A DNA stretch of 64,000 nt, from assembly GCA_033297075.1 (NCBI GenBank), contig MU858162.1, positions 54,362 to 118,361 of the forward strand. The letters run 5' to 3'. Positions within the stretch are counted from its first letter, which is position 1. Each line of letters opens with the position of its first letter. The notes beneath the pieces were generated by a model. The model worked only from the letters and a program-made list of their open reading frames with translations, did no database searches and was not told where the DNA came from. The DNA comes from Rhypophila decipiens (taxonomy: Eukaryota > Ascomycota > Sordariomycetes > Sordariales > Naviculisporaceae). Positions 1-64,000 of the stretch are shown here, one piece after another. Both the position numbers and the translations under genes were made by a program.

Positions 1-914
1 ACTCGACAAGTACGAAGAGGCCCGCTCGAGCACAGAGGTGGACGAATCGCTGATGGGAGACGAGAAGCAATGGCACAAGCAGCAGCCACACCAACAGTCA
101 GGATCGAGGTCAATGAGGAGTAGGATCATGTCTGTTTTGTGGTCAGCTAGATGGTTTGTCGATACGCTCTTGCTCCTTGCCATTCTCGGGCTGCTGGTAC
201 GAGACCAAATGAGGAAGCCTGAAGTGAACCAGTGGGACTTTGGTGGTGATTTCACCGGCGTGGGACCACGATGTAGGGCGCCAGGGTCCGTCAAGATGTC
301 ATGATGGTTAGGTTTGCTAATGCTGTCATGTCACAGTCTCCCAGAAAATCGTCAAGTTCGAAATGGACCAATCGTATGCACCAACCAACTCGTCCGAGTT
401 CTTCACCGACGAGGTGCTCGACAGGTGGAACAACCTGATGCCGGTCGGAATGGGCTTCGTCTGGGTCAACGACACGCACAAGTACCACGACCTGCCCACG
501 CCCATCGACTGGCCCGACAAGACGGTGTTTACCACGTCGGTCACGCACCAATTGCACTGTCTGTTTGCCATGGTCCAGACGTACTCGGGCCTCAAGTCCA
601 ATCATCCTATCCCCGACGACCACCACTGGCACATGGTGCACTGCTTCGACTACATGCGGCAGGCCATCATGTGCAGTGCCGATATGGCGTTGGAAGGACT
701 CGAGACTACCTTTCCTGACCACAATGGTGGTTCGGATGGCTGGGACTCCAAGCATGGTGAGTACAGCTGCGCCCTTGATTCGATAACTTCGATTGGGGAT
801 TCTCTGATGCTGACCTCGTGCCGCTTTTCTCGGGATGAAGTCTGCAAGGACTACAGTCAGGTCAAGAACTATTTGGAAAGCGTTAGAGCCTATGACGACA
901 GGCAAATTTACTGA
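1..914 (+). CDS. UstYa-like (DUF3328) protein, 5' end outside window
   Basis: UstYa-family proteins are membrane-anchored oxidases best known from fungal RiPP (dikaritin) and other peptide pathways, where they help cyclise a core peptide. The frame is already open at base 2 (LDKYEEARSSTEVDES...), and no ATG precedes it in the window, so the start lies to the left. Proposed exons are 2-272, 337-756 and 841-914. Intron 1 uses GTAGGG with CACAG, and intron 2 uses GTGAGT with GAAG. Splicing restores the family-typical GPRF junction and the VCKDY C-terminus. One membrane segment (WFVDTLLLLAILGLLV) is followed by the two diagnostic HxxHC motifs, HQLHC and HMVHC. Its pathway partners are probably left of the window. 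The family is clear; the substrate is unknown. Confidence 0.88.
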
Positions 915-1361
915 GGAGCAGGAAGGGCGGGGCGCCTGGGCGGTGTACTTAATAACGTATCAAGTCGGCTTAAATTCGTATATAGGGGTAAAAGTAAACA
1001 ACTGCTCCATCTCCACCCTGACCACCCTGACCCTATTGTTACGGGGCTACTGTCCAGAAACTACATCCGACCAGTGGGAATGAGAGCTATCGCGGGATGC
1101 TGCAGCTTGGGTCCAGACGAATGTAGGACGGAATCACTGAGGACAAGGTGGACCGAGGTGCCCACTGCTCGTCAAGGAGGTCAACGTCGCCAAACTCTCT
1201 GGACAATTCCTTTCTGCTCTTCTCCGACCAACCCGTCCGCTACTTGCACCGCTTGTATGGCAGGTGTTCAACGTCGTCCATTTATTTTCCTTATTGGCAA
1301 TACCATTAGAACCTCAACGCCTGATTGAACGACTTGACTCTTATTTCATACTAACGCAAGG
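915..1361. other. Intergenic, no gene seen
   Basis: This is the 3' flank of the UstYa-like gene and the promoter of the secreted protease-like gene. Small open frames here show no recognisable protein. Confidence 0.5.
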
Positions 1362-4300
1362 ATGGTGAACGTCACCTCCCTTCTCCTGGCAGCCCTGCTT
1401 TGGGCTTGGGGGGTCTTTGGAGGTAGAGTTCTGTCCGTTCCTGGACACCGCAGTGCCCTATGCTGACCGTCTCTCGTCCTCCAGAATCCGCCCAGCCATC
1501 GACCGAACTGAGTGATGCTTTCGTTGTCTCGACGTCCGTCTGGACCTCGGTGGTTCTCGAGACCTCGGTCGTCCTCAAGACCTCCGTCTGGACCTCGATC
1601 GTCCTCGAGACTATTACGCAAACTTCTGTTGGATCGCTGCCGGTGATTTATACGGTAACCGGCGATTCCACGACTACTTCAACCATCGGCACACCAACAA
1701 CAGTCGGATTGTCCTCTGAAGCCCCTTCCACGCTCTCGACTGGAACGCCGTCTACTTCTTCCATTCAAGGACAAACCACCATTGCCTCATCATCGACCCA
1801 GGGTAGCACCCCAACCTCACTCAGCAGTCCACCGCCTACGACAAGTCCCGTGGGAATCTCGTCTGCGAGTAGCACCAGTACCTCTGAAGCGTCCCTAGCG
1901 TCGTCCACACCACTTTCGGAAACACCAACAGCCGTGTCTTGGACCTCACAGCCGCTACCGCCGTCATCCCAGAGTCTGTCGACAAGTTTGGACTCGTCGT
2001 TCACCCAGGCCAGCACGTCTCTCTCTACTTCGCCAATCACTGCGCCGTCTTCTGGTGCACCTTCAAGTTCCCCAGTGCTCAACCCAAGCCCAACACCTTG
2101 GTCCATTACTGGCCCGTCCTCGGGCTCGCCTTCAAGTTCCCCAGTGCTCAGCCCGAGCCCAACACCTTGGTCCATTACTGGCCCGTCCTCGGGCTCGCCT
2201 TCAAGTTCCCCAGTGCTCAGCCCGAGCCCATCAACTTGGTCCATCACTGGCCCATCCTCGGGCTCACCTCCTTCGGCGCCCAGCCAGATTTCAACGACTC
2301 CATCCACCAGCCTCGTCGAGAGTTCCCTGCCAGCATCGCTTCCAACCCCGACAGCTGCCCCAGCATCTGTCACGGTCCCAGTGCCTTCAGGCTTTACGCT
2401 GTCCTGGACGTCATTCCCCACCCCATTTACCCTGTCGTCTATTCCTGAGCTGCCCTCGGCGGTACCAACATGGCCAGCTGGGACGTCTTCCTCCAGCTCG
2501 ACTACCAGCTCCAGCGCTACTCCCAGCCCCACCGCCAATGCAAGTCCTCAATACATCGCACCACTGCACGTGTTCAAGCTGGATAACGTGGCGTACTTTA
2601 TGAATCCGTACTGTGACGAAGAGCCACAGGTGCTGTGGCTGTCTGACGGGACCAACTTCACACTGCATTGCGACCGGTTCGAACTTTTCAACGGAACCGT
2701 GCTTGCTATGCCCGCCACCATCGCTGACGACGTGGACTGTTCTGGGCTTGGCCTCGCGTTGGATGATATCTGCTGCCTCCGACGCTTCAATTGGGTGAAA
2801 ACGGGCGAGCCCACATCCAACAGCACGGCTGAATGGTGCAACGCAGACATCACGCCCCACTCCATGTTCAAGACGGCTGCGCGTGATAGCACGACGGCGG
2901 CCGACGACCCCATTTCCCAGATTGCCAGCAAGCTCGGCGGACTGCCCAACTTTGCCTGCGAGGTGTCCCAGGCCATGCTTTCGCTTGCCGTGTCCATCTT
3001 CAGCATGGGAATGGCAACCGACAATTTCATGAGCGCGGCCGACGATGTCATCGAACTCTTCATCGCCACCGTCACCCGCCAGTCTGACGCTCTCCTGGCC
3101 CAGTTGAATACGTGGGTCCACGACGTCGACCAGACCATGCTGGAGCTCTACTGCATCGTCGACACGGCCGACGGCCACAAGAGTCGCATCTGGAGAGTGC
3201 TGACGCATCAGCATCACCTCCACGTCGGAATGAATGTGCTCTTGTCCGTCAACAGGGCAGGCCACGTCAACTGGCTCGTGAAGGTCATCATCTCGGTCTT
3301 GAGGCTCATTATCCGGGGCATCGCGCTGCGGTTCAAGTTCCTGATTGGAGCTTGGGGTGCTGTTTTGGAAGGAATGGGCCAGCTCTCGCGGACCTGCAAC
3401 ACCAACTGGAAGGAGCCCGCTCTCCGGAACCCGCAGGACGAAGAGCCCGAGGAGGAAGACGAGGATGGCATGACAATACGATTTTGGATCGAGGGCAGTC
3501 AACTTAGTTCACTGGCGCAACTCTGGACGGTCGAGGGAACTCTCGGCGTGCCCATTGGTGGTGTTCCAGACGATAATCCGCAAGGACCATGGGAGATTTC
3601 AGCAGCGTCGCGGGACGGCTCTGTTCCGCCCAGTCTCCTCATCGACCTCAGTCCAATGCAGGCTCTTATGGCGAAAGCAGCTTTGACGGGAACAATGACT
3701 ATGGCAAAGCTGCCTGGCTGGGACCAGTTCCTTTCCGTGAGCCGGGATATTCCGGATACCCGCGGCGACCCGCGACCTCTGAGATCCGGCAGCGATGGGA
3801 AGACGGCTCAAGTTAGGCCTCAACCTGAAGTAGACCATGACATTCTCGATCGAAACAAAACGTCAGAAGAGGACAAGCATGGAGACAACGAGCTGGCCGC
3901 TGCTGCGGACCCGGATCCCCCACCAGAGAAAACATACCCCTGGATTCCTCTGATAGACAGGGTTGAATTTACTAATCCATCAGATCAGCGTCCGTTCATA
4001 TCCCGTCCCAAAGGCAAAGACGAAAAGTGGGGTTTTTATAGCCACCATAGTTCTGATGGTCAAGGGTCATGGATATTTATAATCGATACTGGCTTCACAA
4101 CAGCTCAATACGAAAAGCGAGGCCAGGTTTGGGGAGACACTGGCAGGGAGATACGGAAAAGGGTTGTCCCTAGACACTACCTACTCCCAAAACTAGCGAT
4201 ACCGCGATACCAGCCAGCGACACCAGGCAACCCTGCCCCTGTTCCTCAGCAAAAGATCTGGCCTGTCCCAGATAGTATTGAGGACGATTGTTGGGATGAT

Positions 4301-5634
4301 GACAGGATGTTTCAGCAGGGCCATGGAATGATGATGACCTCAATAGCTGCCGGAAAAACCTTTGGGGTGGCCCCAAAGGCCAATCTCTACTTGATAAAGG
4401 CCATGTCTGGCGTTTATTACAAGGACCCAGCTACGGTGCCCCCAGGGGTGAACAAACCAGTGGGTCTTGCCATGGTCACACGACTGGCTTTTGAAAAGAT
4501 TATGAATAAGATTTTTCTAGAGGTAACTAGAGGCGGAATCCCTCCAGCGAAAAGCTTTATTGTCATCGCCATTCAGCTGGGTTCCTACAGGACGCGACCC
4601 CTCCCTGCGGGGGGTTGGGAGACTGATCAGGAGTGGAGGGATACCTGGAATGAGTGGCGCAACAAGCTCGATGCGCTGGGGGTAACCTTCGTCTTCGCAA
4701 GTTCAAACGCTGGCTTTGAACCCCGAACCGGAGGACCAAAATATTACCAGGAAGACCTCGCAGTCGCTGGATGGATAGGCCAAGACAGTCCTGCCATATT
4801 GGTTGGTGGTGTGTACCCCGATGGCTCACTTTGGGAAGGCACTACGCCATCGGACCCACGTCGGAACGGCGCCCAAATCAGCATCTACGGCCGAGCATGG
4901 GACCAGTCGGCCTTCGTTGCTGGTTCGGCCAGTGACAGGATTGACGTAAGACATGATCTAGCGGGCTGCAGCGGTGCTGCCGCACAGGTGGTGAGTTTGA
5001 TAGTCGCCACTGTGAGTTGGAGGATAACCTCTCGGGATGCTAACAAATCATTAAACAACATTTACAGGCCGGCCTCGTTGCCTACTTTCTGGCCTATCCT
5101 TGGCCTGCGGGCACGAACCCGTTTGACCCCACAGACACGTCAAAAACGGTTGGAAAGCGGATGAAAGAATATCTGATTAGCGCCTCGTACCGACGAGTCC
5201 CAGACATTTTTGCTATCATCGGATACGCCCTACGTCAAGGAGGCGAGATTGAGCACGCCGGTTTCGATGAATTTCCTTACTATCCCCCCAGTTGGATAAA
5301 TACTGCGTACAATCTGGCCGAGGGCCCACAACGGTGTCTTGCCGTTGGCTCCTTGCCAGCGGGACGTTTTGGAGCTGCCGCCGACGGTGGTTATCCCGAC
5401 ACCTGCCCCGTCCCGGCTGTTGTTCCTGGAAACGACGCGACCTGGACTGGCACTGCCCTGACGGCTGCAAGCACATATTCAGCCCCAGACCTTCCAACAA
5501 CATTGAGTTGGACGATCACGAGCGAGAGCACGACCTTTGTCTCGGTAGTCACATGGGCGCCCAGCTCGACCTCGACATCCGCAACTCGACCTCGACATAC
5601 TCAAACTCGAGCACAAGTTCGACTGCTCCTCTGA
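1362..5634 (+). CDS. Secreted Ser/Thr-rich protein with subtilisin-like (S8) domain, probably disrupted at 3' end
   Basis: Proposed exons are 1362-1422, 1485-4990 and 5068-5634, giving 1377 residues. Exon 1 encodes a signal peptide (MVNVTSLLLAALLWAWGVFG). Residues about 25-370 are very rich in Ser, Thr and Pro, with three 23-residue tandem repeats, as in wall-anchored or heavily O-glycosylated stalks. A Cys-containing central region follows. The S8-like domain has a plausible triad: Asp888 in IIDTG, His967 in QGHGM and Ser1183 in GCSGAAAQV. The last intron (GTGAGT...TTTACAG) falls just after the Ser motif and restores AGLVAYF. The frame closes at 5634 after an abrupt Arg-rich tail, while the protein-like Ser/Thr sequence continues in another frame (see the 5618-6245 entry). 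The role may be extracellular proteolysis or wall remodelling. Confidence 0.75.
2048..2254 (+). repeat. 69-bp in-frame tandem repeat, 3 units
   Basis: Units run 2048-2116, 2117-2185 and 2186-2254, with a partial fourth after them. Each encodes 23 residues beginning SSGSPSSSPVL and ending WSITGP. Units 1-3 differ at only a few bases, which suggests recent expansion inside the Ser/Thr-rich stalk. Confidence 0.93.
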
Positions 5635-6245
5635 TAACCTGGTCGAGATCATTCGACCTCACCTCGACGACCTCTACGACCGTTACGCTAGCCACAGCCA
5701 CCATAGTCGAGAACCCAGACCCCTCCTCCATCGTGTGCTCGGGTTCCGACTTGTCCCCGGACGGGCAAGAATTGGACCACGACACGGCATATGCAGCCAT
5801 AACCGCTCGGGAATTCTGCGTCGGCGGCGCGGACGGCACCTACGGCGGGTACTTCCCCAACGGAGTCCCCGACACCCTGCCAAGAAGCGAGGAAATAGAC
5901 GGATTCTCATGGCTCTCGCTGCGCTACTACCCAGGCCAGGTCCCCGGCGACCCGAGCAACTTTACCGGAGTAGTCTACGAAGCCGGCTTCCGGCGAAACT
6001 ACGAGCCCGACCCACATCCAGGCGAGTAGACGATCCCCAAGTGCCAGGTCATGTTTAAGAAACTCGTTGAGACGTGCAAGGGTGGATTCTATGGCGGTTT
6101 TGCCCTTGATCAGAATGGTGTCGAATGGATACTTGATGCTGTTCATTGGGACAACAACACGAAAGCGCCATATTGTTGGGACAAGGAAGATCCCGAGAAG
6201 GCCTGTTACGATTGGCACACCTCGTCATGGGGGGGTTCCAAGTAA
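5618..6245 (+). pseudogene. Displaced C-terminal part of the S8-like protein (frameshift plus in-frame stop)
   Basis: Around 5545-5617 the coding signal moves from the upstream frame to the -1 frame without an obvious phase-correcting intron. The donors at 5539, 5545 and 5548 combined with the acceptors at 5611 and 5617 all give the wrong phase. The new frame continues the Ser/Thr linker and a Cys-containing domain (FCVGGADGTYGGY), then meets TAG at 6027-6029. The same frame stays open beyond it (KCQVMFKKLVETC, CYDWHTSSWGGSK) to the TAA ending at 6245. The simplest reading is one missing base plus one nonsense change, either real decay or sequencing error. An in-frame 78-nt intron at 5970-6047 could remove the stop, but its donor is weak and it would not cure the frameshift. 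Confidence 0.6.
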
Positions 6246-7545
6246 ACGACAAAAGAATACGGACTGCAAATGGTATAAATGGTATTGATGGCTGAAAACT
6301 CTCGGTCTTCTTTCTTATTTTCTTGAGGTTATGGTTTCTAAAACTACTTGAAACTCAATAAGCTTGTAGAGAAGAAGATTAGCCTTAGAATAGTAGTACC
6401 TTTTCAAAGAAAACCTGTAGCGAATGCTCGTTTATCTGGTGATATTGTATCTGCATGTTTTTGCGGTCCTCGGGGGGTTTTCTTTTTGGTTTTTTTTGTT
6501 CACCCACTTGGCTTCCATAAAGCAAGTGGCTGGCTGGAGTTTGAATTTCCTGTGCTAGCTTCTGCTGTGAGCGAGAAAAGTATGTATATGTATCAAGACG
6601 AGTAAAAGTCTCTTGAGTTCTTTGGTAAATGTCCCACTTTCTTGTTTGGGATTCATGGGAGAGGTGGTTATAAATAGCTTAGCTCTACCACTATACGCCG
6701 AGCTAGAGAATATCTAGACGCCGCCTATCAACTGAACCTCGTTCCCCTTTATATAGAATGATCCATGGGCACTACCTATACTATATTAGCTCCTTTGCTT
6801 TTACTTTTTTACTGTCTTGTTCGGGGCCTGAGAAATAGGCACCAGTCTTCATACACACAAGCACCCCTCTCGTATAATAGAAGATGCCTTGGCTAGCTAG
6901 AGGAAATGACTTGGCCGGTTGTAACACATGGCATAATTCGCTAGAATAGATAACTTGAATGGCTGGAATAGATGCCTCGACTAGCACGACTAAATGCCTT
7001 ACGATGCCTTATTTGACTGGAATAGATGCCGTACCTTGCTAGAATTCAGACTTGTCTGGCTAGAGGAGATACCCTGGCTAACTAGAATATATGCCCTCTT
7101 TAGCTAGAATAAATACCTTGTCTAGCCGGGGCAGCTACCTTAATATATCTGAATAAATGCATCAACTTTCCTGATGAAATATCTTTACTCGGTGAAATAA
7201 ATGCTCTGGCTAACTGGAATAAATGCCTTGTTTGGCTGGAATAGATGACCTGTCTGTGGGGAATAAATGCCATATAATGGATGCCCCGATTGGGCTGGAG
7301 CCTGGAGGAGATACTTCAACTAGGCTAGAAGTGAAAGTGAACTGACTGGTGCTTGTTCTCATATGAAAGTATTGCGCCGCTCTATCAAGTCACCGGTATT
7401 GCGGCTGTGTCTCATCATTGATCAAGGTCCCGGTTACATTTCAAGGCTGCAATGCTATCCTAAGGCTCGCTAAAATCCCACACGGTCTATAATGATAACA
7501 TTTCGCTTTTTGAGACCCCATTTCTTTATTTTATGCCAAGTCCCT
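6246..7545. other. Intergenic region with degenerate minisatellite
   Basis: No gene was recognised. The left half is AT-rich and unstructured to my eye. The right half carries the degenerate repeat listed separately. Confidence 0.5.
6875..7330. repeat. Degenerate minisatellite, about 24-30 bp period
   Basis: The motif CTAGAATAAATGCCTTG and variants (ctggaatagatgcc, ctggaataaatgcc, ctagaatatatgccc) recur about every 24-30 bp, roughly 15 times, with much point divergence and variable spacing. It lies downstream of the protease-like gene and of the convergent tyrosyl-tRNA synthetase gene. Confidence 0.75.
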
Positions 7546-8903
7546 CTATTGCCGAATGGGCAGCTCCTCGCCCTTCTTCTCCTCCCCGTTCTTGGCGGCG
7601 GCTGGGGGCGCCCCGGGATAACGGGAGCCCTTGTCCTTGACTTTCTTGACCTTCTTCGGCGGGGGCGGGTAGGCCTTGAGGGCGACATCCTGCCATTCCT
7701 TGTTGGCTTCGAACGCCTCGCGGATCGGCTTGATCAGATCATTGAGGCCGGTTGAGATGGCATGTTTGAGCAGTTGTGGGGTCAACTATTACACCAGCGG
7801 TTAGTCAGGGGCTCTGCTAGGGTGGCAACAGGGCAGTCAAAACTTACAACATCGTTTTGGTAGTCCTCGTTCATCTGCTGCACGCTAGTGTAGACCAGCG
7901 GTTCTTGTCCGTCTGGCCGCTCAATCCTGAGCTGCTTCTTGCCACCCTTGAGAGCGGATACGGGCAGGAGGACGAACTCTGCCAGCGCCAGCATGCCGTT
8001 GCCTTCAACCTTCTGGGGCACAGCCTCGGCCTTGCGGACCTTCTTCGTGACCACCTCGGGAGCGTCGAGCAGATCGATTTTGCTGTCCTCGTCGCTAGAG
8101 CTCATCTTGCTGCCTTGTAAACCGGGTACCATGGGGTTCATGAGATGTGCGCGCTGGCGGTAGCCAATCTTGGGCAGCCACTCCTTGGCCGCCGTGAACA
8201 GTTTCCTCTGATCGACACCGCCGAATTGGGCATCGCAGTCCAGGTGCTGCTCGTCGAGAACCTGCAAAATGGGGTAGAGGAGACCGCTGAGAGGGGCATT
8301 CGAAGTCTGCTTGACGACCTCGGCGCCAGCCTTCTTGGCGTCGTGCTCGGAAACGAGGGAGGAGAGGCGGTAGACGTCCATGCAGTAGTCGGGGCTTTTT
8401 TGGTAGGAAGATCCGAGCACGAAGCGTAGCTTCTCCGTGTTGACGCCGACGGACTCGAGCGTGGCTTTTATGATGAATTCGTAGTACTTGGCCCGATTCT
8501 CGACCAGCTCGAGCGGGGCCTTGAGGTTGTCGAGGAAGCCATGGATGTCGGCGAGGAGGACGGTCACGTCGCACCCGGCGGCGAGGTACTGGGCGATCTT
8601 GACGGCGGGAACAAAGTAGCCGGCATGTGGCTTTCCGGTTGTTGCGGTGCCTATTTAATATCCAACGTCGGGTCAGTTTGGCGTTTCCGTTATTTTTTGG
8701 CCAATATTTGGCGTCTGTCACTGGCGCCCCGAAATCGCTCCTTGGGCTTCAATCCGTCGAGAGCGGGGGAGGGGTCAAACACAACACTTACCCCAGTAGA
8801 TTTTGGGGTCGCGGCCCTCGGCCAGAATGTTCTCAATGATCTCGGGATTGAGGAACTCGGCGAGGTTCTCACTGATGAGACCAAGTCTCTGCTTGGCGTC
8901 CAT
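7546..8903 (-). CDS. TYS1: Tyrosyl-tRNA synthetase, cytoplasmic type
   Basis: This class I aminoacyl-tRNA synthetase charges tRNA-Tyr for cytosolic translation. Proposed exons on the minus strand are 8903-8792, 8650-7848 and 7785-7546, giving 384 residues, close to the roughly 394 of the yeast enzyme. The ATG at 8903 (CCAACATGG context) gives MDAKQRLGLI. Intron 1 (GTAAGTG...AAATAG, 141 nt) joins YW to GTATTGKPHAGYF, which holds the HIGH-like signature PHAG. The KMSKS loop is KMSSS at residues 219-223. Intron 2 (GTAAGT...TAATAG) joins QNDV to LTPQLLKHA. The C-terminus is a Lys/Pro-rich tail (PPPPKKVKKVKDKG), usual for eukaryotic cytosolic enzymes. No transit peptide is visible. The symbol is the yeast orthologue name. 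Confidence 0.95.
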
Positions 8904-9259
8904 GTTGGCGGCGTTGCGTCGTGAGGAGGATATCCGGAGGAAGAGGTGGGCAGGAGAACAAATACACTATCACGGCCAGTCATGAGGGTTGGTGACTGTG
9001 TCAGTCTTATCGATAAGATCAATTGGCGGATGAGTCATCCGGGCTGGAGGCTTGGCGTCATGGTACGGGGTACCTCGCAGTGTATACGGAATACGAACCT
9101 CACCGGACTCACCTCCCCTGGAAGCACAACCTGAACTTGAGAATATTCAACTGACTCAATGGCCGTATAGGTTCGTTTCAAGATGACTACAAGTCTCGTA
9201 TTCAAGGGTCCAAAACATCGAATCCAAGCCAAGTCCTGCCCTCCTCCCGATACCGTCAT
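8904..9259. other. Short intergenic region, no gene seen
   Basis: This is the promoter of the tyrosyl-tRNA synthetase gene and the 3' flank of the MetE-like gene, both on the minus strand. No RNA gene or repeat was noticed. Confidence 0.5.
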
Positions 9260-10537
9260 TCAAGGCTCACCTGGCCAGATCTGATCCGCCAATTCCCTAA
9301 CCAACTTCAATTTATTCACCATGTCCTCCCTCGTAACCGAATTGCCCAAATGATGGCTCGCAAATCCACACTGAGGACTGATCCCCATCCTCTTGAGCGC
9401 CTCCTCCCGCGTTTGCCCCGAGCCTTTGGCAACCCAATCAGCCGCCTCGAACACTCGTTTCTTCATCTCCTGCACATCCTCCAGCTCGGGGAATTTACTC
9501 GTGATAACGCCCACAATCACATTTTTGTTTCTGGGCAAATGGACCAACGGCTCGAAACCGCCCGCCCGCTCGGTATCATACTCTAGAAAGTATGTGTCCG
9601 CGTCAATGTCATTGAAGAGTTTCTTGGCAACGGCATCATAGCCGCCCTCGCTGAAGTGGCGCGAGTAAGCAAAGTTACCTCGGCAGAGGTGAATTCCGAC
9701 GTGGAAATCGGCCGGACGGGCCGAGATGCAGTCGTTGTAAAGCTTGATATAACTGTCTAGCAAAGCCTCGGAATCTTCGCCTGCGTCACGGAAGCCAGCT
9801 AGCATTTTCTCGGAGCAAAAATAAGCCAGGTTCGGGTCGTCGATGGTCACGTTGCGGCATCCGGCTAGGTAGAGGGTGTGGAGCTCTGCGCGGTAGGCGG
9901 CGGCGATGTCGGCAAAGTAGGCTGCGTCGTTGGGATAGATGTCGAGAGGGTAGGCGCGGCCGGGCTGGTAGCGGAGGTGGTACCATTCCGGTGCTGGGAG
10001 GGTGATCTTGGCGCTGGAGATCATGTTGGGGGGCAGTCTGGAGGTCAGGTAGTTCCATTGGTCGATGTAGGTGCTTCCTTTGTGCTTGATCTTGCCGGTG
10101 CAGATTATGGACTCGCCTGGCTTGTGGCCTGCCTCGGCTGGAGAGGGGGAGGGTTAGGATCCTGGGGGCCAGAAGATGGGGTGGATTGAGGAAGTCGACT
10201 TACTGAAGGCCGCGAGGTCAGGGACGTAGAGGCGGAACATGTCCAGCGGTGGATCTGGAATCTCCTCGAAGCCTTCGAGTCCGGGGAAGAAGGTGCCCCA
10301 GAACTGGTGGCGACGATACTCTCCGTCAGTGACGGGGTGGTAGTTCAGGTCGAGCTGAAGCTTGACAATGTCGTCGATGGCTTCATCTTCGAGGGCACGT
10401 AGTTCACTGTCTTGAGTGATGGTGAGGGCATCTTTGCCGTCGAGTTCGACTCGCTTTTCAGAGAGCTTCTGGGGTCTCAGGAGAGATCCCATGTGCTCGG
10501 CCCTGAACGGCGGACGTTGGCGATTCTCTCGGACCAT
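9260..10537 (-). CDS. MetE-like (cobalamin-independent methionine synthase C-terminal domain) protein
   Basis: Proposed exons are 10537-10204 and 10137-9260 on the minus strand, giving 403 residues. The intron has GTAAGT and CTCTCCAG boundaries. The protein matches the catalytic C-terminal barrel of MetE rather than the full two-barrel enzyme of about 760 residues. The zinc and homocysteine ligands of that barrel appear to be present: His261 and Cys263 in GIHLCRGNF, Glu297 in FLEYD, and Cys368 in ISPQCGF. The N-terminus has RAEHMGSLLRP and DGEYRR, common in the stand-alone members. Such single-barrel fungal proteins are often called UROD/MetE-like; their methyl donor and acceptor are usually not established. 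It may act in methyl transfer to a thiol, but the substrate cannot be read from sequence. Confidence 0.88.
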
Positions 10538-11696
10538 TTTGACAATCGGCAGTCTTTGAGGCCTGTGAGTGAAAGCAAAGCTATGTCAACCAGGACATGG
10601 AAGTGGGCAGCAAAGATAGTCCTGATGTCTATCCCCGGCAATGAGAGGGACTACCCCTCCTTTTAAGTCTTCCATATGGAGACTTCAAGTATGGTAGCGA
10701 TGATGATTGACATGCCGTCACCGCCTCTCCACCACAGCAGAACCAGACAAGCAGTCTGATATCCCCCCTCCTTCGTCCAAATACTTCATATCATGCGGCA
10801 AGGAGGTAGGCATTAGCTGACGCACGACCGGCTCATCCCATGCAACATCTGGGCTATTTCGGACCACTGGCAGGCAATAGACATGGGATGGTTTACGAAC
10901 CAGAAGCGTTGAAGCAGCTTGATGAGCTCTGTTCCCAAGACTTGCGACGATCTCGATATGCATATTCAGGGGGCCGAGAGACGACAAGGTCCCGAGGGTA
11001 ACATCCATGGCGTCAACCCCGCAGTCAAGAGGAGGGGGAAACCAATATTAGACATCCTATCTGGCATTCTTGGGACATGTATTTCCATTAGGTATCCGTA
11101 CTCCGGTCAACTTTTGGAACGAGAGGCGTATATGCATTTATCCGCTCCATTGAGCTGGCATCATTTCCGAGTTCAATTACCAGGTACTGTACCTTACTGG
11201 CGCCGGCCTGCCGCCCCGGGTGGTGGCGGCACTAACACAGTCGACGGGATGCGGGGTGTCCACAGTGACTGCTGCGAGGTAAGCCGGGTATGCCGTGCGT
11301 CCAGACTCCAATGTTGAGATATGGGAGCAAGTAGAAAGAGATAAAAAGTTACTGAAGTCGACGAACGACTTGTTGAATCAAATAAAGCAATTTACTGCCA
11401 AAAGACTCTTTTAGTTATAGTCAACAGTGCTGCAATCCTGCAACACAAACAGACAGGGCCTGTGGGGCGGGCCTTGGCACCGCTCAAAGACCATGGAAGA
11501 CGTCACCAAGGACGCGCAGGCGGCTTACTTTAAAGCTTATCACACTTGCAGTGGAGAAACTGACCCGGATAAGGAACTCTAAAGCTCCTTTGTCTTTGTG
11601 ACGTTCAAATATTCCTCCCCTTCCCGTCTTCCCATTCCCCCGAACTGTCTGCCTCCTCATCAGCATCAATTAATCTACAAACTGCTCACAGTCAAG
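10538..11696. other. Intergenic (divergent promoter region), no gene supported
   Basis: This lies between the MetE-like gene and the F-box gene, which diverge from here. A 96-codon minus-strand frame at 10718-11008 has no family signature and I do not call it. The last 100 bases before 11697 are pyrimidine-rich, as in many fungal promoters. Confidence 0.45.
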
Positions 11697-13196
11697 ATGG
11701 CTACCATTGCATCCCTACCCCCAGAACTCCTGTCCGAGATCCTCTGCTATCTCGACAGCCCCCCGCCGTCCGAAACGCGACTCCACGAACAACCGAACCC
11801 TGACCTCCTCACCAGCCCCGAAAAGAGCCTCAAGAACGCTTCTCTCGTTTGCCGAAAGTGGCATGCCACTGCCCTGCGCATTCTCTTCCGCCATGTCGTC
11901 TGGCCTGTCGACCGCTGGGAACTATTACGAGTCGATCCAAGCCAGAATCCCCACAGAGACCCCGTTGACGGTCTCCCGCTTCTGTCCTTCCTTCGCGACC
12001 AAGACCTCGCCCGATGCGTGGATTCCCTCACCATGGTTGTCAGAGATAGCTTGCAAGGGATGGTGACTGGAGGATCCCGAGCAAGCCCAGGAGGAAACGG
12101 CGGCGGCGAAGCAAGCGATTCAACAAGCCCCAGCCTCCTTGTACAGCATCGTCCTGGCTCGCCGATGGCCACAACGTACAATCAGGATTGCAACTGGGTC
12201 TGGGACATGCTTTTCCAGCTCACGAACCCGAGAAAGTTCACTATTATGGCCTCGCCCCAGATTCTTGCGACGCTTTTGTCCACTCGTATCTATATCCAAG
12301 ATGCCTGGAGCTTCAGCAGGACCACCCATCATGTCCTGTCATTATCGAGAGAGACTAGAACAAAGGACGACACCAAAGCAAAGGAGCCCGAATCGTCTCC
12401 TGCCCATACCGACACAACAGCGGCCCCCGAAGTGCCCAACGAGGTCTTGGCCGAGATGATGGGAGGGGTGTCTAGCGAGGTGCTGCAACGGCCACCGACC
12501 AAGCTTTTCACAATACGGCCGTGGACACACCTCCTTCTCAATGAAGGCTCGTCGACTCGTGTATACAAGACGTATGAGTTTTATCATCGAAGACCGCCGT
12601 CCATCCTCGGTGCTCTTCTAGGCGCCGACTGGAAAAACGCGCCCCTGGTTCCAGACACTCTCAGATCTCTTGCCTATGTCGCCGTCTTTCCCCTGTCCTC
12701 ACATTTCGGCACCCTAGTCGACCACCTCCCACGCATTGACCGTCTGTTTGTGCAGATTGTTCCGCAGGACAATACGCTCCGGAATCCTGACGAGATGCGC
12801 CATGTTCAGCCGTCGGACCTCTGGATGGAGCGAAACAGCTGCTACAGTTTGGTTATGCGCCAGATAATGTCGGGGGAAATGTCGGGTCACGATAGCGATA
12901 GCGACACCGACATGTCGGAACCAGACACAGCCAGAGAAAGCAACTGGCGTTATCTGAAGGAGTTCGAAAGCGGCGACGCAGCCGACAAGGAAGCCTGGGA
13001 CATGGCTGTCCAGTTTGTCTGCATGAGCGGGACCGACTGGCACGTCGAGCGCGAGGGTGTATTTGTCAAAAGACCGCCCGCTGCCAGACCCGAACATGGC
13101 ACTTCTAGCTCGCCCGGCTCGTATCAAGATGAAGCTGCGCCCTCACCAGTGTCAGTACTTTCCGACTACATGATTGGCCTTGACCCGTGGGAATAG
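11697..13196 (+). CDS. F-box protein, uncharacterised
   Basis: A single-exon gene of 499 residues. The ATG at 11697 (GTCAAGATGG) begins right at the F-box: SLPPELLSEILCYLD, then after a 30-residue loop SLKNASLVCRKWHATALRIL. F-box proteins link a target to the SCF ubiquitin ligase through Skp1. The rest has no repeats I recognise. It contains an acidic Asp/Ser/Glu-rich stretch (SDSDTDMSEPD) and a Trp-containing C-terminus. The family is supported by the N-terminal 70 residues only, and the target is unknown. Confidence 0.85.
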   Translation: MATIASLPPELLSEILCYLDSPPPSETRLHEQPNPDLLTSPEKSLKNASLVCRKWHATALRILFRHVVWPVDRWELLRVDPSQNPHRDPVDGLPLLSFLRDQDLARCVDSLTMVVRDSLQGMVTGGSRASPGGNGGGEASDSTSPSLLVQHRPGSPMATTYNQDCNWVWDMLFQLTNPRKFTIMASPQILATLLSTRIYIQDAWSFSRTTHHVLSLSRETRTKDDTKAKEPESSPAHTDTTAAPEVPNEVLAEMMGGVSSEVLQRPPTKLFTIRPWTHLLLNEGSSTRVYKTYEFYHRRPPSILGALLGADWKNAPLVPDTLRSLAYVAVFPLSSHFGTLVDHLPRIDRLFVQIVPQDNTLRNPDEMRHVQPSDLWMERNSCYSLVMRQIMSGEMSGHDSDSDTDMSEPDTARESNWRYLKEFESGDAADKEAWDMAVQFVCMSGTDWHVEREGVFVKRPPAARPEHGTSSSPGSYQDEAAPSPVSVLSDYMIGLDPWE

Positions 13197-13475
13197 TACC
13201 ACGTCCTCGAATCCTCTCTCGAAGTCGAAGATGATGGTGAACGCACGAGTACGCCACAGTAGCGCTGCATACATTCCCTCATATGTAATGCATGCCTACC
13301 TCGGTCGAATCCTTGCACGATACAAATTCTTTACCCCCATTAAAAACCATTCGTTATCCCCCTTCGTTAAAATAACTGCTCACGGGACCTAACATTTTCT
13401 GTTTGTAAAAGACGAATTCGCAGCAACCTGCAACGGTTCTCCTTCAACGGCACCGCCCCCCTTCCCTTCTCCCCA

Positions 13476-13958
13476 ATGTCGGCAGACTTGGAGAACTACG
13501 TCTTTGCCTGGCCCTCTGTCTGGGAAACCCTGGACGCGGATGGCGCAGAGTCGGCCGGTGTGGGAGTCGACTTTTTTGGTCTTGGTCTTCTGCAGGATAT
13601 CACGGTGGACATGTTTGGTCAGCCCAGTTTTGGCGCTCACTTTCCTGCCACCATTGGGGACCTTGCCGAGACAGGGTATTTTAGTGTCTGGAATGATGGC
13701 GGCGAGGACGAAGACGAGGAAGACGGGCACGATGAAGATTACCGTGACGAGGCTGGGCAACTTCCTGATATTGCAGAAGTCGATGAGGAAGAATATGAAG
13801 ACGAAGATGAAGACGTCGATGCTGAGATGCATGATCTTGGGCTAGACGCCATGGATTTGAGCCTGGATGTTACGGGCGAGGAGATCCAAGACGAATACGA
13901 CCCCAACTTGGAGCTGCCCTGGCGGGCGTTGCTCGATGGGCGATCTGAGATTCCCTGA
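13476..13958 (+). CDS. Small acidic hypothetical protein
   Basis: An open frame of 160 codons starting at ATG 13476. The first 75 residues are ordinary globular-looking sequence (ENYVFAWPSVWETLD, VDMFGQPSFGAHFPAT), followed by about 45 residues made mostly of Asp and Glu, then EYDPNLELPWRALL. I do not recognise a family. The frame is open for some codons upstream of the ATG, so it could be the 3' exon of a longer transcript, possibly with the F-box gene 280 bp upstream on the same strand. I saw no convincing connecting intron. Confidence 0.45.
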   Translation: MSADLENYVFAWPSVWETLDADGAESAGVGVDFFGLGLLQDITVDMFGQPSFGAHFPATIGDLAETGYFSVWNDGGEDEDEEDGHDEDYRDEAGQLPDIAEVDEEEYEDEDEDVDAEMHDLGLDAMDLSLDVTGEEIQDEYDPNLELPWRALLDGRSEIP

Positions 13959-15112
13959 GTGGCGGGATGCGCGGTGCCTCGAGGAGCATGGCTAATACCT
14001 CGAGACTCGGCGGATACAAGTGGTGATGACTCCTGTAATAAGTATGACATGCATGACACGCGGTAAGAATCGTTTTGATGGAGTTACAGGTGCCCAAGTT
14101 GGCGTTATGTTTTTCAATTGTTTTCTGGTTGTTGCTTACTACTCGCTTTGTTACGGCTTGTTATCGGGGTTCACGGTACCCGACATGACATGTTGTACTT
14201 TAAGAAGCCGTTTTGAGGGTTTGCAGGCTACGTGGGATAGTATATCCAAATGTAAATTTATTTACTATTTCAAATAACTAGTAAGGTAGTCAATCGATGA
14301 ACACGTCCCAATATGTCCAAGAATTGAGAGCAGTCTTGAATCTTTGTCTCTGAGCTTGTCGTGGCGTACCTGTTCCCTCGTAGTGAACTTCCTGTGTCTG
14401 GCAAGTACTATAGATGGTTGTTCCGACCAGCATTTGTTAGCCCTTATATATAAAGTCAGGTGTGCCTGTGTCCAGTACGTAATGAGCGGGTGCTACTTTA
14501 TGTGAATTTAGCCTGTCTGAAAGGGTTGCCTTACAAACTTGAAGAAACTAAAATCAAATACAAGAAAACCAAAAGTCCGAGATTGGATTTTCAGAGTCCG
14601 AGCATTTATAAAGGGTAGTGGGCAGATAGACGTTCTCCGGTTCGGAACTGCGTAAGATGTTGATAATCCGGGGCAACGTGATGATATTCTGTAACCTGGA
14701 ACGCTAAGACGAGCCTACAGAACTTGCTTCTTAAGTCATCTTGAACCTCAATATAAGCAGTCACGAAATACCTTTATCAAGACAAGTTGAGTTTCATTGA
14801 GAGACCCTGCCTGTTGTCCTAGAACTTCAAGTTGTGGCCTATTGCTACAAGCTGCTACCTCGTTCGGGCCGTTCCCCATTTGATCATTTCCAAAGGCTTC
14901 CGAGTTTGTGACCCGAGGTTACAACAAGATCCCGTTCGATTTGGGGGATAAGTAGAATAACCGGCAAAATGGACTCCTGAGGCACAGTTCTGTGGGAGAC
15001 TGGGAGTATAAACAACCAAGAGATATACATCTTGTAAGTATTTAACAAGACCTTTGCCTCGGAATAAGCAGGATGGAATGAAGGAAGAAAACGGCCAAAA
15101 GCCAACTTGAAT
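13959..15112. other. Intergenic, no gene seen
   Basis: Moderately AT-rich sequence upstream of the GH6-like gene. I found no RNA gene, repeat or convincing open frame. Confidence 0.45.
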
Positions 15113-16475
15113 ATGAAGATTCCAGCATCCCTCGTTCTCCTCCTCGGAGGGAGCAATGCTGCTTTGTCACTGCCAACGGAAAATTGCCCGCCGGTCTCGT
15201 TAGATGCAACGACCAACGTATGGAAGAGTTACACTCTCGCCATCAATCCCGCCTATCGGGCCAAGGTCCTCGCCGCAGCCGACAGAATCAAAGATGAGGA
15301 ACTTCAGAAACAGGCGCGCAAGGTGGCCGATGTGGGCACGTTTTTCTGGGTGTAAGTCCAGTTTAAATATGTGCCAGGGAGAATCACCAAGGCCACAGTT
15401 TACTAACGCTCTTACTCTACCACAGAGACAACATCACTGCGGTGTCGACCCTCGAAAAGGCCGTGTCAGATATTCCCTGCAATAGCATATTTGGAATTGT
15501 ACTCCAAGGCCTCAACACCGGGGCAGATTGCGCAACCCCTGGATTCCGGAAGATAGACCCAGACACCTACCAAAAGGAATTCGTTGACCGTAGGTTCCCC
15601 TTTGACAGCTGTTAGCCTTCTTGACCAGACTCCATAACCATCTGACGTGCCTACCTTTCTCAGCCCTCGCCAAGATCATCAAGTCCCACCCGACAAGCGC
15701 CTTCGCCCTCCTCATAGAACCCTACACTCTCCCAGCAATAATCGCCAACTCGAGCCTGCTTCCCTGCCAGAACCTGTCCCAAACCTACTACCGCCCCCTC
15801 GTAACCCATGCCCTTCAAACCCTCGGTTCCCTCCCCAATCTGGTAATCTACCTTGACGCCGGACACGGGGGCAATCTCGGATTCGACTACAACATGCGCC
15901 CCGCAGCCGAGGACCTCTCGGCAGTCTATGTCTCGGCGAACCGGCCCTCTCAAGTCCGGGGCATAGCAGTCAACACGAACGGTTACAATTCATGGGACAT
16001 GTCACCGGGTGAATTTTCCACCACGCGAGAAGGAACAAGGAATTATGCCCTCAACGAAAAGCAGTACATCCAACGACTCACGGCCCAAATCAAGAAATTG
16101 GGACTGCCAGTGCCATATCATGCTATAGCCGACATGTCACGGGCCGGTGTGCACGGATTACGAGAACGCTGGGAGAACTGGTGTAACGTCAACGGGGCGG
16201 GCTTTGGTCGAAGACCGGGGACAGATGACTTGGGACTGGATCCGGACTTGATTGATGCGATTGTTTGGGTCAAGAATGGGGGTGTTAGTGATGGGGCGAG
16301 TGAGCCGCGTTTGGCGGCAGAGGAAGATAGGTATGGTGCTTATAATGAGTTTTGTGGGAGGGTGGATGCCTATAGGCCTGCTCCGAGACGGGGGGAGTGG
16401 ATGCAGGGGTATTTTGAGGAGCTGATTCGGTATGCGAGGCCGGACTTTTGTGAGAGGTCTGATTGTTGGTGGTGA
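15113..16475 (+). CDS. Secreted glycoside hydrolase family 6-like protein with altered catalytic acid
   Basis: GH6 enzymes are inverting cellulases (cellobiohydrolase II and endoglucanases). Proposed exons are 15113-15351, 15426-15589 and 15664-16475, giving 404 residues. Introns are GTAAGT...CCACAG and GTAGGT...TCTCAG, 74 nt each. A signal peptide begins MKIPASLVLLLGGSNA. Family landmarks are clear: ADC (Asp114, equivalent to Asp175 of T. reesei Cel6A), YLDAGHGG (Asp199, equivalent to Asp263), NEKQYI, WCNVNGAGFGRRP and VWVKNGG with SDG (Asp344, near Asp401). The catalytic acid (Asp221, in IEPD of Cel6A) is Tyr155 here: the sequence reads IEPYTLP, codon TAC at 15723-15725. The YDLP substrate loop is also not conserved. 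There is no CBM1. The protein may be inactive, have changed function, or bind polysaccharide. Confidence 0.9.
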
Positions 16476-17311
16476 TTTCTTTTCTTTTGTTGTTTGGCAT
16501 CTCTGGTCTTTAAGTATGGAGAATGCAAGGTAGGTCGTGGAACGTATATGGAGAGGTCCGATAACGGATCTGCCGATCCGGATCCGGAGCCGGGCTTCCG
16601 GTAAGCCTATGAAATGGTCGAACCCTAACAGCTATTTTCAGCTTCAAATGTCCGTGAAGTGAAAACTGTAATCAAGGTCAACAGTCTATCCAAATAATCT
16701 CAAATGTCAATACCTCGTATGCTCGAACGTCTACCGGTGTCGCTGCAATGACAGGTTGTATATCGTATCCGTAAACCATTACAGCGCTCCCGACCCCTGC
16801 CCCCCGCACTACCAGCCCAACGGCCCATAACGTCACTGACTCCGGGCTGCCGGGATAACCGTGAAGGTCCAGCCAATCAGAGGCCCGAGAGAACCCTAGC
16901 GGCCAGGCGCCGTCGCATTTCTGGCTTTCTGCGTTTCTAGGGGTCTTGGGCCTCTTGGCTCACCAACGGGCGACCACAATCTTGTGACAACTTGAACTGA
17001 TCAAATCTGGCGTCTTGTAATATTTTCCCCCTTTTCACTTTCCGCAACAACGCTTCTTTTTCTTTTTCTTTTGTCTCCATTTTGAGATTCTTAGATCTTC
17101 GGTCCTTTCATTGACAATCAACGCATCCGCCCTTCGCTGCTGTGTCTTGAATCGTCGACGCTCTTTATGCAACCACTTTGTCCAAGTCATCCCCATCACC
17201 TCCGCGAAGGCACTCGTACCCGAGCCGCCAACCCTTTGACGACTCTCTCAACACCGGACGGCAAGGTTGAATAGAAGGAGGATTGCTCTGTCATAACAAA
17301 TACTGGACGAA
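16476..17311. other. Promoter region of the transporter gene
   Basis: No gene was seen. A CCAAT box is at 16873-16877, and a strong pyrimidine tract lies at about 17028-17080 (ttttcccccttttcac, then ttctttttctttttctt), both typical of filamentous-fungal promoters and 5' leaders. Confidence 0.5.
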
Positions 17312-18796
17312 ATGTTCCATTTAACTGACCACCGGCCAGGGCAGCCGCTGCTCAAGCCTCATGACCCCGACTCCGACTCCGACACTCCGTCCTCCCGCGG
17401 CCGAAATTCCTCTCGAGCTAACCGACGAGGCAACAAATCCCCTCTTCATTCTTCCAACCACTACCCCGACGGTGCCGATTCCTCCCCTTATGACACCCGA
17501 GCGCCGCCCCTCTCGCGCCGACCTAGCGGCCTCTCCATCACCAACACGATGCGCTCTCGCGGCTCCACCCCCGCCTCGTCCAAAGAGCTTCTCCACCTCG
17601 AAGCCCGTCGAAAATATACCATCGCCGCCTTTTTCCTTGTAACCTCCCTTGTATCTTTCACTGTGCAGACCGAACTGGCCGCCTACATACAGCACGATCT
17701 CGGATGGGACAAGGCCTACTGCATGCTCTACCTGACCCACGGCTCATGGACCTTTCTCTGGCCGTTACAACTTCTGTTCTTGCGAATTCAAAAGCGTCAC
17801 ATGCCCTGGCCCCAGTTCTGGCGACGACACGTCTGGCTGGTGCGAACCACGGCGGAAATGGTCCAAAGACAAGAAATTGTTAAACATCACGTCCGGACCA
17901 ACCCATCCTCTAGACGAGTTATTGCGTCCCAACTAGGCCCTTCCCCATGGGTGTACCTAGTCAAAACCACGGTCCTCGTGACACTTGCCTTGACTGTCGC
18001 TGGTCTAAGCTGGTACCTAGCCGTGAGCATGACCACGCCGAGCGATCTAACGGCCATCTATAATTGCAGCGCCTTTTTCGCCTATGCTTTCTCGGTGCTT
18101 CTCCTCAAGGAACGTCTTCGTCTGGACAAGTCTCTTGCCGTGCTGGTTGCTATCATTGGTGTGCTGGTGGTAGCCTACGGGGACGGAGGCTCCAAATCCG
18201 CCCCGCAGGAAGGCCAACTGGACGGAGCAACTCGTCTAGCGGGCAATCTCATCATCGGTATGGGCAGCGTTCTTTATGGACTGTACGAAGTGTTGTACAA
18301 ACGATATGCCTGTCCGCCTGAGGGAGTCTCGGCCGGACGGGGCGTCATTTTCGCAAACACCTTTGGAAGCCTGATTGGCACGTTTACACTGACCGTCTTG
18401 TGGATCCCGCTGCCATTTCTGCACTGGTTGGGCTGGGAGACGTTTGAGATTCCGACGGGCGAAACAGCTTGGTTATTGTTCATCAGTGTGGTCATGAACA
18501 TGATATTTTCGGGATCTTTCTTGGTGCTTATCAGCTTGACCAGCCCGGTGCTCAGCTCTGTTGCCGCGCTACTTACCATCTTTATCGTTGCCATTGCGGA
18601 CTGGTTCTGGTTTGGCACGCCGATTAGTGGTGCCGGTGTCATGGGTGGGCTGTTGATTATCTTTGCCTTTGGGATGCTCAGTTGGAGTACTTGGCGCGAA
18701 ATGCAAGAGGATGAGTCTAGAAAGGTGCTGGCAGGAGAGGAGCCGGATTTGTTGAGCGGGAGCGATGACGCCGAGGGGAACGGGCTGGATGATTAG
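17312..18796 (+). CDS. EamA/DMT-type membrane transporter (SLC35F-like, vacuolar YML018C type)
   Basis: An intronless gene of 494 residues. About 95 N-terminal residues are cytosolic and disordered (Ser/Arg/Pro-rich). Around ten hydrophobic segments follow, beginning IAAFFLVTSLVSFTVQTEL. The drug/metabolite-transporter signature of the SLC35F-like group is visible: DLTAIYNCSAFFAYAFSVLLL KERL near the middle (residues about 243-270), and a second half ending SVAALLTIFIVAIADW. The C-terminus is short and acidic. Yeast relatives sit in the vacuole membrane. The solute is unknown for most members of the group, and I cannot assign one. Confidence 0.88.
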   Translation: MFHLTDHRPGQPLLKPHDPDSDSDTPSSRGRNSSRANRRGNKSPLHSSNHYPDGADSSPYDTRAPPLSRRPSGLSITNTMRSRGSTPASSKELLHLEARRKYTIAAFFLVTSLVSFTVQTELAAYIQHDLGWDKAYCMLYLTHGSWTFLWPLQLLFLRIQKRHMPWPQFWRRHVWLVRTTAEMVQRQEIVKHHVRTNPSSRRVIASQLGPSPWVYLVKTTVLVTLALTVAGLSWYLAVSMTTPSDLTAIYNCSAFFAYAFSVLLLKERLRLDKSLAVLVAIIGVLVVAYGDGGSKSAPQEGQLDGATRLAGNLIIGMGSVLYGLYEVLYKRYACPPEGVSAGRGVIFANTFGSLIGTFTLTVLWIPLPFLHWLGWETFEIPTGETAWLLFISVVMNMIFSGSFLVLISLTSPVLSSVAALLTIFIVAIADWFWFGTPISGAGVMGGLLIIFAFGMLSWSTWREMQEDESRKVLAGEEPDLLSGSDDAEGNGLDD

Positions 18797-20041
18797 GCAT
18801 TGTCTGGTCGGTTTCCTGAGGTTGCGCTCAGGATGAAGCCCATCATGTATTGGGTTACTCCCTGATTTGAGTTGGTATTTCCCGCCTCAAACCCGGTCGG
18901 CCATTCGTTGCCGGAAGCCGTATATTACACTACCGCGCAAGATTGGGGCCACCACGTTTTGGAAGGAGCGAAGAGGCAACTGCCCATCATATGCTCAGAC
19001 ACCAAAGACAACACGGGCTCGTCACGACATGTGCTTCTTTCCAGTCAGTGCCAGCTCAGGCCAACATGCCAGGCAATGTGTCTTGCATCGCAGGCCCAAG
19101 TCAGATGCAAGCTAGACCAGTAAAAGCTTGAATGGATAGACGGATGGCTTGATACCGTGAACTAGGACGCTCCTTTCCAGAAGACTCAAGGAAGCGCATC
19201 ACGCGCCGGTAGGGACGACGGATGGAAAGATAACCGGAGAGCATCTATGCCACCGGATACAACTGCCATAAAGCCATGCCACCGGATACAACTGCCATAA
19301 AGCCATGCCACACAGAAGGGCATGCCAACACAATAGACTAGCCAATAATTGGAATAGAAAAGGCAAGCTTTGATAGAAATGAAGCCGAGAGGGATAGAAA
19401 AGGACATGATACCCAATAGCTGTGATAGACAGGTAGAAGGAAGAATTGATAAGGCCTATCTTCAATTCTTTAATGAGTTAATATCGAGTTCACATCCTGT
19501 TCATAGACCCAGTGAGACGAATTTAAACTTTCTGCAAGACCTCCTCACTTCCTTCCCAGACATGAGTTTCTCATCTGATGAATCCGGTACGATGAAAGTC
19601 AATAAGGTAGGACCAGCTGCAAGACCAGCTGCGAGACCAACCTGCCAGAACGTCAATTGGACAGGTCACGTGCAGCTAACCCGAGCCAAAGAACCCACTT
19701 AAAGTGGTTCGCGTTAACCGCGTCTTGGTCCCCCCCACAATTCGCGGCCAGGAAATGGCACCGCGTTCCTTTCGTGGCTCAATCTATTCTTTCGCGAACC
19801 CCGGACCACCACGACACCAGCTCACCCTCCAACGCGCGTCTCATTGGAGGACGTTCATTCGGACCACTTTGCGACAATCAGATATCTACATATCGCTTCT
19901 TGCTAGTTACCAGAGACGGTCGATTAGGATACTGTCCAGGTTTCTTGTTTGCATCTTCGTGGCTTCAGTTTCTCCGTTTCTCAAGACGAGCGCCACAGTC
20001 GAAGGACGCCCAACAAAACTCACACTCAGCTCCTCCGACCC
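18797..20041. other. Upstream region of mbp1 with a short tandem repeat
   Basis: No gene was supported. It contains the 29-bp tandem repeat listed separately and CGCG-core sites close to mbp1 (aacgcgcgtc at 19831-19840, and ttcgcgttaaccgcgtc near 19708). These resemble MBF/MCB-like elements, which would fit self-regulation of mbp1; this is inference from short motifs. Confidence 0.4.
19247..19304. repeat. 29-bp perfect tandem duplication
   Basis: The unit starting atgccaccggatacaact is repeated exactly at 19247-19275 and 19276-19304, followed by the first seven bases of a third copy. Confidence 0.9.
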
Positions 20042-22325
20042 ATGGTCGCCGCCGATATGGCCAAAGGAGAGTCCAGGGAGGGCGTTTACAGCGCTACCTA
20101 CAGTGGTGTACGCAATTGTTCCATTCCTATGCTTCAACTCCCTCCTGCTGTCCAGTCGCAGTCGCTAACCTTGGTCGCTCGTCGTTGCAGATACCAGTTT
20201 ACGAGTACCAGTTCGGAGTTGACCTCAAGGAGCATATCATGCGCCGGCGGCAGGATGACTGGATCAATGCGACACACATTCTGAAGGCCGCCGGCTTCGA
20301 CAAACCCGCAAGAACGCGCATCCTCGAGCGAGAAGTTCAAAAGGATGAACACGAAAAGATTCAGGGAGGCTACGGAAAGTACCAAGGTTCGTTGTCGGTC
20401 ATTTGCAATTTCACATCGTGCTGGCAGGTATTCTAACACAAAGGCCCAAAGGTACCTGGATTCCTCTCAAACAAGGTGAAGCCCTTGCCATGCGCAACGG
20501 TGTCTACGAAAAGATCCGAGCCATCTTCGAATTCACGCCAGGCCCCGAAAGCCCACCGCCTGCACCGAGACATACCAGCAAGCCAAAGGCCCCCAAGGCC
20601 AAGCCGCCTGCTGTTCCCAACAATTGGGGCAGTAAGTCGAACAAACAGAACAATGCCGTGCAAGCGAGCAGTTTCTCACAAGCCCATCACAAAGGTGCTC
20701 CTCCGCCTCCACCGCCTGTCATCCCGGAAGAGTATGACAATGGGGACGCGCACATGCACGAGGACGACACCCCAGACAACGCCACCGTTGCCTCGGCCTC
20801 CTACATGGCCGAGGACGATCGTTATGACGTATCACAGTACTCGACCGGGCATAGGAAACGGAAGAGGGAGGAGCAGATGATACAAGGTCTAACGGAACAG
20901 CAGCATGCCATGTACGGCGATGAACTACTCGACTATTTTCTCCTCAACAGGCAGTCGGACCGCGCCGCATTTTGTCCGGACCCGCCTACCAACTTCCAGC
21001 CCGACTGGCCCATCGACACAGACGGTCACACCGCTCTACACTGGGCATGCGCTATGGGCGACGTCGACGTGATCAAGCAGCTGAAGCGATTCGGGGCGGA
21101 CTTGGCGTCGCGAAACGTGCGGGGGGAGACGCCTTTCATGCGCGCAGTCTTCTTCACTAATTGTTACGAGAAGCAAACGTTTCCCATGGTTATGAAGGAG
21201 TTATTCTCGACAGTCGATGCTCGGGACAACAACGGAAGCACCGTCATCCACCACGCCGCCGTCATGCAAAATGGCCGGTTAACAAGCCACTCGTGCTCAC
21301 GCTACTACCTCGACATCATTCTCAACAAACTTCAAGAAACCCACCATCCAGACTTTGTACAAGATCTGCTTGACGCCCAAGACCACAATGGTGACACGGC
21401 CATACATCTTGCCGCGAGAAGAGACGCCAGGAAATGTATCCGCGCGCTCCTCGGCCGGGGTGCCTCCACCGACATTCCCAACAATGCTGGCGTCAGGGCT
21501 GAAGATCTCATCAAGGAACTGAACGCGTCCAAATCCAAGAGTACGCGCGGCGCTGGCCCCGCACGATCTTCTAGCCCCTTTGCCCCCGACTCTCAACGGC
21601 ATAGCGGATTCCGCGACGCGATTGCCCAAGAATCCAGCAACAACAAGCTCGCTGTCAGCTTCAAGTCAGAGGCGGCAAACACAGTCCATTCTCGCATCAC
21701 TCCTCTTGTCGTGGAGAAATTCCACGATCTAGCTCAAAGTTTCGATGCCGAATTTAAAGAAAAGGATGATGCCGAAAAAGAAGCCCGTCAGATTCTCCAA
21801 AACACCCAAAACGATCTAGCAAATCTGCAAGCAACAGTTGCCGACCTGGAGTCCCGTCTCGAAGCCGACGAGGCAGCCGCCAAGACAGAGTTCGAGGCCG
21901 AAGAAGTGAGGAAGAAAGTGATTGCCTACGTGACGCACCAGAATAGACTGGTGGTGCAACAGGCTGTCCAGCACGAGATTTCCATGTTTATGAATGGGGA
22001 TGACAAGTATCAGAACCAACAATCCCAAGACGATAATAGCTATGAGAACAGGCACAAGCTTGCGGTGCAGCTGCATCAGATTCTCCAGGAACAACGCTCG
22101 GCAGAGGCGGAGTACGTCGAAGCACGAGGAATGATTGGCACGGGCGAGAAGATTGACAAGTATCGGCACTTGTTGAAGAGCTGCTTGCCGCCCGAGGACC
22201 AAGAGGCCTTGGATGAGAATTTGGAGGATATGATCCAGATGATGCAAGACGAGGCCGACGTTAGTGATAATGCGGGCCCTATTGGAGGGCCAAATGGTGA
22301 GCCGATGGAGATCACGCCTGTTTAG
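20042..22325 (+). CDS. mbp1: MBF transcription factor DNA-binding subunit Mbp1 (APSES + ankyrin)
   Basis: Mbp1 with Swi6 forms the MBF complex that drives G1/S genes in the nucleus. Proposed exons are 20042-20107, 20191-20386 and 20452-22325, giving 711 residues. The introns (GTACGC...TTGCAG, GTTCGT...CAAAG) preserve phase and restore GIPVYEYQ and KYQGTWIPL. The APSES/KilA-N domain fills residues 20-120 ([33 protein letters not shown]). A Pro-rich linker with a basic KRKREEQ follows, then ankyrin repeats ([47 protein letters not shown]), then a coiled coil and a helical C-terminus for Swi6 binding. I chose the start MVAADMAKG because it is the conserved N-terminus; an upstream in-frame ATG exists at 19949. 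Confidence 0.95.
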
Positions 22326-25300
22326 GGGCGGGCGTGTCTCGTTGAGCTGCCGCCGCATGGTCCTGACACCGGCCTTTCAGATGGCTGCTATTTTACACCA
22401 GAGGAAGATCAACAGAGGCGGAGACAGAGAACTAGGGTTATTGGCGATGGCATCTTGGCTAGGGATGTCGATGCTGCTGGGCTTCAGCCTTTCTGGATAG
22501 GATCGATGAGGATTGGCGTATTCTAGGAGATCAACATCCGGGGTGCGCCATGAATGAATGGTGAAGAGAATGAGCTTGCATGTTAAGTGGATTGCCAGAC
22601 TGGCAGTCTTGCTATCGTTTTGGGCTCGGAAGGACACTTGATACCACGTTGTACAGCCGTAAAGGCTGGGAGCTAAATCATATTGGGCACGGAGTTACGG
22701 ATTGGACCTTCTTTTCTTTTTTTTTCATCTTGGGGATTGGAATCGGATCTGAGGATCTGGAATGGACCTGGTCTGCTCAGGCTTGTTTACCTCGTCTCCA
22801 GGGATTTGGAATTGTCTGGTCAGTCCCGCGTGTCACATCACGCCGTGCCACCCATGTAGCTTTACTTGCACTGTGCCCACTTGCTGTTTGTCTGCTGCAA
22901 ATCCTGGGGAGCTAGATACCTGTCGTCTTTAGTTTCGTGTTGTTGGTCTTCCTTTGGGTTCCGCGGGCCTCGTTGCCGGGTTATCTGTAAAACATCTTCA
23001 AAACCTTGTTCAATTTCTTGGTTTCATTCATCAGCGCATGATGGGTTGCTTGCACTGTATGGCCCTTGTTCTATACCTAGAGAAGCCCTTATACCAAGTT
23101 AGCGATTGAGACCATTATATTGTTGAAAGACTTTAAATAACACAGCACTTGATATCACCTCTAAGTCTCTGACCTGGCTCGTAAGATTGTAACAGAGTCA
23201 AGCAGATTGCTAACTGTCTCGGCCCCTCTTAGAACGAGTCCATGCTGTCTCCGATACCGTGATGTACTTAGTATGGGATATTTACCCCTTTTCAGCTTTT
23301 GTACTTAGCATTCGCTATTGAGCTCTAAACTAGTTTAGTCCACTTCAGACATTTATTCGCCTGCTTATACCATCTCATCTCATCTCTCTATCTGAAATAT
23401 ACTAGTATCATACGCGGTACGCACATCCTCTCGTCCACATCTTCCATGTGATACCGAGCCTGACAGGGCTGAAGGAAGAATGTGACCTGTTTGAGATGAC
23501 AGCGATGTGACAACTGACGAGATGACGAACGGCGCCAAGATCCCGACTACCTAGCTCAGATGGGATTCAATTCAAAGTGGAGTGAAGTCATGTCGAGTAT
23601 TCAATCTTGAGTATCTGTGATAGGTGTGCTCGCCTATTGAGCTCAATAACTTATGTGGTTGGGCAATATGCCCCCAAGTTGAAGGGTCAGAGATAATTTG
23701 CTCCAGTGATTACTGGTTCACATGCATATAAACCTAAAGGGACGGTCCTCGATCACACCGCTGCTCTCTTGCCTGCCTTCCGTATTCGTACTCTTCATGC
23801 CCTCCACAGTCTTGGCAATTTCATAGGGCTGAGGTGTACCCTGTACCAGTACGGTGAGCATATGTGATCAGATTACCTTGCAGGGGGCGGAAATGGGGGC
23901 ATGGACGAGGGGACGGGGATCGGGTTACAATGCCTGGGGGTCCTGGGTCATCAACCAGCGCCCGGACATACGGCCATTCGTCTCACCGAGTCACTCGTCA
24001 TGTCCAGACCAAACAGGCAACTCTCCGTATGACTGGGCGGCATGAGGACTGTGAGACCGAACTCGTGAATTCCATTTCGAAGCAACATGGGAAAGTTCAA
24101 GGTGACATCGAAACGCTCCGTACAGGAGCTTCGATTACAAACCCAACGGTGAGCCACTGAACTGTGTCCATCATACGGAGTAAAGAGCCGCGATTTTACG
24201 ATCCTTCATGTGCACCCCAGACGGGGAAGGGGACGGAGATGACAAGATGACGTGAGATCAATCATTCTCCTCACTGCTTCCGTGTCTTACCAACCTAATT
24301 TTACGCCGAGAATAACACCCAACATGCAAACCCGCATATCCTTGCCATCATTCACAGAGCAACGAAATTGTAACCATTAGCGGGAAATGGGAATGTTGGT
24401 TCACGCGACTACTCAGAAAATTTTAAATCCCGAAGCACATCGCGGCTTCGCGGTCGACTATTCGTCCGCTAGCCGCAGCAATACACCAACTCTCTCTCTC
24501 TCTCCCTCTCTGCTCCGCCATCATCGTCCGGCCGGCACGTATTCCAGGGTTACATACCCGTATACAGAGTAGGGGTCGAGAATAAGCATAAAAACTCTGC
24601 TGCCAGGTGTGGCTCACAGGCCCGCTCACTTGTATTGCCATGTTTCCCGACTTGCCTATTTGAGAAGATGGGGCTCAAAAGCCGTTGAATCACTGGTCGT
24701 TGCTTACCTTACTCGTGACGTTCAAGGATTGGCTCATAAGCTTGTTACCGAGCTCGTCAGGACGATGTTATTGATTAATAATCGTCAAATCCGAACCACA
24801 ATGCCTATGAGTAAGAATGAATGGCCAGATACTTGCGTAAGCGATCCGCGAACAGATCCAAGTTCACCGTCTTCAAAACCACCCATTGCGTCTCGTTCTG
24901 ACATTAGGAGCCATGGCACGGTTTTTATTTTTTATTCTTTTGCAAAACGACATTGAAGTTGAAGAATGTTAATCATGCCATATCGGAGGAAACCTTATGT
25001 TGCCTGTTGATATTGGCGTTCATTTCAAGTAATGTAAGACTGTGCTAACGATGATTTGGACTCTTTACGAATCCGAGATCCGGGCCTTGTAAGTTGTGGG
25101 CCCTCAAGCTAGACAGTTGCATCCCACGTCCAGTTCGCCAGCTCTTTTTCCAAGTGCTGACCTAACGGGCCAGCAGCGTCAGCCAGTCCGAAGTCAAGAC
25201 GTACCAATCAAAGGGTCCAAGTCAAAAAGAAGTAATGATATGGAATAAGTAACTCAAGCATGTGTATGTCCGGCCCCATAGTCCACAGTGTGGACCGTGG

Positions 25301-28159
25301 ACCTGAACGCCATAAACACCGCTCAGCCTTGCGTATGTTTGCGGTTGGACTTGCATGCTATTTTTCGAACAAAGTCAATGTCAAGCGCAGATGTGTACAC
25401 AGGACTCTACACTGCTTTGACTCAACTGATTCATCTCCATGTATGCCGAGGGCGAGAGCTCCCAAACAATCCTGAATCTGTCTATTCAACAGGAGTGGCC
25501 ATTCTCCCCCCTGTCAACCGCTTACACATTTATCAATGGCCAAAATGTCACCGTAGTGGGGGGTGCGCATACAACCCCAAGGTCAACGACTTCATCCATC
25601 AAGTCTGCTGCGGCGTCCAGCAGCCATGTTTGCCGAGGGGGGGCAAGGCGCACAAGGCGCCCCAGAAGTTGGACCCACAACGCACAGAGGGCGAGGCTAC
25701 CCCTCTGCCGTCCCAGTACTTTACCACAGTATTCAAAGGTTCCCAACTTGAGTCAGCACTTGAATCGGGACTTGAAATCAGGCACCGGCATCGTCTTTGA
25801 CTTTCACGGATACGGGTGCCCCATAAAACGAAGAGAGCCTCCAGGGAAAGGGCGCCAAGAGAGTTCGAGGACTACAAACTCGAGCACTCCTAGAAGAGCA
25901 AGGGCGGGAAGGTCCTTGGCATAGAGGAGCAAAGAAATGCTCATAAAGACGCCTTCGACAAGCCCCGCCCAAAGTCCAACTGCGGCATCAACCATGTCTT
26001 CCCGCCGGAGAGACTCTACCGCATCGCGAACATGGATGGGAGGTGCAGGTGCTCGCCGAGATCGGTCGGCATGTGAGGATGCACGACGGTGAGACGATTG
26101 GTCCGTGCCGGCCCAATATTGACGAGGTCAAGTGTTATCGCCGAGTCCGAGGGAAATGAATTCTAATATCAACGGCCAAGATCGCTGGACGTCAGTGTAG
26201 GGCGTGGCGCGCACATTGAAAGGGGCTGATTGAAGGCCGGAATACCAACCATGTTGTTCAAGATGACAGACGTACCGACTTATGGTATTGCCCCCACTAC
26301 TCCGTAATCATGATGATATCAATATGTGGTGGCTTACATCCGACCATTCTATGGGTTGGTAATTTTTCTGCCTGGAAGGACGTGCAGGTCTGCAGGACAA
26401 GCGAGATCAAGGAGTGGCACGGACAGTAGATATGAAGGGGCAGCTTCTTGGTTATAATTTGAAGAGGTGTAACTCGGGTCTTGGAACTAACTCTTCTCTC
26501 CAGTTCAAGGGGACTGGACTTCGTATACTAGTACCGTATTAGAATGATAGCGCAGATATATATAAGACCTAGCCGATGAAGGCGATCCAAATGCCATCTC
26601 ATATATTTTTGATACCTTATGCAGCCCAAGCCGTGATATATCTCAATTGTTAGTTCCCTCATTAAAAGACTTTGTAGGAGCCGCATTAGCCCCTCTGGAA
26701 TCAAAAGAAAGGTCGAGCGGAGGATCTGCCCCGTCACGATGTACACACTGTCTCACCCAACGCGGAGCCAATCTCGCGCTAAATTCCAGGCAGCTGGATT
26801 ACCAAGCCTGTCGTTGGATCGTTCGGGCCTCTGTTGGTCTAGATCCCTATAAAACGATAGGGCGTAAGGCATTGATACATATGCAGGTCTGAGATATTCT
26901 ATTCCTACTGTATGCAGGTAGATGGGTTGATCATCCCAAGTGGTGGTACTCGGTAGATTGGGATTATTGTTCGTCTAGTTTATATCCCTGCCTCGCGCTT
27001 CGGCAGTGCCTCAACTAGCGCCTCGTTGGATCATTATAGGATGGAGTCTTTCTAGCATTCGACTTCAAACCCAAGAAGAAAATGATCAGTACTCCTGGCC
27101 CATCCGCGGCCGGCTTACCAGTAACACCGCGGAGCAATGGCAGTGTGCGGCGTGGATAAGTCCGGGGTGGACATAGCGTAAACGGGCCACTCATGTCTAA
27201 CGGATCGCTATGACTAGGCACCACCAGACCATTATGAAAGCTTAATCCTCCTTCGAGCTCATCACCCTGAAATCCTGCAAAAGAAAAAAAATGTAACCTC
27301 GGTTCTAGTTGGCCTGTCTAATAAGGTTGAGGAAGGTGGAATGTCCAAGCCAGGATGCAACTTTATAGCAGACGGCAATGTATTGCTCCGAGTCCCAATA
27401 TGTCTGTGAAACGAGATCAAATGAGGAAGACACAAATAAGTGCCCATATAACGGCGGGCTTTTTGTAATGAGTTCGTAGCAGGGCACTACAGAAGATAAG
27501 TTGTATAGACGTGTTTGAAATAAAAGGGAAAATGGCTGCATAAATATCAAGACAAAGTTCTCGAACGGCATCATAACAAGGTAGAAAGACATTCAAATAA
27601 AAAATGCCCATACAATAACATCTAGCCTCTACCCCGGCCCGTTGATTGACATATAAAAAGGTCAGTAAATGGGCAAAATGTTTTGATACAATGTAAATCA
27701 TGTAGCATGCGTAGCCAATCATTAATTCATTAGTCAACTCTTCGCTCCACAGGCTGAACGTGAAAGGGAAAGGGAAAGAAAAACGAGAAAAATCCAAGAC
27801 GTATTGTCATGATGATCCCAGGAATGATTAAAGACAATGTAAAATAGGAGTCAGAAAAGAAACAAGGTCATGTGCAGCCGCCAATGCACGTAGATGATAC
27901 ATGCCAAAGGAATACGTCGTCCCGGGGAACAGGGAGGGAAAAAGGGTAAAGGGAATAAAAGTCATAACCGGCATTAATCCTCGCTCATTCACATGGCAAG
28001 CCTTGGTGGCTTTCTCATCCGTTTTGTCATCTCTTGCGTGTTGCTGCGCCCGCCAGAAAGCGCACTGAACCACGCTTCGCTCTGATTCATCCATGTAAAA
28101 GGAAAAAAAGATCTCCCGGCTCTTTCCGAGGCTTCGAAAGGACCGGGAGTCAGCTAGGG
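22326..28159. other. 5.8-kb gene-poor region
   Basis: No gene is supported. Composition is mixed without the heavy AT bias of RIP-mutated repeats. It holds a (CT)n microsatellite at 24490-24511. At about 25804-26090 on the minus strand there is a hydrophobic open frame (AAVGLWAGLVEGVFM, LALLGVLEFVVLEL) ending in a stop, with another open frame just downstream at 25522-25746. This could be a decayed membrane-protein gene or chance, and I could not join the two by a phase-correct intron. No TE domain was recognised. Confidence 0.4.
24490..24511. repeat. (CT)n microsatellite
   Basis: An imperfect run of CT dinucleotides (ctctctctctctc, then cctctctg) of about 22 bp in the gene-poor region. Confidence 0.85.
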
Positions 28160-29635
28160 TTACCTCCTGTCTTCAAGAGGCACTTTGTCGCCATAGAAGC
28201 CTCCTTCGCCACCGGCCCCAATACACGCTAGACAGGCTCCGCCACCATAAACACGCGTATGTCTGGTCCAGGAATGGCCTGCGTCATCCACTGCCGACAG
28301 GGTTTCCCCGTGAAGGTCCACCACTTCCTCTGAGTAGAAAACCCCTGGTCCGCCTGGTCCACCCACAAATTGATAGTCGTATGGCAAATCACTGCCTGGT
28401 GGAGGCGGAGGGAAAATTGGACCGCTCGGCGGGAAGCTGGAAGGGGCAAACGTGTACGGAGAAGTGATGGTTTCTCCGGATGAGGAAGCCGATGTGGTCG
28501 GGGTTGGAATTCCAATGGGGACACTTCTTGTATAGGATCTTCGCCGGGGATAGTCTGTCATACTCGGAGGACTCGAACTCGGGATATCTGCTGAGCTGGA
28601 TCCGGCCATGTAATCTGCGTTTGCTTCGTGCATGAATCCTCCATCCAGCTCCGGTGGGATCGAAACGGCATAACTTGGACGGCGAGACTCGAAGGGGAAT
28701 ATAGGGTCGCTGAGAGTTGGGGGCGTTAGAGGCGCCGGCGGTCCAGGACGCGAGAACTCCCACGAGGAATTCGTATAGTCCACGGTAGAGTATGCAGCAT
28801 TCTCGCTTGACCCCGGCCAAGGAAATTCGTCGCCGTACCGCGACGGCCCCGATTCAAGATCGCCAGCAGTTCCCAGAGCCCCCTGAGACAGACTGTCCTG
28901 TCTCGTCATGGACTCCTTCCCTTTTCCCTCTCCTTTTCCCTTTGATCCCAGACTGCTGGACCCATTCGAACTACCGCTTGGACGCCTGGAGGATGAAGCC
29001 TGAGAGGCCGAGGACCGGGATGATCGACTGTAAGTTCTTCGTTCTGCACTTGAGCCAGACTGTGGACCAGATCGGGAGGGGTCGAGCTGGCGTCTTATGT
29101 CTGTGGCACTGCGGTCGTTGGTGCTGACGCCACGTGACGTTGCTGACCCCGAGCGATCCTTCCTCTTCCCACTGGCATCACCATCCATCGCCAGTGTCTG
29201 CCAAGATGCCCCAATTAGGCCTGCCTGCGCTGCTGGAGACAGGGGCCCCACTATCAGTCCAGACTTGTGTACCGGGCTGCCCACTCCAAGCTCGGTCCCG
29301 TGTTGCTCCGGCGAAAAATATGGAGAGTTTGGGCCACCAACTGGTGGGCTCGAGCCCCAACAGACAGCACCACCTCGAGTGTCGTCAAGTGACGCAGGAT
29401 CTTTGAGTTCCCGAGTGTACTCGGGTCCCTGCTTGTGACCAGAGCAAGTATTCGGATAAGTGAGCTGGCGACCTCGTAGCTTAGCAAGGACGAGACGAGT
29501 GGCCAGCAAGACTAGTGCAATGGTTCCGAGTGCCCAGTATAAATGATGCGCTTTGCACGTCTTTGCAAAACGGTGGCTCGAAGCAGCGGCCAAGGTGACG
29601 TTACTGTCAGGAAGGGGTTTGACGAAAGCAGGCAT
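28160..29635 (-). CDS. Single-pass membrane protein with long disordered tail, uncharacterised
   Basis: An uninterrupted frame of 491 codons from an ATG at 29635. After about 32 residues there is one hydrophobic segment (YWALGTIALVLLATRLVLAKL). The remaining 430 residues are low-complexity: Ser-rich with Arg (RSSRSSASQASSSRRPSGSS), then Pro-rich and Gly-rich (PPPPPGSDL), ending in VYGGGACLACIGAGGEGG and DKVPLEDRR. There is no cleavable signal and no recognised domain. The gene sits alone, with 5.8 kb on one side and 9 kb on the other free of convincing genes. Its upstream region to about 30360 may contain a long 5' leader. Function unknown. Confidence 0.75.
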   Translation of the reverse strand: MPAFVKPLPDSNVTLAAASSHRFAKTCKAHHLYWALGTIALVLLATRLVLAKLRGRQLTYPNTCSGHKQGPEYTRELKDPASLDDTRGGAVCWGSSPPVGGPNSPYFSPEQHGTELGVGSPVHKSGLIVGPLSPAAQAGLIGASWQTLAMDGDASGKRKDRSGSATSRGVSTNDRSATDIRRQLDPSRSGPQSGSSAERRTYSRSSRSSASQASSSRRPSGSSNGSSSLGSKGKGEGKGKESMTRQDSLSQGALGTAGDLESGPSRYGDEFPWPGSSENAAYSTVDYTNSSWEFSRPGPPAPLTPPTLSDPIFPFESRRPSYAVSIPPELDGGFMHEANADYMAGSSSADIPSSSPPSMTDYPRRRSYTRSVPIGIPTPTTSASSSGETITSPYTFAPSSFPPSGPIFPPPPPGSDLPYDYQFVGGPGGPGVFYSEEVVDLHGETLSAVDDAGHSWTRHTRVYGGGACLACIGAGGEGGFYGDKVPLEDRR

Positions 29636-32600
29636 GCCTGGTGGTGGGCCGCCTCGCTGGGGAGTAGGGACGGGACCAGGAAATTAGCTGCTCTGCGGGC
29701 ACTTGATGGCCACTGTTTTGCCCACCGTAAGCGTCGGTCTTGGTCTATGGCCAGCGCAAAACCCGGGGATTATGGAAAGCCTGAAGGATCCGTTTTGGTG
29801 TCCGGGGGTAGCTGCCCTGCGTCGTAAGGTGTAAGTGTGTGTCTGTGGCTGGCCAGAGCGAATCTCACTCGTGCAGTCTCACGCCAGTCGTTTTACTTCT
29901 GAACCTGCCCACATCCCGCCAGCGATTCGAAACGAGCCGGTTTGCGAACCAACGACGACGAACCCTGAAATGTAAACTCGGGAGATGAGGCACTGGCCCA
30001 AAGGGAAACCGTGGGGGAGGTCGGATTTGGGTTGGGGGACCAGAGCAGGGATAACTCCCCTGCTGGATTCCAAAATAGAAGCCCGCATAGTCTAATGAGA
30101 TCTGGGCGGCACAGGCGTGGAGATTGGAAAAGCTACTTACCCTTGATGCGCGGTGCGAGATATCGACATGCGATGCACGCGCCGAGGATGCTCGAGGTGA
30201 GTCCGCGATGAGAGAAGAGATTCGGGAGGAGGACGCTGTCCAGACGACAACAGCGAACCTGGATCAGATTCTGCTTTAACAGACGCCACCCTCCTTGCTA
30301 GTCGACCTCGAGAGAAACCAAGAACAGGGGCAGACAGACAGACGGCCACAGACATGAGAAGATGGAAGTGTGTTCGGGAAGGGCAGCCATGGTCTTATAA
30401 GTTACCGACTACAACTAGCAGTCCTCTTGTACAGGTACGACATGGTATCCATGCGCTGCACCACTTGGTACTGTACGGGGATACATTCGGGAGACAGGAA
30501 GGGTGAGGTTGGAGTGAAGAGAAAGGGTCAGCACCAGGGAAAGAGATCGTGTCTTGGACGACAAGGAATAAAAAGGAGCAACGCTAGCAGATTACAGTAC
30601 TAATTAATCCTAAAAGCGTAAGAGGCATCCAACGTCCGCCAGCTGGGCATTGTGTCCAATAATGGCATGCCGGGGCCATTGTCTTTGCCGGGGCGCGTCA
30701 GTGTCCAAGCATTGTGGTTCCTGCCAAATACGAAGAGCAGCAAATTATTCGCCGATGGTGAGAAATTGTTGTGGGAACTGCAAGATGCTGTCGAATACGT
30801 CTTGCTGTCTGAGGAATCTCTGTTTTTTTTTGGTGTGCCGGTGTTGGTCCACGACCACGCACAGTCAGCTTCGACGGTGTCCGTAGCGTCGCGCTCATAG
30901 GGCGTGTTAGCGTTCACGCTAGGCCATAATTCCCTTGTGGCCCCTGCCCCCTGGCGTCCCTTTAGTGGCGTTCTCAATCAGGGGAACGCTGTAATTAGAG
31001 CGGTAAAAGGGCGGCAAAAGCGACATGAACTTTGCCCCGGCGAAGCATTAGCAACGTAGGCCTAGGTGGGATCAGGGACATGACGAGATGAACTCGAATC
31101 CTCGAATACATTGTATCAATGCGTCCGAGAGCTGGCTGCCGTGAAAGGCTGGCAGTCGCAGGCACCAACAACAGAGGCCGTCTTCATGTTGCTATGGCCT
31201 TGGTGCTCAGGGGCCGTCCACGATGACCACCAAAATTCCATTTGGTCGGATATTTGGTCTTCAGCCCATGACGCTCCGCGGTCGGCTAATTTGGCGTCTG
31301 GCGGCATGTCATATCAAAGTGTCGCCGAAAATCGATGCAGCGCGAAATGGATGATCCAGGGCACAGGTTTGAGAAGCCCGGGTCTGTTTCCCGCAATATC
31401 CATTATCCAGCTGGTTTGACGCGATCCAGAGACCCGGTGACTACAAGTTACCACCCGGCCCGGCAAATACGTTGCTGTCTTGCCAGTTGAACCATTCGGC
31501 ATGGGATATTTCGGAGGCGAGTTTGTGCATCGGGAGCTGAAAGCGCGGCTATTGAGAGCAGATCTCCAGAACACGATCTGTTCCAAGACTCGGTTCGCGG
31601 CTTTCCAGTGGCCAGTGGGATATCCGTATTCTGGTGAGACTATTGTACAAAGAACGCGGTCGTTGGTCCATGTGGGCCATCAGAGGGACGATCCATCTTG
31701 CAGAACGGAGGCAACAACAGGGCGGGGTCTGGTTCACGTCCCTGCCCAGTGCTCGGCTTCAGCTGCAAGTCAACAGGTCAAGCCCTATGGGAGAAGCCAC
31801 AAGTGTGGTCCCCTGTTCCAGTGAGCTGGCAAATGGCAACGGTCACACTGGACAGGGCCGAGGGTTTGGCCGGTGGGATGCAGGCCGTGCGGACATGGGG
31901 GGCATGGATGATACTGCTTGACCAAAGAGTGTCTGGAGAAATTGCTCCAATACATCTCCGTAGCATTCTGCTCCGCGACTGGGTGATTCCGTTGTTGAAG
32001 TTTATGTTTTCAACAGCTCAGCCAGCCCTGTGGTGGTGACGGCTTGATCCTTGTGTGCGTCAGTCCGCTGGAGCATTGTTTACTTTCAAAGTTAACCGGC
32101 CTTTGACGGGGCCATCAGGATCTAGACATGTTGGAACAAGAAGCTCGCTCATGAGCAACTGCGCAAGATAGGCGTTTTAATTTGAGTGTAGGCGCTTCAG
32201 TAGCCGACCAAGGCCCAGGCTTGCAAACCACAACAGCGGAGGTTGATGTCGGACAGGGAAACGGTGGAGGTGCCATGCGTTCTGCAGATACGATGCAGAA
32301 TTGCGCATGTGCGGGCTGATATGCTACAGCACGGGCCTGAAACGGCTGCCCTACAGGACCGCAGCGCCCTATCATGCTGTGCAGATGTTGTGCTGGACAG
32401 GGGCTGGGCAAACGTGACCACCCATGGATTTCTTCACAACTTTGCATCCTTGGACCGCAAGATTCCCATGATGCATCAATAGTGAACGTCATGGTACAGC
32501 ACTCCGTGTCTAGTCTGTGATGGTCTTGTGTCAATAAGGTAGGTATCATAGGAGACACACACCTCTGCCTGCCCATACCTTATATACACCTGCCCATGAG

Positions 32601-35600
32601 CCATGCAGATTGGTGTCGTAGAGGTGTGACCTTGGTACCACTGGGCTGAAGGGCTGGGGATGCACGGGTGGTTAATTGCATTCTGGGCCCTACCCAACAT
32701 CCGGATTTAAATTAGATGGAGTGAAGAGATGCACGACTTCTTCCGGGTTCAAGACTGAGATGCTCTCTATCTCTGACAGTCTTCTCGGACCTGGCTGACA
32801 AATGGCGTGCTCTTCCCACTGGCGATAATCGGTCCAGACAACGAGAGGTCATGACTTGAAGCTGACGGCGATCTCATGAGGGGAAAAGCGCGAAAGAGGC
32901 GTCGAAATTTTGCACCAGTGTAAGAATGGGAGGAATTGCGGCAGTCATCGTGGGCAAAAGATGTTGGTCAATGCTGTTCAGTAAGTTGCACAGGTGAAAA
33001 TGGATGGTGATGCCGGTGGCTAGTGTGATGAGTGACGAGACATGGACTGCCCGCTGCCGAGGTGGATGATGATGCCGGCGTTGGGGAGCGCCTGCCAGAT
33101 TCAAAAGCGATTTGGTGATGTTGGACCTGATTCAGCTTGCCCACTTCTGGGTGCGGCCGTTTGATTGGCGAGGTCAACGGAGAGGTGGGGACTCGGACAA
33201 ATGCTCGCTCCCTCTGCCGTGAGGGCTCCCACTAAATTTCTTGGAGCGTATCGTTTGTACGTAATGCGATACCGGTATCCGTAACTGTCAACAGAAAGAG
33301 CCTCCTCCAGGCAGGAGCTTCAAGATTTCTCGGTCAAGCATGACTGAGAAGGACAAACTTGGAAGCTCCGTCTCCGTCCACGTTTTTGGTGATAGTTTCT
33401 CCTTTTGGCTTCAAATCTTGACTTTCCTTGCATTGGGCTTCTAAAGGGACATCCTTAACAAAATGTGTGGCTGATTTCGGTTCAGCACTCCCTGTTTCCT
33501 AAGTAGGAAAGTCATGCTCGCCATGGAAGCACATGAGTGGCACCTTCTCACTATTTTCTCTATGCCGCTCACACCAATCTCAGATCCTCTTTTTTGAGCT
33601 TGATATTTTTTAAAAGCATCGGTAAACCGAGCGATCGGCGCTCTGCATTCAGCTCCCGAATATAATATCATGCCGACTAATATCTCGTGCACTGTCAAGT
33701 CTTTAAAGATGACCTGCGCCGCGCTGCTCCTTTGACACCGTTCGTATCGCTGATGAGGACTGTACAATACGTAAGTACTTGTACACGTACATACCAACGT
33801 TGTGGAAGCGGGGTTTCTCCACCATTAGCACCCCGTCGTCTTTGGGACAGGGACTTGAGCCCATGAAACCCATACGGTAAAGTACCGCCCCCAGCTGCCA
33901 TGGTCTTTCACCGCCTTCAATCAACTTGGACTTTCCACAGTAGCTGAACTGTTACCAACCAGAATTCCGATTTCTCTTCATTCTCATCTTGCCTTTTGCC
34001 ACTTTCCTGTCCACGATGCATTCAGCTTCGTGTCGCAAAGACACTCCAATCTTGGAATTGACAATGGACTGGCCAGGCATCATCGTTCGGACCCCAAAGA
34101 CGTGGACGACATCGGACAATCGTCATCATATCTGTCTCTCTGTTTTGATGTTACCCACTCCATCTTGACCGGCCCGTCGCGTCCACCAAACCAGATCCGG
34201 CCTGTTACGCCAGTCACGAATCTGACGGCGCGGTTTTCTCGACTGGCTGACAATCGCCGAGCCGTGCCCAGAGAGCTGTCCAAACCGCTATCACTTGGTC
34301 CTGCTTTTCCTTTCCGATCCTAGTCGGCGATAATCTCGAGCAGGCTCGTCCGGAACTGTACGCGACAGGGCCAATCTTTCTCGTGAATCGCGTCCAATCA
34401 TGGGCCTCTTCGTTCGCCCTCTGGCAATATAACAAGGTCATCATTACCGTCCAGCACCAACAATGACCTGTCTTGTTGTGATGTCGTACCTCCAACATTC
34501 TCGAGACAGGGGTAGACAGAGCCTCGCGGCGAACCAACCGCTCCGTTATCCAACTCGTTCGGTCGCACGACGCCTGTCGCGCCATTACCCGAAGGCTCGG
34601 GATTTGTGCAGTAACCTCCAATGAGGCTCCGCGCCCCTCTGTGGGCTCTGATATCGGCCGAGAGGTACGAGTTATTCCCCGCTTCTGTTTTTGTTATTGT
34701 GTACAATGCCTCGGTTGCATGAAATCCTTTCTCGGATGCTTACTCACACCTTGTCCGAAAGTGGTGTATTAGCGTTACACGTTGATGATTGACCTTCAAT
34801 GTTTGGATCCTTGGCGACAACAAACTGCTGACCGATTTCCCGCCCCTGGTGAGGGTGAGGGTTGGTTCCGACGGTCCGAAGTCCTGTTGTTCTTGGTTCA
34901 GCCCTATGGGCCTACCCCTGTCCGACTCCTCGCCGTGACCTGGACCCCTGTCGCGCCATCAGATTTGGGAATGTGCCAGTGGGGTCCCAGTGGAGCGCCT
35001 GCTGCAACCTCTTTCTCCGCTCTCATCACAACACTTTACAAGTTCACATGTCTTTTGACTCGAATGCCAACGCGCAGGCATCACTCGGTCGCACCAACGC
35101 CGAGTGAGCATAAAGTCCAATATCGCCAACCACCTCATTTGAGTCCGTCTGTGGCTCAGGAGCGGGCAATCGCCGTCAATTACCGAGCACGTTGGTGTCT
35201 TGCAGTCCAGTGGGCCATGGCAGCCAAGGACCACAACAAATCTGACGTTCTGACCTGACTCCATCCTTCGGCCTGGACCCTCTCCAATTCTGCTCCATGA
35301 TTCCTCAGAAGTTTCTGACCGCTATTTGCATCCTGTTTACCGGCTTCCAACAGATATTGGAGGTTTCGGTGTCTGCATTCTTCTAGCTGTCATTCTTGAC
35401 CCGGGAAATCGTTATTGCCCTCGTGCTTCCTGCATGGCGGCTCACATGGTACCTGGATGTACATCATACCGCCATTGAGGCGACCCCTCCTCAGTGAACG
35501 ATTGGCCCAAAGGGTCAGTCAATCAGCTCCCATATCCTGCTTTTTACTATTGGTTGCTACACTCGCCGCTTATACGAACCCCAAAATCAAGAATTGCTCC

Positions 35601-38600
35601 TACGAGTCTTGTATTGCCATTAACGAGAACGGCGCACGATCTCATCGCGGCTTCAGCAGGGGACTTTTTGTCTGTCTCTCGACAGGCCGATTTACGAATC
35701 GTCCAATTTTGGTGATCTTTGCTTCTCACTCTCTGCCAGGCGGCTCATGGACCAGACATGGCTCCCGTTGGCCGCAAGCTTCTTCGAGTTGGATCCACCT
35801 CTGCCGTCAGACCTGACCATCAGAAGTCACAAAATTGCCATTCTTGGCCTTCTGGAACCCTGGCGATAGCATCGACCCACACACAACAATGATCCAACTT
35901 GGCCGCCATATGTCATGGCATTATCTTGACTGGACAAATTACGAGATTCCATCTGAGGGTTTTCTTTTTGTCGTCATGGGGTCGTCGAACAAATTCCCTT
36001 GACTCACCCAACATGTGTCATGTGGGTCAGATTCTCACGGCTCGTGCCGCGGCTTCAGCTGAACTCCAGCCGCCCGTGGACCATGGCAAGGCTTCTTCAG
36101 CCCGGCAATTGGGATATTGAGGCTCAGCTAGAGAAGGATTGCGTACACCTCTCTCCATCTTGCCTCCATCCCTCATTTGGCACTGGTGAATACCTGCCCA
36201 CAGCGGAATGCTTGACGAGAGTCGATCCACATCCACAAGGAAAGGAATCGTTCATCTTTCCATTACCGTCAAGAAACTGCCTCAACAACATATCAGCAAG
36301 CACCAAGAAGTTGATACAAACGACACGGATGTCCCACGCATCACTCGACCATTCGGGGCACGATCGCGACTTCATCAGCCAGCCTCGTGCTTTTTGGACT
36401 GCCCAACGAGTGAAGCTGATGGATGTTTAGATTCTGACCCCAGGCCCTGCGACATGGGTCCGGACCGTGGATGGGTCAACTACCGTCTCGTTCCCTCAGC
36501 CTATCAAGAGCTCATGCCAACGCAAGCGCGTGGTTCTGTCGATATTGCCAATATCGACCGTTGGAGAGAGAACCTTGGGCCAATGAAACCTTCTTGATGA
36601 AACAGTGGCTGACCTTGTGGGTGAAGAGTCGGTCTAGGACTTGCAATCTGAAGCATTTTGCGTCCCGGGCAGAGTGAAGCAGTCAACCCAAGCTCCGCGA
36701 GCCAAGATATCTCACCCACACGGTCCACCTGCACCAGCTGTTCGGTATTGTAGCCGAAAGTTCCTCATAGACGTGCCCGTCTTGAGCCAGCTTACTCCAC
36801 TCACCCCATGGATGTATCTTTCACAACAGTCTCTTCCTCGGTCATTGTCTCCTATTGCTCCTTCTCCAGTTCCAACCTCTCACCGCCATCTTCTTGTGAA
36901 CGGAGAGTGTCGTTTGTTTTCCCGGTTCCACTGTTGGTCTCGGATGGCCAGAAAGAAGTTGATTACCAACAATCAGGCAATAAGGCATGCATCGCTCGGT
37001 CTAGAACCTCGAATCAGCTGGGATCTATGTTCGGCTCAGAGCCTTGTTCTTTCTTTCGTGTGCGGCTTTTGTCTCCGATGTCGCCATAACCTGTCGCCGC
37101 GAACGCGAGCATCGAGATGATCGTTACACCTGCTCGACCGAAGTCTGACGGCGTGACTGGCGAGGGATGCATGCCACCCTTGGGAAGTGGAGTCCCACCT
37201 GAACGAACGAGCCAGTGACTGATGAGAAGATTACGGGGCATGGGTTTCAACGATTTGAGATTTCATGTCCTTGTGGATGTGGTCTCCCTTCGGCGTACCT
37301 CTCCCTCTAGTTTCGAGCTTCGTGAGCCCGGTACGCGCGTCGAAACCATGTCTTGGCCTCACTGGAGGCGGAACGGACATTGGCAGATGAGCGAGAGGGC
37401 AGTCAGTGAGTGACTCTTGGATTAAATGAAGGTTCAGAGGTACTGGTACTTCACCGGCCAGGCCAACACATCACGCCCTACCCTCCTTTGCTCCCGTTTC
37501 TATTACAGCCCGATACACCATGATATTTGTCAGACACCTATGTGATATTGATCTCGGTTGTTGGCAGCTGCCTAGGTGGAATGGCTTCTCGTTCTGTGAC
37601 CTACCAGGTCACACGTACTAGCCTCGGGAAGCTCGGCTTGAGAAATGTGGAGAGACAGGCACCGAGTCTGGCAGAAAGAGTGGGTGGTATATGCTGAGAG
37701 CGGCAGGTGAGAGAGTGACTGAGAAGAGGTGAGTGATTGAGTGGCAAGTTTGAATTTTATTTCCTCATCTCCATTATTTACCTAATGGTATTAGCCACGC
37801 GGTAGGCTTTTCGCCATGATCTGATCTCACCTGGTGGAACTGATAGGTCTTGGACTGAGGTTCGGAAACTTGACCCGGACCTGGCGCGGAAGGTGTTGAC
37901 TCACCGGACAGTGCTTGCGCCTTGCGGGAAGATGTACCTATACCTAGGTACTCACCTTGTTCTGAATTTCCGGCCTTCTTACCTTCCTTGGGTCGGTGCC
38001 CGTCTTTGGTGTCTTTGCCATCATAGTTACGTGACATGATGTGATTGTTCACGTTTTTGCTAGGTCGTCTTTTGACCCCATCATTCATGTGAATGGGCAG
38101 CGCGTAGTGCTAGTCAACTTTACGTTGTTTGCCCATTGCTGTTGAGCCCAAGTAATACGTGGGAACGGCCAATGGCATCAAGTGTCCAAAGGCAGGCTAC
38201 CAAGTGGAAGACTGCGAATGCTGAGGAGCACTTTTCGTTGCGTATGAGTATTTGACTGTGAGCTTGTTCAGCGAAGCGCTCATTCATGGTGATCGGCGAC
38301 CTACGAGAAGACTGAGCGCGGGAATTGTCACAATAGTTGAACCATGAGGTCGAGATGGACCAGTAATTGAAATGGGGAATGATAACGCATAGACATACTT
38401 GTTCTGCTTGTCCTACCCGGTAGTCAATGTCACGTTTACGGAGGTCTTGGGGACCCGATGAAGTTGAAAGTCTCGTGCAGCTGGGTCTTTTTGTACTTGC
38501 TTTTACAACATATGATCTTATTCGGCGGTGAATCTGCAACCAATTCCTCCCATCACCGACCTTTACACAGTGTCTAACAATACAAATGAGTCTATAACAT

Positions 38601-38676
38601 GAAATGTCCTCCTCGTACAATGATTCTGACCAATCATCCCTAACGATGAGGTCGGGTCCGCTTTGTGCATCTGAAG
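29636..38676. other. 9-kb gene-poor region
   Basis: I find no protein-like gene here. Frames up to about 190 codons exist (for example 38120-38689 minus, 34782-35258 plus, 32115-32576 minus), but none shows a domain, signal peptide or convincing splice pattern. A Lys/Gly-rich minus-strand frame at 37774-38088 (HIMSRNYDGKDTKDG) contains a GTGAGT and a GTAAGA and could belong to a small spliced gene, but I cannot complete it. GC content is about 50 percent with no RIP-like AT skew, so it does not look like a RIP-silenced transposon. Confidence 0.4.
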
Positions 38677-39042
38677 TCAGACGACGCATCTCGGCTTGAC
38701 ATTGTCACGAGAATTAATAGTCTTGTGCGCTTTAGGCTCTGTTTGGATAAGATTGTTAGTGTCATATAAACATGAGCAGCTACTTGTTTACTATAGGACC
38801 AGAAGAGTCAGGGCCTGCTTAAGAAGCGGATGTACTTACCAGCCACAGTGCACGTATTCGCCGTATCAATGGTGTCGATGGATCCAGAGTCGGAGAGAAC
38901 TTTTAGCAATCGTGAGTTAGAATGTGCTGTTCAGTTCATTGAACGGGCTTAGGTCTAGAGACTCACGTGGCAAGGGGAGAGCAAGTCCGTGATGGACCAA
39001 GGCCGAGAAACCGAACAAGAGGGATACTGAGAGCGACTTCAT
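38677..39042 (-). CDS. Small secreted two-cysteine peptide, candidate peptide precursor
   Basis: Proposed exons on the minus strand are 39042-38967, 38899-38840 and 38738-38677, giving 65 residues. Both introns carry strong signals: GTGAGT with branch CTAAC and acceptor AAAAG, and GTAAGT with branch CTAAC and acceptor AACAG. All phases agree, and this is the main evidence for so short a gene. Residues 1 to about 22 form a signal peptide (MKSLSVSLLFGFSALVHHGLA), then LPLPLLSDSGSIDTIDTA. Two cysteines follow, Cys42 (NTCTVAE) and Cys63 in the C-terminal KPRCVV. It diverges from the UstYa-like gene with 732 bp between the two ATGs. It could be a RiPP-type precursor with a C-terminal core, or a small secreted effector. 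It lacks repeated cores and dibasic Kex2 sites. Confidence 0.68.
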
Positions 39043-39774
39043 CTTGAGGTGATTTGAGTAAGGTAAGTGGGGTTGATCGTACTTGGTAGGGGTCAAGGAC
39101 TTCTGAGATGTTGAAGATCTGACGAGGGGATGGAAATTATCTCGAACTCTTTTGCAAACTTTATACAAGGATCTTCATTAGAGGCTCTCTTGGATCACGA
39201 GGATTAGAGTGGTAGTAAATATATGCAGGTCTAATTACCTGCCTACGCAAGTCGATATCAAGACACGGGCTACTGCTCACGTTTTAGCCCAGGAACCAGG
39301 AGAATTCGGAGTAAGATCGTTATCGATATCGTACGATATGCAGGACCTCTTGGGGTAGATTATCTTACTTCTTGACCTCCATGTGATGGCCTTGTAGTCT
39401 TAATATATAATTGAGGCTGGGGCTCCATTCGCTGCACGACTGACCGAGACTGGGCAGACGGCAGATTTCACGAAGATGCAACAACTGTTTGGTCTCGTGC
39501 AGAAGATGTCGCCTTTGACTCTCCATATTGGCCAATCTTTGAGGTGCAGCTGGGCCGTTGGAAGCTTTCGGGTCCAAGCAAACAGTTGGACTTGTTTGCA
39601 CTGCCCGTATCTGAGACTTTGACAAGAGATCGCGGGCCGATCCTATTTCTGGCCCATGTCTCTTACGTCCGTGTCGCTCTTACGTTAAAGCTAGCTCGAA
39701 ACAAATAACACCGAGTTCTGAACCTCACTTCTAGTTGATGAGCAGGCAACTTCGTCTCCTCAAGCCCTACCACC
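39043..39774. promoter_or_regulatory. Shared divergent promoter of peptide and UstYa-like genes
   Basis: 732 bp separate the two divergent start codons. The region carries the 14-bp palindrome listed separately. Open frames here are not protein-like. The layout suggests joint control, which is inference. Confidence 0.5.
39326..39339. promoter_or_regulatory. 14-bp perfect palindrome, candidate regulator site
   Basis: ATATCGTACGATAT reads the same on both strands and overlaps a second palindrome TATCGATA at 39321-39328. It lies 283 bp from the peptide gene ATG and 435 bp from the UstYa-like ATG, a normal distance for a cluster-specific activator site. The binding protein is unknown. Confidence 0.45.
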
Positions 39775-40811
39775 ATGGACGACGAAAAGGCATGTCTTGT
39801 TCAGCGGCAACGTCGTTCCTCGGAGGATATGCTGAGTGAGCGGAGTTCTTGTCGGCATTGGGAATTCTGCTCACCTCGATCTACCATATTCTCCGCCGTT
39901 TCTATTGCATACGTTATTGTTCTTCACATTATCTGTCTCAGTCTTGGGTGCTATGTACTTTTTCTACACCTCCAGGCTTCAGAACGGCCAGAAGATTCAC
40001 TTCTAGGTAAGGAAAGAAGGGGAAAGGACCACATTCTGGTTTATTGACGTCCTATTGACAATCTGTACACAGATTTTGCCAGACGCTATGGTCCTGACTG
40101 GGTGCCGATCTCCTACGAGCTGCGTCCTGAACAGAAATACGGAGCGGGGGAAGGGATGGGGAGTGAATTCGCTGGACCACCAAACCAGTCCAACACCAAG
40201 GCCTGGGATGATCTGATTACACGTACGTTCGGGTTTATCGAGTAGCTGGTTGATAGGCAGAGAGCTGACATAAATGTTGATCGAAACAGCAACCTTCTTT
40301 TCGTCATCACTCTCTGATCTCCAGATGACAGGTGAATCAGTCGATGACGCGGTGCGGTTGGCTCAAGGGGGGTACATCGCCGGTCTTGCCGTCTACCACA
40401 ACATCCACTGTCTAAGACGACTCCGACTGTTTTTACACAGCAACTACTACTATGACAATTTCACAGAGGCCAATCTGGAGTACCTTAGGGGACATTTAGG
40501 TACTAAACCTGCTGTCTTCCGTTTACATGGTCATGGTGGATGATGAAGCTAACGATTCCAACTTTGAAGGCCACTGCATCGAATCTCTCCGTCGCACAAT
40601 CATGTGCGATGCCGACACTACAGTCTACACATTTACATGGAAGGACGCCGAACTGATCAGTCCAGGAATCTGGCGTCCGAGACCCAAGTCCAGCCAAGAG
40701 AAGAGGTGCGTCAATTGGGAGAAGGTGGAGAACTGGGCGATGGAACGGCGGGTTGAACTGAACCCTGTGCTTCTGAAGCCCAGTGGAGAGGAGGAAAAGA
40801 TCCTAATGTGA
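39775..40811 (+). CDS. UstYa-like (DUF3328) oxidase, complete
   Basis: Proposed exons are 39775-40006, 40073-40222, 40290-40499 and 40570-40811, giving 277 residues. All three introns are 66-70 nt with consensus ends (GTAAGG...ACACAG, GTACGT...AAACAG, GTACTA...TTGAAG). The ATG is in a good context (CCACCATGG). A cytosolic N-terminus is followed by one membrane segment at residues about 37-62 (VSIAYVIVLHIICLSLGCYV) and a lumenal domain. Both family motifs are intact: HNIHC at 164-168 and HLGHC at 196-200, the second formed across intron 3. UstYa homologues act in the secretory path on peptide precursors and form cyclic linkages. The peptide gene beside it and the peptidase at 41.6-42.7 kb fit that role. 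The substrate is not shown. Confidence 0.9.
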
Positions 40812-41642
40812 TTGATTCCATGCATCTTGGCCATGCAGTGTGTGTACATCGGGAGCGACGTCGGCAGTTTCAAACCAGACACACCATTATGTAACGTACT
40901 TTTGAGGAAGAGAAGGTCCAGTTGCTAGAAAAGGAGTTCAACTTGATAACGGTTATTGGTTACTAGTTCTGCTCCCAGAAAAATGCTAGACAGGTAGAGA
41001 GCTGTTTATGTGGAACAAGTACCTTACCTTTTCATCGATCGGGCCTGATACGGTATCTAGAATGATGTTCCAGAATACACACAAAGACCCCGAGACCAAC
41101 TCCCGAAGACCGTTGAACGCCTCGTCGCTCATGCATTGAGCCCCTGGATTATACTTTATAGTGTACCAATCAAGTATCAGTCCTCGATAACAGACCATCA
41201 GCAAGGGTGCAGGACCCAGACGGGCACTGCGGCACGCGAGGTCCAATACGACTCCAACAAACAACATTGGCATGATCGTATCAGTGATGATCCTTGGCAC
41301 GGCAGATCGGCACTCTGAACGGACAGATGGGTTCGGGGTAATAAGGGACCGATTTGGCTAACTTTAGACTTGCATTTGTTCAGTCACGAGGACAACTTCC
41401 TATTCTGGCTCGGGCACCTGAATCACTGAGCGGCCGACCCATCGACATCTTGGTCGGCGACCATCGGGTATGTATGAGAGGCGAGACTACGCTACGATAA
41501 GAGCCAAACGACGACGAGGCTGTGCTCTCACCGAAGCAATCCACGTATTCGAGAAAACAAAGGCATAGACATGACCATCAATCGATTCTATTTCTCATTT
41601 TGTGTACCGCATCCAAGCACAAAGGGAACCGTCTTTTTCTAT
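40812..41642. other. Intergenic (convergent 3' ends), no gene seen
   Basis: This lies between the ends of the UstYa-like gene (plus) and the hydrolase gene (minus). A minus-strand frame at 40986-41300 has no family signature. Confidence 0.45.
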
Positions 41643-42684
41643 CTAGTCATACGTTCGCCCATGTTGATCCAAAAAGTCACCAACAACCGTCAACACACGC
41701 TCAGCCAGTCCATTGGCTTGTTCCAGATGGCACATGTGGCCTCCATTAGGAAAGGTAATCCATCTCACGCGAGGAATGAGCTCAAAGAAAGGTACCTGGC
41801 CGATATCGCCCGAGGTGTCGAATTCACCATTGTAAACAAGAGTCGGCGCCGTGATGGTGTGCAGTCGGGGGATGCTCGTCCAGGGTGCTAACGAGCCATT
41901 GCAGTTGAATACCGACGGGCCGAACCTGAATGCGGGAAACCAACCAAGTCAACATCGGACTCCGAGGTATAGTAGGGCTGTGCTGTGGCAAGACTTACAT
42001 TGTACCATAGACAGTCTTGTCCTCGGTAAGATTCTTAAATGCCTGGACCATTTCGGCCGGCAGAGGATCCTCGCGAATGATGAAAGTCTTTTGGAAGACG
42101 CTGGCGGCTTCCAGAAAGGCCGGGCCTTCGTAAACGCCCTCTTGGACGGCCTTGTCGATGGCTTTCTGCATCTCCAATGGCAGCTGTTTCTGGCACATCT
42201 TGATGCTCTGGATGGACAGCTGCATTGAAGCCAGGGCGCTGGCCAAGACTAGTCTCTGCAGCCCGCGCGGTCTACTGGCAGCAAAGGAAGAAGCAAGTAT
42301 GCCGCCCCAGCTTTGGCCCAGTAGGTGGAATCCGGGGCCGTCGCGAAGGTGAAGGTGATCAAGAAGGTTGTCCAGTTCGGCGACAAACAAGGGCTCTTGC
42401 CAGAAGTTGGTGTCTCCTGCCGTCTCTGGGAGATGGGTGGATTGGCCACAGCCGATTTGGTCGTACAGAACTACGGGCAGACCGTACCGCTCCCAGAGCT
42501 GAGCAAATGAGAGGAGGTACTCGTGGCCACCACCGGGGCCGCCATGGAGGACAACAACCCGTGGAGCGTCACTGGAAAGGTCGCCGAATACCTTGTAGTA
42601 AGTCGAGCAGGAAAGATGCTCCTTGCCGGGGATGGTGAAAGGGACTCTGCCCTCAGCTGTCGGCTTGAGCTTGGAGGCCGTCAT
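41643..42684 (-). CDS. Prolyl iminopeptidase-like alpha/beta hydrolase (peptidase S33)
   Basis: Proposed exons on the minus strand are 42684-41999 and 41925-41643, giving 322 residues. The intron is GTAAGT...ATTCAG. The ATG at 42684 gives MTASKLKPTAEG; the frame is open further upstream but has no other Met. S33 landmarks are clear: oxyanion loop LHGGPGGGHEY, DQIGCGQS, nucleophile Ser125 in GQSWGG, Asp265 in YNGEFD and His292 in NGGHMCHLE. Family enzymes remove N-terminal proline from peptides, and some fungal members are amidases or hydrolases of secondary metabolism. There is no signal peptide, so it is probably cytosolic. Its place beside the peptide and UstYa-like genes makes a peptide-trimming role attractive but unproven. 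Confidence 0.92.
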
Positions 42685-43368
42685 TGTGTGAAGATGACCC
42701 GAATAGGAGTAAGTGATAATGATGGCGAGTTTAACAAACTCTTCTTGCAATGACGGGATGTACCAAGAAATGCATGCCTATATGCTCCCTTTCCAAGATT
42801 TGAAACATCTCCATATTATCAATCATATGCATGTCGGCGTCTGTCTCCAAGGCATGGACTTGTCATGGACTTGTCCAAGGCGGTCCTCAGACAGGGGTCT
42901 TGTTTGGCCGTTTAGATTAAGCAGCTGCATGGCTTCCATGCAATGCCACACTACACTCCGGCATCTCGACTGACATGTCCCGCAAGCCGTACAAAGCCCA
43001 CACAGCATGCCGTCGTTTCAGTCTTCGGGGATGGCGCTGTAGGGCCCAGGCGCAGCTGACCATGTTCCGAGTGGGGGAGATAAGAAGTTTATTGATGGGT
43101 CGTCAACATATCAGGGGTAGGAGGGTTGTAAGCAACATCAACATGTAGTACTCTCGGGCCAACCTCAAACTATATGTATAGCCTAATAATGACCATTAGC
43201 ACATGGCACAGTCCCAGCCGCCTTCTAGAACATTGTAACCTGCAGGCTCGCCAACTAACTTACATTGTCTTTATAGTACAGGTTGTAAAACCTGCAAACC
43301 TCGGTCATTTGGTCGTTGACCCATCGCCTCTCCCTTATTCACTTTCAACAAAGAGTTCGCCATCAAAG
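42685..43368. other. Divergent promoter region, no gene seen
   Basis: This lies between the S33 hydrolase (minus) and the PTH11-like gene (plus). No repeat or RNA gene was noticed. Confidence 0.45.
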
Positions 43369-44709
43369 ATGTCTAGCGAGTCCAAGGAAGGCATCATTGC
43401 CCTTTGCGGAAGCCTACTGGGTCTGACAAGCCTTTCTGTCGGCCTGCGCTTCTATGTTCGCAAAAGACAGCGGGCTCCGATCATGTTGGACGACTGGTGC
43501 GCCGTGGCCAGTCTGGTAAGTGAAGCCATTCCATCCACTCTGCCGAGCTCGTGCTAACGAAAATCGTGAATCAGGCCGGTTTCATAGGAGCTGCGGCTAC
43601 ATCTATCCACAGTATGTGCTCTGAAGGGCTCCCCATCACTGTTTACCTACATCCTTGGCCCTAACAAATCCGTCACCGCAGTGGTTCGACATAGAATCGT
43701 AGGGCACCCTGGCTCGCCCGAGATTGCAGGGGAATACTCAGCCAAGGCAAGTCTTCTCCGGCGGCTACTCTGCTACTAGCTCCTTATCAAAGCTAACCAG
43801 TCACTCCGGGCAAAAGCTCCAAATAGCATGGGACGTCCTAACCCTCACCGCGCTGTCCTTCTCCAAGCTCAGCGCGCTATTCTTCTACCGCCGAATCTTC
43901 TACCTCGGCGGCGGTCAATCCCACCTCAACATCGTCGTCCTCATCACCGCGGCCATTATAGTCGTGTGGATGACCATCTTCCAGTTCCTGACCGGCTTCC
44001 AATGCGGCACACATTTCACTGCCCTCTGGGACGGAACCTATCTCGAGTACTGCACCATCTCCTTTCCCTTCCTCATTGGTCTGGCCATCTCGGACTTTTT
44101 GCTCGACGTCTGGATCGTGTCTATTCCTATTCCTAGCGTTTTGAGATTGAATGCGCCCTGGCCAAAGAAGCTTGCTGTTCTGGGTGTTTTCTTGCTCTCT
44201 CTGGTGTGTGTTTATGCATCCGCGAACCGGGTTGCAGTATTTGCTCCCCTTATCAAGGCTGGACCTGAGTATCTGATCAACTTTGATTATGAACGTGAGT
44301 TTGACCCCCATGCACTGGCTTCATGATCAAAACATAAAAGTTAATAGTCTCTTCATCAAATACTGTAGGAGCCATATCCAACGTCGTGTTCTACGTGGAC
44401 ATGGAGGCAGGTATATCCCTCCTGGCGGTCAACCTCCCGACACTTTGGTTCTTGGGGACCGTGATCAAGCCGCATATCCGAACCTTGTCTAGTAAGCTGT
44501 CTCAAACTCGTCTGCTAGGCAGTAGAAGCGGTAATAATAGCACCGGTGCTAGCAAGACGGCTGTCGGGGAGGTCCGTAGCCCAGTTCATGCTGAGTTAAG
44601 GTTTGAGACTACGCCGTCTATGCAATCAGAAAAGACGCCGTCAAAGACAGATACAATCACGTCGTGGGATGAGGAGCTTGAGATGGGTCATCGAACAGTT
44701 GGGAAATAG
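43369..44709 (+). CDS. PTH11-like integral membrane protein (fungal rhodopsin-like domain)
   Basis: Proposed exons are 43369-43515, 43575-43611, 43682-43746, 43817-44294 and 44369-44709, giving 355 residues. Intron 3 (43747-43816) begins GCAAGT after CCAAG, a consensus GC-AG intron, with branch GCTAAC and acceptor CAAAAG. The family pattern is visible: N-terminal helix, LDDWCAVASL, IAWDVLTLTALSFSKLSALF, YRRIF, a Cys-containing loop (FQCGTHFTALW), several helices, SNVVFYVDMEAGISLLAVNLPTL split over two segments, then a polar Ser/Thr-rich cytosolic tail. In rice-blast fungus PTH11 senses surfaces. Many relatives lie in metabolite clusters without known function. Its last base is 17 bp from the convergent dehydrogenase gene. 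Confidence 0.87.
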
Positions 44710-44726
44710 GCTGTATTATAACCAAC

Positions 44727-45648
44727 TCAAATCTTGACCCCCATCTTCCTCAGCGCACCCATGAACCCCTCAAACCCAGTCTTCCTAACCGCCTCGGCCC
44801 GGAAAAGGGCCTCCCCATGGGCACTGTTGATAATCTCATCTTTAATCTCTTCATGGCCCTTGTCAAGTTCGGCCCAAGTCTCATTCATATAAGCCTCCAA
44901 GGTCAACCCAATTTTGTCTTGACCCAATTTAACCAAGTCTTCTTGTTGTGTGTGCAGTTCTGTCTGGACTGCCGGAGGTAACAGCTCGATCACACGTATG
45001 TGCTGGGTCGCTGGTGAGTGAGGGGATGAGAGTTGGGTCCGGAGGGACCAGGCCAGGCTGTGGATTGCTGCTTTGGAGGCCGAGTAGTTCGCGCATCGGG
45101 GAAAGGGGAAGATTGAGAGGCCGGATGAGACCAAAATTATAGAAGCGATGAGTTTTTCCGCTGCCTGTTTGTTCGGGGAGTTGAGTGAGATGAGATGTGG
45201 TAGAAAGAGAGTTGTCATGTGTAACGGCGAGAGGTAGTTCGTGTTTAGCTCCAAAGTGTGAAGGTCCAAGTCTACGCTTTCGGGGTGAGTAAAGTCGATG
45301 GTTCGCTGGAAGCCCGCGTTTAGGACTATGCAAGAGAGGGATGGGTATTTGGTCGTGATCCTGTTTGGAAGAAGTCAGTTAACCGATATCATACCAGAAA
45401 GTCAACAAGCGGGAGAATAGCCAGGCTTACTGCTTCACCCATCCAGGCATGGCGGCCAAGTCTGCAATATCAAAAGCCTCACCAGCGACCTTGTCGGCGC
45501 CGTGCTTGGCAACAAGATGCTCGAGACGGTCCTTCCGGCGGCCAACAGCTATCACAAAGCTGCCGCCTGCTATCATGCGCTCGGCGAGGGCCAGGCCGAT
45601 GCCCGAGGTGGCGCCCGTGATGAGGACGGTCTTGTATGGAAAGGGCAT
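44727..45648 (-). CDS. Short-chain dehydrogenase/reductase
   Basis: Proposed exons on the minus strand are 45648-45431 and 45360-44727, giving 283 residues. The intron is GTAAGC...AAACAG. Motifs are intact: cofactor loop TGATSGIG at 11-18, FDIADL for the adenine pocket, NAG at 87-89, catalytic Ser near 151-152 (LVSSG), and Tyr165 with Lys169 in YSASK. GRRKDR after the second strand suggests NADP(H) preference. The C-terminal part (ELLPPAVQTELH) matches the DltE/YdfG-like group. It could act on a carbonyl or hydroxyl of a metabolite from the surrounding block; the substrate cannot be told. Confidence 0.93.
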
Positions 45649-46692
45649 TGCGACTGAAGCTGAAGTATTCGAGAACAGAGTGGGATAAATCTTTGAACTT
45701 CAACTGCGTTTCGCCCAGGATTGGCCCTTACACTGTATGTTAGCGTCGATGCTGAAAGTGATGATGTCAGGACGTTACTCTTAATTCCGTTCACAGATGT
45801 TAATTGTCCACGGTCTGGCGTTGAAGACAGGAAACGGGGTAGAGGGGGGAAAGGGGGAGTGGGGTAAGGCGTGCCCGGAGACTTGGAGCCGGGTAATCGG
45901 CAGTTCATATATGATCCCGAAGTCAAGGTTATAAAGGAAAAAGAAATATCGGAAATTGACCTGCAAACTGTCCAGTTAGTACTAGTATAAGTCAAGCAAT
46001 TGGAGCATCGGCGTTTTCTTGAAAACTCTGTCAACAGTGAAGCTATTTCCAGTCTTGTAAAAGAGGTACAAAGAGGGTTAGGGTTAAGTATGGTGGCTTC
46101 ACCAAAGGTAATTTAAGCAGTCCAACTACGATCACGGTTCATGAGCGGCCAGTAGTTGTCCCGATCTTACAGGCCGGGATCAAAATGCATTTCTCGGCGT
46201 CCAGGCTTTCATCACACCAAGCCACTGAAATCAGGCAGCCGCGCCCTTGGGCTCGCCAAGGACAAATGAAGAGAGATGCAATGTGCCACCGCGTCGAGAG
46301 GGGGAGCGCGTGGTTCGGCGTGGATGAATAATCTGAAAATCATCACCAAAGGAACACGGTTTCACGTGAGCCTTTGGCGGTCATCTCTCTCGATTGGCCA
46401 ATCATCGTGAGCCGCCATGTTCAAGGATGTTTGCTTTTTCTTTGTTGAGCTCTTGGCTGTGGCTTGCCGGTGCTCAAACGGCTTTGAAGCGAGGAGGGGA
46501 AGATAAAACCATGAATACTTCCAACATTATTGAATTGCCGTCTTGCTCCTTGATATCATGAAACTTGGGAAACATTCGGCGAGTCTTTTAACCAGGACGT
46601 CAACAATCAGTCAAGACTACTAAGGTTTCTTGGTTCCTCTCAGCAATTGATGACCAAGTGACAGAGCCCAAAGCAACTGAACAGCAATAGCA
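45649..46692. promoter_or_regulatory. Divergent promoter of dehydrogenase and VOC genes
   Basis: No gene was seen. It holds the inverted CCAAT palindrome at 46392-46403 and, near 46270-46330, GC-rich sequence with no identified motif. Confidence 0.45.
46392..46403. promoter_or_regulatory. Head-to-head CCAAT palindrome
   Basis: GATTGGCCAATC is a perfect 12-bp palindrome containing a CCAAT box on each strand. It is 290 bp upstream of the VOC gene ATG and about 745 bp from the dehydrogenase ATG. It could bind the Hap2/3/5 CCAAT complex; this is inference from motif and position. Confidence 0.5.
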
Positions 46693-47314
46693 ATGTCGAT
46701 CAATCACGTCGGCCTCTCAGTCGGACCTTCTGCCTTCAAGAAGACGCGCGACTTTTACCTCGCGACCCTCCAGCCATTGGGCTACATCATCTTCATGGAA
46801 AACAATGACAAAGACGCATGTGTCTCTCTCGTTGGCTTCAAGAATGCCTTTCGGGATCCCAATTTCTGGGTTCACGCTGGCGGAGATGACGGCAACACCA
46901 CCCAGCTGGTCGACCCCGAGAATTACAAGACCGAGGAGCTGAAGAAGAAGCAGCCGGTTCGTACGCATGTCGCATTTACTGCACCGAGTAGGAGGGTAGT
47001 GGATGAGTGGCATTCGAATGCTCTGTGAGTAATTATTTAGCATTTTCCTGTCGAAGGCCATTCATTATATGGTGTGTGAGACGCTGACTAGAGACCGAAA
47101 CAGTAAATCAGGCGCTATTGATAATGGTCCACCTGGCGAGAGGATCTATGTCAAGGGTTATTATGCGGCGTATGTGATTGACCCGGTGGGCAACAATATC
47201 GAAGTCGTTCACTATAACCCATGGTGTCTTCAGGCCATCAAGGTAGCTCCGAGCATTGTTTCACTGCTTGCTGGCATCGTTGGAGGGGTGCTGGCGTATC
47301 ACTACGCTGGCTAG
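46693..47314 (+). CDS. Glyoxalase/VOC superfamily protein with C-terminal hydrophobic tail
   Basis: Proposed exons are 46693-47024 and 47104-47314, giving 180 residues. The intron is GTGAGT...AAACAG. The paired beta-alpha modules of the vicinal-oxygen-chelate fold are visible: INHVGLSVGP opens module 1, and VRTHVAFTAPSRRVVDEWH, VKGYYAAYVIDPVGNNIEVV closes module 2. The family metal-ligand positions His5 and the Glu of NNIEVV are present. Unlike the usual roughly 130-150-residue cytosolic members, it ends with about 20 hydrophobic residues (VAPSIVSLLAGIVGGVLAY), a possible tail anchor. Small fungal VOC proteins are often of unknown reaction. Confidence 0.88.
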
Positions 47315-48359
47315 GTGTGAGAGATTTTGGCCTCGTTCTGCGTCGCGTCTCGTACTGTTGCGGAGACTGAGACATGTCCCAAAGGATCTTGCTGTGCTGG
47401 ACAGTTGAAGTCAATGAGAAAAGGGAAAAATTAGCAGGGAATTTTTAAGCAGAATGAAACTTGAAAGATTGCAGTTGTTCACCATGATGTAAAAGCCCGG
47501 CATTTTCCCGACCGATCCGGAAACCGGCCGGCTCGGCAGAGAACTCAATGTGGGGCCGCTTCGGAGATACCGGTGTCAAGTGGGGTCGACCGTCCGGTCC
47601 TGTCTTCCCGGGCGGGAATTGACGTGTTGGGAAAGCTCCTTGCAGGGACCCCCTTTTCCAGCAGGTAACGCGACGTTTTTGCATCATGCCAGGCCGCTTT
47701 AATTCAGCTCGCAGAGCTGACTTCTACTTCACTATTTGCAAAACTGCGCTACGGATCTCTTGACGCATCAAGCACTCAAGTCGGTCGTCAACTTGTCGCA
47801 AAGTTGCCCTGTCTTTATCACGGGCTTCGAATGCAAAACCCAAAAGTAATGACTCCAAAAGCAGGGTTTTGGAATCTCCGAACAGGGGGCTGATGAGCGC
47901 AGCATGACCCTTGAGCGGTTTCTCCTGACATCCAATAGTTTGGCGCGAAAAGCCCCCAAAAGGGGTTGGCGTCAACAGAGCTGAGCCATCAACCCGCCCG
48001 CCACTTTCATGCAACGCTTTGGCACCCTTTCTCACGAAATCACCCAATCCAGTGTGCTGTGCGACAGAAGCTGGGCAAGCCACGCATGCGGGAGCTTGGA
48101 TGCTTGCAGCTTGGGAAATGATGGGTTGGGTCGACACGAGGGCAGGCAAGTGGGCGCGAAATTCCCTGTCCAGTTTCTTCCTTTTCACCATCGCGAAATG
48201 CTGTCAAGGTCATGTCAACTTGCGACGTTTTTTTTAATTGCTTGTTCAAACTCTCCCCCTTTGCGTCGGCAATCCACGTTACTGGTGTTGTCTTCAGAGT
48301 CAGTTTATGAAGACGGGGCAATTACAATCGTTTATGTTTCATTCTCACATGTCTTAGCC
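47315..48359. other. Intergenic, one doubtful open frame
   Basis: A 155-codon minus-strand frame at 47724-48191 has a natural-looking C-terminus (LRQVDDRLECLMRQEIR) but no domain, no splice support and no conserved signature that I recognise, so I do not call it as a gene. Nothing else was seen. Confidence 0.35.
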
Positions 48360-49859
48360 ATGATGACTACTCAGTCTCTTCTTGCACTTTCTCTTCTCCT
48401 TTCTTCCGCGACAGCCTTTTCACCATTAGTCCGTCGACAGTCCGAAAAGTCATGGGCGCCGGCACGGGAGACCGGACGACCCGCCGAGGACAACCGCATG
48501 GGACGGAGCCCGAAACCCACAGACCTTCCGGTGCCCGCGCCGCGATATGGTGGGATGGATCTGCTTCGGCGCGCGAGCGATTTCAGCATTGGGACAGACA
48601 CTTGCGGTTTTGTGTCTGGCACGACGGGTATGGTTCATCCTTTCACCTTGCGCGCAATCACGTCTTTCAGCTGTCCCCAGCTAACATTGCTTTCTCTTGT
48701 GAAGCTAACCCCGTTACTTGCGTCCAACCGGGAGCTTATTGCACTGACGATGGACTGGGAAACATGGATTGTTGCACGGGTCAATACAAGGAATGTACAT
48801 CCTCCATGTATTCAGCATGCTTGGACTATTCTGCCTCGGAGAAGGGTGCTTGCGAGAGTGCAGGCCCAAGGACAATCTGCTGGTACGTCTCGCTTCCCGT
48901 CGCACGCCCATCATAATCCTTCGCAAGACTGACCATGAGCTAGCTGGTCTGAGGAACCTGAATGCTACACTCTGCTCATGACGGCCACTGCGACCCCGGG
49001 CCAGTTCTACTCCATTTTCCAATGCCAAACTTTTAAAGGGGTCGAGACTCTGTATGCATCCCCACCAGGTCTCTCGAGTTCTTCCTCGTTCTTTTCCTCG
49101 AGCCAAGAATCGACCACCACCTCGACTCGAACCTCGACTTCCACCATCCAACTGGGCGGTGATAGCACGCCGCCGCCAGGAAGTAACAACAATGACGGAA
49201 ACAGCAATAGCAGCAGCGGATCTGCACCATTGGGAGCTATTATCGGCGGCGTGGTGGGAGGAGTTGCAGCCATTGGCCTCATTGCCTTCCTCTTCTTTTG
49301 GTTGATCATCCGAAACCGGCGAAACAGGGACGACGTGCAAAACGGTGCACCGAGACCGCCTCCCGGAACTGATACGACTCCCTCTCCTCCACCCCAGACC
49401 AAACCGGATATGGCAGTAGCCAGCACTCTGGTAGGAAGTCCACAATCGGGATATACAGTGCCAGTCTTGCCCGGACAACCATACCCGCCGCAGCAACAGC
49501 AGGCTCCCTATCCGGGTCAACCGCAATACATGGCCTATGATCCGACACAACAACAACAGCAGCAGCAGCAGCAGCAGCAACAGACATATAGCCCTGATAG
49601 CACCGTCCCAAGCCCATATGGATACTTTGCGCCACCAGACCCAACAAAGAGCCCCCCGCCCGGCCCGAGTCCCCAGAGTGCGAATCAAGGATACAGTCCA
49701 TATGGCCCAAATCCAGGACAGAACTATACCCAGAGCCCACCTCCGATGCATCAACAGCAACAGCAAGCTCCACCGCCGCCGCCGCAGATGGTGGTTGTCA
49801 ATGAATTGTCTGGAGAGTCGGCCGTGGGCACTGAGTCGCGAAGAGCCGAGCTGAGTTAG
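48360..49859 (+). CDS. Cys-rich single-pass surface protein with polyQ tail, WSC/Mid2-like architecture
   Basis: Proposed exons are 48360-48627, 48705-48882 and 48944-49859, giving 453 residues. Introns are GTATGG...GTGAAG and GTACGT...AGCTAG. A signal peptide (MMTTQSLLALSLLLSSATAF) precedes an ectodomain with a Cys cluster (CVQPGAYC, NMDCCTG, TICCW, PECYTLL). A Ser/Thr-rich stalk follows, then one membrane segment (AIIGGVVGGVAAIGLIAFLFFWLI) closed by RNRRNR. The cytosolic tail is Pro/Gln/Tyr-rich with a 12-residue polyQ run. Architecture is that of wall-stress sensors or similar plasma-membrane proteins, though the Cys cluster is not a standard WSC domain. The second acceptor is uncertain; the chosen one keeps phase. 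Confidence 0.78.
49548..49583 (+). repeat. CAA/CAG trinucleotide run (12 Gln)
   Basis: Twelve consecutive Gln codons in the cytosolic tail of the surface-protein gene: three CAA, then mostly CAG. A second short Gln run is near 49750. Confidence 0.95.
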
Positions 49860-50425
49860 GACATCAAACCCAAATCTGTGTGAGATGGGAAAACTTCTAT
49901 ATAATGAGCCAATAGTATTTGGCATCTTCTCTGTATCTATTTATTATTTTATATCGCTCGCTGGCATTGTATTCTCCAACAATGCCGGATGAAAGTATGG
50001 CTAGACAGTAGTCAGTGTAATGTTCAAAGATCAGCCAGTCTCAAGATACCTCTCTCCGTTGAATGCCATATTCATGGATGATTTAGGAGCGAAGATGGCG
50101 ATGAGATGTATTTACCGATTTAGGGACCGCTTGTATGCACCTTGTCGCTCAATCTGGTTTACCGATGCCGTGGATCACTTGCAGCAAGGCGGCTCATACC
50201 GGGTTGTGACTGGTCGGATATTGTCCGGAAGCAGGTTTCGGTCGGTAACGGAAAGAGCGGCGGTATGAACGAGGAAGTCGGTCAGGCTCCGGGACGCACG
50301 CCATGCACAATTGCACATCCATGATAATACAGTAACGTTCTTTCCTTCATTTAGTTGATGTTTCACCCACCCGCTCGCCACCATCTTGTTCTTCTGCCCT
50401 CTACACCGCCGACCAGTTTCTCACA
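49860..50425. other. Intergenic, no gene seen
   Basis: An AT-rich 3' flank (ctatataatgagcc, tatttattattttatat) followed by the promoter of the caspase-like gene. Confidence 0.45.
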
Positions 50426-52464
50426 ATGAGCACACCAGCCAAGATCGAGGAAGCAACAGACACCGTGACTCCTGCCCCCGACGACGCTGACCCGCCCCCA
50501 TTCGACTTCATCCAACTCCCCGATTCCTATCATAATGACACAGAAACATTAGACGTACAGCGACTCGACTATCACGTCAAGACAGCTGACGTGATACATG
50601 AGTTTGACGTCGCCATCAAAGCGCTCTCGGCAAAGGTATCAGACAAATGGGCCACTCGCAATTTGCCATATCTCAGGGTGGCAGTACTGCTACTTCACTG
50701 GGAAGAGGACGATCTAGGCGTCGAGGAAGAGATCAGCGAGCTCCAAGACTTGCTCACGCGCTTTTTCCGGTATGCCGTGGAGCCATGGGTTATTCCCAAA
50801 GGAAAACCGAAACGAGTCTACATGGCGCTCATGAAGAAGCTTCATGACTTTACCGAGGCCCACAACACCCAAGACGCTCTGCTCTGGATATACTACGGTG
50901 GTCATGCCAGGCAGGATCCAAGGTATCCGGGGCGCGGGCCGGTGTGGTTTCCGTGAGTGGAATCTCCGAAGGCTAAGATTAACGACGGCACCGGACAAAT
51001 ACTGAACCACGACATCTATATGTAGGAAACGTTCAACAGGTACCGACGGCGACACTCACGTTCAGTCAGCACTTCTCCTTCCAATCCTGAGCGATTTGGA
51101 CTGTGACGTTCTCCTTCTATTCGACTCTTGCCAGGCAATTCCTCCCAATATTACATCGACTGGGCAGGGAGTCGTATCCGTGCTGAGCGCTACTGGATTC
51201 GAAGGCGGCGTGGCAGGAATCGCCCCAGGCGTCGGGCCTCATTCGTTTACTCGGGGCCTGATAGATGAGCTCGCCTCCCTGCTTAATCATTTTGTCAACT
51301 CGGCGGATGCCCAGCCCACCAGCGACATTGCCCTTCACGGAAATCTCCTTGCCAGACTCAAAATACATCTCTCTACTGTGGATAAGGACCCAAGGGGAAA
51401 GATAAAATGTGCCCAGAACGGCAGTGTGGTCTTTGAGCCAGTGCAAAGACGAACGCCATTCTATCGCTTCCTCTCAGACAACAAAAAGCCAAGGCCCATA
51501 TACATCGCTCCTCTTCCTGCCAGGCCGACCCAATACATACCTGGTGAGGGTAGTGAGTGACTTTGACGGATCATCTTGCTCTCCTTCTGACTCTTCTTCT
51601 AGTTCCTTGCCCTTTCTTGACCTTGGTGTCTCCACCTTCATCAGCTCCAGACACGAAAGTTGAAACTCCTAATGTTCTCATTAGGATTCTTCTCAGGGAA
51701 GGATCCTTCAACACGGCTGACTTTGCCGCCTGGCTTTTGCAAGCGCCCAAGGATGCCGTAAATATTGAGATCGAAGGAGTTTACGGGAGTCTGTCGACGC
51801 TTCTGATCGTTAAGATGCCTCTTTCGGTCTGGAATCTCCTCCCTAGGGACCCAGCTCTGTCCCTCGTTGGATATGTCACTACTGATAACCAAGCAGACGA
51901 CATTAACGAGGAACTCCGAAACATGACCAGGGGTGGGCTGACCAACATCAGGACCCGTCAAAAGACTACCAGTGCTTCCCCCGCACGCGAGGGCAGTGCC
52001 GGTCCTAGTACGAATGAGCAGGACTTTGCGTATAAAGGGCCGTTTAGACCAGGATTCCAGATGCGTCAGGATACCTCCTTGGCTGATTCCACTATGGGCG
52101 ACATTACGGTAGACTCATCAGCATCACATACTCAAACGCCCGGGCCTGTATACCCTGATGACTGGCAGAACCCTCCTCCCCCAACTGCACGGCCGCATTA
52201 CACACCAGTGCGTGGTGCCCATCACCGATGCTCGGGCTGTAGAATCGAGGCCCATCGATATCGGGAACGGTTTGCAAAGGGGAAGTTCTATGTGTGGTTC
52301 TGTGTAAGTTACGACTCTCCCCCGTTTGTCCATTTTCTTGTTCGTTCACTCGCTGACATAGTTCATTCTTTTTCGGGCCTTTTATCCAGTGCGCTTGTAG
52401 TGATGGACCATATTCTATAGAAAATATACCCGCTTGTCAAAACTTCAATTGTTCGGGGTCTTGA
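50426..52464 (+). CDS. Caspase-like (C14-type) protein with C-terminal Cys-rich module
   Basis: Proposed exons are 50426-50952, 51026-51552, 51603-52303 and 52390-52464, giving 609 residues. Introns begin GTGAGT, GTGAGT and GTAAGT and end TGTAG, TTCTAG and ATCCAG; all phases fit. Intron 2 (50 nt) has alternative in-phase acceptors at 51644 and 51650. Residues 60-290 look like a caspase-fold domain: strand LLWIYYGGHA with His160, then DCDVLLLFDSC with Cys211, followed by SVLSATGFEGG, matching the His-Cys dyad of metacaspase-like proteins. A second region (PNVLIRILLREG, WLLQAPKDAVNIEIEGVY) of unknown fold is followed by a Pro-rich linker. The end has CSGC, FCCAC, ACQNFNC spacing suggestive of zinc binding. 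A role in regulated proteolysis or cell death is possible; there is no signal peptide. Confidence 0.8.
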
Positions 52465-53207
52465 ATTGCAACCAAGGGGAATATACTGAGACCGGTGCAT
52501 TAGGCGAGCAATGAGATCTGTTAGCTGTCATCTACATCTGTCAGATATCTTTTTGGTGGGGGGATCTCCCCACGTTACCAGCCTCCGAGAGCGTGGTAAA
52601 CCAGACCGAGGACCTGGAACTGAATGCTATGACGATGACAACAGGGAGCAAGGAAATTGAGGTCTTGTTCGCGGCGAAACCCGCGGGGCCGATTGACACA
52701 TGACGGCCCGGGCAGAGCCTCCTCTTCGATTTGCCCCCAAAAAGCCCTTCCCCGCATCCCAACCGCGTCATCCATTCCACGTCCGTGGCTAAAGGTTTCC
52801 CGGTTTTAACCATGGACGAACTAACGCCGGTAAGATGTTTGAAGGCCGAAGGTCTAGAACTGAGTTATCTCCGCAAAATACCACTGGATTGCGGGGAACA
52901 TGCCAATGTGACATCGAGAACCTTGCGGGGTGGTTCTGGCGTGTTTATATCAACCTCTTGTAACCGGGAGGACAGGTTTCCTGCACTTGGCTTGATATTG
53001 TCAATACATCTTGATAAACAAAACTATCAGAGCCGTCGTCTGCTCTTTACCGTCCGTTGTCTGCCTCGAGCTTACCAGTGGTGACTACAACCCTCTACCT
53101 GCAATATTCAGCCCTGTTTACTCATCCTCCCATCTCGACTTACCTCGTCAATTTTGTGACTAATCCATCATCCATCACCAACATCCTCCCCAAAGAGTTC
53201 CAAGAAA
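52465..53207. other. Intergenic, no gene seen
   Basis: This is the 3' flank of the caspase-like gene and the promoter of the dehydrogenase gene. Open frames here are short and not protein-like. Confidence 0.45.
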
Positions 53208-54458
53208 ATGCACCCGCTCCAGAAAACAGCCCACCTCCCCAAAACCCATAAAGCAATAGTCTACCCCTCTCCTGGTTCGACGCCCCTCAAAACAGCCATA
53301 ACCACCATCCCAACACCACGCCCTGCCCCAGGCGAGGTCTTGGTCCGCCTCACCCACTCAGGCGTCTGCTCGTCTGACCTAGGTATCTTAACCAACAGCG
53401 TGGGCTTCCCACCCACACCAGAGAATCAAGTCGGGGGACATGAAGGCGTAGGCCATGTCGTTGCATTTGGTGAGAGTACCGCAGATACAGCACTCGCTGG
53501 AAATCTCAAGATTGGTGATAGGGTTGGTATCAAGTGGGTCAGTGCCATTTGTGGGTGCTGCATGCCTTGTTTGAGCGGGCGGGATGCGCTTTGTGAGAAG
53601 GTCAAGGTCAGTGGGTATGTCACGCCGGGTACGTTTCAGGAGTATGTGATTGCTCCGGCGACATATGTCACGCCTATTCCGGAGGGCTTGGAGAGTGAGA
53701 TTGCTGCGCCGATGTTGTGTGGTGGTTTGACGGTTTATTCTGCGCTGAGGAAATCTGGGGCTCAGGCGGTAAGTCCTGCCAATTTAAGTTGTGGGCTGGG
53801 GAACAGTGAAGCTAATACAATGGGACAGGGAGACTTTGTGGTTATTCCCGGCGCGGGAGGTGGACTGGGACATTTGGCTGTGCAGATTGCTGCTCGGGGA
53901 ATGGGACTTAGGGTTATAGTAAGTTTATCAAACATCGACATCTGGAAGGAGCCTGGCTGACATTGGAATCAGGGCATTGACGCCGGACCAAAAGAAGAGT
54001 TCGTCAAGTCTCTCGGCGCCGAAGTCTTCTTTGATATCACAAAATACAGCCAAGACGCCGAAGGATCAGCCAAGCTCGCGGAAGACGTCAAGGCCGCTAC
54101 ACCACGTGGCGCTGGGGCGGCCAGTGTTATTGTTTGTGTCGGCTCGACTGCGGTGTATGCACAGGCTATCCACTTTCTTGGATTCGGAGGGTCGCTGGTC
54201 TGCGTTGGTCTCACCAAGGACCTCACCGTCCCCATTGGGGGCGCATTTCCCAACCTGATGATCGCGCAAGAGCTGAGAATCCTGGGCAGTGCGGTAGGAA
54301 ACCGGAAAGAAGCTATCGAGGTGCTGGAAATGGCGGCTAGAGGGGTCGTCAAGACGCATGTCACTGTTGAGCCCATGTCTAAGCTTACTGAGGTGTTTGA
54401 GAAGCTGAGCAAGGGGCAGTTGCACGGGAGGGTTGTTATTGATCTTGGCAAAGAGTAA
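53208..54458 (+). CDS. Zinc-dependent alcohol dehydrogenase (MDR family)
   Basis: Proposed exons are 53208-53768, 53829-53918 and 53973-54458, giving 378 residues. Introns are GTAAGT...GGACAG and GTAAGT...AATCAG, both in phase 0. Catalytic-zinc ligands lie in SGVCSSDLG and GGHEGVGH; structural-zinc cysteines in CGCCMPCLSGRDALC. The Rossmann loop is PGAGGGLGHLAVQ. The C-terminal part carries VCVGSTAVYAQAI and GGSLVCVGL. Size and layout match the yeast ADH-like group of NAD-dependent dehydrogenases acting on primary or aromatic alcohols. The protein is cytosolic, as no transit peptide is evident. Confidence 0.94.
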
Positions 54459-55306
54459 ATATCCCAATGGGTAGTAATGATAAGTCGAGTCATGCCTTGT
54501 CTCGTGAACGTAGGATTTGATATCCTTTAGGCGTATGAATATTTTTAATTAGAGTACCCATGATATTTGGAAGGATTCGTTCCCTTTACTTTGCCATTCT
54601 CGCTACAGATGGCGATTAGCTAACGAATCCATACCCTGTAAGGCCTCCATGTGTAAACTCCATAACCTAATCAAGCTAACAAGCAAGCAGCCCCAGTGCC
54701 AACGATCAGATGAAACCAACCGCCCCACCATCACTGCTTACCAGCAAATGAGTAAAATACTGCTGTGCCTCCCCAATGGCTCAGCGGTCCCGAGCGATGA
54801 CCTTGCCGTCTCCCGTGCCACCCGAAACCACCCAACCGGGCTGCCAAGCAGCTGCGAGCTCTCGAGAGCACTCGGGATCATTCCGCGTTGAACCCCGGGG
54901 CAAAAGACGCCGAAGAGTCTTTTCATAGGAGCATCTGCTTCCTGCCTTGTGCAGGAGGGTGCCCTGAACTTTTCTCATCCTGTTTGTATTTCATTTTTAT
55001 TTTTCTCTTGGAAAACGTCGATTCTGGTGAATTTTCCATGTGCTCAATCTTCCAAGATATCCTTAAGTCCAATCCGACCAATCAGGGACATCCTGCCTGC
55101 CTCGTACAACGGTTTCAGATCCATAAAATGGGGCTGGTGCCTGTGCCAAGACCCCTCGATCGTTGACAAATCCAACGACACTTGGTCCTTCGGTAACACC
55201 ACATTTCATCATGAACCTCACATAAAAGGGGCTTCTCTCCCGTTGACCTCAGTTCCTTTGTTTTTGTCCGAAAAAGCCGAAATCTGATGCATGACAGTCA
55301 TACACA
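54459..55306. other. Intergenic, no gene seen
   Basis: This is the 3' flank of the dehydrogenase gene and the promoter of the large F-box gene. I looked for a tRNA around 54760-54860 and found no cloverleaf. Confidence 0.45.
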
Positions 55307-57658
55307 ATGGCTCCAATAACCAGCCTAGCACCCGAACTCCTCCAGCGCATCGTCGACGTCTCCGATCCGCCCGATCATCTCAACCTCGCCCTGACTTCCA
55401 AGACTCTTCACAACCGTCTCAATTGCATCCTCCTGCACAGCCAGGCCTGCCACCGCAAGTACCACGCCGTGTCTGATATCCAACCGTCCACCATCCCAGA
55501 TCTCCTCCGCGCCATTCTCTTCAAAGACGACCGGATCGCAGCATGGCATATTCGTGCCATAGAAATCTGGGGCTTCCGTGCCGGGTTTGCAGACTGGAAG
55601 CCCTACCATCTTGTTGTGCCAAAGAAATCCAAGCATCCCGCGGAAGAAGGTGGTCCCGGGGTAGTCTATCAAGATGGCTACTTCACGGATGCTGAGATAA
55701 CAGCGTTCAGAGAAGCCATGATCGATCTCTTCAAGCTACCAGACGTCTTTGAGCTCAAGCGACCCGAGTTGCCCGATGAACATGAAGCAAGGAGTTTTGA
55801 TCTCGACAAGGTGATGGACGACCTTCAACACGGAAATACGGCATTTCTGGCCGTTTTGCTCATGGCTGTGTCCCCTCGGCTCGAGGCAATCCGGTTCGTG
55901 AGGAATGCCCATGTTGACTGGCGACCTTGTGTATTGGCTCTGGCGGATGTTATCGATAACGGGGACTTCCCGGCCCCTGTACGTATCGCGCCGTTAACAC
56001 GGGAGGAGAAACAGAAGGAGAATGACCCTCATCGGTATGACTCGGACGACGTGGAGCGTGATGAGGATGACGAGGAAACAGAGGAAGTCGAGGAGGATGA
56101 AAAGGAAGATCTTAGACAGGAGGTCCAGGATTCGTACCCTCCTGGTTTCTTGTCGGTCAAAGAGATCGCGGTCGGGCTGGTGTCGAAGACCCAGGACACC
56201 CGGATTGCGGGTTCTGCCGGGGCGCTGGATATGAAGTATATTGGACCACTGCTGCACCTCCCGAGGTTAAAATCATTGTGGGTTCACGGCTTCTGGGATG
56301 GGACGGATGACGTGGAAGACGGAGCGGCACATTGGAAGCTGCCGGTTGGGTGTTCTTCGGCTGAGAATCTGGTATTTGACTGCCCTGACCAGCCGCAAAG
56401 AGAGCCGCTCAGGGCGGTTATCCAGGCTTGTGGGAAGCTGAAGCACCTCACCTTTATCGACGGGGCCATTGGCGACAACATAGACTGCGATCACGTCCTT
56501 GAGTGGTGCGAGATACCACGGGACGGAGAGTGTCTCAAGAGCGTCCTGTGGTGTGGGACTGGTGTGCATGGGTACCGGTCAGCCATGTTCTATCCCAACG
56601 AGATCGCGGGTGGCTTTGATATCTTGACTATCAGTACTGATGATCTCATCCTTTGTGGTGTCGAGTTCCCAACCAACGAGGACCCACCACCCAAGCAGTT
56701 GGACGGTTTTGCGGAGTACTTGTTCGAGACACTGGCGGGAGACGACGCGCGGGTGCTGGTCACACATGATTTGTGGGGGTGTTCCGAGGACTTGTTGGAA
56801 CAGGCACTCATCATGGCAGTAAGGCGCGAGTGCTGGGGTGAGTGCTGGGAGAGGAATATTGACGAGTGCGAGTGCTGTGGCATTGATCATAGCAAGGGGG
56901 ATGTGGGACGCAATGAGGACTCGGACGCCGAGGAGCACCAAAATGAGAGCGATGCAGGCGGGGATGAGATTGAGGGGAAACCAGATAAGAATGAGGATGC
57001 AAATGAAGAAGAGGAATTGCAGCCGAAAGATCGGGGGGAGATGACCCATATCAGCGAGGATGGAGAAGCCAAGCTTACCTGTGGCTGCCTTCCTAGCTGG
57101 GGGAACCACGGCCGGTACCCACACTTCCCGCAACCGTTCACGGCCCTCTACCTGGAAGACATTGACCCATGGACCAACCTCCTGGATCCACTGGGATCAG
57201 AAGGAAGGCAGACCCAGGACGCGAACGCACCACCACGCGATCCCACCAAACGGCCATTTGGAGAACTGATAAAGTGGTGCAAGCTATGGGGAGTCGAAAT
57301 CCACACGCGCACGACTCCAGCACCGAGGATTCACAACGTGGCAATGCCGACGATTGCTTCCGAAAAAGATCTGCAAACCAGTCCGTGGTACAAGCACCCA
57401 GACGTTGAGAAGCTGTACTTCAAACCCCACAAGGGCATGGTGCGTGACTGTGGCAATTGTGGCGAGTGCAAGAAATGCTACAAGCGGCATCCGCCCGAGT
57501 GTTGGGCCAAGTGGAAGGAGGATGACGCCCAGGCCGAGGAGCAGAGGAGGAAGTGGGAGGCAGAGGAACAGGCTGCTGAGACTGAGAGCGAAGACGAGGG
57601 TGCTGTAGAGGACGACAAAAGCCAGATGGATCTTGAGGACGATCAAGACTCGGGTTGA
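55307..57658 (+). CDS. Large acidic F-box protein, uncharacterised
   Basis: An intronless gene of 783 residues. An F-box-like start is seen (LAPELLQRIVDVSDPPDHLNLALTSKTLHN). Middle parts resemble leucine-rich segments (MKYIGPLLHLPRLKSLWVHG, KLKHLTFIDG). There are two strongly acidic stretches, at about 240-270 (DDVERDEDDEETEEVEEDEKED) and 535-580. The C-terminal third carries Cys pairs: CECCG, CGNCGECKKCYKRHPPEC, the last a possible zinc site, then a charged coiled-coil-like end. The role as a ubiquitin-ligase adaptor is inferred from the F-box only. Its end is 79 bp from the convergent 2EXR gene. Confidence 0.8.
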   Translation: MAPITSLAPELLQRIVDVSDPPDHLNLALTSKTLHNRLNCILLHSQACHRKYHAVSDIQPSTIPDLLRAILFKDDRIAAWHIRAIEIWGFRAGFADWKPYHLVVPKKSKHPAEEGGPGVVYQDGYFTDAEITAFREAMIDLFKLPDVFELKRPELPDEHEARSFDLDKVMDDLQHGNTAFLAVLLMAVSPRLEAIRFVRNAHVDWRPCVLALADVIDNGDFPAPVRIAPLTREEKQKENDPHRYDSDDVERDEDDEETEEVEEDEKEDLRQEVQDSYPPGFLSVKEIAVGLVSKTQDTRIAGSAGALDMKYIGPLLHLPRLKSLWVHGFWDGTDDVEDGAAHWKLPVGCSSAENLVFDCPDQPQREPLRAVIQACGKLKHLTFIDGAIGDNIDCDHVLEWCEIPRDGECLKSVLWCGTGVHGYRSAMFYPNEIAGGFDILTISTDDLILCGVEFPTNEDPPPKQLDGFAEYLFETLAGDDARVLVTHDLWGCSEDLLEQALIMAVRRECWGECWERNIDECECCGIDHSKGDVGRNEDSDAEEHQNESDAGGDEIEGKPDKNEDANEEEELQPKDRGEMTHISEDGEAKLTCGCLPSWGNHGRYPHFPQPFTALYLEDIDPWTNLLDPLGSEGRQTQDANAPPRDPTKRPFGELIKWCKLWGVEIHTRTTPAPRIHNVAMPTIASEKDLQTSPWYKHPDVEKLYFKPHKGMVRDCGNCGECKKCYKRHPPECWAKWKEDDAQAEEQRRKWEAEEQAAETESEDEGAVEDDKSQMDLEDDQDSG

Positions 57659-57737
57659 GTGTTGTTCGTGCCTGCATTATATAATATAAATTTGCCGTGT
57701 TTTGCCGAAACAATTACAGTTTTGTCGTTTCCACCCC

Positions 57738-58412
57738 TTACAGGCATCTAGGTGACAATGTCCAGCCGATCTCTTCAATCTTGTTACAAAACTCAACGTC
57801 TCTGCTCCCTTTGGGCGTCAGCACAGTGGAAAGTACCTGTACCTCTGGAAAGAACCCCTTGAGATAACGATAGACCTTTCCGAACACTTCCAACTGCCTC
57901 CTCCCAGGAGAACATAGATAGTCTCTCTCCTCCGGGTCAACGGGAATCTCAGTGCGAATAGATTTGATGGAACCCCCAATCCTTGCACCGCATTTCTCAG
58001 ACACCGACTTGCACTTTTCAACGTCCCGCCTACAACGAGGAAAGAATAATATCAAGTCCGTGATGTAGCTGGTGTTGCGAGGACCGATCCGGTCGAAGAA
58101 ATCGTCGAAGCTATGCCCGTAGATTCCTTGGAACCGGTGTTGGCTGTACAATATGGGCGCCGCTTCGCTGTGGATGAGCTTGCAGGTTCGCAACAGTTGG
58201 GCGGAAAGTTTGTTTCCCAGCGTACGACCCCCTTTTGGGTTGTAAACAAGTCCGCTTTTGCTTGCGTCTATAAGGTCGGTGATAATCATCAAGGCTTTTC
58301 CTCTCTTTGCGCGCCCCCATTTTGTTGTATCAACGTAAATAAGCAGATGAGAGTAGATTTGGAGCCGGATCTCGGCCGGGAGGACGAAGAAGGAAAAATT
58401 TGGGTTGACCAT
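57738..58412 (-). CDS. 2EXR-domain (F-box-like) protein
   Basis: An intronless frame of 224 codons. The N-terminus FFVLPAEIRLQIYSHLL is the 2EXR/F-box-like signature of many Pezizomycotina proteins. LLRTCKLIHSEAAPILY, the family's second block, follows about 70 residues later. The rest (DLILFFPRCRRDVEKC, RYLKGFFPEVQVL) is typical of these proteins of unknown function. It is convergent with the large F-box gene. Confidence 0.85.
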   Translation of the reverse strand: MVNPNFSFFVLPAEIRLQIYSHLLIYVDTTKWGRAKRGKALMIITDLIDASKSGLVYNPKGGRTLGNKLSAQLLRTCKLIHSEAAPILYSQHRFQGIYGHSFDDFFDRIGPRNTSYITDLILFFPRCRRDVEKCKSVSEKCGARIGGSIKSIRTEIPVDPEERDYLCSPGRRQLEVFGKVYRYLKGFFPEVQVLSTVLTPKGSRDVEFCNKIEEIGWTLSPRCL

Positions 58413-59199
58413 GTTTTGCTGGGGCTCGCAGGGTCTCAGGAATCAGGTTTGTCGGTATCGGCAGATGATACCAACTGGGATGGAACGATATTTGGCACGA
58501 AACCCCAAGTGCTTCTTGAATGAAGTAGAACAAAGTAATACGATCCTGTCCATGGACCAGCTAATGATTCAAGAACTGGAAGCTGAAAATGCGTTGCTCT
58601 ATATCGAGCAGGTGTGCATTGACCCATTCTGATGGTCTGACGAGACTGTGATCTCAACACCCGAACACCCCGTCCCTGTACAGTAGCTCAACTAGTTTCG
58701 ACTACATGATACATCGGTGCTGGTCTCTAGGAGGGAAGACTCGGACAGGGTCTAAAAAAAGGTCAAGGGTGCAGGCTTAGTTGTTTTAGACTTCGCCGGA
58801 GAAACGACCTTGGTGTGTAGCGCCAATGTCGGTTTTCTTAAGTACACTACTCACATCGCAGCGGCAAACCGGGCGAAACTTCGGGCCGGCGTCCGACCCA
58901 CCGGAGCCGACCCAGCTCTCCTACTTGCCGCCCAGGAATGAAATGCTGGCAGCCGAGGGCAGCAATTACTCTGCAATTCCCCGACAAATACCGGACAACT
59001 ATTGTTACCATAGGCCGGCTGGGTAGGATCATGGATTGGACCAACGCCAACGAGCGGCGGCGCACGAATGTTCTTCTCCGCTGTCCCGCAAATAGGCATC
59101 AATGTTCTACACTTGTGTGACATGTGGGCGGTGTGGAGCCCATTGAAATTTCTGTAATTTCATCTCCAGACCAAGGAAACAAGCAACAAAGTAAAAAAT
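58413..59199. other. Intergenic, no gene seen
   Basis: Upstream of the 2EXR gene. Frames here are short and lack coding features. Confidence 0.45.
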
Positions 59200-60096
59200 T
59201 ACACCAAGAAGTCAAAAGTACCTCCGCGGGGCCGGGCCACTAGGCCAGCCGCTCCAGCAGTTGGGGTTCGCCATCTACAGCACGGTCTACCCCGACGACG
59301 ATGTCGATCCAGACCACCAGGCCGGGGAGGAAAGACTTGGACAGGACTCAGGGACGAATCTGTCGATTCAGCTATGGAGCCCATCTAACTGGCTCGGGCT
59401 AAGTAGGGCAGGACTTATTTATGCCCGAGTCGGTGTGCTGCATCTACTGATGCCTGGAAGGGGCTACAAAGAGGCATTGTGGGCCGTGGCCTTTGTGCCC
59501 TGCAACAATCTGGACATCAAGGATGACAAGGACGCGTTGAACAAAAAGAGTATGCAGGAGGTACGGGATATTTTCAGGCCGAAGAAAGTCGCATCAAAGG
59601 CAAATGCTACCTCTGACGATGATCACGGTGCTCTAAGGAATTATGCTTTTCGGTATCGTACGGAACAAGCTTTTCTCTTCGTGGATGAACAACATGAAGG
59701 TCTTGTTACAATTTGGCGATGACCAGTCAGCAGGAGGTGCCAACACATGCAGGTTCAGAACCCGACACTAACACGGCCGAACCCTGGATCACGGTGGTTG
59801 AGTCCAACTATGACCAGGGGAATATCGTGGGAATGAGCGATACGGTCGCCCTAGGTACTATTTCGGGGTCATGCCGGCCGAGGTAGGGAGTCTCGCGTTC
59901 TTGCGGGATATTTTGGGGTCATGATCTGCGGACGGTGACACCGCCTGTGGTGCTGCAAAATGAAGAGAAGGAGGATGTGATGGTGACTGTCTGGGATGTG
60001 GCTTTGGGGAGATCCGAGCCTGAGGTGAGGGCGAGACTTGTCGAGAGTGAGGGCTTCCTCGAATTCATTAGGACTGGAGCAAATGTACCATGTTAA
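59200..60096 (+). pseudogene. Probable gene remnant, family unknown
   Basis: A protein-like frame runs from about 59220 to the stop at 59722 with no ATG at its start (GPLGQPLQQLGFAIYSTVYP, then LSIQLWSPSNWLGLS, ALRNYAFRYRTEQAF). After two frame changes and stops, another protein-like piece ends at 60096 (DVMVTVWDVALGRSEPEVRA, FLEFIRTG). I could not link these by phase-correct introns and no start is visible. It may be a decayed gene or one with exons I failed to place. No family was recognised. Confidence 0.35.
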
Positions 60097-61029
60097 GTTC
60101 CTAATTTATCTTCTATAGTACGTTCGGATGATCTTGATGGTACATAGACCCGTTCGTGTTGTTTTCTATCCGCGGGCCGGGTCTGATGGCAGCAGTGGGT
60201 TGCAAGAAAAGGATCCAAAAACTTTCCGTCTGCCCTGTTGTGTGACCACGCTCGGTGCGATTTCTGCCTAACAGCCCAAATCACCCAATAGAAGATGAGC
60301 AATCATACGTACACTATGCTTTTTCACTGCATATACCATCTTGGCATACATGGCGGCCGGCAATCAAGAACCCGCTTTTCGCATACAAAATACCCCCCCT
60401 TTATGGTTATCAACCATTTCAACCCAGTCAAGCCAGTTCAGTTGTCAAGCCAGTTCAGTTGTCAAGCCAGTTCAGTTGTCAAGCCAGTCCAATTGTCAAG
60501 CCAGTTCAACTCAGTCAAGCCAGTTCAATTCAGTCAAGCCAGTTCAATTGCCGCGACAGCTCAATTGAGCGTTGTAAACTGCCTCAACACCAAGAAAATA
60601 TCGCGAGATTTTTCGGGGATGGGGTCATGCCTAGCAGGGGGGTTTTATTGTACGGGAAAAGCGGGTCAAACGAGGTCAGTTGCCAGCCAAGTGCTATTGT
60701 GGATTGCACGGTATATGCAGGAAAAAAGCATAGTGTACGTATGATTGCTCTAGAAGATACTGGCTGCGTTGTGGTGAGACCGTACCCTGTGAGACCACTG
60801 CCTAAGTCACACAAATAATCGGATATGAGGCGAGCTTTTTCACTCTTTGGTGGTACCCCAGCATAGAGACAAAGGAATACGGCAGCAAATGTTCTGTATT
60901 TTCTCGTCGCTAATATGATGAGCCTGCGGGCATGAAAATAAAGTACTGCGGGTAATGGTATCGCTTATTATAATGACCCAACAATGGTGGCTAATTCAAG
61001 GAGCTCACATCAGTATTCCGTCTCTCTCA
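60097..61029. other. Intergenic region with minisatellite
   Basis: No gene is supported. Overlapping plus-strand frames here exist only because the minisatellite is open in several frames. Confidence 0.5.
60427..60550. repeat. 17-19 bp minisatellite, 7 units
   Basis: Seven head-to-tail units of GTCAAGCCAGTTCAGTT and variants. Lengths are 17, 17, 17, 17, 19, 19 and 17 bp; the first three are identical and the later ones carry CAATT or an inserted CA. Confidence 0.95.
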
Positions 61030-64000
61030 TTAGATCTGTTCAAAGTTACATATCAATCGGTTAAGGCTCCGGCGGTGTGTCCTGAGGCCATAGCGGCGAT
61101 ATTTTGAGTAACCCCGTTCAGTTCCTAGACGCAATCATTAGACATAGCCCAGTGGGAAAGGAGTGTTATTGACCGCAAAGTTCAACAGTCAATAAAATAA
61201 AGCTTACTAGAAATTCCCGGACATCATCTTTAAGGGGGGGTTTTTCTCCCTTCTTCAACAAGGCTGCTTTGATGTTCATACGTGTCCGCTGATGAGAGAG
61301 AACGAGGCACTGGCCACAGAGACGACGCAGTATCAAGTTAGCACAGTCCAGTCGTCCCATTAACCAGGTGTAATGTTGAGTTGGCCATGACAGCCAGGAG
61401 GTATTCTTCTTTGCAGATGGGTTCACGGAAAGACATTCCGTGAACAAGCTGCTGTAAAAGTCCCGGGGACGAAAGTTGAACAAGTAGAACGAGGGAGAAC
61501 TCACATCCTCGACGGTATTCCGGGTAACATAATAGAACACCTTTGTATCTCCTTGTTGTCCCAGGCGCTCGAACCGGCGTATTGCCTGTTCTTGGGCGGA
61601 ACTATTCCATTGAGGTTCCATCAAGTAGACATTTGAAGCGACTTCTAAGTGTAGACTGATATACGGGTTAGAAAGAAAACCCAAAATGTGTCTTCCTTTT
61701 GCAGTTTTTCAACAAAAAGACGTAGTCGAAGGAGTGTATGAAGTCTGTACGAAAACCTACCTAACAGCAGTCCCAATCGTCACCAAGAGGACGTCTACGT
61801 GACCCGATGACGAGTTAAATTGATAGATGATTCGCCTCCGTTCGGAAGGTGACAGTGAGCCGTGAATACAGCCATATGTAATATTTTTCTGCTGCAAAAA
61901 TGTCCCGATAAGGTCCAAGGTCTTCTTCCATGACGATAAGATCACGCTGGTGGAGGAAGGATATGTCAGTGGTTAGCGTTCAATTTCTACTTCACAGCTG
62001 GTGAAACTTGGACATTGGCTTGGTTACCTTTTCTGTCCAGGGGCTTGCGAAATATCCTCTAGAAGTATTCTGATCTTCGTTGGGCAGCTGATTACCGACT
62101 TGCGGGCATTCAGTTCCATTCCAATGTTAGTAGCAGCTGGGATACTCATGCCTAGAGTTATTTCTCTTGTCCCACATTTGGGGCAACGCATTTCATCCGC
62201 CTCGAACAATGTAGTGCAACTGCAGCAAACAACGTGATAACAGGTCGAAATTAGCGTAGCGTCGTCGAGGCCAATGGAGTGTATCGGTGATGTACAGTAA
62301 ATGCACCTCGCTTTATTCTCGTGCTGAAGTGCGCTGAGAGCTAGGTCGGGATCTTCGAGATCCTGGAAAGGATTACTGCTTGCGCCATGGTTGCAAAAAA
62401 GTCGGAGCTCAAGGATAGCCTTGAGGACGATAGATGTCAAGTTCTGCTTTCCGTGACCCCGAACTGCCATATCGAGCCTTGTGCGAAATCGCGTGACCAT
62501 TAAATCGTATTGGTCACGTTCTGACTCGCAGAGCTCAACCATCCGTACACATTCCTGTCGTGTAAGAAGGTTGAGATCGTTTCGTGAACGACGGATGCAG
62601 ATACTGCGGAGCAGTCGCTCCAAATTCTCGATACCGTTTTCCGAGCCGTGTGGCTCGCCTAGGGGAGCAACAATGAATCTGCGAAACATCGCGCAATCCT
62701 CAAGAATGGGGACTTGGAGAAATGTTACCAAAGCTCCCAGGTCGTCCACCGAATTGTATATAGGGATTGCGGTAAGACACCATCGGTGTTGAGCAACGAG
62801 ACTTCCCACGGCTTGGTACTGTTTGGTATTTCGGTTTCGGATCTCATGGGCTTCGTCCAAAACAACGCGGAACCAGCGGACGTCGCCCAGGATATTCTTT
62901 TCGCGACTGATCTCAGCGTTTAGAGTTGCATAGGTAGTAAGAACGAGATCGCTCTCTAATAATTGTTGTCGAAAGCCGTTCTCGTGTCGGCCATCACCAT
63001 GGTACTTGTAGTAAGTCAGACTCCCTGGGAAGGTATGGCTGTAATATATCAGTCAACGGTCGCTAACATCGAGCGTATATGACGCATGATACACACCCAT
63101 AAATCTGGTCCACCCATAAGTCTATCAACACTACATGGCCCAGATTAGCCACTGTTAGACGTGCCCAATGTCAGAAATACTTACATGCAGATGGCACGAT
63201 GACTAGAGTGGCTTTTGAGTTTCGATTGCTCGCGAGCCCGGTTTGGCCAGGTATTGACTCTTTCGCGAAATCGGCAGCTCTGTTCAACGATCCTGCCACC
63301 ACGTAAAGAATTACCAACGTTTTACCAAGACCGAAATCGTCGGCAAGGATTCCTCCCTTTGGGTCGTGCGGAGTGGAGGCCTTTGCCCCAGTAACAACAT
63401 GGATAAAGCTGTTCAAGATACAAATTAGCGAGGGATTAATCACTGGATGATAGGGAATAAAAAAGGAATATCGAGGTTCTGCTTGCATTGTCTGACGGTC
63501 ACCATAATTATCATCAGATGGTGCCCAAAGACTGAGACCAGTGGTCAACGGTCCGATCTCTCGATCTAAGATGAATTGGATCGCTTCTTGCTGATGCCTG
63601 GGTATTGTCAGCCTAAGGAGCGATCAGGTTTTGTGGCCATATGGAGTCAGAGATGCCTACCGCTTGAGGATAGGTTTAACGCGCCGGTTGGCTTCATATT
63701 TCTCGTAGGACATCCGTTCCTGCAAACGAGAACCTGCAATCGTGTATGCTCCTCTTGTATCGTCATTATCGCTCTCTCTATGAGCTGTCGAGCGGTCGAT
63801 CGTGCTTGGGCTATATGATTTATTCATTTCGTCCTGATAGTGTCTGGGGGTCTCCGAGGTGCTTGCCCCAAAAGGGTCGATAGCATGAAGAAAATGAGGA
63901 TTGTAATTGTTTAACTGCGTACCGTTGACTGGCGTTACAAATAGATATAAGCCAGTCTTTTGGGGACTGTACTCTGTAGGCACTGCTTGCAGAGAACAGT
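61030..64000 (-). CDS. SNF2-family ATPase with RING finger (Rad5/HLTF/Rad16-like), 5' end outside window
   Basis: Proposed exons on the minus strand are >64000-63661, 63597-63185, 63130-63097, 63038-62028, 61946-61761, 61655-61505, 61309-61208 and 61125-61030. Every junction keeps phase, and the frame is still open at the right edge. Helicase motifs run in order: RHQQEAIQFIL, Walker A variant GGILADDFGLGKT, LVIVPSALL, DEAH, SSWKKT, IHGSLSPSERRR, and motif VI-like QAIRRFERLGQ. Between the two lobes is a C3HC4 RING (CIYC, CYHVVCCSC, CPKC). Such proteins remodel chromatin or act as ubiquitin ligases in DNA-damage tolerance. The last exon is uncertain: without the final intron the frame ends at 61166. 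The Walker loop and motif VI are divergent from the usual consensus. Confidence 0.82.

What the first reader, a model, noticed from the sequence alone, without database searches (positions are those of the whole stretch)
38677..40811. Divergent small secreted peptide and UstYa-like oxidase: candidate minimal peptide-natural-product (RiPP) module
Seen: a 65-residue ORF rebuilt from three exons with strong splice signals, a signal peptide and a C-terminal Cys (KPRCVV), facing a complete UstYa-like gene with both HxxHC motifs. Known: UstYa homologues modify ribosomal precursor peptides in ustiloxin, phomopsin and asperipin pathways. Inference: the small protein is the substrate. It would be unusual, with one possible core at the C-terminus and no Lys-Arg-flanked repeats, so it could be a new precursor class or simply an effector.
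Basis: partly seen in the sequence, partly recalled or inferred. Interest (0 to 1): 0.78.

Follow-up and report, generated by a model that had tools for sequence, protein, structure and literature searches.

The report
Fungal peptide paired with modifying oxidase
A dung fungus carries a tiny secreted peptide gene back-to-back with a peptide-modifying enzyme gene, and a second, much-diverged copy of the same pair elsewhere in its genome, which suggests an unusual kind of ribosomal peptide natural product whose precursor lacks the usual repeats.

Summary
In detail: a 65-aa, three-exon secreted-peptide gene (39042-38677, -) faces an intact four-exon UstYa (PF11807) gene (39775-40811, +). An NCBI protein of Rhypophila sp. 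PSN 637 matches the peptide end to end at 82%. The window is most likely Rhypophila decipiens. New here: the nearest UstYa paralog (contig C89, 61-63% identical) has a diverged peptide in the same divergent place, with three exons, the same intron phases and the motif IDTxxxCT...PxAHxTxNSRDxxxxRC[VI][VI]. The DNA pattern for AHxT.NSRD occurs twice in 45.7 Mb, at these two loci. The same divergent slot holds repeat-type RiPP precursors at other UstYa loci, and 3 of 4 clear proline-iminopeptidase-family genes, one in this module, lie within 2 kb of a UstYa. Best reading: a non-repeat substrate of the adjacent UstYa, a variant of dikaritin-type RiPP systems. It fails the repeat and Kex2-site criteria, and its mature part lacks Tyr, Trp and Phe. 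Substrate status and product are inferred. No relative outside Rhypophila was detected.

The parts
38677..39042 (-). Small secreted peptide gene, 65 aa; exons 39042-38967, 38899-38840, 38738-38677
   Evidence: Splice enumeration; full-length 82% NCBI homologue V8F33_006338; C89 paralog
38677..38738 (-). Exon 3: conserved C-terminal block PxAHxTxNSRDxxxxRCVV; candidate recognition sequence plus core
   Evidence: Conserved between window, PSN 637 and C89 peptides; pattern for AHxT.NSRD found twice in the genome; 9 of the 10 residues identical to C89 in this exon use another codon
39043..39774 (.). 732-bp divergent intergenic region, presumed shared promoter
   Evidence: Geometry of the two gene models; co-expression not tested
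39775..40811 (+). UstYa-family oxidase, 277 aa, four exons, HNIHC and HLGHC motifs, N-terminal membrane segment by eye
   Evidence: PF11807 E 3.1e-42; alignment of 18 sequences
41643..42684 (-). Proline-iminopeptidase-family alpha/beta hydrolase, two exons, approximate model; likely module member
   Evidence: TIGR01250 E 2.2e-43, 148.9 bits against a curated cut-off of 167.65, first exon only; Abhydrolase_1 8.7e-14; 3 of 4 clear members in the genome lie within 2 kb of a UstYa
43132..44709 (+). Fungal rhodopsin-domain membrane protein (approximate bounds); possible module member
   Evidence: PF20684 E 7.5e-24 for 43703-44326; PF20684 stretches within 5 kb of 8 of 49 UstYa stretches, about 1.4 expected

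Best explanation
The small gene encodes a precursor peptide that enters the secretory pathway and is oxidised there by the adjacent membrane-anchored UstYa enzyme, giving a ribosomal, post-translationally modified peptide (RiPP). It is a single-copy (non-repeat) precursor: signal peptide, a variable linker, then a conserved C-terminal block (IDTxxxCT...PxAHxTxNSRDxxxxRC[VI][VI]) acting as recognition sequence plus core, with the modified residues probably among Cys42, Cys63 and the flanking Val/Ile. The neighbouring proline-iminopeptidase-family enzyme probably trims the product. Shown: the genes, the conserved block, the diverged second pair, the association of UstYa in this genome with secreted-peptide ORFs and with this peptidase family. 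Inferred: that the peptide is the substrate, where it is cut, and the chemistry.
For: (1) Gene reality: 82% full-length homologue of identical length. (2) Second pair: the closest UstYa paralog in the genome (61-63% in three segments; the others 25-45%, apart from 51% over one 44-residue stretch) has a 62-aa peptide divergently upstream, three exons, both introns in phase 1 (exons 82, 39, 68 nt against 76, 60, 62), 37% identical overall; from residue 36 on 15 residues are identical and 10 of them use different codons, which points to selection on the protein. (3) Exclusivity: AHxT.NSRD pattern 2 matches in 45.7 Mb, at these loci, control 0. (4) Slot: in the divergent upstream flank of UstYa a signal-peptide-like ORF is found in 10 of 25 cases against 9 of 79 in the other three flanks at score threshold 3.1 (Fisher p 0.0027), and repeat proteins lie there at C71, C152, C326, C58 and, with two copies, C156. 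(5) Peptidase: 3 of 4 clear proline-iminopeptidase-family genes lie within 2 kb of a UstYa (P about 6e-7 under random placement; 1.5e-6 if the weak fifth match is counted); at C152 one accompanies UstYa and a repeat precursor. (6) Mature part predicted unstructured (pLDDT about 50, single sequence, weak evidence).
Against: The two pairs may stem from one block duplication, so their linkage may be a single observation. The mature peptide has no Tyr, Trp or Phe, while the ether cross-links of ustiloxin, asperipin-2a and phomopsin are made on Tyr (PMC7329392, section 7). No repeats and no dibasic Kex2 site. No homologue outside Rhypophila was found (1 hit among 1 candidate; 1 among 7), although the UstYa homologues come from many other genera (17 proteins); the search needs shared 5-residue words and annotated genes. 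The slot enrichment depends on the threshold: 11/25 against 13/79 at 2.9, 8/25 against 9/79 at 3.3, but only 4/25 against 6/79 at 3.5, and random windows in the same loci scored 25.7% against 11 of 29. The C89 signal peptide is not recognised by that scorer, and C89 counts as a miss. No proline-iminopeptidase-family match lies on C89. At C53 the repeat precursor is not in divergent orientation. The genomic position of the PSN 637 peptide is unknown. No expression or chemistry data.
Confidence: 0.6

Rival explanations
1. The peptide is an ordinary small secreted protein (signal, antimicrobial or effector-like) with one disulfide between Cys42 and Cys63, acting unmodified; its place beside UstYa is a by-product of one block duplication or of shared regulation.
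For: Two cysteines conserved in the three known peptides; no aromatic residue in the mature part, no Kex2 site or repeat; only a Rhypophila homologue found; dikaritin precursors and secreted effectors are easily confused (PMC9632046, passages).
Against: The pair is kept at 37% peptide identity and about 60% enzyme identity; the divergent slot upstream of UstYa holds precursors at other loci of this genome; no fold predicted for the mature part (single sequence, low confidence).
Confidence: 0.27
2. The peptide is a partner of UstYa (an assembly, targeting or activating factor in the ER), and the true substrate is encoded elsewhere or is a non-ribosomal product.
For: UstYa proteins also act in polyketide and NRPS clusters (PMC12048977 section 22); the conserved block is very invariant for a core, 19 of 20 C-terminal residues identical between window and PSN 637.
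Against: None of the 10 window ORFs scanned against Pfam is an NRPS or PKS part (the other ORFs were only looked at by eye); no precedent known to me.
Confidence: 0.08
3. The small gene is a mis-built or non-coding model.
For: No RNA evidence is available; other splice combinations exist.
Against: Independent 65-aa annotation at 82%; matching exon structure and protein-level conservation with changed codons in C89.
Confidence: 0.03
4. The peptide is a lipidated a-factor-like pheromone precursor, given its C-terminal CVV.
For: Cysteine near the C-terminus followed by aliphatic residues.
Against: Cys is third from the end (C89: fifth), so there is no CaaX box; it has a signal peptide, which a-type precursors lack (recalled).
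Confidence: 0.01

Closest known systems
Dikaritins (ustiloxin, phomopsin, asperipin-2a, epichloecyclin, victorin; list from PMC10512285, passages)
   Same: UstYa-family enzyme with two HxxHC motifs beside a small secreted candidate precursor; few genes, as in asperipin-2a (four genes, PMC10512285, passages)
   Different: Precursor has no repeats, no Kex2 dibasic sites, no Tyr/Trp/Phe in the mature part, two conserved Cys
KEX2-processed repeat proteins (KEPs)
   Same: Signal peptide, short secreted protein, DUF3328 gene next door (reported for 22% of KEPs, PMC7329392, abstract and section 7)
   Different: Fails the KEP definition of at least 3 repeats between KR/KK/RK/RR sites (section 13)
Lichen RiPP clans R1/R2 with DUF3328 genes but no recognisable repeat precursor (PMC12048977, passages and section 22)
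   Same: UstYa gene without a repeat precursor; the authors name a single-core precursor as one option
   Different: Here a concrete, conserved non-repeat candidate precursor is identified
Repeat-type UstYa loci of the same genome (C71, C152, C326, C58, and C156 with two copies)
   Same: Secreted repeat protein divergently upstream of UstYa; C152 also carries the proline-iminopeptidase-family gene
   Different: Those precursors are repeats, the window peptide is not

Membership tests
UstYa (PF11807) protein family | Match to the family profile above its cut-off | tested here: met
   145.3 bits, cut-off 25
UstYa (PF11807) protein family | Two HxxHC motifs | tested here: met
   HNIHC and HLGHC in the window protein; conserved among 18 aligned sequences
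Dikaritin RiPP | UstYa-family enzyme in the cluster (class-defining enzyme in the looser definition quoted in PMC12048977) | tested here: met
   PF11807 gene 732 bp from the peptide gene
Dikaritin RiPP | Precursor with repeated cores separated by Kex2 sites (definition in PMC10512285) | tested here: not met
   The 65-aa peptide has no repeat and no KR/RR/KK/RK
Dikaritin RiPP | Oxidatively modified, cyclic product | not testable with these tools
   Needs LC-MS of wild type and deletion strains
Dikaritin RiPP | Tyr in the core (usual, not universal: 65.6% of repeats in DUF3328-linked KEPs, PMC7329392 section 7) | tested here: not met
   No Tyr, Trp or Phe after the presumed signal peptide in the window and PSN 637 peptides; in C89 the only one is a Phe in PIFA at the presumed cleavage border
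KEP | At least 3 repeats of 8 aa or more between dibasic sites | tested here: not met
   Sequence; definition from PMC7329392 section 13
Proline iminopeptidase (TIGR01250 subfamily) | Score above curated cut-off | tested here: inconclusive
   148.9 bits against 167.65 with only the 260-residue first-exon frame
CaaX pheromone precursor | Cys fourth from the C-terminus | tested here: not met
   Cys third (window) or fifth (C89) from the end

The most novel reading that the evidence does not exclude
A previously undescribed class of UstYa-made RiPPs: single-core, aromatic-free precursors with a conserved leader (PxAHxTxNSRDxxxxR) and a short C-terminal Cys-aliphatic core (CVV; CIIKV in the paralog), in which UstYa performs chemistry on Cys and/or Val/Ile (desaturation, or a Cys-to-aliphatic or Cys-to-Cys link) instead of the Tyr ether cross-link, followed by peptidase trimming. 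The non-repeat secreted ORFs in the same slot at C26 and C3 would be further members of such a non-repeat precursor type.
Probability: 0.2. Interest if true: 0.85.

Novelty: new variant of a known kind. Interest (0 to 1): 0.6.

Why it matters
UstYa genes are numerous in this fungus (about 49 stretches counted), and the DUF3328-based precursor surveys I saw rely on repeats and Kex2 sites (PMC7329392, PMC9632046, PMC12048977). The lichen survey found UstYa clusters without a repeat precursor and left open a single-core precursor (PMC12048977 section 22). This locus gives a concrete, conserved candidate of that kind, a second diverged pair to compare with, and a genomic rule (divergent upstream slot, plus proline-iminopeptidase-family partner) by which others could be found. 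If the peptide is the substrate, its lack of aromatic residues also implies UstYa chemistry other than the Tyr ether cross-link.

Tried and rejected
Third protein search with the three-peptide alignment: only V8F33_006338 again. Single-sequence AlphaFold of P0001: signal helix, rest unstructured, mean pLDDT 58.7. UstYa model from 16 sequences: mean pLDDT 46, unusable, so no fold search was made. PDB sequence search with the UstYa profile: no match. The idea that the rhodopsin-domain neighbour is specific to the peptide pair was dropped: such genes lie within 5 kb of 8 of 49 UstYa stretches. The a-factor/CaaX idea was dropped on sequence. The regex scan for peptide-like exons in the other fetched loci gave only isolated short hits. 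The all-against-all comparison of short ORFs between loci was cut after about 90 printed rows, so further shared short exons may have been missed. A paper search for the word UstYa alone returned 306 papers; most of the 40 listed titles are on other subjects. For one search the rhodopsin places were typed without its last 19 listed rows; itself scored 150 of 240 candidates and left further matches unlisted, so both the count and the expectation are lower bounds. Confidence in the best explanation was lowered from 0.62 to 0.60, and the first rival raised from 0.25 to 0.27, on recount, because the slot enrichment depends on the score threshold.

Full report
What is there. On the minus strand at 39042-38677 a three-exon gene encodes a 65-residue protein, MKSLSVSLLFGFSALVHHGLALPLPLLSDSGSIDTIDTANTCTVAEPKAHKTINSRDNVKPRCVV. 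Facing it, 732 bp away, is a four-exon UstYa-family gene, 39775-40811, 277 aa, PF11807 E 3.1e-42, with HNIHC and HLGHC. The peptide model was one of several splice combinations, but an NCBI protein of exactly 65 aa, V8F33_006338 of Rhypophila sp. PSN 637, matches it end to end at 82% without gaps; the last 20 residues differ at one position.

Where it is. A UstYa homologue named QBC37DRAFT_425467 [Rhypophila decipiens] lies on a contig of 160,584 bases, the exact length of contig C89 of the window's assembly. The window thus most likely comes from that R. decipiens assembly. PMC12734299 (passages) names PSN293 (R. decipiens, donkey dung) as the only earlier published genome of the family, 47.1 Mb in its table against 45.7 Mb held here, so the strain is not proven; PSN637 came from rabbit dung.

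The decisive new fact. Of the UstYa matches in this genome (67 matches, merged to 49 stretches), the gene on C89 is the closest to the window's: 61-63% identity in three segments, against 51% over one 44-residue stretch and 25-45% for the rest. A tblastn of the peptide against 20 fetched UstYa loci has its best hit, 28.1 bits, divergently upstream of exactly that gene; none of 300 shuffled peptides reached this score, the best being 27.3. The hit belongs to a three-exon, 62-aa ORF, MRCNMLYRYLALCMTGPMTITAAPIFAETEIDTGKACTGKAPLAHGTLNSRDGLGARCIIKV (L012 3377-3010, minus). In both genes both introns are in phase 1. The shared block is IDTxxxCT...PxAHxT[IL]NSRDxxxxRC[VI][VI] with both cysteines kept (PSN 637 has Ala for the Thr after the first Cys). 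From residue 36 on, 15 residues are identical between the two paralogs and 10 of these use different codons, which points to selection on the protein. The DNA pattern for AHxT.NSRD occurs twice in the 45.7-Mb assembly, at these two loci; read backwards it does not occur. Six-frame protein searches with either peptide found only its own locus; since the window peptide did not even find the C89 copy that way, more distant copies could be missed.

The slot. Other UstYa loci of the genome serve as internal comparison. A search for repeats between dibasic sites, in single-exon reading of the 20 loci and the window, flagged L016 (C53), L019 (C71) and L021 (C152, both strands) and nothing in the window; at C53 the repeat ORF is on the same strand as the nearer UstYa, not divergent. 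A crude signal-peptide scorer found a signal-peptide-like ORF in the divergent upstream flank of UstYa in 10 of 25 cases at threshold 3.1, against 2 of 25, 3 of 27 and 4 of 27 in the other flanks and 3 of 52 window segments; Fisher p 0.0027 against the pooled flanks. The excess holds at 2.9 (11/25 against 13/79) and 3.3 (8/25 against 9/79) but fades at 3.5 (4/25 against 6/79), and in a first version random windows of the same loci gave 25.7% against 11 of 29. The 25 are drawn from 29 of the 49 UstYa stretches, 4 dropped because the flank ran off the locus; neighbouring UstYa genes are not independent; the C89 gene counts as a miss because its signal peptide is weak, and the window gene was not in the set. 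Read by eye, of the ten, four are clear repeat proteins, C71 (APLYSLTALVG), C152 (SSPKPPI[ML]DAGVDF), C326 (EYNDNNAVEF) and C58 (DDVASDGHF.VATN.FW); C156 has two copies of DDSNFINFLD; C59 and C251 show short, loose repeats; C26 and C3 show small secreted ORFs without repeats; C282 is unclear. So at the window and at C89 the peptide sits where this genome often keeps its UstYa-linked precursors.

The neighbours. The next gene, 41643-42684 (minus), is a proline-iminopeptidase-family hydrolase (TIGR01250 E 2.2e-43, below its curated cut-off with the first exon alone). The genome has four clear members plus one weak match, and three of the four lie within 2 kb of a UstYa (window, C152, C26), P about 6e-7 under random placement, a question asked after the fact. 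At C152 the set is repeat precursor, UstYa, iminopeptidase; at C26 it is a non-repeat secreted ORF, UstYa, iminopeptidase. No match of this family lies on C89. A fungal rhodopsin-domain gene follows in both peptide loci, but such genes are enriched near UstYa generally: 8 of 49 within 5 kb, about 1.4 expected.

How it most likely works. The peptide enters the ER; UstYa, anchored by its N-terminal segment with the catalytic domain inside, binds the conserved C-terminal block and oxidises residues in it; proteolysis, perhaps involving the iminopeptidase-family enzyme, releases a short product. Everything from binding on is inference. The mature part contains no Tyr, Trp or Phe, so the Tyr ether bond of ustiloxin, asperipin-2a and phomopsin cannot be made. 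UstYa homologues do other chemistry: desaturation of residues in phomopsin (PMC10512285, passages), hydroxylation and chlorination in cyclochlorotine (PMC12048977 section 22). Cys and Val/Ile of the C-terminus are therefore reasonable targets.

What speaks against it. Both peptide-UstYa pairs may derive from one duplication of the block, so co-retention may be one observation. No peptide relative was found outside Rhypophila (1 hit among 1 candidate; 1 among 7), though the 17 UstYa homologues include ones from other Naviculisporaceae, Apodospora, Seiridium, Xylaria and its kin, Lophiotrema, Lophiostoma, Mytilinidion and Zopfia; the search depends on shared words and on annotation of tiny genes. 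The position of the PSN 637 peptide relative to UstYa is not known. A simple secreted two-Cys peptide remains a fair rival.

Known or new. Dikaritins are described as products of repeat precursors (KEPs) cyclised by UstYa homologues (PMC10512285, passages); a looser definition rests on the DUF3328 enzyme alone (quoted in PMC12048977, passages). The repeat and Kex2 criteria were tested and not met, so I do not file this as a dikaritin in the strict sense; it may work like one. The DUF3328-linked surveys I saw look for repeats: PMC7329392 (abstract, sections 7 and 13) and the Venturia study PMC9632046 (passages). A Trichoderma study (PMC7099791, passages) did keep small secreted Cys-rich proteins among candidate RiPP precursors, without the word DUF3328 in its text, so the general idea of non-repeat precursors is not new. 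The lichen study found UstYa clusters without repeats and named a single-core precursor as a possibility. My literature searches, judged by titles and abstract openings, showed no report of this peptide family or of a UstYa-paired non-repeat precursor family, and no paper holding both DUF3328 and iminopeptidase; subscription papers are mostly not covered.

Verdict. A real, conserved peptide-UstYa pair with a second diverged pair in the same genome, probably a non-repeat variant of fungal UstYa-type RiPP systems; substrate status about 0.6 likely.

Noticed in passing
window 321-914 (+): A second UstYa-family gene (PF11807 E 1.6e-16), about 38 kb from the pair; its own neighbourhood lies partly outside the window.
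   Followed up: no
L021 3109-2639 (-), UstYa near 4473-4978 (+), iminopeptidase 5597-6502 (+): Contig C152: a repeat-type precursor (SSPKPPI[ML]DAGVDF units with KKARR between) divergent to UstYa, followed by a proline-iminopeptidase-family gene: a classical-looking cluster with Pro-rich, Tyr-free repeats.
   Followed up: partly
L024 6702-7065 (+): Contig C26: a two-exon, non-repeat secreted ORF (model by eye) divergent to UstYa, with an iminopeptidase-family gene beyond; a second, unrelated candidate non-repeat precursor.
   Followed up: partly
L018 6125-6319 (+): Contig C3: a single-exon secreted ORF of about 64 residues without repeats, divergent to a UstYa gene.
   Followed up: no
L020 3502 downwards (-): Contig C326: the EYNDNNAVEFKKRGELPTSG repeat recurs in all three frames separated by stops, as if each repeat were its own exon.
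   Followed up: no
L019 3261-2560 (-): Contig C71: repeat precursor with APLYSLTALVG units between KR sites, divergent to UstYa; Tyr-containing, a likely ordinary dikaritin-type locus.
   Followed up: no
whole assembly: Fungal rhodopsin-domain stretches lie within 5 kb of 8 of 49 UstYa stretches, about 1.4 expected: a possible membrane partner of UstYa clusters.
   Followed up: partly
P0002 (Rhypophila decipiens UstYa orthologue): 98% identical to the window UstYa over aligned columns but 48 residues shorter, lacking the N-terminal membrane segment, probably a mispredicted intron in the public record.
   Followed up: no
window 1427-5164 (+): A 1245-residue open frame joining a long Ser/Thr/Pro-rich stretch to what looks by eye like a subtilisin-type protease region.
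   Followed up: no
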